64,000 nucleotides of DNA from Burkholderiales bacterium Ga0077544 (GTDB taxonomy: Bacteria > Pseudomonadota > Gammaproteobacteria > Burkholderiales > Burkholderiaceae_D): positions 186,001-250,000 of the forward strand of contig LNEU01000015.1 of assembly GCA_001464355.1 (NCBI GenBank), read 5' to 3'. A program made the translations under genes and the position numbers. Below, piece by piece: positions 1 to 64,000 of the stretch (the first letter of the stretch is position 1; every line of letters begins with the position of its first letter). The notes below the pieces were generated by a model, which ran no database searches, was not told where the DNA came from, and worked only from the letters and a program-made list of their open reading frames with translations.

Positions 1-1412
1 CTACCATGTTGGCCGCACGTTCACCGCTGGATGTTGACAGGCCGGCGTCGGGACTGGCTGCCAGCGTGATGGCGGAACAGGCAGAAGCAATCATTCCGTA
101 TTTGACACGCTATCGTCCTGCGCGTTTGCGTTCCATGATAGTCCCCATCGCGATTCTGCTTGTCGTGTTTCCCTTGTCCTGGATTGCGGCACTGGTTTTA
201 TTCGTGGCGGCACCGTTGATCCCGATTTTCATGGCTCTGGTCGGCTGGCGCGCGAAAGCCGCGAGCGAGGCGCAGATGCTGGAGATGGGCGGCATGAACG
301 CTTTTTTGCTGGATCGTTTGCGCGGTTTGGCAACCCTGCGCACATTGGGTGCGGTGCAAATGACTGCATTGCGGCTGCGCGACGCAGCGCAATCCCTGCG
401 TCGACGCACGATGACGGTATTGCGGATCGCATTTCTGTCTTCTGCCGTGTTAGAGCTGTTCGCCGCATTGGGTGTGGCGATGATCGCGGTGTATGTGGGT
501 TTTCATCTGCTGGGACAACTGGAGTTTGGCGCATGGGGAAATCGCCTGAGTCTGGGGCAGGGTTTGTTTATCCTGTTATTGGCGCCGGCTTTTTTTGAAC
601 CTTTACGTGATTTGTCTGCGGCCTGGCATGACAGGGCGGCAGGCGAGGCAGCGCTCGACGCATTGCAGCGCTTATCGGATACCGGTTTGCTGCTGCCGGA
701 TGCGCTGGGCGAACAAATTTTTTCTGCCTCTGAACAAGTGAAGGCACCTTCAGTTGCCATTAACGGTTTGCTTTTCTTTCACGGTGGCGCTTCAGCCCCG
801 TTGTTCGACGATTACGTATTGGATGTGGAATCAGGCGAACACATTGCCATTGTTGCGCCCAGCGGTGGCGGTAAATCTACCCTGTTGTCGCTGATCGCCG
901 GTTTAGTATCGGCGCAGGCTGGTGAGATCAAGATCGATGGTCTGAAACTTTCGGCAAGCACAGTGACCACTCTGCGTAGCCGCATGATATGGATAAGCCA
1001 GAAGCCGCACATTTTTGCCGGTTCGGTGCGCACCAATGTCACTCTTGGTCGTCCCGGTGTCGATGCAGAAGATGTGGAGCAGGCTCTGCAGTTTGCTGCA
1101 CTGGATAAGGTGCCGCAGGCAAAGCTCGGTGTTGCATTGGGTGAGGGCGGTGGCGGATTGTCGGGTGGCGAAGCAGTACGTTTGGCTTTGGCCCGCGCGA
1201 TGGTCGCGCAGTATGCCGATCTGCTGCTGGTCGACGAGCCGACCGCGCATCTGGATGCCGCGACTGCCAAAGAAGTAAGCGATGCCTTGCTGCAGCTGGC
1301 GCAAGGAAAAACCATGATAGTTGCTACGCATGATCCTGTACTGGCGGCACGCATGGATCGTCAGGTTGTCTTGAGCACTGCGTTGAATGTAGATGCCGAG
1401 GTGGCAGCATGA
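1..1412 (+). CDS. cydD: Cysteine/glutathione ABC exporter, CydD subunit (5' end outside the window)
   Basis: ABC permease/ATPase fusion with Walker A GPSGGGKST-like APSGGGKST, LSGGE signature, LLVDEPTAHLD; ORF open at window edge and N-terminus short; directly followed by cydC-cydA-cydB. Confidence 0.9.
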   Translation, partial: TMLAARSPLDVDRPASGLAASVMAEQAEAIIPYLTRYRPARLRSMIVPIAILLVVFPLSWIAALVLFVAAPLIPIFMALVGWRAKAASEAQMLEMGGMNAFLLDRLRGLATLRTLGAVQMTALRLRDAAQSLRRRTMTVLRIAFLSSAVLELFAALGVAMIAVYVGFHLLGQLEFGAWGNRLSLGQGLFILLLAPAFFEPLRDLSAAWHDRAAGEAALDALQRLSDTGLLLPDALGEQIFSASEQVKAPSVAINGLLFFHGGASAPLFDDYVLDVESGEHIAIVAPSGGGKSTLLSLIAGLVSAQAGEIKIDGLKLSASTVTTLRSRMIWISQKPHIFAGSVRTNVTLGRPGVDAEDVEQALQFAALDKVPQAKLGVALGEGGGGLSGGEAVRLALARAMVAQYADLLLVDEPTAHLDAATAKEVSDALLQLAQGKTMIVATHDPVLAARMDRQVVLSTALNVDAEVAA

Positions 1413-3133
1413 AGCTCTGGCGCGATCTGCAGCCGGTGCTGACCCTGTTTATTGCCAGTCACAAAAACAAATTACTGATCGGTGCCTTGCTGGCAGCTGT
1501 CACTGTATTGTCCGGCATGGCTTTGCTTGGTTTGTCCGGCTGGTTCATCACGGCAACTGCGATTGCCGGCTTGAATGTATCACTTGCATTCATGTTCGAT
1601 GTCTTCATGCCGTCGGCCGGGATTCGATTGCTGGCGCTGGGTCGTACTGCTGCACGCTATGGCGAAAGATTGGTTACGCATGACGCCACGCTGGCAGTGC
1701 TGGCAGCTTTGCGCGAACGTTTATTTCTCGGCTGGGCGCAACCGGAAGCGGCGCGCCGTTTAATGGCACGACCTGCGCAGTTGCTGTTCCGCCTGACTGG
1801 CGATATTGATGCGCTTGATTCCTTGTATCTGCGCATTCTTGTGCCCGCCAGTTCGGCGTTGTTGGCTGCGCTGGCAACCGGGATTGTGTTGAGTTTTATC
1901 GATGTGCGTCTGGGAATCGCTATGGCACTTTGGCTGATAGTCGCGGGTCTCGGGATTGCCTATGTTATTGCACGAGCATCACGTCGGGCAGCTCGCCGTC
2001 GTAGTTATGGCATTGAAGCGTTGCGCGCGCGCAGCATTGATCTGGTCACGGGGCAAACCGAGTTGCTGATGGCCGGACGGCTGGACGCACAACAAGCTTC
2101 GCTGCTCGCTGCCGACAAATACCTTGCGCGTGCCGATGATGCCTTGAACCAGCTTGAAGCGCGCGCCGGCGCTGCGTATGGCGTAGTCGGGAGCCTGACT
2201 CTGGTTGCCACGCTGCTAGTCGTGGCGGTGTTGATGGAAAACGGCACTATAGGTGCACCGGTCGCTGCGCTGGCCTTGCTGCTGGTGCTCACTGCAACTG
2301 AACCTTTTTCGGCATTACGTCGTGGTGCTTTGGAATTAGGGCGCACAGTGTTGGCTGCACATCGCCTGAGTCCACGTATGAATGTGTACGCATCGCATGA
2401 CGACAACCCCGCGCCGATTGTTCAACCTTCTGTACTGCCTTTGCATCAGGATCTGATTCTGTTTTTACGCGACGTGCGCGCGCATCCTGCAGGTCGGGAT
2501 GCATCTGGCGCTTCGGTTCTGCAGGACATCTCTCTGACTATTGCTCGGAATGAACGCGTCGCCTTAATAGGTGCAAGCGGTGCGGGAAAATCGACCTTGA
2601 TGGCAGTAATCGCCGGTGAACTGGCTGCACAGTCGGGAACGGTACAAGTTGCCGCCCACACCTTGCTGACGCAAAGAACTGAATTATTCCAGGACACCCT
2701 GCGCGACAACTTGCGTCTGGCGGATGCCGCTGCCGATGACGCGCGCCTGTGGGAAGTATTGCAGACCGCTGGTCTGGCCGATGACGTGAAAAAAATGCCG
2801 AACGGGCTGGATACGCGCCTGGGTGAGGGTGGCTTGGGATTGTCCGGCGGGCAACTACGTCGGCTGGCCCTGGCGCGCTTGTTGTTGCGCGATGTGCCGC
2901 TGTGGTTGCTGGACGAACCGACCGAGGGACTTGATCCGCAGACCGCGCGCGACGTGTTACAGCGGCTGGACAAGCTGGCTGCCGGGCGCGCCATCCTGCT
3001 GGCTACGCATGTGCGGCGCGAGGCTGCGTTGGCGGGTCGCTTGGTTTGTATGGAACATGGGCGTATTGTGATGGACGTGATGCGTGGCGATACGGGTTTT
3101 GACCTGGTATTGAATACGCTGCGACCGGATTGA
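1409..3133 (+). CDS. cydC: Cysteine/glutathione ABC exporter, CydC subunit
   Basis: ABC exporter fold with GASGAGKST, LSGGQLRRLALARLLL; 4-bp overlap with cydD. Confidence 0.9.
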   Translation: MKLWRDLQPVLTLFIASHKNKLLIGALLAAVTVLSGMALLGLSGWFITATAIAGLNVSLAFMFDVFMPSAGIRLLALGRTAARYGERLVTHDATLAVLAALRERLFLGWAQPEAARRLMARPAQLLFRLTGDIDALDSLYLRILVPASSALLAALATGIVLSFIDVRLGIAMALWLIVAGLGIAYVIARASRRAARRRSYGIEALRARSIDLVTGQTELLMAGRLDAQQASLLAADKYLARADDALNQLEARAGAAYGVVGSLTLVATLLVVAVLMENGTIGAPVAALALLLVLTATEPFSALRRGALELGRTVLAAHRLSPRMNVYASHDDNPAPIVQPSVLPLHQDLILFLRDVRAHPAGRDASGASVLQDISLTIARNERVALIGASGAGKSTLMAVIAGELAAQSGTVQVAAHTLLTQRTELFQDTLRDNLRLADAAADDARLWEVLQTAGLADDVKKMPNGLDTRLGEGGLGLSGGQLRRLALARLLLRDVPLWLLDEPTEGLDPQTARDVLQRLDKLAAGRAILLATHVRREAALAGRLVCMEHGRIVMDVMRGDTGFDLVLNTLRPD

Positions 3134-3187
3134 ATTTCGACCCCGACCAATGAGCGGCAAAGAATTTAAGTCTTAAAAGGGAGCACC

Positions 3188-4789
3188 ATGGAACTCGATA
3201 TTGTTTCGTTATCACGGTTACAGTTCGCCATCACGGCGCTGTATCACTTTCTGTTTGTCCCGCTCACGCTCGGACTTTCCATCCTGCTGGCAATCATGGA
3301 GACGGTCTATGTCATGACCGGACGCGTCATTTGGCGCGACATGACCAAGTTCTGGGGCACGCTGTTCGGCATCAATTTCGCTATGGGTGTCGCCACCGGC
3401 ATCGTGATGGAATTTCAGTTCGGCATGAACTGGAGTTACTACAGCCATTACGTCGGCGACATTTTCGGCGCGCCGCTGGCGATTGAAGGCTTGATGGCTT
3501 TCTTCTTGGAAGCCACTTTCGTCGGACTGTTCTTTTTCGGTTGGGACAAGCTATCCAGGGTCGGCCATCTGACCGCAACCTGGGCCGTCGCGATCGGCTC
3601 CAATTTCTCTGCGTTGTGGATACTGATTGCCAATGGCTGGATGCAAAATCCGGTCGGCTCCGCATTTAATCCAGAAACCATGCGCATGGAAGTCACCGAC
3701 TTCGCTGCAGTATTGACCAACCCGGTCGCGCAAGCCAAATTCGTGCATACGGTATCTGCCGGTTATGTGACGGCGGCGATTTTCGTGCTGGGTATTTCAG
3801 CCTGGTATGTGCTGAAAGGACGTCATCTTGAATTGGCAAAGCGCTCAATGACAGTTGCCGCATCGTTCGGTTTGGCCGCCTCGTTGTCGGTCGCGGTGCT
3901 TGGTGATGAAAGTGGCTATCTGTCGACCGAACATCAAAAGATGAAGCTGGCCGCGGTGGAGGGTATGTGGGAAACACAGGATGCGCCAGCCGCCTTCACG
4001 CTGGTGGGCTTCCCGAATCAGGAAGCACGCGAAACGCATTACGCGATTCATATTCCCGCATTGATGGGCTTGATCGGCACACGTTCGCTGGATACGGTGA
4101 TACCCGGTATTAACGAGCTGGTGCAACGTGCCGAACTGCGCATCGCCAATGGCATCAAGGCCTACGATGCGCTACAAAAAATTCGTGCGGCTGGCAGCGC
4201 CGATCAAATCACTCCGGCTATGCGCTACGCATTTGAAGAAACCGGCAACGATCTCGGTTATGCGCTACTGCTTAAACGCTATGTAGATGATCCGCGTCAG
4301 GCGACCCCAGAACAGATTTCGAAGGCAGCGTTTGATACCGTGCCGCAAGTGGCGCCGCTGTTCTGGCTGTTCCGCATCATGGTGGCGATCGGCATGTTCC
4401 TGATCCTGCTGACCGGAGTGTTCTTCATTCTATCCGCCAGACGACAGCTGGATAAACATCGATGGTTGCTAAAACTGGCAGTGTTGGCAATTCCATTGCC
4501 ATGGATTGCAATTGAATCCGGCTGGTTGGTCGCCGAGTTCGGGCGTCAACCGTGGGTGATTGAAGGCGTGTTACCCACTGCAGTAGCGGTATCGAATTTG
4601 GGCATCACGACCTTGCTGATTACGCTCGTTGGCTTCGTGGCGATTTATACCGTGCTGTTCATCATCGAGATGAAGCTCATCTTCAAGGTCATACGAAAAG
4701 GTCCTGAGATAGAAAGTTCGCCGGAAACAGGGGCCTACGGCAAACCAACTGCCGACGTCATTCCAGCAGCTACACCGGAGCCACTATGA
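3188..4789 (+). CDS. cydA: Cytochrome bd ubiquinol oxidase subunit I
   Basis: Starts MELDIVSLSRLQFAITALYHFLFVPLTLGLS; long Q-loop type with HYAIHIPALMGLIGTRS and GYALLLKRYVDD. Confidence 0.97.
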   Translation: MELDIVSLSRLQFAITALYHFLFVPLTLGLSILLAIMETVYVMTGRVIWRDMTKFWGTLFGINFAMGVATGIVMEFQFGMNWSYYSHYVGDIFGAPLAIEGLMAFFLEATFVGLFFFGWDKLSRVGHLTATWAVAIGSNFSALWILIANGWMQNPVGSAFNPETMRMEVTDFAAVLTNPVAQAKFVHTVSAGYVTAAIFVLGISAWYVLKGRHLELAKRSMTVAASFGLAASLSVAVLGDESGYLSTEHQKMKLAAVEGMWETQDAPAAFTLVGFPNQEARETHYAIHIPALMGLIGTRSLDTVIPGINELVQRAELRIANGIKAYDALQKIRAAGSADQITPAMRYAFEETGNDLGYALLLKRYVDDPRQATPEQISKAAFDTVPQVAPLFWLFRIMVAIGMFLILLTGVFFILSARRQLDKHRWLLKLAVLAIPLPWIAIESGWLVAEFGRQPWVIEGVLPTAVAVSNLGITTLLITLVGFVAIYTVLFIIEMKLIFKVIRKGPEIESSPETGAYGKPTADVIPAATPEPL

Positions 4790-5940
4790 TTCTGCACACA
4801 CTTATCGACTACGACATCCTGCGTCTGATCTGGTGGGGTTTGATCGGCGTACTGTTGCTGGCTTTTGCAGTGACCGACGGCTTTGATCTGGGCACAGGAA
4901 TCTTGCTACCATTTGTCGCGAAAACCGATATTGAACGTCGTGTGGTGATCAACAGCGTCGGTCCGGTTTGGGAGGGCAATCAGGTCTGGCTGATTCTCGG
5001 AGGCGGCGCAATCTTTGCCGCATGGCCGCAACTGTATGCGGTGGCTTTCTCCGGTTTCTATCTGGCGATGTTTGCAATTCTGGTTGGCCTGATCTTGCGG
5101 CCGGTTGCATTCAAGTTCCGTAGCAAACGCGAAGAACCAGAATGGCGGGCGCGCTGGGATTGGGTATTGTTCTTCTGCGGCTTTGTACCGACGCTGATCT
5201 TCGGTGTGGCGTTGGGCAATGTGCTGCAGGGCGTGCCGTTCCGTCTGACTTCCGAGATGCACATTTTTTATGATGGCAGTTTCTTTGGCTTGTTGAATCC
5301 ATTCGCTTTACTGTGCGGTCTGGTCTCGGTCGCGATGCTGATCATGCACGGTGCTGCGTGGTTGCAATTGAAAACCGAAGGCGCAATAGCAGAACGTGTG
5401 CGGTTTTACGGTAGCCTCGCTGCCTTGGCGACCTTCGTGCTATTCGCGTTTGCTGGCGTATTGCTGTGGGCATACATAGATGGCTATCGCATCACCAGTG
5501 TGATCAATCCGATCGGTCCATCCAATCCTTTATTGAAAACGGTTGATGGTCATGTCGGTGCATGGTTTGTCAATTACGCGGCACATCCGTGGACCCTGGC
5601 TGCGCCGGCTCTGGGTTTGCTGGGTGCCATTGGCGCATGGATGGGTTTGCGCATGCGACGTGAGATTTTCACGATACTGAGTAGTGCGGTGAGTGTTGGT
5701 GGCATCGTGCTGAGCGTAGGTGCATCAATGTTTCCGTTCATTCTGCCTTCATCCATCGATCCGCGCGCCAGTCTGACGGTATGGGATTCATCATCGAGTC
5801 ATCTGACCCTGTTCATCATGCTGGTGGTGACGGCAGTGTTCATTCCCATCATCGTGGCTTATACGACATGGGTGTATCACGTGTTGTGGGGCAAGGTGGA
5901 TGAGCAGGCGATACGTGATGAAAGCGGTCATGCGTACTGA
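4786..5940 (+). CDS. cydB: Cytochrome bd ubiquinol oxidase subunit II
   Basis: DGFDLGTGILLPF, NSVGPVWEGNQVWLILGGGAIFAAWP motifs; overlaps cydA stop. Confidence 0.97.
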   Translation: MILHTLIDYDILRLIWWGLIGVLLLAFAVTDGFDLGTGILLPFVAKTDIERRVVINSVGPVWEGNQVWLILGGGAIFAAWPQLYAVAFSGFYLAMFAILVGLILRPVAFKFRSKREEPEWRARWDWVLFFCGFVPTLIFGVALGNVLQGVPFRLTSEMHIFYDGSFFGLLNPFALLCGLVSVAMLIMHGAAWLQLKTEGAIAERVRFYGSLAALATFVLFAFAGVLLWAYIDGYRITSVINPIGPSNPLLKTVDGHVGAWFVNYAAHPWTLAAPALGLLGAIGAWMGLRMRREIFTILSSAVSVGGIVLSVGASMFPFILPSSIDPRASLTVWDSSSSHLTLFIMLVVTAVFIPIIVAYTTWVYHVLWGKVDEQAIRDESGHAY

Positions 5941-5968
5941 TGTGTTGATGTACTGAATTTCGAAGTTC

Positions 5969-5990
5969 GCCGCCATCGCATGATGGCGGC
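5969..5990. other. Inverted repeat between cydB and cydX (9-bp arms, GCAT loop)
   Basis: gccgccatc-gcat-gatggcggc. Confidence 0.7.
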
Positions 5991-6011
5991 ATTTAGAGAC
6001 AAGGATGAATC

Positions 6012-6134
6012 ATGTGGTACTTCGCCTGGATACTTGGTCTGCCGCTTGCCGCTGCTTTCGCAGTGTTGAATGCAATGTGGTACGAACTGATGGACGATGA
6101 GGCTAAACGCAAAGAGACGCTCGCTAATCCATAG
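6012..6134 (+). CDS. cydX: Cytochrome bd small subunit CydX/CbdX (40 aa)
   Basis: Manual translation MWYFAWILGLPLAAAFAVLNAMWYELMDDEAKRKETLANP*; MWYFAWILG signature, one TM helix, preceded by aaggatgaatc; below the ORF-track length cutoff. Confidence 0.93.
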   Translation: MWYFAWILGLPLAAAFAVLNAMWYELMDDEAKRKETLANP

Positions 6135-6340
6135 TCGCGAGTGTCGTAGCCTTATACGCTTGGTGTTCGTTTCGACTAAAGAATCATTACGACAGAATAA
6201 TTTCTTATCAAGATTGCATTTTAAGTCAGCATGTAAGCATGTATGCCACTCAAGTGCATATCGGCAATCTGGCAAAGACCGCTCTGGTCTATAATAACGG
6301 CCCGCGCTATACAAGCAATGCAGCGTAATTCCGCATTCAT

Positions 6341-7030
6341 TTGCGACCTGCTATTTGCCTGCGGCCTTGCATCAACCTTCATCTGGCCATCATTTTGACT
6401 TACAGCGTAAAAGAGATTTTCTACACATTGCAGGGCGAGGGCGCGCATGCCGGGCGGCCTGCTGTGTTTTGTCGTTTCTCCGGCTGTAATTTGTGGACAG
6501 GGCGCGAAAGCGATAGAGCGACTGCCGTTTGCCAGTTTTGCGATACTGATTTTGTCGGCACCGATGGCGAGGGCGGCGGCAAGTTTGCAGCAGCAGAGAC
6601 GCTGGCAAACACAATCAATGCTTTGTGGCCGGAGTCCTATGCGGCCAGCAAATACGTGGTCTTTACAGGCGGTGAGCCTCTGCTGCAACTCGACACAGAA
6701 TTGATCGCCGCGATGCACGCAGTCGGTTTTGAAATCGCGATTGAAACGAACGGCACCTTGCCGGTACCTACCGGCGTAGACTGGGTATGTGTCAGTCCGA
6801 AGATGGGTTCGCAACTGGTCGTTCGCAAAGGCAGTGAGTTGAAGGTCGTGATCCCGCAATTGGCGCAATCGCTGGCGGCGTATGAAGAACTGGATTTTGA
6901 GCATTTCTTCGTGCAACCTATGGATGGCCCATTGGCAGAGCAGAACACTAAGCTTGCTATCGATGTGTGCAAACGCAATCCGAAATGGAAGCTGAGCATA
7001 CAGACGCATAAACTTTTACAGATTCCTTGA
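6341..7030 (+). CDS. queE: 7-carboxy-7-deazaguanine synthase (start likely about 6394, TTG)
   Basis: YSVKEIFYTLQGEGAHAGRPAVFCRFSGCNLW...CQFCDTDF radical SAM; next to queD. Confidence 0.92.
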   Translation: MRPAICLRPCINLHLAIILTYSVKEIFYTLQGEGAHAGRPAVFCRFSGCNLWTGRESDRATAVCQFCDTDFVGTDGEGGGKFAAAETLANTINALWPESYAASKYVVFTGGEPLLQLDTELIAAMHAVGFEIAIETNGTLPVPTGVDWVCVSPKMGSQLVVRKGSELKVVIPQLAQSLAAYEELDFEHFFVQPMDGPLAEQNTKLAIDVCKRNPKWKLSIQTHKLLQIP

Positions 7031-7070
7031 CGCTTACTTAGCGCTTTATTATTAGCTTTACAGAAAAATC

Positions 7071-7520
7071 ATGCTGACAATTACCCGCAAACTTGAATTC
7101 GATGCCGGTCACCGTATTCCCGACCACAAGAGCCAGTGCCGCAATCTGCACGGCCATCGCTATACGCTCGAAATCACGCTGGTCGGTAATGTGATCGATG
7201 TAGAGGGTAGTTCCGATAACGGCATGATCATGGATTTTTCCGATATCAAATCGCTGGCGAAACAGCATTTGGTCGATGTCTGGGATCACTCGTTTATCGT
7301 CTATGAAAAAGACGCGAAGGTACGTGAATTCCTCGAAAGTATTCCGGGCCATAAGACCGTCATCATCGACCGTATTCCTACCGTCGAAAATCTGGCCCAA
7401 ACCGCATTTAATATCCTGAATGCAGCGTACAAGGATCACTACGGTACCGGCTTGCGTCTGCACAAACTGGTGCTGCACGAAACGCCAAACTGCTGGGCTG
7501 AAATCACCGCGGAAGGCTGA
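7071..7520 (+). CDS. queD: 6-carboxytetrahydropterin synthase
   Basis: FDAGHRIPDHKSQCRNLHGHRYTLE zinc-binding motif. Confidence 0.93.
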   Translation: MLTITRKLEFDAGHRIPDHKSQCRNLHGHRYTLEITLVGNVIDVEGSSDNGMIMDFSDIKSLAKQHLVDVWDHSFIVYEKDAKVREFLESIPGHKTVIIDRIPTVENLAQTAFNILNAAYKDHYGTGLRLHKLVLHETPNCWAEITAEG

Positions 7521-8039
<519 letters not shown>

Positions 8040-8186
8040 CGGTTGTTTGCCGTCTCTGTAGTCGCTCTCGCTGCCACCATCCTTCCTGGCCTTCCTGATT
8101 CACCTCGTTGAACCACATTGCTTAGGCGCACTCCAATCGAGTAATCAGGCTGGTTTGCCATTGTTTTCGTCACGGACAAAGTCCTC

Positions 8187-8978
8187 ATGGATGCACCGCA
8201 TGTTGCTGCTCAAGGTCAAAAACTGAAGCCGCCCAGCTTGCTGCTGCTGGCGCTGGAAGGTCGTGCGCCGCTGGAATTAGGCGCGTCCTTGCTGGCATTT
8301 CCTCTATTGAAAAATGTGCCACGCGGCGATGGTCATCCCGTGATGGTGTTGCCGGGCTTGATGGCAGGCGATGTATTGACTTTATTTTTGCGCAAATTCC
8401 TGCAAGGCAGCGGGTATGCGGCTTATGCGTGGGAACAAGGCTTGAATCGCGGGCCGCGCGATGGCGTGCTGGAAGCCTGCATCGCACGCGTCAAAGAGCT
8501 GAGTGAAAAGCATGGTCAAAAAGTCAGCCTAGTCGGCTGGAGTCTGGGCGGAATTTTTGCACGAGAAATTGCCAAAGCCTTACCGAATAATGTGCGTTCT
8601 GTGATCACCTTGGGATCGCCATTTGCGGGGCATCCGAAGGCGAACAATGTGTGGCGCTTGTATCAAGCGGTTAGTGGAAAAACTGCAGTCGACGATGTAC
8701 AAATCGCAGAAATCAAGAAGCCGCCGCCAGTTCCTTTCACCTCGATTTTCAGTCGCAGCGATGGTATTGTGTCGTGGCAATGTTGTGTTGAGAGAGAAGG
8801 CCAACAGACCGAAAATATCGAGGTGCATGGCAGTCATACTGGCTTGGTTGTTAATCCGACAGTTTTGCATGCGATTGCCGACAGACTCGCCCAAGCCGAG
8901 GGACAATGGCGACGCTTCGATAGAGACGGCCATCAAGGGATTAAAAAGCTTATCTATCGCGATCCAACGCGCGCATAA
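8187..8978 (+). CDS. Alpha/beta hydrolase (lipase/PGAP1-like)
   Basis: VLPGLMAGD, SLVGWSLGGIFAREIA nucleophile elbow GWSLG. Confidence 0.75.
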   Translation: MDAPHVAAQGQKLKPPSLLLLALEGRAPLELGASLLAFPLLKNVPRGDGHPVMVLPGLMAGDVLTLFLRKFLQGSGYAAYAWEQGLNRGPRDGVLEACIARVKELSEKHGQKVSLVGWSLGGIFAREIAKALPNNVRSVITLGSPFAGHPKANNVWRLYQAVSGKTAVDDVQIAEIKKPPPVPFTSIFSRSDGIVSWQCCVEREGQQTENIEVHGSHTGLVVNPTVLHAIADRLAQAEGQWRRFDRDGHQGIKKLIYRDPTRA

Positions 8979-9014
8979 GGCCGTAACGTTTAACCAATTT
9001 TTGAAAGTCTCAGT

Positions 9015-9938
9015 TTGCCCATCGCTAAAGTAAATGATCTTGATATCTGGTACGACACGCAAGGCGATCCAGCGAACCCACCACTTTTATTGATCGTTGG
9101 TTTGGGAATGCAATCGGTATCCTGGCCAGAGTCGTTTTGCAATGGTTTGGTTGAACATGGTTTCTATCTGATCCGTTTCGACAACCGCGATAATGGTTTA
9201 TCGACCAAGCTGCATCATTTGGGCAAGCCGAACACGCTGTTGGCCGTGATGAAAATGGCCTTGCGTATGAAGCTCGCTGCCGGGTACAAACTCGACGATA
9301 TGGCAGCCGATGCTATCGGCCTGATGGATGCGCTTGATATTCCGAAGGCGCACATAGTTGGCGCGTCAATGGGCGGCATGATTGCGCAGATTGTTGCCGC
9401 ACGTTATCCGGAACGCGTGCGCAGCCTGACTTCCATTATGTCGACCAGTGGTCGTCGCGGATTGCCGGGGCCAACGCGCGCTGCGCGTAAAGTACTTTTC
9501 TCTGCTGCTCCAGATCCGACGCAGCAAGTTGCCCTCGTTGAACATTTCGTCAATACGATGCAAGTGATTGGCAGTCCAGCCTATCCGACGTCGCCAGAAA
9601 TTTTGCGCGAACGCGTATCGCGCACTATCAAGCGCAGCCTAGAGCCGATCGCTACGACGCGACAACTGCTGGCCATAGGCGCATCAGGTGATCGCGTCGA
9701 TCTTTTGAAAAATATTGCGGCCCCGACTTTGGTCATACATGGGATCGAAGATCCACTGGTCCCGATTGCCGGCGGGCGTGACGCAGCACGATTGATACCG
9801 AATGCAGTGATGGTAGAAATCGCAGGTATGGGACACGATTTACCAGATCAACTGGCAGATCAAATAACCGGAAAAATTGCTGCGCATTGCCACGCGGCCG
9901 ATGCAATGGCAGTCGGCATGCCGGTTTTGGTTGAGTAG
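9015..9938 (+). CDS. Alpha/beta hydrolase (TTG start)
   Basis: GLGMQSVSWPESF, RFDNRDNGLST, VGASMGGMIAQ, C-terminal GMGHDLP. Confidence 0.85.
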   Translation: MPIAKVNDLDIWYDTQGDPANPPLLLIVGLGMQSVSWPESFCNGLVEHGFYLIRFDNRDNGLSTKLHHLGKPNTLLAVMKMALRMKLAAGYKLDDMAADAIGLMDALDIPKAHIVGASMGGMIAQIVAARYPERVRSLTSIMSTSGRRGLPGPTRAARKVLFSAAPDPTQQVALVEHFVNTMQVIGSPAYPTSPEILRERVSRTIKRSLEPIATTRQLLAIGASGDRVDLLKNIAAPTLVIHGIEDPLVPIAGGRDAARLIPNAVMVEIAGMGHDLPDQLADQITGKIAAHCHAADAMAVGMPVLVE

Positions 9939-9942
9939 CCAA

Positions 9943-10917
9943 ATGAATGTTCAATTAAATCAGGATGTGCGGCAATTAATATTCGCGAATAAATCAGATG
10001 GCCCAGTCGTCGCGATCATTTCGCCTAGCGGCTATGCACCGAATCCAGAAGCAGTTGAGCGCGGCATCGCCACTCTGCAAGCGCAAGGTTGTCGCGTGCG
10101 TAACTTTACGGATGCTTCTACAAAATTTCAGCGTTTCGGCGCTACCGACGATGCGCGCATTGCGCAACTGTACGCAGCTGCACAAGACCCTGAAGTGGAT
10201 ATCGTGCTGGCCTTACGCGGCGGCTATGGTTTGACGCGTTTGCTGCCGGATCTGGATTTTGACATGTTGGCGGAGAGTGGAAAACTGTTCGTTGGCCATA
10301 GCGATTTCACCGCGTTGCAGATGGGATTGTTGGCAAAGATGGGCGCTGTAAGTTTTTCCGGTCCGATGTTGTATCCCGATTTTGAGCGTGATGAATCAAG
10401 TGGTGTTTTGAGCGAATACACGCTCAATAATTTTTGGCAGTGCATGACGCAGTCTTCGCACACGGTTGTCGGTCATGCTGAAGACAATCCACAGCTTTCA
10501 GTCACAGGCACGTTGTGGGGCGGCAATCTGGCGATGCTGACGCATCTGGTCGGCTCGCCTTGGTTGCCTAAGGTGCAGGGCGGTATTTTGTTCGTCGAAG
10601 ACGTGAACGAACATCCTTATCGGGTGGAGCGCATGATGCTGCAGTTATTGCATGCTGGTGTTTTGGATGAGCAGCAGGCGATTGTGCTCGGTGATTTCTC
10701 CGCTTACCGTTTGACTGACTACGATAACGGGTATGACTTTGCGCAGATGGTTGCTTACTTGCGGGAGCATGTGCCGGTGCCGGTGTTGACGGGATTGCCG
10801 GTTGGGCATGGGCGGGATAAGGCTACGATGGTGGTAGGTTCTCGGGCTGAGTTGGTTTCCGGTTTTGATTCGTTTTCTTTGACTATGACTGGGTATCATT
10901 CGTTAATTGGGCGGTAA
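9943..10917 (+). CDS. ldcA: Muramoyltetrapeptide LD-carboxypeptidase (S66 family)
   Basis: ISPSGYAPNPE, ALRGGYGLTRLLP, GHSDFTALQ, GGNLAMLTHLVGS, FVEDVNEHPYRVERM. Confidence 0.88.
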   Translation: MNVQLNQDVRQLIFANKSDGPVVAIISPSGYAPNPEAVERGIATLQAQGCRVRNFTDASTKFQRFGATDDARIAQLYAAAQDPEVDIVLALRGGYGLTRLLPDLDFDMLAESGKLFVGHSDFTALQMGLLAKMGAVSFSGPMLYPDFERDESSGVLSEYTLNNFWQCMTQSSHTVVGHAEDNPQLSVTGTLWGGNLAMLTHLVGSPWLPKVQGGILFVEDVNEHPYRVERMMLQLLHAGVLDEQQAIVLGDFSAYRLTDYDNGYDFAQMVAYLREHVPVPVLTGLPVGHGRDKATMVVGSRAELVSGFDSFSLTMTGYHSLIGR

Positions 10918-10925
10918 ATCTTTTC

Positions 10926-10958
10926 TTTCTTCGTGGTGGGTTGCCGGGCTACCCCGGC
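10926..10958. repeat. Partial copy of dispersed intergenic repeat (tttcttcgtggtgggttgccggg plus gccggg-ctac-cccggc stem)
   Basis: 23-nt block matches 14960-14982 at 22/23 positions. Confidence 0.65.
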
Positions 10959-11102
10959 ATCTGACTAAACCACATAGAAACACCCATTTCTAAAGCAAAT
11001 CACCGCAAAAGGCAGTAAAAGCCACCGCCAAGCGCAGCCGGCCCGCGCCCACAATGGTAAAATGCCCGCCTATTCAAATTAATACCTCCAAAGGCTTTAT
11101 CA

Positions 11103-12704
11103 GTGCTTTCCACAGCTAATATCACGATGCAGTTCGGCCCCAAGCCGTTGTTTGAAAACATTTCCGTCAAGTTTGGCGACGGCAACCGTTACGGCCTGAT
11201 TGGCGCTAACGGCTGCGGCAAGTCCACTTTCATGAAAATTCTCGGCGGCGATCTGGATTCGACTGCGGGCACCGTCATGCTCGATCCGAACGAGCGCTTG
11301 GGTAAATTGCGTCAGGATCAGTTTGCGTTTGAAGAAATGCGCGTGCTGGATGTCGTGATGATGGGCCATACGGAAATGTGGGCGGCGATGGCGGAGCGCG
11401 ATGCGATCTACGCGAATCCGGACGCAACTGACGACGACTACATGAAGGCAGCTGACCTCGAAGCGAAGTTTGCTGAATACGATGGTTACACTGCTGAATC
11501 GCGCGCTGGTGAATTGCTGCTCGGTGCTGGCGTATCTATCGATCTGCATCAAGGCCCGATGAGCAATGTGTCGCCAGGCTGGAAATTGCGCGTGTTGCTG
11601 GCGCAGGCGCTGTTCTCGAACCCTGACATTCTGTTGCTCGATGAACCGACCAACAATCTGGACATCAACACGATTCGCTGGCTGGAAGATGTACTGAACG
11701 AGCGCAATTCCACCATGATCATCATTTCGCATGATCGCCATTTTCTGAATCAGGTGTGCACGCACGTCGCCGATATGGATTACGGCACCTTGAAGATTTA
11801 TCCTGGCAACTACGACGAATACATGTTTGCTTCAACGCAGGCGCGTAATCAGCAGCTGGCGAACAATGCGAAAGCAAAAGACAAGGTCGCTGAATTGCAA
11901 GAGTTTGTACGTCGTTTCGCAGCGAATAAATCCAAGGCGCGTCAGGCGACATCGCGCGCCAAGCAGATTGAAAAGATCAAGGTTGATGACATCAAACCGT
12001 CGTCGCGTGCTTATCCATTCGTGCGTTTTGATGGCGAGAAAAAGCTGCATCGCCAAGCCGTTACGGTCGAAGGTATCTCCAAAGCATTCGATAGACAGTT
12101 GTTCAAAAATTTCAGCATTACTGTTGAAGCGGGTGAACGCGTTGCAATCATTGGTGCTAACGGTGCTGGTAAAACCACTTTGTTACGCAGCATAGGCGGC
12201 AAGGACATCACAGGCCTCGACGCAGACAGTGGTCGAGTCAAATGGGCCGAAAACGCCAACGTCGGTTACATGCCGCAAGATCCAACGGAAGATTTTGCAA
12301 GCGACAAAAATCTGACCGACTGGATCGGCCAATGGACGCAAGAGGGCGACGATGATCAGCAGGTGCGTTCGATTCTTGGTCGTTTGCTGTTCGGTGGCGA
12401 CGATGTAAAAAAATCGGTTCGCGTATTGTCCGGTGGTGAAAAAGGCCGCATGACTTACGGCAAGCTGATGCTCGGTCGTCACAATGTCTTGCTGATGGAT
12501 GAGCCGACCAATCACATGGATATGGAATCCATCGAGTCGCTGAACATTGCTCTGGAAAAATATGCCGGCACCCTGATTTTCGTTTCGCATGATCGCGAAT
12601 TTGTTTCATCGCTGGCAACACGCGTGCTGGAAGTGAAAGAAAACGAAATCGTCGACTTCCAGGGTACTTACGAAGAATATTTGACCAGCCAGGGCATCGA
12701 TTAA
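11103..12704 (+). CDS. ABC-F family ATPase (YbiT-like)
   Basis: Two ABC domains, no [11 protein letters not shown] and [21 protein letters not shown] and [11 protein letters not shown]. Confidence 0.9.
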
Positions 12705-12720
12705 GTATCGTAATGAGAGG

Positions 12721-12753
12721 GCGCGACGAGGAAGATTCCCGTCGCGCTTTTTT
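12721..12753 (+). terminator. Rho-independent terminator after ABC-F gene
   Basis: gcgcgacg ... cgtcgcgc followed by tttttt. Confidence 0.85.
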
Positions 12754-12887
12754 GCGTTTGCAGCTTTGTTTCAATATGACAAGCACTGCATTCGAGACAT
12801 ACAACCGTCACCTCAGAATGACGCTACAATTTGACTGCAATATCGTCTCAGCCTAACCAGTTCATCGTGTTCAATCACTGACCAGCC

Positions 12888-14027
12888 ATGCAAATCCAGT
12901 CAATCAAAACTATTGAATTCGAACGTCCCGCAATGGAAAGCGGCACTAGCTGTGTCGCCCATGCGTGGGCGCGCACACTAGCCACGCCTACGCAAGAGGA
13001 AAAAGTTGCCTTGAAGGAGCGCATCAAGCGCTTATTGAAAGAACGCGAAGCCGTATTGGTCGCGCATTACTACGTCGATGCTGATCTGCAGGATCTGGCG
13101 GAAGAAACCGGTGGCTGTGTATCCGATTCTTTGGAAATGGCGCGCTTCGGTCGCGATCACCCGGCCAAGACGCTGGTGGTGGCTGGCGTCAAGTTCATGG
13201 GCGAAACGGCAAAAATTCTCAGCCCTGAAAAAACCATTTTGATGCCGGATCTGGACGCGACCTGTTCGCTCGATCTTGGTTGTCCTGTCGATGAATTCAA
13301 TGCCTTCTGCGACGCGCATCCGGATCGCGTGGTGGTCGTGTATGCAAATACCAGCGCAGCCGTGAAAGCACGCGCCGACTGGATGGTGACTTCATCCATA
13401 GGCTTGAAGATCGTCGAACATCTGCATGCGCAAGGTAAAAAAATCCTGTGGGCACCAGATAAACATCTGGGCGGCTACATTCAAAAGCAGACCGGTGCGG
13501 ACATGCTGTTGTGGCAGGGTTCCTGTCTGGTGCACGACGAGTTCAAGGCGGTTGAACTGGAGCTGTTGAAGAAAGAACACCCGCTGGCGAAAGTACTGGT
13601 TCATCCGGAATCGCCAGCCGCAGTCGTCGCGTTGGCAGATGCCGTCGGCTCGACATCGCAACTGATACACGCGGCGCAAACGATGGATGCGCCTGAATTT
13701 ATTGTCGCCACCGACAACGGCATTCTGCACAAGATGAAAGCCGCAGCACCCGGCAAAATATTTATTGATGCGCCGACTGCTGGCAATAGTGCAACGTGCA
13801 AAAGCTGCGCGCATTGCCCATGGATGGCGATGAATGGTTTGCAGAATCTGGCTGACGTGCTGGAATCTGGCCGCAATGAAATCCACGTAGATCCGGAAAT
13901 CGGCCGCAAGGCGACTGTCTGCATCGATCGCATGCTGGACTTCGCCGCAGCGCAAAAAGCCAATGTGCGTCCATCCAGTGATCTGGCGAAAGAAGGAAAA
14001 CTGTTTTCGGGAATAGGTCCGGCATGA
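12888..14027 (+). CDS. nadA: Quinolinate synthase A
   Basis: [44 protein letters not shown] Fe-S ligands. Confidence 0.96.
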
Positions 14028-14887
14028 GTCTGCTGCGTAATCCGTTTGCCCCTTTCGATGCTGCACTGACGGCAGCATTTGAAGCCAACATCCTGGCAGC
14101 GCTGGTTGAGGATGTTGGTACCGGCGACGTCACTGGAAAATTGGTGCCTGAACAGGAAATCGTCAGTGCACACGTGATCGTGCGCGAAGCGGCAGTGCTG
14201 TGCGGTGCGCCTTGGTTTGAGGCCGTGATGAAGCAATTGGATGCCCGCATCAAGATTGTCTGGAATTATGCAGAAGGCGATTTAATGAAGGCTGATAGCG
14301 AAGTGTGTGCGATTGAAGCGCCTGCGCGTGCCTTGTTGACGGCTGAACGTGCGGCTCTGAATTTTCTGCAATTATTATCTGGTGTCGCGACTGCGACACG
14401 CGCATATGTCGAATTGATCGCTGGTACGAAAGCAGCCATTCTTGATACGCGTAAAACGCTGCCTGGCTTGCGTCTGGCACAGAAGTACGCAGTGCGCGTG
14501 GGCGGCGGCAAGAATCAACGTTTGGCGCTGTATGACGGCATCCTGATCAAGGAGAACCACATTGCCGCAGCAGGTGGCGTAAAGGCTGCCATGCAGGCTG
14601 CGCTGGCTTTGAATGCCGGTGTGACGATACAAATCGAGGTGGAAGATTTGCAGCAATTGCAGGATGCATTGGAAGCCGGTGCGCAATCTGTGTTGCTGGA
14701 TAATTTTTCACTGGAAATGATGCGTGAGGCGGTGGCGCTGACGAATGGACGCGCTTTGCTGGAAGGCTCGGGCGGGGTGAATCGTGATTCGGTTCGGGCG
14801 ATTGCAGAGACTGGGGTTGATCGTATTTCGATTGGTGGGTTGACCAAGGATGTGCGGGCGACGGATTATTCTTTGCGGATACTCTAA
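14024..14887 (+). CDS. nadC: Nicotinate-nucleotide pyrophosphorylase (carboxylating)
   Basis: [39 protein letters not shown]; overlaps nadA. Confidence 0.96.
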
Positions 14888-14908
14888 GCGTGTGATATTT
14901 TTTTGAGG

Positions 14909-14932
14909 AAGCCGCGTTATGCGGCTTTTTTT
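14909..14932 (+). terminator. Rho-independent terminator after nadC
   Basis: aagccgc-gttat-gcggctt plus T-run. Confidence 0.8.
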
Positions 14933-14959
14933 ATTGGTGTTTTGGTTTGAGTTTGGTTG

Positions 14960-15069
14960 TTTCTTCGTGGTGAGTTGCCGGGGGTAGCCCGACGGCTACT
15001 CACTTTCTTTGCTTCGCCAAAGAAAGTAAGCAAAGAAAGGCGACGCAGAAGCCGTTGCCCGCTACGCGG
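14960..15069 (+). repeat. Dispersed intergenic repeat, left copy
   Basis: tttcttcgtggtgagttgccgggggtagcccgacggctactcactttctttgcttcgccaaagaaagtaagcaaagaaaggcgacgc; internal actttctttg/caaagaaagt hairpin; inverted relative at 15488-15597. Confidence 0.75.
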
Positions 15070-15073
15070 GTAC

Positions 15074-15169
15074 CCAAGGCAAACGATCATCAGTCGGGAG
15101 CGCAAACAAACTCGCCTTCGGCTCAGACAGGTTTGCACTCTTTATCCGACTGATGATCGTTTGCCTTGG
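15074..15169. repeat. Large inverted repeat with 24-bp perfect arms (15074-15097 / 15146-15169)
   Basis: ccaaggcaaacgatcatcagtcgg ... ccgactgatgatcgtttgccttgg; inner arms gagcgcaaac/gtttgcactc extend the stem with a mismatch. Confidence 0.9.
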
Positions 15170-15206
15170 CAACGTCACATGCGGTCAAGGTCAACTGCAA
15201 AAATCA

Positions 15207-15289
15207 AACCGCAACCGCAACCGCAACCGCAACCGCAACCGCAACCGCAACCGCAACCGCAACCGCAACCGCAACCGCAACCGCAACCG
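15207..15289. repeat. Hexanucleotide microsatellite (AACCGC), 13 full units plus AACCG
   Basis: Uninterrupted aaccgc units read directly. Confidence 0.98.
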
Positions 15290-15487
15290 TAAGATCAACT
15301 CCTTACATACTGCTTGATTGCATTTTGAATTAGCTCGTAACAATGTTGCTGTTGTTGAACTGCAGTTGAACTTTACCCGCTGTGACGCTGCCGTTTGTGC
15401 GAAGCAGAAAATGGAAAAAGAAGTGAACGTTGTCTGAGCGTAGCGAGTTTCGTTCGCTTCCCATTTTTTGATTTGCACAAACGGGAA

Positions 15488-15597
15488 GCCCGAAGGGCCA
15501 GCGGCTGTGCGGTCGCCTTCTTTTGCTTACTTTTCTTGGCGAAGCAAGAAAAGTAAGTGGCAGCCGGGCCACCCCCGGCATCCCAACTCTCTACGGA
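15488..15597 (-). repeat. Dispersed intergenic repeat, right copy (inverted relative to 14960-15069)
   Basis: Reverse complement reads gatgccgggggtggcccggctgccacttacttttcttgcttcgccaagaaaagtaagcaaaagaaggcgaccgc, aligning to the left copy. Confidence 0.75.
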
Positions 15598-15643
15598 GAA
15601 ATGCAAACATAAACAAGAGCGATCTAAAGAAACATCTAACAAT

Positions 15644-15681
15644 AAAAAAAGCCGCTGATTTTGCGATCAGCGGCTTTTTTT
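15644..15681. terminator. Bidirectional rho-independent terminator downstream of nadB
   Basis: aaaaaaagccgctgat ... atcagcggcttttttt, 16-bp arms. Confidence 0.9.
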
Positions 15682-15701
15682 ATGGGCTTGCTATTACCTG
15701 A

Positions 15702-17303
15702 TTATTTTCGGTCAGGTTGCAAAACACTAGGCAAGGCCTTAGGCAAAGTCTCAGGATAATCCCGGCTAAAGTGCAAGCCACGACTTTCACGACGCGATAA
15801 GGCGCTATTCACAATCAGCGATGCGACTTCTACCAGATTCCGCAACTCCAGCAAATCCGGCGTAATGCGGAAATTCGCGTAGTACTCGTCGATTTCTTCT
15901 TTCAATAAGCGAATACGATGCTGCGCGCGTTCCAGACGTTTGGTAGTGCGCACGATGCCGACGTAATTCCACATGAAGCGACGCAGCTCTTCCCAGTTGT
16001 TGGCGATGATGACTTCTTCATCTGCATCGGTAACGCGGCTTTCATCCCAGGCTGGCAGGGTAACGGCTTTTTGCTTAGGTTGCTCTTCTATGTATTTGGC
16101 TGCTGCACGACCTAATACCAGACATTCGAGCAAGGAATTACTGGCTAGGCGATTCGCTCCGTGCAAACCAGTGCAAGTCGTTTCACCTACGGCATACAAG
16201 CCGGGCAGGTCGGTGCGGCCAGCCAGATCGGTGATGATGCCGCCGCAGGTGTAATGCGCAGCCGGTACCACCGGGATGGGTTCTTTTGTGATGTCGATGC
16301 CGAATTGCAGGCAGCGCTCCATGATGTTCGGGAAATGTTCTTTCAGGAATTCAGGTGATTTGTGGCTGATGTCCAGATTGACGTAATCGACACCGTGCTT
16401 TTTCATTTCGGCATCGATAGCACGGGCGACAATGTCGCGCGGCGCGAGTTCGGCGCGTTCGTCATAGGCGGGCATGAAGCGCTTGCCGGAGTTTTTGCCT
16501 GAATTCGGCGGCAATCTCAGTTCGCCACCTTCGCCGCGAACTGCTTCGGTGATCAGATACGATTTTGCGTATGGGTGATACAGGCAGGTCGGGTGGAATT
16601 GAATGAATTCCATATTTGCGATACGACAACCGGCGCGCCATGCCATCGCGATCCCGTCGCCAGTCGCGGTATCAGGATTGGTAGTGTAAAGGTAGACCTT
16701 GCCGGCTCCACCAGTCGCCAGCACGGTGTGCTCGGCTGAAATCGTGATGACCTTGCCACTTTTGACGTCCTGTACATACAGGCCCAGGCAGCGCGGACCG
16801 TTCTTTTTTCGCTCCAGGCTATTCGATGTGATGACGTCGATGGCGTAGTGATGTTCCATCAAGGTGATATTCGGATGATTGCGTACTTTTTCTTCCAGCG
16901 TAACTTGTACTGCGTGACCGGTTGCATCTGCCGCATGAATGATGCGGCGCTGGCTGTGACCGCCTTCGCGTGTCAGATGAAAACCGAGTTCGGCAGTTGC
17001 GTCTGGCGTGAAGGGCACGCCTTGTTCGATCAACCAGGCAATTGCTTCGGGACCGTGTTCAACGATGTAGCGGGTTGCCGCTTCATCGCACAAGCCACCG
17101 CCGGCAATCAGCGTGTCAGCCACGTGTTCGTCGTAGCTGTCATGCGAATCGAGGACGGCGGCAATTCCGCCTTGCGCCCAGCTGCTGGCGCCATCGAGCA
17201 GCGCACGTTTGGAAATGACAGCGACCTTGCGGGTTTCAGCCAGATGGAGGGCAACAGAAAGGCCGGCTAATCCACTGCCGACAATTGCGACATCAAATTT
17301 CAT
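15702..17303 (-). CDS. nadB: L-aspartate oxidase
   Basis: MKFDVAIVGSGLAGLSVALHLAE, SSWAQGGIAAVLD, GLHGANRLASNSLLE. Confidence 0.96.
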   Translation of the reverse strand: MKFDVAIVGSGLAGLSVALHLAETRKVAVISKRALLDGASSWAQGGIAAVLDSHDSYDEHVADTLIAGGGLCDEAATRYIVEHGPEAIAWLIEQGVPFTPDATAELGFHLTREGGHSQRRIIHAADATGHAVQVTLEEKVRNHPNITLMEHHYAIDVITSNSLERKKNGPRCLGLYVQDVKSGKVITISAEHTVLATGGAGKVYLYTTNPDTATGDGIAMAWRAGCRIANMEFIQFHPTCLYHPYAKSYLITEAVRGEGGELRLPPNSGKNSGKRFMPAYDERAELAPRDIVARAIDAEMKKHGVDYVNLDISHKSPEFLKEHFPNIMERCLQFGIDITKEPIPVVPAAHYTCGGIITDLAGRTDLPGLYAVGETTCTGLHGANRLASNSLLECLVLGRAAAKYIEEQPKQKAVTLPAWDESRVTDADEEVIIANNWEELRRFMWNYVGIVRTTKRLERAQHRIRLLKEEIDEYYANFRITPDLLELRNLVEVASLIVNSALSRRESRGLHFSRDYPETLPKALPSVLQPDRK

Positions 17304-17699
17304 AAAGTTTCGTATTAAAGAAAGAAAAGTTTGCCCATGACTATATGCGATTTAGCGCAATGCTGTGCAATTTGCATATCGAAAGGTGCTTTTTACAGCA
17401 TAAGGCATGATAAAAGAGTTAAAAATTATGGATATGGCGGGTGTTGCGACAGATGAAATATCTTGTAGATAGATCGTTTGAAAAGGCGGGCATAAGTGCC
17501 TCATGGGCATGTACAAGTTGCAGGCGCAATGGGATAACGTAATTGCAGAGGCGGCTGCGCAACCGGCGATAATACTGAATATGATGAACAGCACACGGGA
17601 TATTTGATGCATGAACTGATCCCACCAAGCATCAACGGGGGGAGGACGTCATTGAAACACCATCAATGATTCAAGTCGGCCTGCTAATGCCGGTATGAC

Positions 17700-20342
17700 T
17701 CAGTCGAGCGGGAACCGGTGGGAGGAGCAGATCAGCGTCTCTGCTTCTTTTGCCGATAGCGGTGGAGAGAACAGGAAACCCTGTCCCAGATTGCAGCCCA
17801 TTTTTTTCAATTCACGAATATGACCTGTGGTTTCAACACCTTCGGCGATGGTTTGCAGATTCAGCGTTTGTGCGAGTGCCATCACCAGGCGAATAATCTC
17901 CCTATCGCTTTGCTTGGTATCCAGGCCGTGTACAAATGCTTTGTCGATTTTGAGTATATCGATAGGCAGTTTTTGCAGATACGCAAGCGAAGAATAACCG
18001 GTGCCGAAATCATCAAGTGCCAGACGCAGGCCGAGTTTTTTTAGCATGGATAGCGTTTCTATCGTTTGCAAAGGATTCGCCATGGCGGACGTTTCCGTTA
18101 TCTCCAGTTCTATCGAGTGCGGAATCACGCCGCTATTGCTCAGTATGTCGCGTACTTGCGTAAAAAAAGATGTGTGCAGCAATTGCCGCATCGAGACGTT
18201 GACCGCAACCGTGACGTTGCCCATGGCAGGATAGGTGACCTGCCATGCTGCGAGTTGTTTGCACGCTTGCTCCATGGCCCACATGCCGATAGGCACGACC
18301 ATGCCTGATGTTTCGGCAATAGGGATGAACTCGTTAGGAGATATCAATCCGTATTCGGGACTGTTCCAGCGCAGCAGCAATTCAAATCCCTTGACACTAC
18401 CGTCGGCCAGCGACACTTTGGGCTGATAAGCCACCGACAGTTCATTGCGTTCCAGCGCAAAACGCAAAGCCACGTCCATACGTGCATGTTTGGCAGATTT
18501 GCTTTGCAGTGCCGCATCGTAAATTTCTGCGCGATTGCGGCCGCGCTCCTTGGCCTGATACATCGCGGCATCGGCATCGCGTATCAAGTCGGCCGGGACC
18601 TGATGATCAGGACTCAATTGCGCAATCCCGATACTGGTTTGAATCTTGACGGCGATATTATCGAAAATAAGTGGTTCAGATACCGCATGCATGACAGCTT
18701 TAGCCTTGACGCTGGCTTCTGCCAAAGAAGAATTGGTCAGGATGACGAATTCATTGCCGCCAAAACGTGCGACGAAATCAGTTGCCGGCAAGGCACTCAC
18801 CAAACACTTGCTGATTTCGATCAGGCATTTGTCGCCAAAATCGTGACCATGCGTATCGTTGATGCTCTTGAAGAAGTCAATGTCGCAGAACAGCATGGTT
18901 AGACTGGACTGACGTTGTCGACTGACTTTCATGGCGGCGGCCAACGTATTGACGAGATAGCGGCGATTCGGCAAATCGGTGAGGATGTCGTGCATCGCCT
19001 GATATTCGATTTGCAACTCTGTGGTCTTGCGTTTGGTGATGTCGCGCGTCACGCCGAGTATGCCTATGGTTGTGCCCTTGGCATCACGCAATGGATATTT
19101 GCTGGTGTGAAACCAGCAATGCATATCGCTGTGCCAGAATCCCGGCATTTCCATATCCTGCAGCGGCACGCCGGTTTGCATCACTTGCAGATCTTGCTGC
19201 TGGATTTCATCGGCGATTTGCTGCGGAGTGAACTCGTCTTCTGCATTCGCCATTTTCATGCAGATGTCGTAAACTGTTTTGCCGCGCAATTCATCTTCGC
19301 TGGAATAGCCGAAATGTTGCTGGAATACCTGATTGCTGATGGTGAAACGACCTTCACGATCCTTGACGTAAATCATTGATGGGTTGAGATCGAGCACGGC
19401 GCGCAGCAATGTGGTTTCTTCCTGCAATTTCAGTTCTACGTCCTTGCGCAACGTGATGTCTTCCAGGCTGAACACCAGCCCGTTGATCGCGGAATCGTGC
19501 AGCATGTTGTAGCCACGCGTTTCCAGCCAGACCCAGTGTCCGTCTTTATGTTGCGTGCGATGACGCGAGAAGATGGCGCTATGTGGCGTGTTGCGCAGAT
19601 AACGGAGTTTTCTTTTGTGTTCTTCCTCTTCATCGGGATGCAGTACGGCTTGCAAACCATCGCGGATGATTTCATCCTGGTCGTAGCCGATCACTTCCTG
19701 CAGCGCAGGGTTGGCAAACTTGATTTGATAATTTTCATCGGTAATGATGAAAATATGACGAGTCACGCGCGCAATTGCATTGAAACGGCGCTCATTGGTA
19801 CGCGCCTGGCTGAGAGCGATGCGATTGATGTTCAGTGTTTTTGCCAGTAGCAAGGCGAGCCAGCCTATGCAGATAGTCGCAAAGAGTTCTGGCAACCAGT
19901 CTCCTATGGTGACACCAAAATGCACATTAATGCGATGACCGATAAACGCCACGGCGGCGATGACCACCATGGCAATCCTGCTGTGCAAAACCAGCGGGAA
20001 TACGCCTGCGATAGCGATTAACCAAGGCATAGGTAAAGCCGGCATCGCGTTTTGTGTTGATAGCGTTGCGATGGCGAAGGTTGCGATGCCGACTTCACAC
20101 AGCAGGAACTTAGTATTGAGCAGAATGGCTGTGCGCAGCCAGAAGTAACGGACAAAGGCGATCGTCAGCAGTGCGGTGAGAAGTACGGTTGCCAGCATGC
20201 CCGTGCGCGACAAGCTCAGGTGCCTGGCATAAATCAGCAGAACGACATGGAACACCAATGTGGCGTACAGCAGCAGGGAAGCGGTTCGGAAAATATCGCT
20301 TCCCGCGACGGCATTGACGGCACGTAGGGGTGTTTCCTTCAT
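17700..20342 (-). CDS. Membrane PAS-PAS-GGDEF-EAL c-di-GMP signalling protein (GGNEF site)
   Basis: N-terminal TM helices, two PAS/PAC segments, DIDFFKSINDTHGHDFGD, ARFGGNEFVIL, FELLLRW, LDDFGTGYSSL. Confidence 0.93.
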   Translation of the reverse strand: MKETPLRAVNAVAGSDIFRTASLLLYATLVFHVVLLIYARHLSLSRTGMLATVLLTALLTIAFVRYFWLRTAILLNTKFLLCEVGIATFAIATLSTQNAMPALPMPWLIAIAGVFPLVLHSRIAMVVIAAVAFIGHRINVHFGVTIGDWLPELFATICIGWLALLLAKTLNINRIALSQARTNERRFNAIARVTRHIFIITDENYQIKFANPALQEVIGYDQDEIIRDGLQAVLHPDEEEEHKRKLRYLRNTPHSAIFSRHRTQHKDGHWVWLETRGYNMLHDSAINGLVFSLEDITLRKDVELKLQEETTLLRAVLDLNPSMIYVKDREGRFTISNQVFQQHFGYSSEDELRGKTVYDICMKMANAEDEFTPQQIADEIQQQDLQVMQTGVPLQDMEMPGFWHSDMHCWFHTSKYPLRDAKGTTIGILGVTRDITKRKTTELQIEYQAMHDILTDLPNRRYLVNTLAAAMKVSRQRQSSLTMLFCDIDFFKSINDTHGHDFGDKCLIEISKCLVSALPATDFVARFGGNEFVILTNSSLAEASVKAKAVMHAVSEPLIFDNIAVKIQTSIGIAQLSPDHQVPADLIRDADAAMYQAKERGRNRAEIYDAALQSKSAKHARMDVALRFALERNELSVAYQPKVSLADGSVKGFELLLRWNSPEYGLISPNEFIPIAETSGMVVPIGMWAMEQACKQLAAWQVTYPAMGNVTVAVNVSMRQLLHTSFFTQVRDILSNSGVIPHSIELEITETSAMANPLQTIETLSMLKKLGLRLALDDFGTGYSSLAYLQKLPIDILKIDKAFVHGLDTKQSDREIIRLVMALAQTLNLQTIAEGVETTGHIRELKKMGCNLGQGFLFSPPLSAKEAETLICSSHRFPLD

Positions 20343-21562
20343 TAGGTTAGAGCGACCGGTTTTATTTTGCTTGCAGCAGCCTTGGCATTTTTACGTGCAG
20401 TTTCAACGTCTACTGCAGCTGCCAGCGCCACGCCCATGCGACGACGCGCAAACGATTCCGGCTTGCCGAACAGACGGAGATCGGTACCTGGTATTTGCAA
20501 TGCTTCGGCGACGCCTTCAAATGCGACGACTTTGGCATCGTGCTGACCGTAAATCACGGCCGAAGCGGCTGCTGTCTTCAGTGCGACATTCACGGGTAGA
20601 CCGAGTATCGCCTTGGCATGTAATTCAAATTCACTTTGTTCCTGGCTGGCCATCGTGACCATGCCTGTGTCATGCGGACGCGGACTGACTTCCGAGAACC
20701 AGACCATATCGTGTTTGACGAAGAGTTCTACGCCGAACAGGCCCAAGCCACCGAGATTATCAGTAACTTTCTTTGCGATATCGTGCGCTTTCTGCAATGC
20801 GCCAGGATGCATCGCTTGCGGTTGCCATGACTCAACATAATCGCCATTGACCTGCACATGACCGATGGGCTCGCAGAAATGCGTATGTACTTCGCCATCG
20901 GCTCCGATGGCACGCACCGTCAGCAAAGTGATTTCGTAATCGAAATCAATGAAGCCTTCTACGATCACCCTGCCTGCATCGACACGGCCACCTGAGGCAG
21001 CGCAATCCCATGCTGATTCAACATCGGCAATACTGTTCAGCTTGGATTGGCCCTTGCCGGACGATGACATCACTGGTTTGACTACACAGGGAAAACCGAT
21101 TTCAGCGGCACCGGCCTTGAGTTCTTTCAAGCTGTCGGCAAAGCGATAAGGAGAAGTGGCTACGCCTAATTCTTCCGCAGCCAGACGGCGTATACCTTCT
21201 CTATCCATCGTCAGCCATGCTGCACGTGCGGTTGGTATCACGCGCACGAGACCTGCATTTTCCATTTCCATCAAGGTGGTCGTTGCGATGGCCTCGATTT
21301 CTGGCACGATCAGATCGGGTTTTTCCTGATTGATCAATTCCGCAAGTGCAACACCATCCGTCATGTCAATCACGTACGCACGATGCGCGACTTGATGGCC
21401 TGGCGCATTGGCGTATCGATCCACTGCAATCACTTCCACCCCCAGGCGTTGCAGTGAAATGATCACTTCCTTGCCCAGTTCACCGGAGCCCAGCAACATG
21501 ACTTTAGTGGCGGTGGAGGATAGGGGAGTACCGATGCGAGGAGTGATGTTGCTTTTAATCAT
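20342..21562 (-). CDS. purT: Formate-dependent phosphoribosylglycinamide formyltransferase
   Basis: [43 protein letters not shown]-grasp enzyme; [12 protein letters not shown]. Confidence 0.96.
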
Positions 21563-21715
21563 GGCGAAAATTCTGGGAAGGCGGTGAGCCTTCGTATCGT
21601 GTTGGGAAGGGATGTATTAGCATACAGACAATAGCAAATCTTGCTTCTTTTGGACAGAGCAAATTGCATGCAGTCAGCGTTTATAAAGGCAAAAAAAGCG
21701 CGCCGAGCAAGCAAA

Positions 21716-21748
21716 AAAAAACTGCCAGAAACTCTCTGGCAGTTTTTT
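21716..21748. terminator. Rho-independent terminator downstream of MFS gene
   Basis: aaaaaactgccaga-aactc-tctggcagtttttt, 14-bp arms. Confidence 0.9.
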
Positions 21749-21791
21749 ATTCGAAAATTTCTCGAACGAAATACTTGATGCTAATCAAGCA

Positions 21792-23453
21792 TTAGTCGTT
21801 TGCGTAGATGTCGTTGTCTTTGGTTTCCTTGACGAAAATCATACCGACTACAAAGGTAATCAACGCAATGATGATCGGGTACCAGAGACCATAATAAATA
21901 TCGCCTTTGAACGCAACCAGAGCAAACGCTGTGGTTGGCAGCAAGCCGCCGAACCAGCCGTTACCGATATGATATGGCAGGGACATCGACGTGTAACGAA
22001 TGCGGGTTGGGAACATTTCCACCAGCATCGCTGCGATCGGGCCATAGACCATTGTTACGTAGATCACCAGAATGAACAGCAACAGCAAGGTCATAGGGTA
22101 ATTGATTTGCGACGAGTCAGCCTTGGTTGGATAACCGGCAGCCTTGATCGCATCAGCCAACTCTTTCGAGAAAGCTTTACCTTTTGCATCAGCTTCTTCT
22201 TTCGACAAGCCATTCGCGTCGTAAGACGTGATCACTGTGTCGCCGATTTTGACGGTTGCAGTTGTGCCTGGAGCTGCATCAACATTCGAGTAGGCAACCG
22301 AAGCAGCAGCCAGTTTGCCTTTCACGATGTCGCATGACGAGGTGAATTTTTTGGTGCCAGTTGGGTTGAACTGGAATTGGCAAGTTGCGGGATCAGCAGT
22401 TACGACCACTGGTGCATTTTTCAATGCAGCTTCCAATGCTGGATTGGCATAATGAGTCAATGCGCCGAAGATCGGAAAGTAAGTCAACGCAGCAATCAGG
22501 CAGCCTGCCATGATGATCGGTTTGCGGCCGATTTTATCGGACAGCGAACCGAAGATCACGAAGAATGGTGTTGCCAGCAGCAAGGAAGCTGCGATCAGGA
22601 TGTTGGCAGTTGGGCCATCGACCTTCAGCGTTTGCGTCAGGAAGAACAGAGCATAGAACTGACCGGTATACCAAACCACTGCTTGACCTGCGGTAAGACC
22701 TACCAGTGCCAGGATGACGATTTTCAGATTTTTCCATTGACCGAATGATTCCGTCAATGGTGCCTTGGATGTTTTACCTTCTGACTTCATTTTCAGGAAG
22801 GCAGGGGATTCAGCCATAGACAGACGAATCCAGACCGAGATGCCGAGCATGAATATCGACAGCAGGAAAGGAATGCGCCAGCCCCAGTCGGCAAATGCCT
22901 CTTCGCCGATGGCAGTACGTGTGCCCAGAATCACCAGCAAGGACATGAACAAGCCCATGGTCGCCGTGGTTTGTATCCATGAAGTGAATGCGCCACGCTT
23001 GTCGTGCGGAGCATGTTCAGCCACATACGTAGCTGCACCGCCGTATTCACCGCCCAATGCCAAACCCTGCAGAATACGCAGAATGATCAGGATGATAGGC
23101 GCAGCGATACCGATGGATGCGTAGGTAGGCAGCAGACCGACGATGAAAGTCGATGCGCCCATGATGACGATGGTGACGAGGAAGGTGTATTTACGACCAA
23201 TCATGTCGCCCAGACGACCGAATACGATCGCGCCGAACGGTCGCACGATAAAGCCGGCCGCGAAGGCGAGCAGTGCGAAAATGAAAGCGGTGTTTGGATC
23301 GGTGCCAGCGAAAAACTGCTTGGCAATAATGGCAGCTAGCGAACCGTACAAGTAGAAGTCGTACCATTCAAATACGGTGCCCAGAGAAGACGCGAAAATA
23401 ACTTTTCGTTCCTCCGGGGTGATGCCGCGACTGTCGGTCGATACTGTGGCCAT
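21792..23453 (-). CDS. MFS metabolite:H+ symporter (MHS/ShiA/ProP-like) with a large hydrophilic insert
   Basis: FEWYDFYLYGSLAAIIAKQFF, GRLGDMIGRKYTFLVT, GLALGGEYGGAATYVAEHAP; start moved to MATVSTDSRG at 23453. Confidence 0.88.
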   Translation of the reverse strand: MATVSTDSRGITPEERKVIFASSLGTVFEWYDFYLYGSLAAIIAKQFFAGTDPNTAFIFALLAFAAGFIVRPFGAIVFGRLGDMIGRKYTFLVTIVIMGASTFIVGLLPTYASIGIAAPIILIILRILQGLALGGEYGGAATYVAEHAPHDKRGAFTSWIQTTATMGLFMSLLVILGTRTAIGEEAFADWGWRIPFLLSIFMLGISVWIRLSMAESPAFLKMKSEGKTSKAPLTESFGQWKNLKIVILALVGLTAGQAVVWYTGQFYALFFLTQTLKVDGPTANILIAASLLLATPFFVIFGSLSDKIGRKPIIMAGCLIAALTYFPIFGALTHYANPALEAALKNAPVVVTADPATCQFQFNPTGTKKFTSSCDIVKGKLAAASVAYSNVDAAPGTTATVKIGDTVITSYDANGLSKEEADAKGKAFSKELADAIKAAGYPTKADSSQINYPMTLLLLFILVIYVTMVYGPIAAMLVEMFPTRIRYTSMSLPYHIGNGWFGGLLPTTAFALVAFKGDIYYGLWYPIIIALITFVVGMIFVKETKDNDIYAND

Positions 23454-23755
23454 GCTCGTCTCCTTAAAATTATTAATAGAATGCGGTGGCACATTCCTGT
23501 ATTGGGTAAGCGACCCGAGTGTGCGACTCAAACCTTACGCGATGCTTGCTTAAGCTTACGTAGCGCTTACATATTGCGTGTATCGATTTTGCGTTGCAGC
23601 AAACGTAAAATCAGGCTGATGGCGTTGTGTGCGTCTTGATTGCGAATTTTTGAAGCCGCGTGTTGCACGATGCAACCGGGGTCAGTTGACGAACAATTCT
23701 TACGTGAAACGCAGATGGCTCTAAAATGACGCCATTTTGTAATAGAAGAATCACG

Positions 23756-24217
23756 ATGATGAACCCACCCAACAATCCTGCGATTAAGTCGGAGCCGACA
23801 GCATCGGCTTCACCGAGCATCCCGTTTTTGCAAGAACTGGGAATTAAAGTTGTAGAGTCCGGTGGCGGTCAGGCACAGGTCGAGTTGACCTTGCAGGCCT
23901 GCCATCTGAATGGCTGGCAGGTTGCGCATGGCGGCGTGATCATGACCATGCTCGATAACGTGATGTCACTGGCAGGACGTTCGATGGAGCCGGATATTCG
24001 CGGTGGCGTCACGGTAGAAATGAAAACCAGCTTCATGCAGCCAGGCGGCACAGAGGGCTGCAGACTGATTGCAAAGGGCAAGGTGGCGCATGCGTCGACC
24101 AGCATTTATTTTTGCGAAGGCGAATTGTGGAATGGTGACAAGCTGGTGGCAAAAGCGACCGGCACGTTCAAATTTCTTCGTCGTACCGATGTCGCTAAAA
24201 AATTGAGCCAGACATAA
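23756..24217 (+). CDS. PaaI-type hotdog thioesterase
   Basis: NGWQVAHGGVIMTMLDNVMSLAGRS; hotdog fold pattern. Confidence 0.82.
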   Translation: MMNPPNNPAIKSEPTASASPSIPFLQELGIKVVESGGGQAQVELTLQACHLNGWQVAHGGVIMTMLDNVMSLAGRSMEPDIRGGVTVEMKTSFMQPGGTEGCRLIAKGKVAHASTSIYFCEGELWNGDKLVAKATGTFKFLRRTDVAKKLSQT

Positions 24218-24248
24218 TCCTTCAGTCATCCGTCAACCGAAAGCACGC

Positions 24249-25151
24249 ATGAAACAATTTCAGGACAGAGTTGCTGTGATTACCGGTGCAGCCAGCGGCT
24301 TCGGGCGCGAGTTTGCGATGATGGGTGCACGGCTGGGTATGAAGCTGGTGCTGGCCGATGTGCAAATCGATGCCTTGAAAATAGTGGAAACGGAACTAGT
24401 GGAGCAAGGTGCGCAAGTACTGGCCGTTCATTGCGATGTGAGCAAGGCAGAACAAGTGCAGGCTTTGGCCGATGCAGCGATGGCACGCTTCGGTGCGGTG
24501 CATCTGCTATTTAATAATGCCGGTGTGGCTGGTGGCGGCCTGATTTGGGAAAACTCGCAAGCAGATTGGGATTGGGTATTGGGTGTCAATTTGTTCGGCG
24601 TGATTCACGGCGTGCGTATCTTTACGTCTTTGATGCTGGAATGTGCAAAGCGCGATCCGGCGTATGAAGGTCATATCGTCAATACCGCCTCGGTTGCGGG
24701 CTTGCAGAATGCTCCGACGATGGGGATTTATAACGTATCCAAGCACGCGGTCGTGTCGCTGACGGAAACCCTTTGTCAGGACTTGCGACTGGTGACATCG
24801 TCTATCAGTACGTCGGTTTTATGTCCTTTTTTTGTGCCGACTGCGATACATCAATCCGAGCGTAATCGTCCGGATGAAATGCACAATGACGCTGCGCCGA
24901 CTGTGAGCCAGCGGGCGGCGCAATCGTTCTCTGAAAAAGCGGTGGTGTCGGGAAGAATTTCGGCGATGCAGATTGCGGAATTGACTTTCGACGCAGTGCG
25001 TAACGATCAGTTTTATATTTTTTCCGAACCCGAATCGCTGATCAATGCGCGCAAGCGGATGGAAGATATTCTGCAACAGCGCAATCCCTACGATCCTTAT
25101 GAGGACATGCCGCACATCCGTGAATTACTGAAAGCGAAGCTGGCGCGCTGA
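24249..25151 (+). CDS. Short-chain dehydrogenase/reductase
   Basis: VITGAASGFGREFA, NNAGVAGGG, YNVSKHAVVSL. Confidence 0.9.
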   Translation: MKQFQDRVAVITGAASGFGREFAMMGARLGMKLVLADVQIDALKIVETELVEQGAQVLAVHCDVSKAEQVQALADAAMARFGAVHLLFNNAGVAGGGLIWENSQADWDWVLGVNLFGVIHGVRIFTSLMLECAKRDPAYEGHIVNTASVAGLQNAPTMGIYNVSKHAVVSLTETLCQDLRLVTSSISTSVLCPFFVPTAIHQSERNRPDEMHNDAAPTVSQRAAQSFSEKAVVSGRISAMQIAELTFDAVRNDQFYIFSEPESLINARKRMEDILQQRNPYDPYEDMPHIRELLKAKLAR

Positions 25152-25195
25152 TTACATCAGCTGAACGTGGTAGTGATGCTAATGGCGGGGCGGAC

Positions 25196-25267
25196 AATCA
25201 AACTCATAATCCGATTCACAACATGATTCATAATCGGACTCAAAATCGGACTCAAAATCAGATTCCT
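25196..25267 (+). repeat. Degenerate 12-bp tandem repeat, six units (consensus aatcggaytcaa)
   Basis: aatcaaactcat|aatccgattcac|aacatgattcat|aatcggactcaa|aatcggactcaa|aatcagattcct. Confidence 0.85.
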
Positions 25268-25305
25268 AATCAAGCGCTAATGGAAGAATTAGCCTGTCAA
25301 TAACT

Positions 25306-26088
25306 TCAATATCCTTTGGTGCACTGGCCGCGATGCGGGGCACGTGCCGGTAAAGGTGGCATTGCCACTGCCGGGCGCTCTATCAGTACTGGTGGCTGAT
25401 CGTTTTGCAGTTTAACCAGTGTCGAGACGCGGGTGCCGTAATCCGGTGTTTCGATGCAAACGGCAGACAGCAAACGTTCGCGTTCGAGGCTGACGCCGGT
25501 TTTTGGCAAGCGGCAATCGGATGCGCATGTCGTATCCGACAACATTTCGAAGAAGGCATCTTCCGGCGCACCCTGACACAACAAGCTGGCAAATTCCGCC
25601 TTGGTGCTGACGACCTTGGGCCACGCACAATCGAGCAGGGAGTTGGATAAACCGTACATTCCTTGCTTGAGCGGTTTGCCGTTGCGCTCGTCGTTTCCCC
25701 CACGATTTGAATACCAGATCAATTCGCTTGCATTGCCGATCAATAAATTGAAGCCGTTATAGTCTGCCGCAGAGGCTGAAATTGCCTGCACGTAGTCAGC
25801 TGGCGTCATTTCTCCTGCCAGATAATTCAATACCAGATTGCCGCGTGTCGGCGCGTCGGCGCGCGTTTCGGAAGGAGCACGAATATTGGTGATTGCGGCA
25901 AAGCGTCCATCGCGTGTAATACCCATCCAGGTACCGCCGCCTTGCAAGTCGCGACCAGCATAAATATGGGGATGGTCGTGCCACCAGGCGGCAGCGCTGG
26001 CAGGTCTGTCGTAGAACTCGTCACGATTGCCAGCTGCAAGCAGTGGCATATTCGGCATTACTTGCCAGGCAAAGACGATCAAGCACAT
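25306..26088 (-). CDS. NRDE family (TANGO2-like) protein
   Basis: MCLIVFAWQ...LLAAGNRDEFYDRPA, GRDLQGGGTWMGITRDGRFAAITNIR. Confidence 0.92.
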   Translation of the reverse strand: MCLIVFAWQVMPNMPLLAAGNRDEFYDRPASAAAWWHDHPHIYAGRDLQGGGTWMGITRDGRFAAITNIRAPSETRADAPTRGNLVLNYLAGEMTPADYVQAISASAADYNGFNLLIGNASELIWYSNRGGNDERNGKPLKQGMYGLSNSLLDCAWPKVVSTKAEFASLLCQGAPEDAFFEMLSDTTCASDCRLPKTGVSLERERLLSAVCIETPDYGTRVSTLVKLQNDQPPVLIERPAVAMPPLPARAPHRGQCTKGY

Positions 26089-26366
26089 AAAGTTAAATCC
26101 AGAAAATATTCTACATGACGTTTTCCGACGATCATTGATGGTAACGCAGTCGTCGCAACCGCCTGTTCCAGCTTTGCTTCAAAACCCTCAGCTACCTCCA
26201 GATAGACTTCCATCCACGTATGCAAGCCATCCTGTTCTTCAGGGCGTCGCTTGAGCGCGGTACGAACGCCATATTCACGGGCGAGATTATCCTGCAACTG
26301 CGTAATTTTTGTCAGGAACACCGCAGTGTCGGCAGCTTGTACGCGGTAATAAACATAGAGATCCAT
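26079..26366 (-). CDS. DUF4936 family protein
   Basis: MDLYVYYRVQ ... HTWMEVYLEV small conserved protein beside the TANGO2 gene; family name from memory. Confidence 0.6.
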   Translation of the reverse strand: MDLYVYYRVQAADTAVFLTKITQLQDNLAREYGVRTALKRRPEEQDGLHTWMEVYLEVAEGFEAKLEQAVATTALPSMIVGKRHVEYFLDLTLCA

Positions 26367-26404
26367 TGCGTATCGTCCGTACCATGAAACGTTTCAAATA
26401 AATA

Positions 26405-27463
26405 TCAAACCGGATCGGTCAGAAGATAAGGCAGTGGCTGAAAGGATAATGCCGGGCCATTTGCCGAGCCTAGCCTTACTTCCGATTCAGTGGCTGCCAG
26501 TTTGATCTCAACCAGGCAATTGATTTCCTGCGCATTGCTGCGCTCGGCATTCACCACCATGCCACATGGCTGTTCGGGATCGTTAACAGAGAAAATTTCG
26601 GTGCCGGCTTCTGCACTTTGAGCCGTGACGCTGGCATGCATCATGCGGCGCTTGAGTTTGCCCAGATACTGACTGCGTGCAACGATTTCCTGTCCTGGAT
26701 AACAACCCTTCTTGAAGTTGACGCCGCCGATCAACTCAAAATTGATCATTTGCGGTACGAACTTCTCTTGCGTGACGGTCGTGATATGCGGCACGCCGCC
26801 ATCTATTTCAGCCAGACGCCAGGCAACTGCGCCACTAGGCTGCAGAATTTTTGTCAGCATTGGCCATGCATCTATCGCGTGCGCTTCAGTCGTTATCCAT
26901 TGATAACGTGGCACTTCAAATGCATTGGGATGGCGGATCAGTGTGCCGGCAGATGTTTCGACCTTGCCATAAATTGCTACAGGCAAAGTCGGGAACCAAG
27001 GCATCAAGGCAGTGGCGGCAGCAGGGCCGGACACACCAAGTATGACTTGATCTTGCGTGATGTCCGTTAGCTTGGCTTTCGCGCGCAGGATGAACATGTG
27101 CAGGCGTTTTTGTACGCCAGCCTGAATGTCGCGTGGCAATTGCAGCATGACGCCGTCAGCAGTTTTCCAGATCAGCATGCTGGCCAGCAAACGCCCTTTG
27201 GGCGAGCAATAACCAGCCAGTCGGGCTTCATCGTTTTCCAGATGTTCGACGTCATTGGTCAGTTGATTATGCAAAAAATGAGCGGCATCTTCACCTGTGG
27301 CCGAGATCAATCCGAGATGGCTCAGGGGAGCAACAAAATTATCCCGCGCTGTGTCGACCGGCGTGTCTGCCCCGAAAGACAATACTTCAGATACCGCTTC
27401 TTTACTGGCGGGCACGCTCAATTGCGCACCGTGTTCAGCCAGAAATTTCAACCATGTGTTCAT
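26405..27463 (-). CDS. ygfZ: Folate-binding protein YgfZ
   Basis: GVNFKKGCYPGQEIVARSQYLGKLKRRM signature (K-G-C-Y-x-G-Q-E). Confidence 0.92.
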   Translation of the reverse strand: MNTWLKFLAEHGAQLSVPASKEAVSEVLSFGADTPVDTARDNFVAPLSHLGLISATGEDAAHFLHNQLTNDVEHLENDEARLAGYCSPKGRLLASMLIWKTADGVMLQLPRDIQAGVQKRLHMFILRAKAKLTDITQDQVILGVSGPAAATALMPWFPTLPVAIYGKVETSAGTLIRHPNAFEVPRYQWITTEAHAIDAWPMLTKILQPSGAVAWRLAEIDGGVPHITTVTQEKFVPQMINFELIGGVNFKKGCYPGQEIVARSQYLGKLKRRMMHASVTAQSAEAGTEIFSVNDPEQPCGMVVNAERSNAQEINCLVEIKLAATESEVRLGSANGPALSFQPLPYLLTDPV

Positions 27464-27605
27464 AGATTCGATCAATAAATTAGCGCAATAAATGAAGGCA
27501 AAAACTGCTTCAGCCATTATCATTAGTGTCTGATTATAGTGGCGTGGGAAAAACGCGTGCTATCCCCGTCGATTTGCATTTGATTTTAGCGAGCCCTTGT
27601 TTTTG

Positions 27606-28589
27606 ATGAAAAAATTGTTAAGACGGACTTTTCTGTTGGCAATTCTTGCCGGAGCATCTTTCATGTTCTGGGCGGAACAGCCCATTCTTGCCGATGGTCA
27701 AGCTCCTATCGAGTTCACAATTGCTCCCGGTAGCAGCCTCAAGAGCAGCATGCAGCAGATCGATGAAGCCGGCGCGCCGGTGCAATCGCTGATGATGGTG
27801 TTCCTGGCGCAAGTGACAGGCAACAGTACTAAATTGAAGGCCGGCACTTACGAGCTGAAGCCCGGTACGACGCCGCGCGGCTTGGTTAGTCAGTTGGTGC
27901 GTGGCGAGTTTGCGCAAGAGGCCTTAACTGTCATTGAGGGCTGGAGCTTCAAGCAAATGCGGCAAGCGATCAACGCGCATCCATTTCTCAAGCACGATAC
28001 CGCGACTCTGTCAGATCAAGAGTTGATGGCAAAAGTATCCAGCGACTATACCAAGCCGGAAGGTTTGTTCTATCCGGACACGTATATGTTTGCCAAGAAT
28101 TCCAGCGATTTGCAAATCTACAAACAGGCGCACAGCCTGATGCTCAAGCGCTTGAACGAAGCATGGCTGGCACGCGATTCAACGCTGCCTTATGCGTCGC
28201 CTTATGACGCGCTGATCATGGCGTCGATAGTGGAAAAGGAAACGGGCAGGAAATCTGAACGCACAATGATCGCCGGCGTATTTGTCAATCGCTTGAAACA
28301 AGGCATGCTGTTGCAAACCGATCCTACCGTCATTTACGGTATGGGTGAGAATTACAAGGGTAATATCCGCAAGCGTGATCTGCTGACGGACACGCCGCAC
28401 AATACATATACGCGGGCCGGTTTGCCGCCAACTCCGATTGCCTTGCCGGGCGTCGAGTCCTTGCATGCTGCGCTGAATCCGGCGTCGACTGAGGCGGTAT
28501 ATTTTGTGGCGCGCGGTGATGGCAGCAGTCAGTTTTCTGCGACTCTGGATGACCATAATAATGCGGTGAACAAGTACCAGCGCAAGTAG
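27606..28589 (+). CDS. mltG: Endolytic murein transglycosylase
   Basis: PEGLFYPDTYMF, ASIVEKETG, LLQTDPTVIYG, NTYTRAGLPPTPIALPG. Confidence 0.94.
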   Translation: MKKLLRRTFLLAILAGASFMFWAEQPILADGQAPIEFTIAPGSSLKSSMQQIDEAGAPVQSLMMVFLAQVTGNSTKLKAGTYELKPGTTPRGLVSQLVRGEFAQEALTVIEGWSFKQMRQAINAHPFLKHDTATLSDQELMAKVSSDYTKPEGLFYPDTYMFAKNSSDLQIYKQAHSLMLKRLNEAWLARDSTLPYASPYDALIMASIVEKETGRKSERTMIAGVFVNRLKQGMLLQTDPTVIYGMGENYKGNIRKRDLLTDTPHNTYTRAGLPPTPIALPGVESLHAALNPASTEAVYFVARGDGSSQFSATLDDHNNAVNKYQRK

Positions 28590-28673
28590 CTACTGTCAGT
28601 AGTTCGGCCCAGCAGTTCAGCGTATTCAAGCTATCAGTAGTACATCCATCCGAATCCTTTTTATGGCAGTGGC

Positions 28674-29288
28674 ATGACAACAGCAAAATTCATTACGTTT
28701 GAAGGCATAGATGGTGCGGGTAAATCCACGCATTTATCGTTCGTGGCCGATTTGCTGCGCCAGCAAAAAAAAGCGGTCGTTGTTACGCGCGAACCCGGCG
28801 GTACCAGCCTTGGTGAAGCGCTGCGTACCATTCTTCTGCATGAAAAAATGCATCTGGAAACCGAAGCCTTGCTGATGTTTGCTGCGCGACGCGAACATAT
28901 TGCGCAAGTGATTGCACCTGCTTTGGAGCGTGGCGACTGGGTTATTTCAGATCGTTTTACCGATGCGACATTTGCGTATCAAGGTGGTGGCCGCAAGCTG
29001 GATTTGCAAAAGCTGGCCGCGCTGGAGCAATGGGTGCACCCACATTTGCAACCGGATTTGACCTTGTTGTTTGATGTGCCGCTGGATGTGGCGCGCGCCC
29101 GTCTGGATGCGACACGTACGCTGGATAAGTTCGAGCAAGAGAAAGCGGATTTCTTTGCCGCGACGCGTGCTGAATATTTACGCCGTGCTGCTGAGTTCCC
29201 TCAGCGTTTTCGCATCATCGATTCGACGCAAACTATCTCTGCGATCCAGAATCAGTTGCGCGACATCATTGCAGGGCTGGCTCCTTGA
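28674..29288 (+). CDS. tmk: Thymidylate kinase
   Basis: [44 protein letters not shown]. Confidence 0.96.
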
Positions 29289-30313
29289 ATAATCTTTTAC
29301 CTTGGCAAGGCGCATCCTGGCAGCAGTGGCAATTACTGCGCGAACGGCTGCCGCACGCGATTCTGTTTCACGGCCCGGAAGGCATAGGCAAGACTGCATT
29401 TGCTGAAGCTTGCGCGCAATCGCTGTTATGCGAAACGCCCGCGGCAGACGGACATGCTTGCGGCACATGTGACGCCTGCGGCTGGTTCACCCAATACAGC
29501 CATCCCGATTATCGTCGCGTACGTCCGGAAATTCTGGATGACGGCGAAGGTGCAGAAGGCGAAGAGGGCGAGGCAGAAACCAAGAAAGCCAAATCGACCA
29601 AAGCACCATCGAAAGAAATCAAGATCGACCAGGTGCGCGCCTTGTCTGATTTCATGAATATTTCTACGCATCGCTCCGGCATGCGCGTCATTACTTTGTA
29701 TCCAGCGGAAGCCTTGAATACTGCAGCCGCAAATTCCTTGCTGAAAATGCTGGAAGAACCGCCGCCACGCACGATGTTTTTGCTGGTGACGAACAGCATA
29801 GATCGCTTGCTGCCAACCATCCTGTCGCGTTGCCGTAAATTTGCGCTGACGATGCCAAGCAAAGATGAAGCGCTAGCGTGGCTGAAGGAACAACAGGTCA
29901 AAGACGCGGACGGCTGGCTGGCCGAGCAGGGCGGCGCGCCGCTGACGGCTTTGGATGCGTCGCAAGCCGGTACGCGCGAAACCATGGATGAATTCTTGCA
30001 GCAATTGGCCCAGCCCGGCATCGATGGCGCGTTGAAAGCTGCTGACCGTTTGCAGAAAACGCCGATGCCGGAATTGGTCTCCTGGTTGCAGCGTTGGCTG
30101 TATGACGTGCTTTCCGTCAAACTTTCCGGCACAATCCGTTACTATCCACGTTACAAAAAAGAACTGGCTGGCTTGGCAGCACGGGTCGACGTCGACAAGC
30201 TGTTGCAGGCGATCAAGAGCGTCAATGACAGACGTGCAATTGCCGAGCATCCGCTGGCACCCAAGCTGTTCATAGAAGACATGTTGCTGGATTATTCGAC
30301 GCTTTTTTCCTGA
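29285..30313 (+). CDS. holB: DNA polymerase III delta' subunit
   Basis: [39 protein letters not shown]. Confidence 0.93.
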
Positions 30314-30323
30314 GAGGTTAGTG

Positions 30324-30701
30324 ATGGCAGATACCCCGATCGCAGCAGCAAGTCCCGCAGTGGGTCGGCCGTCGGTATTGTCATTGCCGATCAAGGAAAA
30401 ATCCGCGTTATATGCTGCCTACATGCCATTTTTGCAAAATGGCGGTATCTTCGTGCCGTCGACTAAGCAATACAAGATCGGTGATGAAATTTATCTGATC
30501 CTGACCTTGATGGACGACCCGACCAAATACCCGATTGCCGGCAAAATTGCGTGGATCACCCCCCCCGGTGCAAACAATAACAAGGCGCAGGGTATAGGCG
30601 TGCAGTTTTCAGCTGACGAAAGCGGCGCGCGCATCAAGCAGCGTATCGAGGAATTGCTGGGCGCGGCATTGGGTTCATCGCGCGCCACGCATACCTTGTA
30701 A
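30324..30701 (+). CDS. PilZ domain protein
   Basis: YMPFLQNGGIFVPSTKQYKIGDEIYLILTLMDDPTKYPIAGKIAWI; next to holB as in many proteobacteria. Confidence 0.85.
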   Translation: MADTPIAAASPAVGRPSVLSLPIKEKSALYAAYMPFLQNGGIFVPSTKQYKIGDEIYLILTLMDDPTKYPIAGKIAWITPPGANNNKAQGIGVQFSADESGARIKQRIEELLGAALGSSRATHTL

Positions 30702-30754
30702 AGATCGACCGGTCTTTTTAAGCAATGTGTTTACTCCAGCAATTGAACAAGTAA

Positions 30755-31282
30755 TTGAATAAACAGTTCACTCATCCATCCAGATCGCAGTATTCCCATC
30801 GCCTGGCGACTATGGACGATCTGCCGGCAATTGTCTCCATCTACAACAGCACTATTCCTTCGCATCAGGTCACCGCAGATATCGAGCCTGTCACCGTGGT
30901 CTCGCGTCTGGACTGGTTTAACGAACATTCTGCGGATAAACGACCTATCTGGGTGGTGGAAGACAATCAGCAGATTTTCGGTTGGTTGTCCTTCTCAAAT
31001 TTTCATGCGCGTGCTGCTTATGCACACACGGCAGAAATTTCCATTTATCTGGCGCCAAATGCGCGCGGCCAGGGATTGGGGCCTTATTTACTGGCGCAAG
31101 CCATTGCATTTGCGCCGACGCTGGACATTCATACATTGGTGGGCCTGATTTTTGGTCATAACACACCGAGCTTGAAGTTGTTTGAGCGCTTCGGTTTCGA
31201 GCGTTGGGCCGATATGCCGCGCGTTGCAACTCTGGATGGTGTTGAACGTGATTTGGTGATAGTCGGCAAGCGTATTGCATGA
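30755..31282 (+). CDS. GNAT N-acetyltransferase (phosphinothricin acetyltransferase-like)
   Basis: IVSIYNSTIP...EISIYLAPNARGQGLGPYLL...GLIFGHNTPSLKLFERFGFERW. Confidence 0.85.
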   Translation: MNKQFTHPSRSQYSHRLATMDDLPAIVSIYNSTIPSHQVTADIEPVTVVSRLDWFNEHSADKRPIWVVEDNQQIFGWLSFSNFHARAAYAHTAEISIYLAPNARGQGLGPYLLAQAIAFAPTLDIHTLVGLIFGHNTPSLKLFERFGFERWADMPRVATLDGVERDLVIVGKRIA

Positions 31283-31360
31283 TCAGGCGATAGGCTCAAG
31301 CGATCTTGTTTCAGGCATGCCGCTCGCAGCAAAGCCGCTGGGCGCGTACAATTCAGTCCC

Positions 31361-32140
31361 ATGTATATCGATTCCCACTGTCATATCAATTTTCCCGAGC
31401 TTGCTGCGCGCATGCCGGAGATACTCGGAAAAATGGCCGAGAATGAAGTCAGCCACGCCTTATGCGTGTCGGTTGATTTACCTCATTTCCCCAGCGTGCT
31501 GGAACTGGCTGAGCGACATCCAAATATCTATGCGTCAGTTGGTGTGCATCCTGATTATGAAGATACGCCGGAACCATCCGTCGATGATCTGATTCGCTTG
31601 TCCGATAGACCGAAGATCGTGGCGATAGGCGAAACAGGTCTGGATTACTACCGTCTGGAAGGGGATCTGGAATGGCAGCGCGAGCGGTTTCGCACGCATA
31701 TCCGCGCCTCGCGTGCGACTGGCAAACCACTGATTATTCACACGCGTGCAGCATCAGAAGACACGATACGCATCATGCGTGAAGAAGGTGCGGGCACAAA
31801 TGCTGGCGGCGCAGCTGGTGTTATGCATTGCTTTACCGAGTCGCTGGACGTGGCGAAAGCAGCGATGGAAATGGGATTTTATATTTCGTTTTCCGGAATC
31901 GTTACTTTCAAGAGCGCGAAAGATTTGCAAGCCGTTGCACGTGAAGTACCGCTGGAACTAATGCTGATTGAAACTGACTCACCTTATCTGGCACCTGTGC
32001 CGCATCGCGGCAAGGTGAATGAACCTGCGTTGGTGCGCCATGTAGCGGAATATCTGGCGACTTTGAAGGGCGTGCCGCTAGAACAGATCGCTCAACAAAC
32101 GACTGATAACTTTTTCAATTTATTCAAGATTGCGCGGTGA
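31361..32140 (+). CDS. TatD family metal-dependent hydrolase
   Basis: YIDSHCHINFP, GETGLDYYR, MLIETDSPYLAPVPHRGKVNEP. Confidence 0.95.
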   Translation: MYIDSHCHINFPELAARMPEILGKMAENEVSHALCVSVDLPHFPSVLELAERHPNIYASVGVHPDYEDTPEPSVDDLIRLSDRPKIVAIGETGLDYYRLEGDLEWQRERFRTHIRASRATGKPLIIHTRAASEDTIRIMREEGAGTNAGGAAGVMHCFTESLDVAKAAMEMGFYISFSGIVTFKSAKDLQAVAREVPLELMLIETDSPYLAPVPHRGKVNEPALVRHVAEYLATLKGVPLEQIAQQTTDNFFNLFKIAR

Positions 32141-32144
32141 ACAA

Positions 32145-32837
32145 ATGATGTACGTGAAATTGGCTCAAGCGCTCCCTATGCGCAGATTTTTTTTGCAACT
32201 GCTGATGGCACTTTCAGTGTTTGCAAGTTTGACTATGCAGGCTCAGGCAGGCGCTTACGAAGATTATTTTCAAGCAGCCAAATTGGATGATGCCGCTACG
32301 ATTACCTCCTTGCTGCAGCGCGGTTTCGATCCAAATACGATCGAGCCTGAGCGCGGCGATTCAGCTCTCATTCTGTCCTTGCGTGAAAAATCGATGAAGG
32401 TATTTTCAGTCATGGTCAATGCACGCACGATCAATATCGACCTGCGTACCAAGAATGGCGACACCGCTTTGATGATCGCTGCCTACAGTGCGAACAAGCC
32501 GGCAGTCGAAACCTTGCTCGCCAAAGGTGCTGCAGTGAACCAGGAGGGCTGGACGGCTTTGCATTATGCGGCAGCGACCGGCGATAACGATATCGTGAAA
32601 ATGCTGATCGATAAATCAGCTGCCGTGGATGCGCCATCGCCTAATAAAACCACGCCTGTCATGATGGCAGCGCGCGGTGGCCATATCTATACGGTAAAGG
32701 CATTGCTCGATGCTGGTGCCGACGCATCGTTGCAGAATGACGCTGGGATGACAGCGATCGATTTCGCCAGACAGGGTGGGCACGATGATATCGTTGAAGG
32801 GCTGACGTATCGCATGAAGAAGGCCGGCAAGTCTTAA
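32145..32837 (+). CDS. Secreted ankyrin-repeat protein
   Basis: Signal-like MRRFFLQLLMALSVFASLTMQAQA; NGDTALMIAAYS, GWTALHYAAATGDNDIVKML, TPVMMAARGGHIYTVKALLDAGAD. Confidence 0.88.
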   Translation: MMYVKLAQALPMRRFFLQLLMALSVFASLTMQAQAGAYEDYFQAAKLDDAATITSLLQRGFDPNTIEPERGDSALILSLREKSMKVFSVMVNARTINIDLRTKNGDTALMIAAYSANKPAVETLLAKGAAVNQEGWTALHYAAATGDNDIVKMLIDKSAAVDAPSPNKTTPVMMAARGGHIYTVKALLDAGADASLQNDAGMTAIDFARQGGHDDIVEGLTYRMKKAGKS

Positions 32838-32919
32838 TCAACAAGAACGATTAAATCAGAATCTGGTGGCATCAGGAGCGCCGTCTGCAATAGCAACGCA
32901 TGATGCCTCAGCGTTTTGT

Positions 32920-33783
32920 TCAGGCGGCGTTCGGCATAACGAATTTTTGTTTTAGCTTTTCACACAGATCGTCTACATCGGCGGTCGTCAAACCCAGCGT
33001 TTCGGTTGCTATTTCTCCGCCTTCCAGCCACTCAATCGATACGGCGTGCCTATGCTGTTGTATTGCTTGATCTACCACGCAGAAGATTGCAATCAATTCA
33101 CGTACCTCCGGCGCGAAAAAATGGTCGGACATGACTTCATACGAATGATGCTTTTTGATGGCGATGACGACCCGCGGATCGGCGTGCCAATGTTCAGCCA
33201 GCATGGCGCCAACGAGCGCGTGATTGATGCGGTGGCGTGAATTTTCCAGTTCGATAAAACCGCGATGCTCCAGCTGGTTCGCTACGGTAAGTGTTTCTCC
33301 GTAATCCAGAAATGACGCCATCATCAGCGGTATGCCGATATCACAAAACAGACCGAAGTTATACGCGAGTTCAGGTGCGACCTTGGTGGTCTGACGTGCG
33401 ACGTACATCATGCCCCACGAGCGTTTTTCAGAAACATCCCAAAAGCGCGGCATCATCATCCTGCCGTGCGCCAGCGCGCGCCTGGCCATCAAGCGCGTAA
33501 TCACTGCATGACAATTGTTCAAACCTATGAGCGTAATCGCATCCTGAACATTTTCAATGTGTCGACTCAGGTTGAACATAGCCGAATTGGAAATCGCAAG
33601 GAGATTGCCTGCAATCGCGACATCGCGCTCAACCAGATGCACGATTTTTTTAATACACGGATCTTCGATCGCCATTTCGTGTTGCAATGCGATTAGCAAT
33701 GCGGGGCGCGGTGGAATATTGACCGGGCGCGCCAACTCGGCAGGCATTCCCTGGTGAGTGTTGGTTGGATTGGGCGCGTGCAT
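32920..33783 (-). CDS. HDOD domain signalling protein
   Basis: VERDVAIAGNLLAISNSAMFNLSRHIENVQDAITLIGLNNCHAVI. Confidence 0.85.
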   Translation of the reverse strand: MHAPNPTNTHQGMPAELARPVNIPPRPALLIALQHEMAIEDPCIKKIVHLVERDVAIAGNLLAISNSAMFNLSRHIENVQDAITLIGLNNCHAVITRLMARRALAHGRMMMPRFWDVSEKRSWGMMYVARQTTKVAPELAYNFGLFCDIGIPLMMASFLDYGETLTVANQLEHRGFIELENSRHRINHALVGAMLAEHWHADPRVVIAIKKHHSYEVMSDHFFAPEVRELIAIFCVVDQAIQQHRHAVSIEWLEGGEIATETLGLTTADVDDLCEKLKQKFVMPNAA

Positions 33784-34039
33784 AATGTTCCCCCCAAAGA
33801 ATCAAAGCCTTATGCCTGCTGACTTGAAGGGATGTGCATGCGTGCGATGCTGTGTGCTTTCCCTGAAGCAAGGAGCAGGATAGATGGGTTATTTATTTCT
33901 TATATGAAAAACAGAATAAACCTAGTGATGTAGTTTTGCATGTGAAATATTGCAAAACAACGAATGAGAATGTGATTTTTTGTGAAATGAAAATAAAATT
34001 TCCTTGTCGCAATAACTTCTTTGAATTGCAATGAAAAAA

Positions 34040-34068
34040 GCCTGCATTTCTTATTTGAAAATGCAGGC
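34040..34068 (-). terminator. Rho-independent terminator on the minus strand, end of moaA-mobA-moeA operon
   Basis: gcctgcattt/aaatgcaggc 10-bp arms, T-run on the minus strand. Confidence 0.85.
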
Positions 34069-34111
34069 TTGTCAGCATGTTGTTAAAAATTAAACATCAC
34101 GGTTTGTAAGA

Positions 34112-34186
34112 TCAGTTTGATTTTTTTCTCAGCGGGCAATTTTTGCACTGCTTTTTGCTGTCGCAACATTTCTTTTTCTTGCTCAT
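34112..34186 (-). CDS. Candidate 24-aa Cys/Lys-rich micropeptide downstream of moeA
   Basis: MSKKKKCCDSKKQCKNCPLRKKSN*; upstream aggaacctccgtg; same strand, 46 nt after moeA stop, before the operon terminator. Confidence 0.6.
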   Translation of the reverse strand: MSKKKKCCDSKKQCKNCPLRKKSN

Positions 34187-34232
34187 CACGGAGGTTCCTA
34201 TTGCAGGCTGGTGTTGCTGGCTGCTATGGCAC

Positions 34233-35663
34233 TCAGGTCAAACCGTCAAACAGAATCACATCAACCAGATCGCCCGCTTTGATTTCGGCTCTGTCGTGTT
34301 CCAGCACCACCATGCAGTTGGCCTCTGACATTGAGCGCAATACACCCGAACCTTGCGAGCCGGTGATGCGGACTTCCTGTATGCCGTCGCTGTTCCTGCT
34401 TAAAATGCCGCGCTGATATTCAGTACGGCCCGGGCGTTTGCGGATGGCAGCTTGTGATACGACACGCATTAAAGGTGGTGCTTCTACAGTCGATGCGCCC
34501 ATCATGTGCAGCAAAGCCTGGCGCGCGAGGAAGTAGAAAGTCACCATCACCGCAACCGGATTGCCAGGCAAACCGAACAGATAAGCTTCCTTGCCGTTCG
34601 ATGCAATTTTTCCGAAAGCCATGGGGCGGCCGGGACGCATACCGATTTTCCAGAAGCCGACGTCGCCCAGTTGCGCCATCATTTGCTTGGTGTAGTCGGC
34701 TTCACCGACGGAGACGCCGCCAGACGTGATGATGGCATCGGCATTTTCGCAAGCGGTGCGGAATGCTGCTTCCAATACATCCGGATCGTCCTTGATGACG
34801 CCCATGTCGACAACGTCGCAACCGAGGCGCGTCAACATGCCGTACAAAGTGTAGCGATTGCTGTCGTAGACGCAACCTTCATCCAGCGTTTCGCCTATGG
34901 AGCGTAACTCGTCGCCTGTGGAGAAAAAGGCAACCCGCAACCGACGCTGAACAGGGATTTCTCCTATACCTAGCGAAGCCAATAATCCGAGGTCGGCAGG
35001 GCGCAGAATTTTGCCCTTTTGTAGCGCGGCTGTACCGGCTTTGAGGTCTTCACCTTTGAGGCGGCGATTGTCGCCGGTCTTCACGGCACCTGCAGGAATA
35101 GTCATGCCGGTGTCACTGGCATCGCGTACAAATTCTTGTGGAATCACGGTGTCGCATTGTGCGGGCATGACAGCACCGGTCATGATGCGTACACATTCTC
35201 CCTTGTTGACTGCGCCGTCGTAGGCGCGGCCAGCGTAAGCGGTACCTATGACTTTCAGTTTCACATCCTGCTCTTTGCTTAGGTCGCTGCCATGCAAGGC
35301 ATAGCCGTCCATCGCTGAATTGTCATGCGAAGGCACGTTGATTGGTGACACGATATCAACTGCCAGCACCCGATCCAGTGCGCTCCTCAAGGCGATTTTT
35401 TCTACTGCATTGATAGGCTGGATGAACTGGCGAATGATTGCTTGCGCATCGGCCACCGGTAATGCATCCGGATCGTAGTCGGACAGGCAGCTGATTACAT
35501 TGGCGAGCGTGTTGCGCGATGCATTCATTGCGCTGTCATCGGACGGGTTATTGTTAGCCATAGCGTTGGAAGTTTCATTATTTGTATCGTTGAGTTCGCC
35601 GTTGTCCAAGGCATCATCCAAATCGGACATGTCGCGCAGGAGGTGCGAATAGCGGAGATTCAT
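34233..35663 (-). CDS. moeA: Molybdopterin molybdenumtransferase
   Basis: SAMDGYAL, GDELRSIGETL, VYDSNRYTL, ITSGGVSVGEADY, LFGLPGNPVAVMVTF. Confidence 0.95.
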   Translation of the reverse strand: MNLRYSHLLRDMSDLDDALDNGELNDTNNETSNAMANNNPSDDSAMNASRNTLANVISCLSDYDPDALPVADAQAIIRQFIQPINAVEKIALRSALDRVLAVDIVSPINVPSHDNSAMDGYALHGSDLSKEQDVKLKVIGTAYAGRAYDGAVNKGECVRIMTGAVMPAQCDTVIPQEFVRDASDTGMTIPAGAVKTGDNRRLKGEDLKAGTAALQKGKILRPADLGLLASLGIGEIPVQRRLRVAFFSTGDELRSIGETLDEGCVYDSNRYTLYGMLTRLGCDVVDMGVIKDDPDVLEAAFRTACENADAIITSGGVSVGEADYTKQMMAQLGDVGFWKIGMRPGRPMAFGKIASNGKEAYLFGLPGNPVAVMVTFYFLARQALLHMMGASTVEAPPLMRVVSQAAIRKRPGRTEYQRGILSRNSDGIQEVRITGSQGSGVLRSMSEANCMVVLEHDRAEIKAGDLVDVILFDGLT

Positions 35664-36259
35664 GACGCAGTCGCTTCGTATTTTCTCAAGTCATCCAGCG
35701 TGTTGATATTGCGGAATGCATCTTCATCGTCGAAGTGAACTTCCGCGACTGTCAACGACGCATACCACGCGTCGAACTTGCGTCCGCCTTCCTGCAGGTA
35801 CAAGGTCAGGTGCGGCAATAGCGAGGCTTTGGCCAGGCAAAAGACCGGATGTGCTTGCCGTGATTCACCTTCACCGGTGACGGCAACGGCGATGTCGGCA
35901 TTTTTCTCTTCCAATCCTGAAGCCAAACGTGCGACCAAATCCTTGGGTAAAAAAGGCGAGTCGCATGGTGCGGTGACCAGATAATCGGTTTCGCAATGAA
36001 CCATGCCGGTTTGCAAACCCGCCAGCGGCCCGGCAAAACCTTGCATTTCATCCTGCCAGACGGGCACGCCGAAACCTTCATACGGTGCGATATTCTGATT
36101 CGCATTGATCATCACGTAGCCGACTTGCGGCGACAGCCGCATCAATACGTGCAAAGCCATAGGCGCGTCGCGGAACAATTGCAAACCTTTGTCTATGGTA
36201 CCCATGCGAGTACCGCGTCCGCCTGCAAGTATGAGTCCGGTAATTTGACTGGTATCCAT
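35660..36259 (-). CDS. mobA: Molybdenum cofactor guanylyltransferase
   Basis: GLILAGGRGTRMGTIDKGLQ, VTAPCDSPFLP. Confidence 0.94.
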   Translation of the reverse strand: MDTSQITGLILAGGRGTRMGTIDKGLQLFRDAPMALHVLMRLSPQVGYVMINANQNIAPYEGFGVPVWQDEMQGFAGPLAGLQTGMVHCETDYLVTAPCDSPFLPKDLVARLASGLEEKNADIAVAVTGEGESRQAHPVFCLAKASLLPHLTLYLQEGGRKFDAWYASLTVAEVHFDDEDAFRNINTLDDLRKYEATAS

Positions 36260-36302
36260 TTTTTAAATCGTTTCGATATCAGTTGAAGGGATGAGGTAAA
36301 AA

Positions 36303-37427
36303 CTAGCCGCCGATGTACGACATCTCGACCTTGCGGTCAGCATTCAAACCGTCGGTATTCGCCGTGCGCAATTCAGAATAGCGATCGCCGCGTGCGCGCC
36401 AGATATGGGCGATGACGGTTGAAATTTCTTCATCCGTTTTGTCGCTACGCATCAGTGCGCGCAAATCATGGCCGCCGGTGGCGAACAGACAGGTATAAAG
36501 CTTGCCTTCGGTCGATAGGCGTGCGCGGCTGCAGTCGCTGCAAAATGCCTGGGTCACGCTGGAGATCACGCCAATTTCGCCGCCGCCATCGCCGTTCTTA
36601 TCAACGTAGCGCCAGCGTCCTGCAGTTTCGCCAACGTAATTCGCTGCGATGGCTTCCAGTGGCATTTCTGCATGGATGCGGCGTACGACTTCTGATGATG
36701 GAATCACTTCATCCATCTTCCAGCCGTTCGATGCACCGACATCCATGTATTCGATAAAGCGCAGGATGTAAGGCGTGTCTTTGAAATGGCGCGCCATCGG
36801 CACGATTTCCTGATCGTTCATGCCGCCCTTGACGACCATATTGATCTTGATCGGACCGAGTCCGACGCGGTGCGCGGCTTCTATGCCCTCAAGCACGTCG
36901 GAGACAGAAAAATCGACGTCGTTCATTTGCTTGAATACTGTGTCGTCGAGCGCATCGAGCGAAACCGTGACGCGCTTCAGGCCGGCATCTTTCAGTGCCT
37001 GCGCCTTGCGTGCCAACAATGAGCCATTAGTGGTCAGAGTCAGATCCAGTTCGCGGCCGTCCGGCGTGCGTAATGCGCTGAGCATTTCGATCAGCTTTTC
37101 CACATTCTTGCGCAGTAGCGGCTCGCCACCGGTCAGTCGAATTTTTTCCACGCCGTGCGCGACGAACAAGGATGCGATGCGGGTGATTTCTTCAAATGAC
37201 AGTAAAGATGTTTGCGGCAGGAAGGCGTAATCCTTGTCGAACACTTCTTTCGGCATGCAATAGACGCAGCGGAAATTGCAGCGATCGGTGATCGAGATGC
37301 GCAAATCCTGCAATGGCCGTGCAAGCGTATCCGCCAGCAAACCGGTTGGTGCTTCCAGGCGTGCCGGGATGACCGGTATCTTGTTCAGATAACGCAGGTC
37401 TGCGAGCGGAATGATTTTTTCAGTCAT
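36303..37427 (-). CDS. moaA: GTP 3',8-cyclase
   Basis: [29 protein letters not shown]-terminal [22 protein letters not shown]. Confidence 0.97.
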
Positions 37428-37643
37428 GGCGAAAGTCGTATTAGTACCGACATTGTAAGTGTTTCCCACCCAGACTGTCGAATTGACGCCGGTGATTTAT
37501 CTGGCTGTGCACTCTTGTTAGATGGAACACAAGCGTCGGTTTCGCAAGAGAAAGCATGAAAAATATGACAATCTTTGCATGCAAGTCATCAGCGAGTCGC
37601 ATCCAATTAGTTTAGACTTGCGCTATAAAATTCAGGAGAACCA

Positions 37644-38732
37644 ATGAGTATCACGATAGAAGCAGTCAAGGCAGCATTGTCCACAGTCATCGACCCGAAT
37701 ACAGGCAAGGATTTAGTCAGCAGCCGTTCCGCAAAAAATATCCAGATCAATGGGGCCAACGTCATATTCGACGTGGAGCTGGGCTATCCGGCGAAAAGCC
37801 AGATCGACGGCATACGCAAGGCGTCGATCGCTGCAGTACGCACAATTGAAGGCATAGGTAGCGCGACAGCTAACGTGCATTCGGTGATCGTCGCGCACTC
37901 AGCGCAACGCGGCGTCAAGTTAATGGCCAACGTTAAAAATATTATTGCTGTCGCGTCTGGCAAGGGCGGCGTCGGCAAATCGACTACTTCAGTCAATCTG
38001 GCACTGGCATTGGCAGCAGAAGGCGCGCAAGTCGGTATTCTCGATGCAGATATTTATGGTCCATCGCAACCGATGATGATGGGTATTTCCGGTCGTCCCG
38101 AAAGCGCCGACGGCAAAACCATGGAGCCGATGGAGAACTACGGTCTGCAGGTTTCCAGCATCGGTTTCATGATCGATCCGGATGAACCTATGGTGTGGCG
38201 CGGCCCGATTGTGACGCAAGCATTGACGCAGTTGCTGGAACAAACCAACTGGCGCGATCTGGATTACCTGATCGTTGATATGCCGCCAGGTACCGGTGAT
38301 ATTCAATTGACGATGTCGCAAAAAGTACCAGTTACTGGCGCTGTGATCGTGACAACGCCGCAAGATATCGCGCTGTTGGACGCACGTAAAGGCTTGAAAA
38401 TGTTTGAGAAAGTCGGCATCCCGATTCTCGGCATAGTCGAAAACATGAGCACGCACATCTGTTCCAACTGCGGTCATGCCGAAGCGATTTTCGGTGAAGG
38501 CGGCGGCGAAAAGATGTGCGGCGAATATGGCGTCGATTTCCTCGGTGCATTGCCTTTGACGATGTCGATACGTCAGCAAGCAGATTCCGGAAAGCCGACA
38601 GTGGTCGCCGATCCGGATGGTCCGATTGCGGTGATTTACAAACAGATCGCACGCAAAATTGCGATCAAGGTTGCAGAAAAAGCCAAAGACATGTCGTCCA
38701 AGTTCCCGACCATCGTGGTTAAGAACGACTAA
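37644..38732 (+). CDS. apbC: Mrp/ApbC Fe-S carrier P-loop ATPase
   Basis: MIP18-like N-terminus, VASGKGGVGKSTTSVNLALAL, ICSNCGH. Confidence 0.95.
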   Translation: MSITIEAVKAALSTVIDPNTGKDLVSSRSAKNIQINGANVIFDVELGYPAKSQIDGIRKASIAAVRTIEGIGSATANVHSVIVAHSAQRGVKLMANVKNIIAVASGKGGVGKSTTSVNLALALAAEGAQVGILDADIYGPSQPMMMGISGRPESADGKTMEPMENYGLQVSSIGFMIDPDEPMVWRGPIVTQALTQLLEQTNWRDLDYLIVDMPPGTGDIQLTMSQKVPVTGAVIVTTPQDIALLDARKGLKMFEKVGIPILGIVENMSTHICSNCGHAEAIFGEGGGEKMCGEYGVDFLGALPLTMSIRQQADSGKPTVVADPDGPIAVIYKQIARKIAIKVAEKAKDMSSKFPTIVVKND

Positions 38733-38820
38733 TGTTGCTTGCTTGATGTATCCGGCATAGTCGGGTATGGTTGCCTTAGAGTATTAGTTTTTGCCAGTAA
38801 GTAAAGTTGGAAGTGTTAAG

Positions 38821-38851
38821 GCGTGAGCAGTTTCTGCTCACGCAGTTTTTT
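38821..38851 (+). terminator. Rho-independent terminator after apbC
   Basis: gcgtgagcag-ttt-ctgctcacgc then agtttttt. Confidence 0.9.
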
Positions 38852-38979
38852 CATGATTTTCCTTCATCGTTTGCAAACGCGATTTTCAGAGACAAAATCC
38901 GATTTGCAGTTTCGGCGCACAATAGTAAAAGCGTCGCTATCGTTACAACGACAGGCAGAATATGCCGGAATGAGGAGAC

Positions 38980-39495
38980 ATGGAGACAGAAGCAATCCGC
39001 ATTGGCGTCATCATGCAATGCACGCCTTTATCAAGTCGTTGGCAGCCGTTTCAATGGCAGCCGATCGAAATCGTCGGCCAGGTATCGGAGCAGAGCGCAC
39101 CGCGTTGCCTGCGTAATGATCCATCCGATACACGCTGGCTGTTCAGCGGTATTGACGTCACCTTGTGCAGCAGCGAGGCGGAAGGCTATTTCCTTAATAT
39201 CAGTGCGCCTACGCCGTGCTGGTTCATCATGTGGCGCATCGAAGATATCGATGGTGTCGAACTGGCAGTTCCCAAATCAGTTACCTTGTCGTACAACGAA
39301 GCCGCACGCCTGATGGATGGCGGCGAACGGGTGGATACCTTGCCTGCTTCTACTGAAATCGTGGAACGCCTGAGCGAGTTCACACGCGACTATTATCATC
39401 CCGAGCCTAAACGCAAACACAAGAAGCCATCGTTTGAAGGCGGTGAAGGCGTCGACAAGATGGCGCGCGCCGAAGGTGAGAAAAATGGCAGCTGA
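38980..39495 (+). CDS. DUF3305 protein (formate dehydrogenase locus)
   Basis: IRIGVIMQCTPLSSRWQPFQWQPIEIVGQ; position upstream of DUF3306 and fdh genes. Confidence 0.82.
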   Translation: METEAIRIGVIMQCTPLSSRWQPFQWQPIEIVGQVSEQSAPRCLRNDPSDTRWLFSGIDVTLCSSEAEGYFLNISAPTPCWFIMWRIEDIDGVELAVPKSVTLSYNEAARLMDGGERVDTLPASTEIVERLSEFTRDYYHPEPKRKHKKPSFEGGEGVDKMARAEGEKNGS

Positions 39496-40138
39496 AGATT
39501 TTTTCGCGCGTTGGTCGAAGAAGAAGACCGATGCTTCAACCACGGTTGATGTAGCGGACGCGTCGACCGAAATTTCTGCGCACCCCTTGAACGAGGCGCG
39601 TGCAGAAAACCTAGTCAAGGCGAATCCTGATGCGGCAGTCAAACCCGTGCCTACGCAGGAAGACGTCGACCAGCTTACGCATGATTCCGATTATTCAGTC
39701 TTCATGTCGCAAGGCGTGGATGAGTCGGTCAAGCGTTCTGCGATGAAAAAATTATTTACCGATCCCCACTTCAACATCATGGATGGCCTGGACATCTACA
39801 TCGATGACTACAATAAATTTGAACCGATTTCGCCAGCCTTGCTGGCGTCGTTGAACCACGCGAAGGCCTTGCTCGATCCCTTGTCCCAACTCAAGACGCC
39901 TTTAATGCGTTTACTGGAAAAAATACCTAAAGAGCCTGAGCAGGGTGCGCTCGAGAGTTTTTCTGCTGCAGACGGGGAGCCGACTTCGCTGCAGGATATT
40001 GCAATCACTGAAGATGAGCAAAAAGAAGGCTATGCTGAACCGCAGGAATCTCACAAAGACGGCAACTTGAAGGGGGCAAGCGAAAAAGAGCCCGAGATAA
40101 GAAAAGCAGACGCAATGCGTAACGTTGACGACGTTTAA
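39485..40138 (+). CDS. DUF3306 protein (formate dehydrogenase locus)
   Basis: MAAEDFFARWSKKK; DVDQLTHDSDYSVFMSQGVDESVKRSAMKKLFTDPHFNIMDGLDIYIDDY. Confidence 0.83.
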   Translation: MAAEDFFARWSKKKTDASTTVDVADASTEISAHPLNEARAENLVKANPDAAVKPVPTQEDVDQLTHDSDYSVFMSQGVDESVKRSAMKKLFTDPHFNIMDGLDIYIDDYNKFEPISPALLASLNHAKALLDPLSQLKTPLMRLLEKIPKEPEQGALESFSAADGEPTSLQDIAITEDEQKEGYAEPQESHKDGNLKGASEKEPEIRKADAMRNVDDV

Positions 40139-40173
40139 GACATTTTCCCCAGCCAGCATCTACAAGCCAGCCA

Positions 40174-42267
40174 ATGACCACAGAATTCAAAATATGTAAT
40201 TGCAACCGAACCATGCCGCTTGACGCTGCCGCAGGTGCGCAGCTCGGCACGGCACTCGGAACCTCAGCGCTTCCCGTTGCCACTGAACTATGTCGACGTG
40301 AAGTCGGTTCTTATCTGGCTTCGCTCGACGGGGTAGACGATGTCGTTGTCGCCTGTACGCAAGAGCGCGGTTTGTTTGCCGAACTTGCGCAACAGAAAAA
40401 TGCGGTCGCGCCTTTACGTTTCGTGAATATTCGCGAGACAGGCGGTTGGGGCGCGCAAGCGAGAAGCTCTCTACCTAAAATGGCAGCGCTGCTGGCCGCC
40501 GCTGCACTGCCGGATCCTGAACCTGTTCCCACGGTTGATTATCAGTCTGCCGGACATGTATTGATTATCGGCCCGTCAGATCGCGCATTGTCGTGGGCGC
40601 AGCGCCTAGGTTCGCAACTTGACGTCAGTGTTTTGCTGACTGACAGCGTCGGTGGCGAGATGCTGCAGGATCGCGAGTTTCCCGTTTTTTCCGGGAAGCA
40701 GGTTGCCATCTCAGGCTGGCTGGGTGCATTCACCGTGAAATGGCAGCAGGCCAACCCTATTGATCTGGAAACATGTACGCGTTGTAACGCCTGTATAGAA
40801 GTCTGTCCGGAAAACGCAATCGACCTGACTTACCAGATTGACCTGAATAAATGCACATCGCATCGCGATTGCGTGAAGGCGTGCGGGACGATAGGGGCGA
40901 TCGACTTCACGCGTATTGCGACTGAGCGCAGCAGTGAATTCGATTTGATTTTCGATTTATCCGATGTTCCCTTGCTGACCCTACATCAGCCGCCGCAAGG
41001 TTATTTCGCTACCGGTGCATTGGCAGAAAAGCAGATGGATCAGGCATTCAAGCTGACCCAAATGGTGGGTGAATTCAGCAAGCCGAAATTTTTTCTCTAC
41101 AAGGAAAAATTGTGCGCGCATGGACGCAACGGCAAGACCGGTTGCACATCCTGCATTGATGTTTGCTCGGCAGAAGCGGTCAGCCATAACGGCAATCAGA
41201 TCAAGGTCAACCCCAATTTATGCGTCGGTTGCGGCGCATGCACGACAGTTTGTCCATCGGGTGCGCTGGCTTACGCCTATCCGCGCGTGACCGATATCGG
41301 CATGCGTGTAAAAACAATGCTGAACACGTATGCAAAAGCTGGGGGCACCCAGCCTATGCTGTTGTTGCATAACCAGGAGCAGGGCGCAGCACTAGTCAGC
41401 CAGCTCGGGCGCCAGGCGCAGGCACATGGGAAATTGCAGGGAATGCCCGCACGCATCATGCCGATCGACCTTCATCATGCTGCATCCACCGGCATCGATA
41501 TCTGGCTAACTGCGCTTGCCTATGGCGCTACGCATGTGGCGATTCTGACGACGGCACAAGATGCGCCGCAATATGTCAGCGCTTTGACGCAGCAGATTGA
41601 TATCGCCCAAACTATATTGAGCGGCCTCGGTTATGAAGGCGTGCATTTGTCGCTGATTCAGGCGACGACTGCGCTTCAGCTTGATGCTGAATTGGCGGCA
41701 ATTTTGCCTGCACAAGTCCCGGCACAGCGCGCCTTGTTCAATGTTGCTGCAGACAAACGCAGCACGCTGGAATTGGCGATTGATCATCTGAAAACGCATG
41801 CGCCGTTGACAGTCGATGAGATTTCTTTGCCGGCTGGCGCGCCATACGGTGTGGTCATGGTGAATCAGGACGCATGTACTTTGTGTATGTCTTGCGTAGG
41901 TGCTTGTCCCGAATCCGCACTAACTGACAATGCAAACCTGCCGCAACTACGCTTTATTGAAAAGAACTGCGTGCAATGCGGCTTGTGCGAGAAAACCTGT
42001 CCCGAAGATGCTATTACGCTGGCGCCCCGTCTGTTGCTTACCGGTGCAGCAAAAGAGCTGCAAGTTTTGCATGAGGCAGAGCCGTTTCATTGCATCAGTT
42101 GCCACAAACCGTTTGGTACAGCCAAGATGATTGAAAACATGGTCAGCAAGCTATCTTTGCATGGTGCATTTTCCGGCAATATCGATAGACTCAAAATGTG
42201 CTCCGATTGCCGCGTAGTCGACATGATGGCGAACAAGCAGGAATCGTCTATCGGTGATTTGAAATGA
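40174..42267 (+). CDS. Multi-[4Fe-4S] protein of the formate dehydrogenase locus
   Basis: CTRCNACIEVCPENAI, CVGCGACTTVCPSGAL, CTLCMSCVGACPESAL, CVQCGLCEKTCPEDAI plus further Cys clusters. Confidence 0.88.
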   Translation: MTTEFKICNCNRTMPLDAAAGAQLGTALGTSALPVATELCRREVGSYLASLDGVDDVVVACTQERGLFAELAQQKNAVAPLRFVNIRETGGWGAQARSSLPKMAALLAAAALPDPEPVPTVDYQSAGHVLIIGPSDRALSWAQRLGSQLDVSVLLTDSVGGEMLQDREFPVFSGKQVAISGWLGAFTVKWQQANPIDLETCTRCNACIEVCPENAIDLTYQIDLNKCTSHRDCVKACGTIGAIDFTRIATERSSEFDLIFDLSDVPLLTLHQPPQGYFATGALAEKQMDQAFKLTQMVGEFSKPKFFLYKEKLCAHGRNGKTGCTSCIDVCSAEAVSHNGNQIKVNPNLCVGCGACTTVCPSGALAYAYPRVTDIGMRVKTMLNTYAKAGGTQPMLLLHNQEQGAALVSQLGRQAQAHGKLQGMPARIMPIDLHHAASTGIDIWLTALAYGATHVAILTTAQDAPQYVSALTQQIDIAQTILSGLGYEGVHLSLIQATTALQLDAELAAILPAQVPAQRALFNVAADKRSTLELAIDHLKTHAPLTVDEISLPAGAPYGVVMVNQDACTLCMSCVGACPESALTDNANLPQLRFIEKNCVQCGLCEKTCPEDAITLAPRLLLTGAAKELQVLHEAEPFHCISCHKPFGTAKMIENMVSKLSLHGAFSGNIDRLKMCSDCRVVDMMANKQESSIGDLK

Positions 42268-42327
42268 GTTGCAATAGACGGTTTTGATGCCTTGTTTTAA
42301 TTGAATAGAAAGGTCGGACAGAATCAC

Positions 42328-42942
42328 ATGACAAGTGCTCAATCAATCAAGTTTGAATCGCAGGATCAAGGCGAAGAAACCGCGCGCGCGGATGTATACG
42401 GGCTGCTCGCTACACTGCTATATACACCGCCACCGCAAGCCTTGCTGGACACGATAGGCAGCGCAACGGTGCAGGGGAGTAGTGTGCTGGAGCATGCATG
42501 GGCAGATCTGGTCACAGCGTGCAAAACGGCTCAGCAGGAAGGCGTACGCGAAGAATATGAATTGCTCTTTGTCGGTGTCGGCAAGCCGGAAGTAATGCTG
42601 TACGGCTCTTTCTATCTTTCCGGCTTCTTGATGGAAAAACCGCTTGCCGAATTACGTACTGATCTGTCCTTGCTCGGTTTGCAGCGTTCGGATGATGTCG
42701 TCGAAAGTGAAGATCATCTGGCATCGCTATGCGAGGTAATGCGGTACTTGATTGCGTCTGATGATGTCGTGCATGCCAATCTGGCTGCTCAGGAAAAATT
42801 TTTCAATACACACATGCGCGGATGGGTGCTTGATTGCTGTAACGCGTTGGAAGCGAGTGGCAATGCCCGCTTTTACAAGTTGGTGGCGCGTTTGGCGCAC
42901 GTGTTTTTTGAAGTGGAAATGCAGGCTTTCGATATGGTCTAG
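42328..42942 (+). CDS. TorD/DmsD-like molybdoenzyme chaperone
   Basis: REEYELLFVGVGKPEVMLYGSFYLSGFLMEKPLAELR. Confidence 0.83.
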   Translation: MTSAQSIKFESQDQGEETARADVYGLLATLLYTPPPQALLDTIGSATVQGSSVLEHAWADLVTACKTAQQEGVREEYELLFVGVGKPEVMLYGSFYLSGFLMEKPLAELRTDLSLLGLQRSDDVVESEDHLASLCEVMRYLIASDDVVHANLAAQEKFFNTHMRGWVLDCCNALEASGNARFYKLVARLAHVFFEVEMQAFDMV

Positions 42943-43013
42943 TTAATTGACGGGCCATTAGCAATTGAGCGTTTCATTCAACTGGCGATGAATTTTTTTC
43001 ATCTGAAATTAAT

Positions 43014-43027
43014 TTGATCCAAATCAG
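43014..43027. promoter_or_regulatory. Candidate FNR/ANR-type site upstream of the fdh genes
   Basis: TTGATccaaATCAG, 9/10 match to TTGAT-N4-ATCAA; 114 bp before ATG at 43141. Confidence 0.6.
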
Positions 43028-43140
43028 TGCGTTTCTTTATTATTAGTCGTGCAAGTTGCTAAAAGGTATGCTAACTTGCATACATAGTGCATAGGAATTA
43101 AAAAGCATATTACGTCCTGACCCATTTACAGGAGACGATC

Positions 43141-43341
43141 ATGTCCGAGCAATCCCGCATTCCCCGACGTACTTTCTTCGCAGGTTTAGGCTTGGTCGCC
43201 GCCGCTGGCGTCGCAGCCAAGCTTGCTCCCGCATCCGCTACATCCGCGTTGGAAAACGTACTGTCCCCGCAAGAGCCTGAAGGCGACAGCTACCGTTTGA
43301 CAGAGCACATCAAAAAATACTACCGCACCACTACAATTTAA
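43141..43341 (+). CDS. Small TAT-signal protein of the formate dehydrogenase region
   Basis: MSEQSRIPRRTFFAGLGLVAAAGVAAKLAPASA; 66 aa; directly upstream of fdhA. Confidence 0.82.
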   Translation: MSEQSRIPRRTFFAGLGLVAAAGVAAKLAPASATSALENVLSPQEPEGDSYRLTEHIKKYYRTTTI

Positions 43342-43356
43342 TAACGAGGTGACGTC

Positions 43357-46323
43357 ATGCTGTTAACTCGCAAAAGCAACGCTGCAGAGCGTTCTCCTGC
43401 CCGCTTCTCATCCAGCCTTGCCGATAGTCTGTCGCGCGCCTTGCCGACAATGGACAGGCGCGGCTTTCTCAAGCGTTCCGGTATCGGTATCGGCGCCGGG
43501 ATTGCAGCAGCGCAACTGGGTCTGATTCAGAAAGCAAAAGCCGCAGAGGGTGGAAAAGCTGCGGCAGGTGGTAGCAAGATTGAAGTCAAACGCACTATTT
43601 GTACTCATTGTTCGGTCGGTTGCGCATCGGATGCGATAGTCGAAAATGGCGTATGGGTCAGGCAAGAACCGGTGTTCGACTCGCCGATCAATCTTGGTGC
43701 GCATTGCGCCAAGGGTGCCGCATTGCGTGAGCATGGTCACGGAGAATACCGGCTGAAATATCCGATGAAATTAGTGAATGGCAAATACCAGCGTATTAGC
43801 TGGGATCAGGCGATGAATGAAATCACCGCCAAGATGCTGGATATCAAGAAAGTCAGTGGCCCGGATTCTGTTTTCTTCGTAGGCTCCTCCAAACACAATA
43901 ATGAGCAAGCCGCGCTACTGCGCAAATTCGTTTCCTTCTTCGGCACCAATAATACCGATCATCAGGCCCGTATCTGTCACTCGACCACTGTTGCTGGCGT
44001 AGCCAATACCTGGGGTTACGGAGCAATGACGAATAGTTACAACGACATGCAGAATTCGAAAGCTGCGTTGTATATCGGCTCGAATGCTGCAGAAGCACAT
44101 CCGGTTTCCATGCTGCACATGCTGCATGCTAAGGAAACCGGCACCAAAATGATTGTCGTGGATCCGCGCTATACGCGTACTGCAGCAAAAGCCGACCAAT
44201 ACATACGCATACGCTCAGGTTCTGATATCCCATTCCTGTGGGGCGTGCTGTATCACATCTTCAAAAACGGCTGGGAAGACAAGCAGTATATTCATGACCG
44301 CGTCTATGGCATGGAAAAAGTCAGAGACGAAGTCATGAAATGGACGCCGGAAAAGGTAGAAGAAGCCTGCGGCGTACCAGAAGCAGAAGTCTATAAAGCA
44401 GCAGAAACGATGGCAAAAAATCGACCATCGACTATCGTATGGTGCATGGGGCAGACGCAACACTCTATCGGTAACGCGATGGTGCGTGCATCGTGCATTC
44501 TGCAACTGGCCTTGGGTAATGTCGGTAAATCCGGCGGCGGCACGAATATTTTCCGTGGTCACGATAATGTACAAGGCGCGACAGACGTCGGCCCTAACCC
44601 TGATTCTTTGCCTGGCTATTACGGCTTGGCAACCGGTTCATGGAAGCACTGGTGTGCAGTGTGGGGTGTTGATTACGAATGGGTGAAAAAGCAATACGCT
44701 TCGCAAGCCATGATGGAAAAATCCGGCACTACCGTATCGCGCTGGGTTGATGCAGTTCTAGAAAAGAGCGAGCACATCGATCAGGAAAATACCGTCAAGG
44801 CAATGCTGTTCTGGGGGCATGCTCCAAACTCGCAAACACGCGGCCTCGATATGAAAAAGGCCTTCGATAAACTCGATTTGCTGGTCGTGATTGATCCTTA
44901 CCCATCCGCAACGGCAGCGATGGCCGCCATGAAAGTCGATGGTCAGGAGCTCAATCCGAATCGTGCCGTTTATCTATTGCCTGCGGCAACTCAATTTGAA
45001 ACATCCGGTTCGGTGACGGCTTCCAATCGTTCCTTGCAATGGCGCGAAAAAGTGATTGAGCCATTGTTCGAATCGCGTACCGATCACATGATCATGTATC
45101 AGATGGCGCAAAAACTTGGTTTTGGTAAAGAACTCGTTGCCAAGATCAAACTGGTTCCGGGTAAGGGCGGCATGATGGAGCCGGAACCGGAATCGATGCT
45201 GGAAGAGATCAATCGCGGCACATGGACTATCGGCTATACCGGGCAGTCGCCTATGCGTCTGAAGGCGCACATGCGCAACATGAATTTGTTCGATGTGAAA
45301 ACGCTGAAATGCAAGGGCGGTAAGGATGCGGTCAGCGGTTACGATATGACCGGCGACTATTTCGGTTTGCCATGGCCTTGTTACGGCACACCGGAATTGA
45401 AACATCCCGGTTCGCCCAATCTTTATGACACGTCCAAAACGATGATGGATGGCGGCGGAAATTTCCGCGCCAATTTCGGTGTGGAAAAAGACGGCGTCAG
45501 TCTGTTGGCTGAAGACGGCTCGCACAGCCTGGGTTCCGACATCACCACCGGTTATCCGGAGTTCGATCACATTCTGTTGAAAAAACTAGGCTGGTGGGAC
45601 GACCTTACCGATCTAGAGAAAAAAGCTGCAGAAGGCAAGAACTGGAAGACAGATCTTTCCGGTGGGATTCAGCGTGTGACGATGCAAGTGCATGGTGTAC
45701 ATCCATGGGGTAACGCGAAGGCTCGTGCCGTGGTATGGAATTTTCCTGATCCGGTACCGCTGCATCGTGAACCTATCTACGGTACACGTCCGGATTTGAC
45801 TGCCAAATATCCGACGCACGAGGACAAGAAAGGTTTCTGGCGCATGCCGACTTTGTACAAGTCGTTGCAAGACAAAAATATTGAAACCAAGCTATATGAA
45901 AAATTCCCGATCATCCTTACTTCGGGACGTTTGGTCGAGTACGAAGGCGGGGGCGAAGAAACACGTTCCAATCCTTGGCTGGCCGAATTGCAGCAAGAGA
46001 ACTTTGTCGAAATCAATCCAAAAGCTGCAAGCGATCGCGGCATACGCAATGGTGATTTCGTGATCGTCAGCACGCCGACTGGCGCGCGCATCAAGGTCAA
46101 GGCAATGGTGACCATGCGGGTGGGTGAAGATACTGCTTTCATACCGTTCCATTTCTCTGGCTGGTGGCAGGGAAAAGACATGATTGATTCGTATCCGGAA
46201 GGCGCAGCTCCTATCGTGCGTGGTGAAGCAGTCAACACGGCGACGACTTACGGCTATGACTCGGTCACGATGATGCAGGAAAGCAAGACGACTATTTGCA
46301 ATATAGAAAAGGCGGCAGCGTGA
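43357..46323 (+). CDS. fdhA: Formate dehydrogenase catalytic alpha subunit (TAT-exported, Cys form)
   Basis: TAT motif DRRGFLKRSG; CTHCSVGCASDAIVENG Fe-S; ARICHSTTVAGVANTWGYGAMTNS. Confidence 0.96.
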   Translation: MLLTRKSNAAERSPARFSSSLADSLSRALPTMDRRGFLKRSGIGIGAGIAAAQLGLIQKAKAAEGGKAAAGGSKIEVKRTICTHCSVGCASDAIVENGVWVRQEPVFDSPINLGAHCAKGAALREHGHGEYRLKYPMKLVNGKYQRISWDQAMNEITAKMLDIKKVSGPDSVFFVGSSKHNNEQAALLRKFVSFFGTNNTDHQARICHSTTVAGVANTWGYGAMTNSYNDMQNSKAALYIGSNAAEAHPVSMLHMLHAKETGTKMIVVDPRYTRTAAKADQYIRIRSGSDIPFLWGVLYHIFKNGWEDKQYIHDRVYGMEKVRDEVMKWTPEKVEEACGVPEAEVYKAAETMAKNRPSTIVWCMGQTQHSIGNAMVRASCILQLALGNVGKSGGGTNIFRGHDNVQGATDVGPNPDSLPGYYGLATGSWKHWCAVWGVDYEWVKKQYASQAMMEKSGTTVSRWVDAVLEKSEHIDQENTVKAMLFWGHAPNSQTRGLDMKKAFDKLDLLVVIDPYPSATAAMAAMKVDGQELNPNRAVYLLPAATQFETSGSVTASNRSLQWREKVIEPLFESRTDHMIMYQMAQKLGFGKELVAKIKLVPGKGGMMEPEPESMLEEINRGTWTIGYTGQSPMRLKAHMRNMNLFDVKTLKCKGGKDAVSGYDMTGDYFGLPWPCYGTPELKHPGSPNLYDTSKTMMDGGGNFRANFGVEKDGVSLLAEDGSHSLGSDITTGYPEFDHILLKKLGWWDDLTDLEKKAAEGKNWKTDLSGGIQRVTMQVHGVHPWGNAKARAVVWNFPDPVPLHREPIYGTRPDLTAKYPTHEDKKGFWRMPTLYKSLQDKNIETKLYEKFPIILTSGRLVEYEGGGEETRSNPWLAELQQENFVEINPKAASDRGIRNGDFVIVSTPTGARIKVKAMVTMRVGEDTAFIPFHFSGWWQGKDMIDSYPEGAAPIVRGEAVNTATTYGYDSVTMMQESKTTICNIEKAAA

Positions 46324-46386
46324 TTATCTGCAGGAAACGAAAGGCAAACCGTTGAACGTGGATAAAACAGCTAAGGAGACATCAAA

Positions 46387-47016
46387 ATGGCACGAATGAA
46401 ATTCATCTGCGATGCAGAGCGCTGTATCGAATGTAATGGTTGCGTGACCGCCTGCAAGAACGAGCATGAAGTGCCGTGGGGCGTAAATCGCCGCCGCGTG
46501 GTCACTATCAATGACGGCTTGGTGGGGCAGGAAAAATCGATTTCGGTCGCCTGTATGCATTGTTCCGATGCGCCATGCATGGCAGTCTGCCCGGTCGATT
46601 GCTTCTATCGCACCGACGAAGGTGTGGTCTTGCATGACAAGGATATCTGCATAGGCTGCGGTTACTGTTCTTATGCCTGTCCGTTCGGTGCACCACAATT
46701 TCCTTCCAACGGCACGTTTGGCTTGCGCGGAAAAATGGACAAGTGCACATTCTGTGCCGGTGGCCCCGAAGACAACGGCTCGAAAGCAGAGTTTGAAAAA
46801 TACGGTCGTAACCGATTGGCTGAAGGCAAGTTGCCGGCCTGCGCGGAAATGTGCTCGACGAAGGCTTTGCTGGGTGGCGATGGCGATGTGATTGCCGATA
46901 TCTTCCGCGCTCGCGTTCTGCGTCGTGGCAAGGGCAGTGAAGTCTGGGGTTGGGGTACGGCTTACGGTAAGGCGCCAAATCCGGAGGCTAAGGCGCCGGT
47001 GGAGAAAAAATCATGA
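46387..47016 (+). CDS. fdhB: Formate dehydrogenase Fe-S beta subunit
   Basis: CIECNGCVTACKNEHEVPWG, CMHCSDAPCMAVCPVDCF, CIGCGYCSYACPFGAP, CTFCAGG. Confidence 0.94.
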   Translation: MARMKFICDAERCIECNGCVTACKNEHEVPWGVNRRRVVTINDGLVGQEKSISVACMHCSDAPCMAVCPVDCFYRTDEGVVLHDKDICIGCGYCSYACPFGAPQFPSNGTFGLRGKMDKCTFCAGGPEDNGSKAEFEKYGRNRLAEGKLPACAEMCSTKALLGGDGDVIADIFRARVLRRGKGSEVWGWGTAYGKAPNPEAKAPVEKKS

Positions 47017-47240
47017 TGCGCGCACTGTTGATCTCATTAGCTGCAATCGCGATGGTCGGTTGCAGCGAGAAGAGCCAGTCGCAAGCCGATGCACGTGATT
47101 CAGGCGATGTGGCCCCTTACAAAGGCGCAGCGAACGATCCTTATGTTATCAAAGGCTGGACCGCTGGCAATAAGACCGAATGGGATACGCAAATGCGTAA
47201 CCGTGCTCAATTGCAGAACGAATACGTGAAAACCAATTGA
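47013..47240 (+). CDS. Small predicted lipoprotein in the fdh operon
   Basis: MMRALLISLAAIAMVGCSEKSQ lipobox; ATGA overlap with fdhB stop. Confidence 0.78.
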   Translation: MMRALLISLAAIAMVGCSEKSQSQADARDSGDVAPYKGAANDPYVIKGWTAGNKTEWDTQMRNRAQLQNEYVKTN

Positions 47241-47262
47241 CGCGTTCGCGAGGAGAATAATC

Positions 47263-48417
47263 ATGAATACATGGTTCGCCAAACTCGCCATAGGTTTGTC
47301 GCTTGTTTTTGCGGCACATGGCGTTGCGCTGGCCCAGTCGAATGAGCCTGTCGTCACCAATAAAACGGAAGCAACAGCACCGCCGGCTGTGCAGAATATG
47401 TCGAATATTCAATCCGACGATATCCTGTACATGAAGCAAAATCAGGTTGAACGTACGCAGGTTCAACCTGGGAATCTTGCGCCGGTTTATCGCCAAATCA
47501 AAGAGGGCGGGGAGCATTATTCCAGCCTGCCAGCACTGGAATCCGGTGTATTGATCCAGCCTAAAGCTCAATTTCCCGGCCAGGCACGTGCGACCACGGC
47601 CGGTGAAGCTTGGCGTCAATACCGCAATGGACCACTGATGACTTATGGCGGCTGGTTGATCATTGTTGCTGTTGTCGGGATTGCAGCATTTTACTTTGCG
47701 GTTGGTACCATCAAATTAAAAAACGGCCGTACTGGTCGCTTGATCGAGCGCTTTACCTCCTTCGAGCGCATCTCGCACTGGACGGTTGCCATCAGTTTTC
47801 TGACTTTGGCATTGACCGGGCTGATCATGTTGTTCGGTAAATATGTCGTCTTGCCGGTATTCGGGCACACTGCTTTTGGCTGGCTCGCGTATGCATGCAA
47901 GAACGTGCACAATTTTGTCGGCCCGGTGTTTACCGTAGCGCTGATCGTCATGTTTGCGATTTTCGTCAAGGATAACTTCCCGGCCAAAGCCGACTGGCAA
48001 TGGCTGAAAAAACTGGGTGGTGCACGTGGCCACGCGAGTGCCGGACGTTTCAATGCGGGTGAAAAATTGTGGTTTTGGGGCGGACTGGTCTTTCTGGGCT
48101 TGATCGTCAGTGCATCAGGTTTTGTGCTGGATATGCTGGTGCCAGGTATTCTTTACACGCGCGCCAATATGCAAATCGCCAACATTATTCATCTGGTGGC
48201 TGCCGTACTGGTATTCAGCGCATCGCTGGCCCATATCTACATCGGTACGCTGGGGATGGAAGGTGCTTATGAGGCAATGTCAACCGGTTATGTCGACGAT
48301 GCGTGGGCCAAGGAGCATCACGATATCTGGTATCAGGATATTGAAAGCGGCAAAGTGCCACGTATTCGTAGTGAAAAGAGTGCAGATAAACTCGGCATCC
48401 CGGCCAAGGCTGTCTAA
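47263..48417 (+). CDS. fdhC: Formate dehydrogenase gamma subunit, cytochrome b556, with N-terminal extension
   Basis: RFTSFERISHWTVAISFLTLALTGLIMLFGK, HNFVGPVF, NIIHLVAAVLVFSASLAHIYIGTLGMEGAYEAM. Confidence 0.92.
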   Translation: MNTWFAKLAIGLSLVFAAHGVALAQSNEPVVTNKTEATAPPAVQNMSNIQSDDILYMKQNQVERTQVQPGNLAPVYRQIKEGGEHYSSLPALESGVLIQPKAQFPGQARATTAGEAWRQYRNGPLMTYGGWLIIVAVVGIAAFYFAVGTIKLKNGRTGRLIERFTSFERISHWTVAISFLTLALTGLIMLFGKYVVLPVFGHTAFGWLAYACKNVHNFVGPVFTVALIVMFAIFVKDNFPAKADWQWLKKLGGARGHASAGRFNAGEKLWFWGGLVFLGLIVSASGFVLDMLVPGILYTRANMQIANIIHLVAAVLVFSASLAHIYIGTLGMEGAYEAMSTGYVDDAWAKEHHDIWYQDIESGKVPRIRSEKSADKLGIPAKAV

Positions 48418-48427
48418 GGAGACATAC

Positions 48428-48754
48428 ATGAACAAGTTACTGATTACATTGATGGGCTTGATGGTCATGAGTGTGGCTTCCGCAAAACTGCCACCCTTGC
48501 GCGATGAAGCCAAAGCCAAAGCCGATGAAGCCAAGAACAAGACAGCTTGGAGCGACAAAGTCGCTGCTTACCAGTTATGCCTGGCTCAGGATAAGGTCGC
48601 TGCAACCTACCTGAAACAGAAAGACAAACCAAAACCTGCGGTTGAAGTCCCTGCATGCACTAATCCAGGACCGTATGTGGCGTTGCAGATTGCTACGACG
48701 ACGGTTGGTGTGGCAGATGCGAAACCGGTGCCTGCGGCCGGTGCGAAAAAATAA
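48428..48754 (+). CDS. Small predicted periplasmic protein in the fdh operon
   Basis: Signal-like MNKLLITLMGLMVMSVASAKLPPLRDEAKAKADEAKNKTAW; start preceded by aaggagacatac. Confidence 0.8.
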   Translation: MNKLLITLMGLMVMSVASAKLPPLRDEAKAKADEAKNKTAWSDKVAAYQLCLAQDKVAATYLKQKDKPKPAVEVPACTNPGPYVALQIATTTVGVADAKPVPAAGAKK

Positions 48755-48966
48755 GCTGATTTGATCAGCCTGGGCAATCTGCCAATCTGACGGTGGATTG
48801 GCTTAGAGTGATGAGCTCTAAGCCCCTCTTGCCGTTATAATCCCTGCTGTGCCAAGAAGAAATGCAATGTCTTGCGACATCTGCTTCTTGTTGCGCGCCA
48901 CGCATCATGTAAATACATGAATCCGATAGTGAACAAGGCTGTTAACCTTGTCCAAAATGAGTTGCC

Positions 48967-49812
48967 ATGTCGTATCGTCCAGAATTTACCGCCACGTCTA
49001 TCAAGTTGACGTATGACGTCAATGCCGTCAATGAAAGTACGCAGGTTTCGACGATTGAGATTCCTGCCGAACGCCCATTGACGGTGTATGTCGATGACCG
49101 TGAACTGGTAACGTTGATGACCTTGGGCGCAGCACCGGAAGCGCTCACGCTCGGTTATCTGCGCAATCAGCGGTTAGTGCAGGCTATAGAAGAAATCGTT
49201 TCCATCCATGTGGATTGGGATAAGCATGCCGTGTCGGTAACGACGCGTAGCGGCATCGAGAATATTGAGGCGCGTACGGCCAAACGCGTGGTGACCACAG
49301 GCTGCGGTCAGGGCACGATGTTCGGTGGTTTGATGGATGAAGTTGATACGATTGTCCTGTCACCAGACGCAAGATTGAAACAATCGACGCTGTATAAAAT
49401 CGTCAATAAAATCCGCACGCAGGATTCAGTCTATGCAAAAGCCGGTTCCGTGCATGGTTGTGGCTTGTTTTCATCCGAAGGCGAACTGCTGTATTTCATT
49501 GAAGATGTGGGTCGTCACAATGCGGTCGATGCGATCGCAGGCATCATGTGGCTGGAAAATATCAGCGGTGCCGACAAGGTGTTTTACACGACCGGCAGGC
49601 TGACATCCGAGATGGTGATCAAGGGCGCGCAGATGGGTATGCCATTCCTGATTTCGCGTTCGGGCACGACGCAAATGGGCCATTTTGTGGCAGAAAAAGT
49701 CAATATGACTTTGCTGGCGCGCTGCACCGGCAAGCATTTTTTGCTGGTAACAGGCAAGGAGCGCATGGTCTATGAACCGGAATTGCTGGATATTCCACTG
49801 CACGTGGCATGA
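48967..49812 (+). CDS. fdhD: FdhD-family formate dehydrogenase accessory sulfurtransferase (CGQG in place of CxxC)
   Basis: ERPLTVYVDDRELVTLMTLG, VVTTGCGQGTMFGG, VHGCGLFSSEGELLYFIEDVGRHNAVDAIAG, GRLTSEMV. Confidence 0.93.
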   Translation: MSYRPEFTATSIKLTYDVNAVNESTQVSTIEIPAERPLTVYVDDRELVTLMTLGAAPEALTLGYLRNQRLVQAIEEIVSIHVDWDKHAVSVTTRSGIENIEARTAKRVVTTGCGQGTMFGGLMDEVDTIVLSPDARLKQSTLYKIVNKIRTQDSVYAKAGSVHGCGLFSSEGELLYFIEDVGRHNAVDAIAGIMWLENISGADKVFYTTGRLTSEMVIKGAQMGMPFLISRSGTTQMGHFVAEKVNMTLLARCTGKHFLLVTGKERMVYEPELLDIPLHVA

Positions 49813-49947
49813 TGCTATTCACAGTAGGCTCAGAATATATACGCTGCGTAAACTGAAGCCTTCCTTCGACGCACAATTGGAGTGCGTTAAAATTGCGCCA
49901 GAAAAATAAATCGCGATGCTATTCGTCGCACTCATCCCTCATTTCTC

Positions 49948-50652
49948 ATGCCATTAATTGACGCCACCCAGGCTGCTTTCGGTTTGCTCTTTTCGGGCGA
50001 TCCTGTGCTTTGGCGAATTATCTGGATCTCGCTGAAAACTTCAATTGTCAGTTTGCTGATTGCCGCTCCGATCGCGGTACTGATTGGTTACCTGATTGCC
50101 ACCCGAGAGTTCACAGGACGGCGTGTCGTTATTTGGATCGCCCAGGCTGCCTTGTCGCTGCCTACCGTTTTGATTGGCTTGTTATTGTATTTGTTGTTGT
50201 CACGACAAGGCCCTTTCGGTTCGCTGCAATGGCTATTCACCCAATCCGGCGTCATTCTTGGTCAGATACTGATCGTATTGCCAGTGTTAATCGCCTTCAC
50301 GCTGTCTGCTGTACAGGCGGCTGATCCAAGGCTGGCAGAAACGGCGGTTGTGCATGGCGCTTCCGGCTGGCGCGTGATGCTGACCGTATTGCATGAAGTG
50401 CGTTTTGGCGTGATGGCTGCCGTGATTAACGGTTTCGGGCGTGTCATTTCCGAAGTTGGCTGCGCAATGATGGTCGGCGGGAATATCGCGGGTGAAACGC
50501 GCACGATTACGACGGCGATTGCGCTAGAAACCAGCAAGGGCGAATTCGCCCAAGGTATCGCGTTGGGAATTGTATTGGTAGCATTTGCACTGCTCATCAA
50601 TGCCGGCATGATGCTATTACAAGGCGATACACGTCCTGCGAGGAATATGTAA
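49948..50652 (+). CDS. tupB: Tungstate-type ABC transporter permease
   Basis: WRIIWISLKTSIVSLLIAAPIAVLIGYLIATREFTGRR, EVGCAMMVGGNIAGETRTITTAIALETSKGEF. Confidence 0.85.
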   Translation: MPLIDATQAAFGLLFSGDPVLWRIIWISLKTSIVSLLIAAPIAVLIGYLIATREFTGRRVVIWIAQAALSLPTVLIGLLLYLLLSRQGPFGSLQWLFTQSGVILGQILIVLPVLIAFTLSAVQAADPRLAETAVVHGASGWRVMLTVLHEVRFGVMAAVINGFGRVISEVGCAMMVGGNIAGETRTITTAIALETSKGEFAQGIALGIVLVAFALLINAGMMLLQGDTRPARNM

Positions 50653-51323
50653 TGGACGCATTATTATCAATTCGTAAGCTGAAAAAGAACTTTGATCAAC
50701 GTCAATTGCTGAATATAGACCATCTGTCGATTGCTGCCGCACGGGCATATGTGTTGACCGGCTGGAATGGTTCAGGAAAAAGTACATTGATGCGCATTCT
50801 GGCCGGGCTGGAATCGGCCGAAGCAGCGGAGGTGACCTTCCGCGGCGAGGTCGTCAATCTGTCACCGTATCCGCGTGTCATGCGAGATGCAGTCGTCTAC
50901 GTGCACCAGCATCCAGTCATGTTTTCTACCAGTGTTACCGACAATATTGCTTACGGCTTGACGGTGCGCGGCGTGCCTAAGCACATCATTGCTGAGAAGG
51001 TGGAAGAAGCGATCGCGTGGGCCGGCATTGCGCACTTGCGCAAGAGTATTCCTACATTTTTATCCGGTGGAGAAAAACAGCGTGTCGCTTTGGCGCGTGC
51101 GCGTGTTTTGGCGCCAAAATTGTTACTGCTGGACGAGCCCACTGCGAATCTGGATGGTGCGGCACGCGAGCAGGTAATCGCACTCATCCCGACACTGGTA
51201 AGTGAGGGTAGCAGTGTCATCATGGCTTGCCATGATCGTGATCTGATCGCGTTACCCGGTGTGCAGCGTTTGAAATTGCGCGACGGCACACTGGAAGTGA
51301 AAGAGATCAATCTGCCGCACTAA
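50652..51323 (+). CDS. tupC: Tungstate-type ABC transporter ATPase
   Basis: TGWNGSGKSTLMRILAGLE, LSGGEKQRVALARARVLAPKLLLLDEPTANLDG. Confidence 0.85.
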   Translation: MDALLSIRKLKKNFDQRQLLNIDHLSIAAARAYVLTGWNGSGKSTLMRILAGLESAEAAEVTFRGEVVNLSPYPRVMRDAVVYVHQHPVMFSTSVTDNIAYGLTVRGVPKHIIAEKVEEAIAWAGIAHLRKSIPTFLSGGEKQRVALARARVLAPKLLLLDEPTANLDGAAREQVIALIPTLVSEGSSVIMACHDRDLIALPGVQRLKLRDGTLEVKEINLPH

Positions 51324-51347
51324 CACGGTGTGCGCTGCAGATAGCGT

Positions 51348-51971
51348 TTAAGGTAGACGCAATGTGAACAGCGCTCCGCCGGCTGGCAAAGATTGTAATT
51401 GGGCACTGCCGTTGCGGCCGTCATTTTGATGCGCGTGTGCGATGGCTGCACACAAAGCCATACCCAGCCCGGTCGACGGCTTTTTCTCTGTCACTCCCAA
51501 TCCAGGGCCATCATCCTTAATTGTGAAGACAATCTCTCCATTTGATTTCATGCATGCGATGCTGATCTCGGATTTCGCAAAACGCAGTGCATTTTGCAGC
51601 GCTGCATCCAATGCCATTTCTGTCAGATGTTCATCGAAAAATGCGATCGCAGGCATGTTCTTGTCATTGATCGTTATCGATACTTTCGGCTCGCTGGCCT
51701 TATGAACTCGCGAATGATTGCGAACCAACGCCCGCAAAAAATCGCCAGGGCTTATTGCTTCAATACGGGCATGCAGGCCATGTTCGGATGCTTTGTATAG
51801 CGTCAAAAAGCCAATCAATTTTTCGCGCAAGGTGATGCAAGTCGTGTGCGCTTGCAGTGCTTTTTCATGATTGAGGTCTGCCGTTAAAGTGGATAACTGT
51901 CCTTCCAGTGCACCCAAGGCATTTTTCAAGTCATGTACGATGACAGCGGCAAGTTGCGGGTTCATGCTCAT
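51348..51971 (-). CDS. Histidine kinase-like sensor/ATPase
   Basis: VIVHDLKNALGALEGQL H-box-like; IKDDGPGLGVTEKKPSTGLGMALCAAIAHAH. Confidence 0.8.
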   Translation of the reverse strand: MSMNPQLAAVIVHDLKNALGALEGQLSTLTADLNHEKALQAHTTCITLREKLIGFLTLYKASEHGLHARIEAISPGDFLRALVRNHSRVHKASEPKVSITINDKNMPAIAFFDEHLTEMALDAALQNALRFAKSEISIACMKSNGEIVFTIKDDGPGLGVTEKKPSTGLGMALCAAIAHAHQNDGRNGSAQLQSLPAGGALFTLRLP

Positions 51972-53596
51972 GCCTCACGCGCGACTTTAACCAGCGTTTC
52001 ACGCAGGAAGCGATACATCTTTGCGACGCGCTCACTGTTTGGCATCAAGCCATCCAGTTGAGCCAGATAACCATTGACGCGCTCGACATAGGAACGATCC
52101 AAACCTTTTTGGCTCATCCACAGCAAATGTAATTGAGCGGCAGCGAGCAGCACACCGGTATTGTCCGGTGTCGCGGTCAAAGCTTCCTCCAGTTTAGCCA
52201 GTGATTCATCGAACTGGCCATTGCGCATGAGTCTGGTTGCTTCATCGACGATCAGTGTGCCGGCACTGATCGATTCTTCAACAATCTTGTCGATCATTAC
52301 CTCGTTACCCGTGTCTTTCAAAACCCTGCGCGCAAAGGCGACGAGACGTGCATTTTCATGATCAGCCTTGATGGCCTTGGTCATGATACGTGCACCTTCT
52401 TCGTTCAAACCGACGCAGAATGCTGCTTTGGCCAAAGCCAGCGCATCGGTATTGGCACGGACTTCACCCGCGGCTTCCTTGGCTGATGCGAATGCAGCCT
52501 TGGCCGATTCCATATCGCCAAGACCAGAAAAAGCTTGTGCTGCAATAATCGCTTGTCGCGTCGAAAAACCGGGGTCGTCCTGATAGTCCCTGGCCGCAGC
52601 ACTTAACACCGTCAAAGCCAAGGTCGGTTCGCGCAGGTCTGTATGCACTTGCGCCAGTGATAGCGCATCGGATGCCTGCGCCGTCAAAGAGCCCCGAGTG
52701 TGATTGACAGCCTTGGTGTAAGCAGTGCGGGCCTGTGCCAGATCACCGACGCGATAGGCCGCATCGCCAACCAGGCGGCTGCGTCGTGCGGATGGAATGA
52801 CCTCATATGATTTGTTCAAGGCATCGAGCACTTCCTGATCCTTGCCTTGCGATTCGGCGATTTGTGCGAGCAGGTCATAGGCGCCGATGAATTGGCTATT
52901 CTTTTCCAGAACGCTTGCAACGATGACTTTTGCTTCGTCCAGTTTGCCTGCCGCTTGATGACAACGCGCCAAGCCAAGCTTGGCCCAAACCAGATCGTTA
53001 CGTAGCGCCAATACTTGTGTGTAGATTTTGCGAGCAGCTTCGATATCGCCCAGATCAAGTGCAGCAGATGATTTCAGTTTCAGTACATCGACTATCCACT
53101 TCGGATCACTTTGTGCGACTTTGTCGCACTCAGCAATCGCGCCGCTGAGATCTTTACGCTCCAGTCTGTCTGTGATGGGTTTCAGGGCCTGCTGTTTGTC
53201 CATCAAGCGCTCGATGCGATCAGCGATACGGCCGCCGGTCAACGGTTTGACCATGTAGGCATCTGGCTGAAATTCTGCGGTGCTGGCGACACTGTCGTAA
53301 CTGCTCTCGGCCGTAACCATGAAAAACATTGCGGTCGGTGACAGCATTTTGTTTGAACGTAAAAACTCCAGCATCTGCTGGCCGTTAGTTTCCTTGTTGA
53401 GGTTGTAATCGCAAACGATCACATCGTAATTGGCGTTGCGTATGAACTTGATTGCATCATCCGGCGTGGCCGCCTGATCTACCTGTTCGATCCCCAATTG
53501 CCCCAGCTGGGTACGGATGTTCTGCCGCATGGTCTGCAAATCATCGACGACCAATGCGCGCAGCTTGGCAAGACGGCTATTGAGAATAGTGGGCAT
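51968..53596 (-). CDS. Response regulator with TPR domain
   Basis: LRALVVDDLQTMRQNIRTQL, DVIVCDYNL, YMVKPLTGG; C-terminal TPR-like repeats. Confidence 0.88.
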   Translation of the reverse strand: MPTILNSRLAKLRALVVDDLQTMRQNIRTQLGQLGIEQVDQAATPDDAIKFIRNANYDVIVCDYNLNKETNGQQMLEFLRSNKMLSPTAMFFMVTAESSYDSVASTAEFQPDAYMVKPLTGGRIADRIERLMDKQQALKPITDRLERKDLSGAIAECDKVAQSDPKWIVDVLKLKSSAALDLGDIEAARKIYTQVLALRNDLVWAKLGLARCHQAAGKLDEAKVIVASVLEKNSQFIGAYDLLAQIAESQGKDQEVLDALNKSYEVIPSARRSRLVGDAAYRVGDLAQARTAYTKAVNHTRGSLTAQASDALSLAQVHTDLREPTLALTVLSAAARDYQDDPGFSTRQAIIAAQAFSGLGDMESAKAAFASAKEAAGEVRANTDALALAKAAFCVGLNEEGARIMTKAIKADHENARLVAFARRVLKDTGNEVMIDKIVEESISAGTLIVDEATRLMRNGQFDESLAKLEEALTATPDNTGVLLAAAQLHLLWMSQKGLDRSYVERVNGYLAQLDGLMPNSERVAKMYRFLRETLVKVAREA

Positions 53597-53783
53597 GTAT
53601 ATAGGAGGATTATCGTTTTCCCATGATACCGTTCAGTTACTGATTTAGGTGCGTAGGCTTGTAAAAATATCATCCGATAGTCGAGGGCTTGCACATGCAT
53701 TGCGGCCTGATTTCGGTGCATTGCATGTGCCGGCAAGAAAACCTGTGTTACTCAAAAAATGGGCGTACTTTTATGGTGACGGC

Positions 53784-54173
53784 TTAATGATGATAGCGAT
53801 ACTCTTGCGTGTAGCCACCGTAGCCGTAAGATGCCGCTCTGACGTCTTGCACGTAGATGTAACTCTCTTCGTGCAGATTGCCCAGTATGCGTTCAAAGCC
53901 GGCAAATGCTTCCTTGATATAGAGCGCCTTCTCATCCTTGGTATTGGTTTCGTCGGTTATTTTTATATCGAAGTAAAAGCTGTTCTTGTTTTGCTCGCTA
54001 AGCAGATGACCGCCAACGATCCAGCTATCGCGTCCTGTGAAATCGATGGCGATGGCGGTCACTTCGCGTTTCTTTTTCAGGATGCGACTGGTCAGATCAA
54101 GCAATAGGTCTGATATCTGCCTGACCATTTCAGGTGATTTGTCGGCACTTACTTTGACGTTGAGGATAGGCAT
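53784..54173 (-). CDS. Tautomerase (4-OT superfamily)
   Basis: MPILNVKVSADKSPEMVRQISDLLLDLTSRILKKKREVTAIAID with Pro-1. Confidence 0.8.
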   Translation of the reverse strand: MPILNVKVSADKSPEMVRQISDLLLDLTSRILKKKREVTAIAIDFTGRDSWIVGGHLLSEQNKNSFYFDIKITDETNTKDEKALYIKEAFAGFERILGNLHEESYIYVQDVRAASYGYGGYTQEYRYHH

Positions 54174-54186
54174 GTGAATCTCCAAT

Positions 54187-54204
54187 TAGTTTGCTATGCA
54201 ACTA
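54187..54204. promoter_or_regulatory. Candidate MarR operator upstream of the tautomerase gene
   Basis: tagtttgctatgcaacta, identical to 54658-54675, imperfect dyad. Confidence 0.7.
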
Positions 54205-54220
54205 CTCGATTAAAAAAAGC

Positions 54221-54637
54221 TCATCCTATGGTTGAGCGTACCTGTTTCACTTTAGTGACGGTTTCATCAAAGTGAGCGACACCAAGTTCCTTCTTCAAAC
54301 GTTTCGTCACTTCGCCGCTGGCTGCGTCCAGTTGTTCTTGTAGCGATATTCCGGTAGCGGTTGCCTGAATTGCTGATTCACGACCGTCGTTACCTGTTGC
54401 ATGGCGTAACAACAAACCCAATTGTTGCAAACCATCCAGCGTGCGTGTAGCGGTAGAGCGAGAAATCGCAAGCTCTTTTGCCAATTCGCTTTGTAGCATG
54501 CATGGCTTCTTCAATACGGCCCGTAGCATGAATGCTTGTGACGGCGTCAAGCCAAATGGCTTGAATGCCTTGCTCCACTCGCGTTCGAGTACGCGGGCGA
54601 GGGCGGTGGTATTGAAGTAAAGGCAGTGGTCAAACAT
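54221..54637 (-). CDS. MarR family regulator
   Basis: FGLTPSQAFMLRAVLKKPCMLQSELAKELAISRSTATRTLDGLQQLGLL. Confidence 0.9.
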   Translation of the reverse strand: MFDHCLYFNTTALARVLEREWSKAFKPFGLTPSQAFMLRAVLKKPCMLQSELAKELAISRSTATRTLDGLQQLGLLLRHATGNDGRESAIQATATGISLQEQLDAASGEVTKRLKKELGVAHFDETVTKVKQVRSTIG

Positions 54638-54657
54638 GGAGCTAGTGTAGGATAATC

Positions 54658-54675
54658 TAGTTTGCTATGCAACTA
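54658..54675. promoter_or_regulatory. Candidate MarR operator upstream of the marR gene
   Basis: tagtttgctatgcaacta, 21 bp upstream of the marR start. Confidence 0.7.
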
Positions 54676-54824
54676 TAATTTGCGACGTTGTTTTTCTTCC
54701 CTTCGTTATTCCCGGCGCATAATGCGTCACTGCAAAGGCTATCAACGACTCTTTGCACAGCGGATTGACCGACAACGGTCCGGCATTTTGCCGATAAGCA
54801 CGTTTTTCAGAAAAGAGTTCAACG

Positions 54825-55457
54825 ATGCTTGCAGCAACTCCCTTTGACCCACAATACTTCAGCGAAGTATTGTGTCTGCGTATCAGCGACGATTTGACCG
54901 AACACGGATGGTCGCAGCAAAATTTTTTCTTGACGGAAGAGTTGACGATATCCCTTGCCGCAGAATGTCATTTGTTGAACGATGACGGCGGAATGAAGTT
55001 GGCTGGCGTAGGACGCGGTAGCGGCCAGACAGTTCGACCGACAATTCGCGGAGACCAGATTGCGTGGCTTAAAGCCGGACAATCGATTGCATGTGACCGC
55101 TATCTGCAGATCATGGAAAACTTGCGCATCGCATTAAATCGCACCTTGTTTCTCGGGCTGGATGAGTATGAAAGTCACTTCGCCTTTTACGCGCCCGGCG
55201 CTTCATATCTTAAGCATCTGGATCGCTTTCGGGATGACGATAGTCGTATCGTTTCTGTTGTGATCTACCTCAATCCGGAGTGGTTGCAGGAACAAGGCGG
55301 CGCTTTGCGTTTGCACCCCGAAGGAATGGCAACGCAGGATATCGTGCCGCTGGCCAGCAGGCTGGTCTTGTTTTTATCTGCACAGATGCTGCACGAAGTA
55401 CTGCCTGCCACGCGCGATCGCCTGTCAATTGCAGGCTGGTTCAGACGTCGGCCGTGA
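54825..55457 (+). CDS. 2OG-Fe(II) oxygenase (prolyl 4-hydroxylase/SM-20-like)
   Basis: HLDRFRDDDSRIVSVVIYLNPEWLQEQGGALRLHP ... LFLSAQMLHEVLPATRDRLSIAGWFR. Confidence 0.88.
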   Translation: MLAATPFDPQYFSEVLCLRISDDLTEHGWSQQNFFLTEELTISLAAECHLLNDDGGMKLAGVGRGSGQTVRPTIRGDQIAWLKAGQSIACDRYLQIMENLRIALNRTLFLGLDEYESHFAFYAPGASYLKHLDRFRDDDSRIVSVVIYLNPEWLQEQGGALRLHPEGMATQDIVPLASRLVLFLSAQMLHEVLPATRDRLSIAGWFRRRP

Positions 55458-55911
55458 GCTTGCCGAATACACTTTATATCTACGATTTCTGCAGATGGTG
55501 CAAGGATGTGAGTGATGCCGGCAGCCTTGCCGCTGGTGAGAGAAGTGAGTACGAAGGCGCCCTGAATTTAATCCCTCAGTATTTGTCGGACTTCGATTCC
55601 AATTTTTAAAATTTGGAAAAGCCGTTCACAGCGAGATCGCTGACATGATTTGTCATGATGATTTTGCGATTAAAAATATTAAACTTTTCTTGCAGGTCGA
55701 TTATTATCTGTTGCATGCAAGGAACGTTTCTTGATTTCGTTTGTCATAGCAATCGCGTCAGATCCACAGTTTAAGCTCTATCGTCCCTTACCCTTTGTCA
55801 TCGTTTGTCAGCATAGTACTGATGAAAATGCCGAGTTGTGAGCCTGTACTGCAGTAGCCTCGAACAATTGTATCGAGTTGTTTACTGATATTAATTCCGA
55901 CGTGGGGAAGT

Positions 55912-58900
55912 ATGCCTAGGACAGATGCTAGCGATATAGCCGCAGAAAAACGCGGCAGCCCGGATGGCAGTACCGAATCCCATCGTCAGGAAATTCTGCT
56001 TAAAGCCGGCGCGCTACAGGATGCGATTTTCAACAGCGCCAATTTTTCCAGCATTGCGACTGATGAAAATGGCGTCATCCAGATTTTTAATGTCGGTGCC
56101 GAACGCATGCTCGGCTATGCAGCGCCAGACGTCGTTAATCGGATTACGCCAGCCGACATCTCCGATCCGCAAGAATTGATTGCGCGCGCTACGGCGCTGA
56201 GCCTGGAACTTGAAACACCGATCACACCAGGCTTTGAGGCGCTGGTATTCAAGGCATCGCGCGGCATTGAAGATATCTATGAACTGACCTACATCCGTAA
56301 GGATGGCAGCCGTTTCCCTGCGATCGTCTCGGTCACTGCCTTGCGCGATGCGCAGGAAGAAATCATCGGATATCTGTTGATAGGGACAGATAACACGGCA
56401 CGCAAGCAGGCGGAAGAAGCGTTGCTGAAAGCCGGCGCCTTGCAGAATGCGATCTTCAGCAGCGCCAATTTTTCCAGCATAGCGACTGATGAAAAGGGCG
56501 TTATCCAGATTTTCAACGTAGGTGCCGAACGCATGTTGGGTTATGTTGCGCTGGATGTGGTCAATTGCATCACCCCGGCAGATATTTCCGATCCGCAGGA
56601 GTTGATTGCGCGCGCCGATGTTCTCAGCAAGGAACTGGAAACCTCGATTACGCCAGGATTCGAGGCGCTGGTATTCAAGGCATCGCGCGGTATTGAAGAT
56701 ATCTATGAGCTGACCTACATTCGCAAGGATGGCAGCCGTTTTCCCGCGATCGTTTCAGTCACGGCTTTGCGCGATGCGCAGGAAGGGATCATTGGCTATC
56801 TGTTGATAGGCACCGACAATACGGCTCGCAAGCAGGTCGAGGAAGCGCGCACATTGCTCGACCAGCGTTTGCGCGACCAGCAGTTCTACACACGTTCGCT
56901 GATCGAATCGAATATCGATGCGCTGATGACGACCAATCCGCAAGGCATTATTTCAGACGTGAATGAGCAGATGATCGCGCTTACCGGCCGCACGCGTGAC
57001 GAGCTGATAGGTGCGCCCTGCAAGAATTTTTTCACTGATCCGGCACAGGCAGATGCGGCGATCAAGCGCGTGCTGATTGAAAACAAGGTGCGCAATTATG
57101 AACTGACCGTGCGTGCGCTGAATGGCGAGGAAACCGTGGTTTCCTATAACGCTGCGACCTTCCATGACCGCGATCGCAATCTGCAAGGGGTGTTCGCAGC
57201 CGCACGTGATGTGACCGAGCGCAAGCGCTTCGAACGGACCCTGCAGGAAAAAAATATCGAGTTGGAACATGCCAGTCGCATGAAATCCGCTTTTCTGGCC
57301 GCCATGTCGCACGAGCTGCGCACTCCCATGAATGGCGTGATAGGCATGGTGGACGTTCTGCAGCAAACCAAGCTCAATGATTACCAGCTCGAAATGGTGG
57401 ACCTGATACGCGACTCCGCATTCTCACTGCTCTCCATCATTGACGACGTGCTGGACTTTTCCAAGATCGAAGCAGGTCGACTGGAAATCGAACAGGCACC
57501 GTTCTCGATAGCCGATGTGGTTGAAAAGGCGTGCGGCATGCTTGACCAGCTGGCTATCAAGAAAGACGTGACCTTCACCATGTTTATCGACCCGGCGATT
57601 CCCGATCTCGTTCAGGGGGATGCCTTGCGGTTACGTCAGGTTCTGTTAAATCTTGTCAGTAATGCCGTCAAGTTTTCCAGTGGGCGAGAGCTGCCCGGCA
57701 CCGTCGAGATGCGCGTGTTGCTGACTGAAAGCAGTGCGCAAAAAGTGACGATTGATTTTCATGTTATCGACAACGGCATAGGCATAGATGATGCTACCAG
57801 GGCATTGCTGTTTACTGCATTCAGTCAGGCAGATGCCTCAACCACCCGGCGCTTTGGCGGTACCGGTTTGGGGCTGGTCATTTCGCGTCACCTGGTGGAT
57901 TTGATGGGGGGATGGTTCAATCTGGACAGCGCCGCAGGAATCGGTTCTACCTTCAGCGTACAACTTGAGTTCGCTCAGTTGCCAGAAGTATCAAAAAATA
58001 TTCTTCGCGTATCGGATATACAAGACCTTGCATGCGTTACCGTCGGACCGGATGAGGGTCTGACAGATACGATCGCGGCATATCTGAAACATGGCGGAGC
58101 ACATGTGGAACGTGCAACAGACATGCATGCCTTGCGTTTTTTGATGGAGCATTCGCATGCTCCAATATCAGTCTGCATCGTTGACGCGGCGGATGTAAAC
58201 GTAACACAGGAAGAGCTGGTCGCTTTTGCGCATAGCATGCCAAGTCAGGATATTCGCTTTGTTTATGTAGAGCGCGGATCACGACGCCATCCTTATGCGC
58301 GGCAGCAGAATATGGTTTTGATAGACGGGAATGTATTGACGCGTCGCCTGCTGTGGCAAGCTGTTGCGATGGCAGCTGGTCGAGCGAGTGCAGAACCCGC
58401 CAAGTCGCCGCGCGGCAGCGAGCTAGTTGCCTTCGACCCACCGTCGCGCGCACAGGCCTTGCGCGATGGACGCCTGATTCTGGTGGCTGAGGATAATGAC
58501 AGTAACCAGAAAGTCATCGTACGACAACTGGCTTTGCTTGGTTTTGCGGCCGACGTTGCCGATAATGGCCGCATGGCGCTGGAGCATGTACAACGCTGCA
58601 ACTATGCCTTGCTGCTGACTGATTTGCATATGCCGGAACTGGATGGGTATGAATTGACGGCATCCATACGCACATGGGAAAACGGCAGGCAGCGATTACC
58701 TGTTCTGGCATTGACTGCCAATGTACTTAGTGGTGAAGGTGATCGCTGTCGTGCGGCCGGCATGGATGATTATCTGTGCAAGCCCTTGCAATTAAAGGAT
58801 TTGAAAATAGCGCTACAAAAGTGGTTGCCGGTCACAGCCGCAATTCCGCTTCCGCAAGAAAGCAATGCTTGCTCATCTTCATCCGAACAAGTGCTCGACG

Positions 58901-59244
58901 TTAGCGTACTTGAAAACATGGTCGGCAATGATCCTTTGGTTCTGAACGATTTTCTGCATCATTTTCAGTTGAGTGCCGCAAGGATTGCCGATACGCTGCG
59001 CTCGGCATGTGTCGAGCAGGATGCACAGCAGGCAGGCAATCAGGCTCACAAACTTAAATCATCTGCGCTTGCGGTTGGCGCGATGGCGCTCGGAGCGCGC
59101 TGTGCCGAAATGGAAACTGCCGGCAGGGAAGGCAATAGCGCGCTATTGCTTGCTCTGCTGCCTGCCTTTGAGCAGGATCTGGCGGCGGTCAATGCATTTC
59201 TCGAATTTGAACATCTACCGCCGGCGGACAGACGCCGCCGATGA
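55912..59244 (+). CDS. Hybrid histidine kinase, PAS-PAS-PAS-HisKA-HATPase-REC-HPT
   Basis: FLAAMSHELRTPMNGVIGM, FGGTGLGLVISRHLVDLMGG, ILVAEDNDSNQKV...LLTDLHMPELDGYEL, AHKLKSSALAVGA. Confidence 0.95.
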   Translation: MPRTDASDIAAEKRGSPDGSTESHRQEILLKAGALQDAIFNSANFSSIATDENGVIQIFNVGAERMLGYAAPDVVNRITPADISDPQELIARATALSLELETPITPGFEALVFKASRGIEDIYELTYIRKDGSRFPAIVSVTALRDAQEEIIGYLLIGTDNTARKQAEEALLKAGALQNAIFSSANFSSIATDEKGVIQIFNVGAERMLGYVALDVVNCITPADISDPQELIARADVLSKELETSITPGFEALVFKASRGIEDIYELTYIRKDGSRFPAIVSVTALRDAQEGIIGYLLIGTDNTARKQVEEARTLLDQRLRDQQFYTRSLIESNIDALMTTNPQGIISDVNEQMIALTGRTRDELIGAPCKNFFTDPAQADAAIKRVLIENKVRNYELTVRALNGEETVVSYNAATFHDRDRNLQGVFAAARDVTERKRFERTLQEKNIELEHASRMKSAFLAAMSHELRTPMNGVIGMVDVLQQTKLNDYQLEMVDLIRDSAFSLLSIIDDVLDFSKIEAGRLEIEQAPFSIADVVEKACGMLDQLAIKKDVTFTMFIDPAIPDLVQGDALRLRQVLLNLVSNAVKFSSGRELPGTVEMRVLLTESSAQKVTIDFHVIDNGIGIDDATRALLFTAFSQADASTTRRFGGTGLGLVISRHLVDLMGGWFNLDSAAGIGSTFSVQLEFAQLPEVSKNILRVSDIQDLACVTVGPDEGLTDTIAAYLKHGGAHVERATDMHALRFLMEHSHAPISVCIVDAADVNVTQEELVAFAHSMPSQDIRFVYVERGSRRHPYARQQNMVLIDGNVLTRRLLWQAVAMAAGRASAEPAKSPRGSELVAFDPPSRAQALRDGRLILVAEDNDSNQKVIVRQLALLGFAADVADNGRMALEHVQRCNYALLLTDLHMPELDGYELTASIRTWENGRQRLPVLALTANVLSGEGDRCRAAGMDDYLCKPLQLKDLKIALQKWLPVTAAIPLPQESNACSSSSEQVLDVSVLENMVGNDPLVLNDFLHHFQLSAARIADTLRSACVEQDAQQAGNQAHKLKSSALAVGAMALGARCAEMETAGREGNSALLLALLPAFEQDLAAVNAFLEFEHLPPADRRRR

Positions 59245-59259
59245 TAGAAAGAGGTAAAC

Positions 59260-60507
59260 ATGGATAAATCAAAGATACGTATTCTGATTCTTGATGATGA
59301 GCCTTTTATGCTCAAGCTGCTGCATCACATGCTGGACCGGCTTGGTTTTACCGAGCTGACGATTTGCGATAACGGCATGGCTGCGCTGGATTGGGTAGCC
59401 GCGTCCGATAGCGAGCATGATCTGATTTTGCTTGATTTGAACATGCCGGAGATGGATGGCATAGAGTTCGTGCGCAAACTTACCCAGCATGGCTATCGTG
59501 GCAGCCTGGTGTTGGTCAGTGGTGAAAACGAGCGCGTATTGCAAATGGCTGAAAAGCTGATCCGTGCACATGGCATCAACGTTCTAGGCCATATAGCCAA
59601 ACCAGTTTCATTGCCTGAACTTTCTGTTTTGATGGAAACCTATGGTCAGACACCGACATTGGCACAGCGGGAAGACCCCAGTTATGATGCTGCCGATTTG
59701 GCGAAGGCCATTACGGACGATGAACTTGTTATTCACTATCAGCCCAAGGTAGCAGTCACGACGGGGGAAGTGGTCGGCATGGAAGCGTTGGTGCGCTGGC
59801 AGCATCCGGTAGATGGACTGGTGTTTCCCGATCAATTCATCAATCTGGCAGAAGAGCACGGCATGATAGACGCGCTGGCCCAGGTTGTATTGAACGCTGC
59901 ACTGCATCAGATCAAGCAGTGGCAGTTGATGGGACTCAAGCTATGCGTGGCCATCAATGTGTCGATGGACAATCTGGCGTCGCTGAACTTTGTTGATCAG
60001 GTTGCGCAAGCTGTATCAAGCATAGGCGTAGCGCCTCACGATATCGTGCTTGAAGTAACCGAAAGTCGATTGATGCACAATCAGCGTGTCGCACTTGAAG
60101 TGTTGACGCGCCTGCGGCTTAAACGCTTTCGCTTGTCGATTGATGACTTCGGCACCGGCCATTCTTCGCTGACACAGCTGCGTGATATTTCCTTTGATGA
60201 ACTCAAAATAGACAAGAGTTTTGTCCATGGCGCTTGGCATGACGAAACGGTACGTGCGATCTACGACGCCAGTCTCGGCGTCGGCAAACGGCTGGGCATG
60301 GTGGTGGTGGCGGAAGGGGTGGAAGATCAGGACGACTGGGATTTGCTCCGCAATACCAACTGCGATGTGGCGCAAGGTTACTTCATCGCGCGCCCTATGC
60401 CAGCGGCAGCGGTGAACGACTGGATGACATCATGGGACGAGCGCGTCCGCAATGGTTTGTTGACAAGTCGTGTAACGACACCGCAACAACGGCCGCAAGG
60501 CTTATAG
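59260..60507 (+). CDS. Response regulator with EAL domain
   Basis: ILILDDEPFMLKLL, DLILLDLNMPEMDG, GMEALVRWQHP, IDDFGTGHSSL, LKIDKSFVHG. Confidence 0.94.
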   Translation: MDKSKIRILILDDEPFMLKLLHHMLDRLGFTELTICDNGMAALDWVAASDSEHDLILLDLNMPEMDGIEFVRKLTQHGYRGSLVLVSGENERVLQMAEKLIRAHGINVLGHIAKPVSLPELSVLMETYGQTPTLAQREDPSYDAADLAKAITDDELVIHYQPKVAVTTGEVVGMEALVRWQHPVDGLVFPDQFINLAEEHGMIDALAQVVLNAALHQIKQWQLMGLKLCVAINVSMDNLASLNFVDQVAQAVSSIGVAPHDIVLEVTESRLMHNQRVALEVLTRLRLKRFRLSIDDFGTGHSSLTQLRDISFDELKIDKSFVHGAWHDETVRAIYDASLGVGKRLGMVVVAEGVEDQDDWDLLRNTNCDVAQGYFIARPMPAAAVNDWMTSWDERVRNGLLTSRVTTPQQRPQGL

Positions 60508-60800
60508 GACATAGCAGATTTCGCGCACTTTTCATCACAGCTCTAAATACCGCAATGCAGATTTTGCCTCTCCTGATTCCCGCGCGAGCGGGAGTCCAGC
60601 TTGCGTGTAATGAATTGCACTGCATATATCTCTGTTGACGCGTTGCGATGTACTCTCACGTATCCATGACAGCGCAGCGATCACGCCTGCTATTCCAGCA
60701 CTCCGTAAACAGTACTTTTATTTGCGGCAGCAGATAATTTTTTGCAGGTTCTCCCTCTTTGATTTTTAAGCTGGAAAAGCAGGCTCAGCACGCTTTTTTT

Positions 60801-60824
60801 TAATATCGTACAATTACGATATTA
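60801..60824. promoter_or_regulatory. Candidate ArsR operator, 10-bp perfect arms
   Basis: taatatcgta-caat-tacgatatta, upstream of the ArsR gene. Confidence 0.7.
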
Positions 60825-60885
60825 AATTCTATTAAGTCCGATATTTGATTCGTGTTTTAACGAAACATGTCGAAAAGGAAATCTT

Positions 60886-61182
60886 ATGGATAAAGATGTC
60901 ATACACAAAGCCCTGGCTAATCCTGTGCGCAGGCAGATTCTTGCCTGGCTGAAAACGCCGGAAGTCTATTTTGCCGAGCAAGAGCATCCGCTCGATTTTG
61001 GTGTCTGCTGCGGCTTGATCGACAAGCGTAGCGGCTTGTCGCAATCGACCGTCTCTGCACATCTGGCGACCTTGCAGGCGGCGGAATTGCTGACATCGCG
61101 TCGCGTCGGGCAGTGGGTCTTTTTCAAACGGAATGAAGCGACGATCCAGGCATTTCTGGAAGCGATACACAGCGATCTGTAA
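60886..61182 (+). CDS. ArsR family regulator
   Basis: KALANPVRRQILAWL ... SGLSQSTVSAHLATLQAAELLTSRRVGQWVFFKRN. Confidence 0.9.
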   Translation: MDKDVIHKALANPVRRQILAWLKTPEVYFAEQEHPLDFGVCCGLIDKRSGLSQSTVSAHLATLQAAELLTSRRVGQWVFFKRNEATIQAFLEAIHSDL

Positions 61183-61217
61183 TTCATGCCGTCATTAAAA
61201 TACACAAGAAAAACCAT

Positions 61218-62396
61218 ATGCCTTTAGCTTTAGTCATCCTCGCGCTGAGCGCCTTTGCCATCGGCACCACCGAGTTCGTCATCATGGGCCTGCTGCCAGA
61301 CGTTGCGCGCAGCTTGTCGGTGTCTATTCCCAGCGCTGGCTGGCTGATCAGTGGTTACGCGCTTGGTGTTGCCATCGGTGCACCTATCATGGCCGTCGCT
61401 ACGGCATCCTTTCCACGCAAGCGTGCCTTGTTGTTATTGATGGTGATTTTCATCATTGGCAATATCCTGTGCGCGCTTGCAACTGACTACACCTTCCTGA
61501 TGGTGGCCCGCATCATCACGTCGCTGTGTCACGGTGCCTTCTTTGGCATAGGTTCCGTCGTCGCAGCAAGTCTGGTGCCGGAAAATCGCAAGGCATCGGC
61601 AGTGGCATTGATGTTTACAGGTTTAACGTTGGCGAATGTGCTTGGCGTCCCGCTTGGTACGGCGTTGGGGCAAATCGCCGGTTGGCAAATGCCGTTCTGG
61701 GCCGTTGCCGTACTCGGCGTGCTGTCGTTGATCGGTTTGTGGCGCGTGATGCCGGTGCGCGATGATGAAGAGAAAACCGATATTCGTGCCGAAATCGGTC
61801 AGTTGCGCAATGCTGGTTTGTGGGCCGCGTTAGCGACAACGATGCTTTTCTCTGCGGCGGTATTTGCGCTGTTCACCTATGTCGCACCTTTGCTGGAAGA
61901 CGTCACGCATGTGTCCCCACGCGCCGTCACGTGGACTTTGTTCCTGATCGGCCTTGGCTTGACGATCGGCAATTACATCGGTGGCCGTCTGGCGGATTGG
62001 CGCCTCGGCGCAGCCTTGACTGGCATCTTTCTGGTGTTGGCAATCGTCAGTGCGATTGTGCGCTGGACCAGCCCGCATTTGATCCCGCTTGAAATCAATT
62101 TATTTCTATGGGCATTAGTGTCGTTTGCTGCAGTGCCGGGTTTGCAAATCAATGTGATGGTATTTGGCAAAGCTGCTCCAAATCTGGTGGCGACGCTGAA
62201 CATTGGCGCGTTCAACGTCGGCAATGCACTCGGCGCATGGGTCGGCGGGTCGGTAATAAGTGCAGGTTTCGGCTTGCAGGCAGTTCCTTTGGCGGCGGCA
62301 GTGCTTGCACTGGGCGCCGTGGTGGCAATCCGTATCTCCTTGCGTCTGGCGTCGGGAGATGCGTGTATGCCTGTTGTTGCAGCTGCTAGAGCTTAA
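61218..62396 (+). CDS. MFS drug/arabinose-type exporter (AraJ/DHA1-like)
   Basis: ALSAFAIGTTEFVIMGLLPDVARSLSVSIPSAGWLISGYALGVAIGAP. Confidence 0.9.
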   Translation: MPLALVILALSAFAIGTTEFVIMGLLPDVARSLSVSIPSAGWLISGYALGVAIGAPIMAVATASFPRKRALLLLMVIFIIGNILCALATDYTFLMVARIITSLCHGAFFGIGSVVAASLVPENRKASAVALMFTGLTLANVLGVPLGTALGQIAGWQMPFWAVAVLGVLSLIGLWRVMPVRDDEEKTDIRAEIGQLRNAGLWAALATTMLFSAAVFALFTYVAPLLEDVTHVSPRAVTWTLFLIGLGLTIGNYIGGRLADWRLGAALTGIFLVLAIVSAIVRWTSPHLIPLEINLFLWALVSFAAVPGLQINVMVFGKAAPNLVATLNIGAFNVGNALGAWVGGSVISAGFGLQAVPLAAAVLALGAVVAIRISLRLASGDACMPVVAAARA

Positions 62397-62449
62397 GCAG
62401 TGGGCAAAAGTAAACGCAGTTCTTTTCCTAATTCTGAAGAAAGCATGTC

Positions 62450-63505
62450 ATGACTACACTTTTCACACCTATCAAAATCGGTGATCTCGAATTGCCTAAT
62501 CGCGTCATCATGGCGCCACTTACACGTTCGCGCGCGGTCGGTGGCGGTCGCGTACCGAATGCGCTGATGGCTGAATACTATGTACAGCGCGCATCCGCTG
62601 GTTTGATCCTGAGCGAAGCCACAGCGGTCACACCACAAGGCGTCGGCTATGCAGATACACCAGGCATATGGTCCGACGAGCAGGTAGCCGGCTGGAAAGT
62701 GGTAACCGATGCAGTGCACAAGGCCGGTGGTTTGATCTCGTTGCAACTGTGGCACGTTGGTCGCATTTCGCATCCGATGTTCTTGAACGGCGAATTGCCG
62801 GTAGCGCCAAGCGCCATCCAGCCTAAAGGCCATGTCAGCATCGTGCGTCCGCAAGTTGAATACGTTACACCGCGTGCGCTTGAACTTGCAGAAATCCCCG
62901 GCATCGTTGCCGCCTATCGCAAAGGCGCAGAGAACGCCAAGCTCGCAGGTTTCGATGGCGTGGAAGTACATGGCGCCAACGGCTATTTGCTGGACCAATT
63001 CCTGCAAAGCAGTACCAATCTGCGTACCGACATCTACGGCGGTTCAATAGAAAATCGTGCACGCCTGATGCTGGAGGTGACCGATGCGTGTATCGATGTA
63101 TGGGGTGCGTCGCGCGTCGGTGTACATCTGGCGCCGCGCGGCGATTCACACGATTTGAGTGACGCTGACCCGGTCGCCACCTTCGGTTATGTTGCTGCCG
63201 AATTGGGCAAGCGCGGCATTGCATTTATCTGCTCGCGCGAATCGATAGGCGACAATCGCATCGGACCTGTGCTGAAAAAGGCGTTCGGTGGTGTCTATAT
63301 TGCGAATGAAAAAATGACGAAGGAAACGGCAGAGCAGGTGATTGCTAGCGGTGAAGCGGATGCGGTTGCGTTCGGCAAATGGTTTATCGCCAATCCCGAT
63401 CTGCCACGTCGCCTGAAAGACAATGCCCCGCTTAATCCGGAACGTCCGGAAACTTTCTATAGTCCGACAGCTGAGGGTTATACCGACTATCCGGCACTGG
63501 CTTGA
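62450..63505 (+). CDS. Old yellow enzyme family alkene reductase (NemA-like)
   Basis: LFTPIKIGDLELPNRVIMAPLTRSRA, LQLWHVGRISHP, GANGYLLDQFLQSSTNLRTDIYGGSIENRARLMLEV. Confidence 0.95.
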   Translation: MTTLFTPIKIGDLELPNRVIMAPLTRSRAVGGGRVPNALMAEYYVQRASAGLILSEATAVTPQGVGYADTPGIWSDEQVAGWKVVTDAVHKAGGLISLQLWHVGRISHPMFLNGELPVAPSAIQPKGHVSIVRPQVEYVTPRALELAEIPGIVAAYRKGAENAKLAGFDGVEVHGANGYLLDQFLQSSTNLRTDIYGGSIENRARLMLEVTDACIDVWGASRVGVHLAPRGDSHDLSDADPVATFGYVAAELGKRGIAFICSRESIGDNRIGPVLKKAFGGVYIANEKMTKETAEQVIASGEADAVAFGKWFIANPDLPRRLKDNAPLNPERPETFYSPTAEGYTDYPALA

Positions 63506-63601
63506 TGATTTGAGTCCGTATAAATGAAATGAGGAATACTCCGGCTTGCATTTGATGATTGATCATGTGCAGCCGGATGCGCATCATTTTGTAAATAAAA
63601 T

Positions 63602-63916
63602 TTAGGTGCCGATATTAAAAATGCGCCGGCTTTCTGGCGTAACGAAGAAATGATGTTGCGGATTCTTGCGCAGGTAATGCACGAAAAATCCGCACAGCGG
63701 CACGACGCTTTTTCCGGTCTTTGCAACATGTTCCATCGCCTTGCCCGCGAGGTGCGAACCCAGTCCTTTTCCTGCAAGTGCAGGCAAGACTTCTGTGTGC
63801 ATGATCATGCACACTTCATCAAAGACGTAATAATCCACAAAGCCGATGATGCGACTCTTGTCTATCCATTCAAAACGCTGGATGATCGTATCTTCTTGTG
63901 GTGTCGCGGTCTTCAT
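63602..63916 (-). CDS. GNAT-like N-acetyltransferase (YjdJ-type)
   Basis: MIMHTEVLPALAGKGLGSHLAGKAMEHVAKTGKSVVPLCGFFVHYLRKNP. Confidence 0.82.
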   Translation of the reverse strand: MKTATPQEDTIIQRFEWIDKSRIIGFVDYYVFDEVCMIMHTEVLPALAGKGLGSHLAGKAMEHVAKTGKSVVPLCGFFVHYLRKNPQHHFFVTPESRRIFNIGT

Positions 63917-64000
63917 GTCTTGATCAAAGAGACGGTCTTTTGATTTGGTAGAGATACAAGCGTCATCATGAGATGATACATCTGCCTAACAAATCTACTT

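Follow-up and report, generated by a model that had tools for sequence, protein, structure and literature searches.

A 24-residue four-cysteine peptide encoded behind moeA in a Burkholderiales bacterium and its probable relatives at iron-linked actinobacterial loci

Results

A very small gene ends the moaA–mobA–moeA transcription unit

The minus strand of the window (the whole stretch of 64,000 nucleotides that was analysed) carries a set of molybdenum cofactor (Moco) genes, the last of which is followed by a very short ORF and a terminator:

34038–34070, minus strand: intrinsic terminator with a 13-pair stem and a T tail, lying 3′ of the peptide gene
34112–34186, minus strand: Cys4 micropeptide gene (CC-x5-C-x2-CP), stop codon included, identified by its translation, five congener orthologues, the codon pattern and an HMM built from actinobacterial homologues only
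34193–34199, minus strand: AGGAACC, Shine-Dalgarno-like by sequence, with AGGA (34199–34196) 9 nt before the ATG
34233–35663, minus strand: moeA (Pfam and NCBIfam), directly upstream of the peptide gene in the host transcription unit
35660–36259, minus strand: mobA (Pfam and NCBIfam, TIGR02665)
36303–37469, minus strand: moaA (Pfam and NCBIfam, TIGR02666)

The exact translation of 34112–34186 on the minus strand is MSKKKKCCDSKKQCKNCPLRKKSN*, a peptide of 24 residues consisting essentially of a Cys loop with basic ends, in which six residues follow the CP. The preliminary description of this DNA had reported the same ORF, and its reading of the surroundings holds as well: the gap between the moeA stop (ending at 34233) and the peptide ATG (34186) is 46 nt, the Shine-Dalgarno-like aggaacc is present, Pfam and NCBIfam agree with the naming of moaA, mobA and moeA, of whose unit the peptide gene is the last, and a terminator does lie 3′ of the peptide, at 34070–34038 rather than at 34040–34068. 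No Pfam match above the cut-off and no NCBIfam match was obtained for the peptide, and an Rfam search of the region returned no match. The window gene has neither an iron box nor a ferritin neighbour; Fur boxes at the betaproteobacterial copies did not exceed background, and none lies near the window gene. Divergent from the Moco genes, a formate dehydrogenase locus occupies 37644–49812 on the plus strand. It comprises an Mrp/NUBPL-type P-loop ATPase, DUF3305 and DUF3306 proteins, an Fe-S protein, a TorD-like protein, formate dehydrogenase subunits and an FdhD-like protein (Mrp, DUF3305 and DUF3306 assigned by profile, the others read from the sequence).

The reading frame is conserved in Herminiimonas

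Tblastn in relatives, which had been proposed together with a check of moeA synteny, returned orthologues in five congeners (G010, G006, G012, G007 and G008), all immediately following moeA in the same orientation and preceded by purine-rich, Shine-Dalgarno-like stretches, e.g. aaaggaggacgacATG in G008. The consensus of the Herminiimonas orthologues is MSKKKCCKSKKPCKDCPRNKKKK; M, KKK, CC, S, KK, C, K and CP are invariant, and the spacing CC-x5-C-x2-CP is unchanged. Within codons 1–18 of the six orthologues, codon positions 1, 2 and 3 hold 2, 1 and 11 variable sites, respectively, and each pair of orthologues differs by 2–7 synonymous versus 0–3 non-synonymous codons. The flanking regions diverge freely, which, together with the codon pattern, argues for purifying selection on a protein; because the orthologues hold the same position behind moeA in five other genomes, chance is a poor explanation for the ORF. 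A frame and cysteines shared by relatives were among the things on which the preliminary description had let its Cys/Lys-rich micropeptide stand or fall. The frame is conserved with a third-position bias and all four cysteines are invariant across the orthologues. Judged by its sequence, the window ORF is thus a genuine conserved coding gene.

A survey of 246 genomes from the host's family gave clear matches in Herminiimonas alone, where 6 of 13 genomes carry the gene. The carriers are nested among non-carriers in the moeA tree, at least three changes being needed, so that the most parsimonious history is an ancestral gene lost more than once. Several of the peptide-less genomes have a terminator-like inverted repeat close after the moeA stop, as judged by eye.

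The Cys loop recurs in a family of basic microproteins

The window peptide contains the core K-C-C-x5-C-K-x-C-P, for which genome contigs were scanned by a degenerate-codon search. About 69 of the 80 loci among the matches listed carried small basic ORFs of about 30–90 residues (e.g. KKKCCRSKPRCKRCPVV...). Their hosts, among the same matches, were Mycolicibacterium, Pseudonocardiaceae, Nocardioidaceae, Kribbella, Geodermatophilus, Corynebacterium and Thermoleophilia, with short forms in Dechloromonas, Azonexus, Rubrivivax and Herminiimonas. The family, mostly present as one copy per genome, was found in 56 of 101 genomes of the family of a Nocardioides isolate, in 36 of 101 genomes of the order of a thermoleophilian MAG and in 9 of 247 genomes spread over the phylum; it is common in Actinobacteria and sporadic in Betaproteobacteria. 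Among 300 genomes of the host's order, E values below 1e-8 were reached only in Herminiimonas and one other genus, in which the gene lies near tsaD and is flanked on the opposite side by nirS or a tpx–cupin pair (tpx was identified by its Redoxin domain, the other three by sequence). In Rhodocyclaceae, tsaD is the neighbour of the family member.

In 27 aligned members, the window peptide included, the columns K, C, C, C, K, C and P are invariant. The homologues outrun the window peptide by 20–40 residues, and the window peptide does not have the helical extension with which the actinobacterial members end. This extension is also missing from certain short members in Actinobacteria (e.g. L132), so that it is not required for membership. 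For a Mycolicibacterium member, AlphaFold2 predicted two helices after a Cys loop of moderate order (mean pLDDT 80), and a fold search with this model gave no match. Family members had no match in Pfam, NCBIfam or the PDB, the latter having been searched by sequence and by fold without any significant result, and no mention of the family was found in the open-licence literature, searched by motif and by topic. When 399 Pseudomonadota genomes were scanned with a loose pattern, nothing but chance matches or one unconfirmed lead appeared besides the window, and none of 23 pattern matches in viral contigs was shaped like the family.

Whether the window peptide shares descent with the actinobacterial proteins depends on about 12 aligned residues. 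In a six-frame search of the window with the HMM from actinobacterial homologues only, the window ORF was the top match (E 1.5e-4, genome-scaled). The peptide scored 20.7 bits; among 10,000 shuffles that preserved the composition of two of the peptides, none exceeded 12.3 bits. Some betaproteobacterial forms scored weakly with the same HMM (E 0.052 for G006, 2.9 for G008). Convergence, in which the real Herminiimonas peptide would have an origin separate from that of the actinobacterial family, would fit the shortness of the motif, the patchy occurrence in Betaproteobacteria and the missing C-terminal part, and evidence on iron would then not transfer to the Herminiimonas peptide. The rank of the window ORF, far above the shuffles, and intermediates in Dechloromonas and Rubrivivax argue against it, and we consider it quite unlikely. 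Shared ancestry, which would rest on a short motif, is thus preferred, and among the basic Cys4 microproteins, an unnamed family, the 24-residue window form appears to be the smallest.

Two further observations concern the edges of the family. The short member from Rubrivivax gelatinosus (KCCRSKPRCKDCP; L181:103–231, minus strand) resembles the actinobacterial consensus more closely than does the Herminiimonas form. In an uncultured member of the Bacilli, a different Lys-rich ORF contains KCCMKYANCKLCPWNGKGRC (L120:7274–7311, minus strand) and possibly represents a separate CC..C..CP family; this ORF and the match in G036 (L044/L077) are regarded as unproven look-alikes.

Iron boxes and ferritin genes accompany the actinobacterial members

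The iron-dependent regulators DtxR and IdeR recognize a palindrome with the consensus TTAGGTTAGGCTAACCTAA. Palindromes of this type (at least 13 of 19 matches) were found upstream of the Cys4 gene in 34 of 61 loci, whereas the rate in the 1505 background windows was 0.2%. The symmetric core AGGTNAGNCTNACCT provides the stronger test, given the likeness of TAGGCT to a −10 element: with one mismatch at most, it lies upstream of 26 of the 61 actinobacterial homologues and in none of the 1505 windows of the same loci. Motifs with altered spacing or reversed showed no excess upstream of these homologues. In a further sample from one family, 20 of 28 loci had an iron box with no more than two mismatches. 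The loci are interrelated, and these counts are therefore not independent events. The box usually lies a few tens of nucleotides upstream of the peptide start and at least 100 nt from the start of the divergent typA, and that it belongs to the peptide gene is further argued by Kribbella, where the upstream gene is co-directional. Near-perfect palindromes precede the Cys4 gene in L144, L182, L125, L150, L165 and L302. In Mycolicibacterium, the gene adjoins typA and has no iron box. Among the matches listed, typA/bipA is divergent from the Cys4 gene at about 38 loci (L109–L188, from Pseudonocardiaceae and mycobacteria), with or without an iron box.

In two further searches, the neighbour of the Cys4 gene encoded a ferritin (PF00210) at 22 of 28 loci and at 12 of 24 loci, respectively; some of these loci may overlap the first locus set. 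None of 67 control loci, mostly proteobacterial, had a ferritin neighbour. The ferritin gene is mostly divergent; in L294, L315, L336, L343 and L132 it lies just downstream on the same strand. Recurrence of one partner in several gene orders argues for a functional tie between the two genes. In the thermoleophilian order, the ferritin linkage occurs largely without an iron box. An iron tie of the family in Actinobacteria is thus evident from DtxR-type boxes and ferritin neighbours, and the actinobacterial Cys4 gene is, on the evidence of these motifs, likely to be an unlisted member of iron regulons.

In Herminiimonas, the peptide co-occurs with a Dps paralogue and not with formate dehydrogenase

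All 13 Herminiimonas genomes encode a bacterioferritin-type protein of the ferritin family. One Dps miniferritin paralogue, located between miaB and miaA (G000:C22:51664–52077; L348:2162–2680; counterparts in L349–L353), is present in all six peptide carriers and in none of the seven non-carriers; other ferritin-family paralogues of the genus did not track the peptide. This co-occurrence is suggestive only, as it is confounded by phylogeny, following the same tree pattern in 13 related genomes.

The preliminary description had placed the peptide in a Moco and formate dehydrogenase context. All six Herminiimonas copies indeed come after moeA, within the transcription unit, as would be expected of a Moco or formate dehydrogenase accessory. 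However, this synteny is limited to one genus, homologues elsewhere are distant from Moco genes and instead adjoin ferritin, typA, tsaD or tpx, all seven congeners without the peptide retain moeA and formate dehydrogenase, and the alpha subunit of the latter is absent from three of the six peptide-bearing genomes. Across the 13 genomes, formate dehydrogenase thus shows no association with the peptide, which lends the implied role no support. An accessory function of this kind is very improbable; iron handling is more likely for the peptide than helping to make the molybdenum cofactor, and its position behind moeA is a genus-specific accident of inheritance that provides no evidence of Moco function.

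Discussion

The four invariant cysteines suggest binding of a metal or an Fe-S cluster. Our best reading of the peptide, which we hold with about even confidence, is an iron-handling Cys4 microprotein that would bind metal and contact ferritin; its role may possibly be that of a Bfd-like ferritin partner. The most likely mechanism would have the four cysteines coordinate a single Fe-S cluster or metal ion and the Lys/Arg arms attach the peptide to a ferritin or Dps cage as the acidic partner, where it would help iron in or out of the cage under iron shortage. In Herminiimonas, the place as last cistron of the moaA–mobA–moeA unit would supply the promoter. We infer both the contact with ferritin or Dps and the carry-over of the role to the 24-residue betaproteobacterial form.

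Other functions have to be weighed against iron handling with ferritin contact. A metallothionein-like buffer or chaperone for Zn, Cu or Fe that never contacts ferritin would agree with four cysteines within 12 residues, the Lys-rich composition, the very small size and the iron-box control in Actinobacteria, but the adjacency to ferritin in several gene orders would then need a separate cause, and with four cysteines only and no CxC repeats the peptide makes a rather unlikely buffer. Its strong basic charge might instead serve a zinc-knuckle protein whose basic arms and Cys4 site bind rRNA, tRNA or DNA. The divergent typA/bipA at some 38 of the matches listed and tsaD in Rhodocyclaceae would suit such a ribosome or RNA binder, as would the sole echo in the PDB sequence search, bL36, which was not significant (E 0.21). 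The iron boxes and the ferritin linkage speak against an RNA binder, and typA and the peptide gene, being divergent, are not co-transcribed; we regard it as unlikely.

Polycysteine leader ORFs are known in mycobacteria, and the Cys codons of the window gene stand shortly before a terminator, as they would in a Cys-responsive leader peptide controlling that terminator and the downstream HDOD gene. Conservation extends to residues other than Cys, however, the next gene in G006 and G008 is not a co-directional HDOD gene, and the homologues carry 20–40 more residues, so that a leader peptide is scarcely credible. The attenuator idea was rejected on the basis of downstream gene order and amino-acid conservation.

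Among known systems, Bfd adopts a [2Fe-2S] fold and spaces its four cysteines as C-x-C-x(about 32)-C-x2-C. The actinobacterial relatives of the window peptide resemble it in being small, iron-regulated Cys4 proteins encoded beside ferritin-type genes, and in their suggested role in ferritin iron flow; they differ in that CC-x5-C-x2-CP is contained in 12 residues, and neither the window peptide nor its relatives matched a Bfd profile in Pfam or NCBIfam. With DUF5522 (PF17653), the window peptide shares a weak match at the CC...C..CP end of the profile, which covers only profile positions 30–45 and, at 13.6 bits, stays below the cut-off of 25; the peptide is not a member, and nine of its relatives had no match to this profile. 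Like bL36 and other small zinc ribbons, the peptide is tiny and basic with a four-ligand metal site, but the spacing differs and those proteins lack the Cys-Cys pair. A short length and a high cysteine content also link the peptide to metallothioneins and small Cys-rich metal buffers, from which its high basicity sets it apart as well.

More specifically, and tentatively, the undescribed, DtxR-controlled Cys4 family may be a dedicated partner of ferritin or Dps in Actinobacteria and some Betaproteobacteria, with a Bfd-like role exerted through a different, minimal Cys-Cys site, the window gene being its smallest natural form; we think this possible but doubtful. To our knowledge, how iron leaves non-heme ferritins in bacteria without Bfd is an open question, for which a mostly single-copy, iron-box-controlled Cys4 microprotein encoded beside ferritin is a directly testable candidate. 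The Herminiimonas form indicates that a core of only 24 residues, well below the length limit of the first-stage ORF listing, can be kept under selection.
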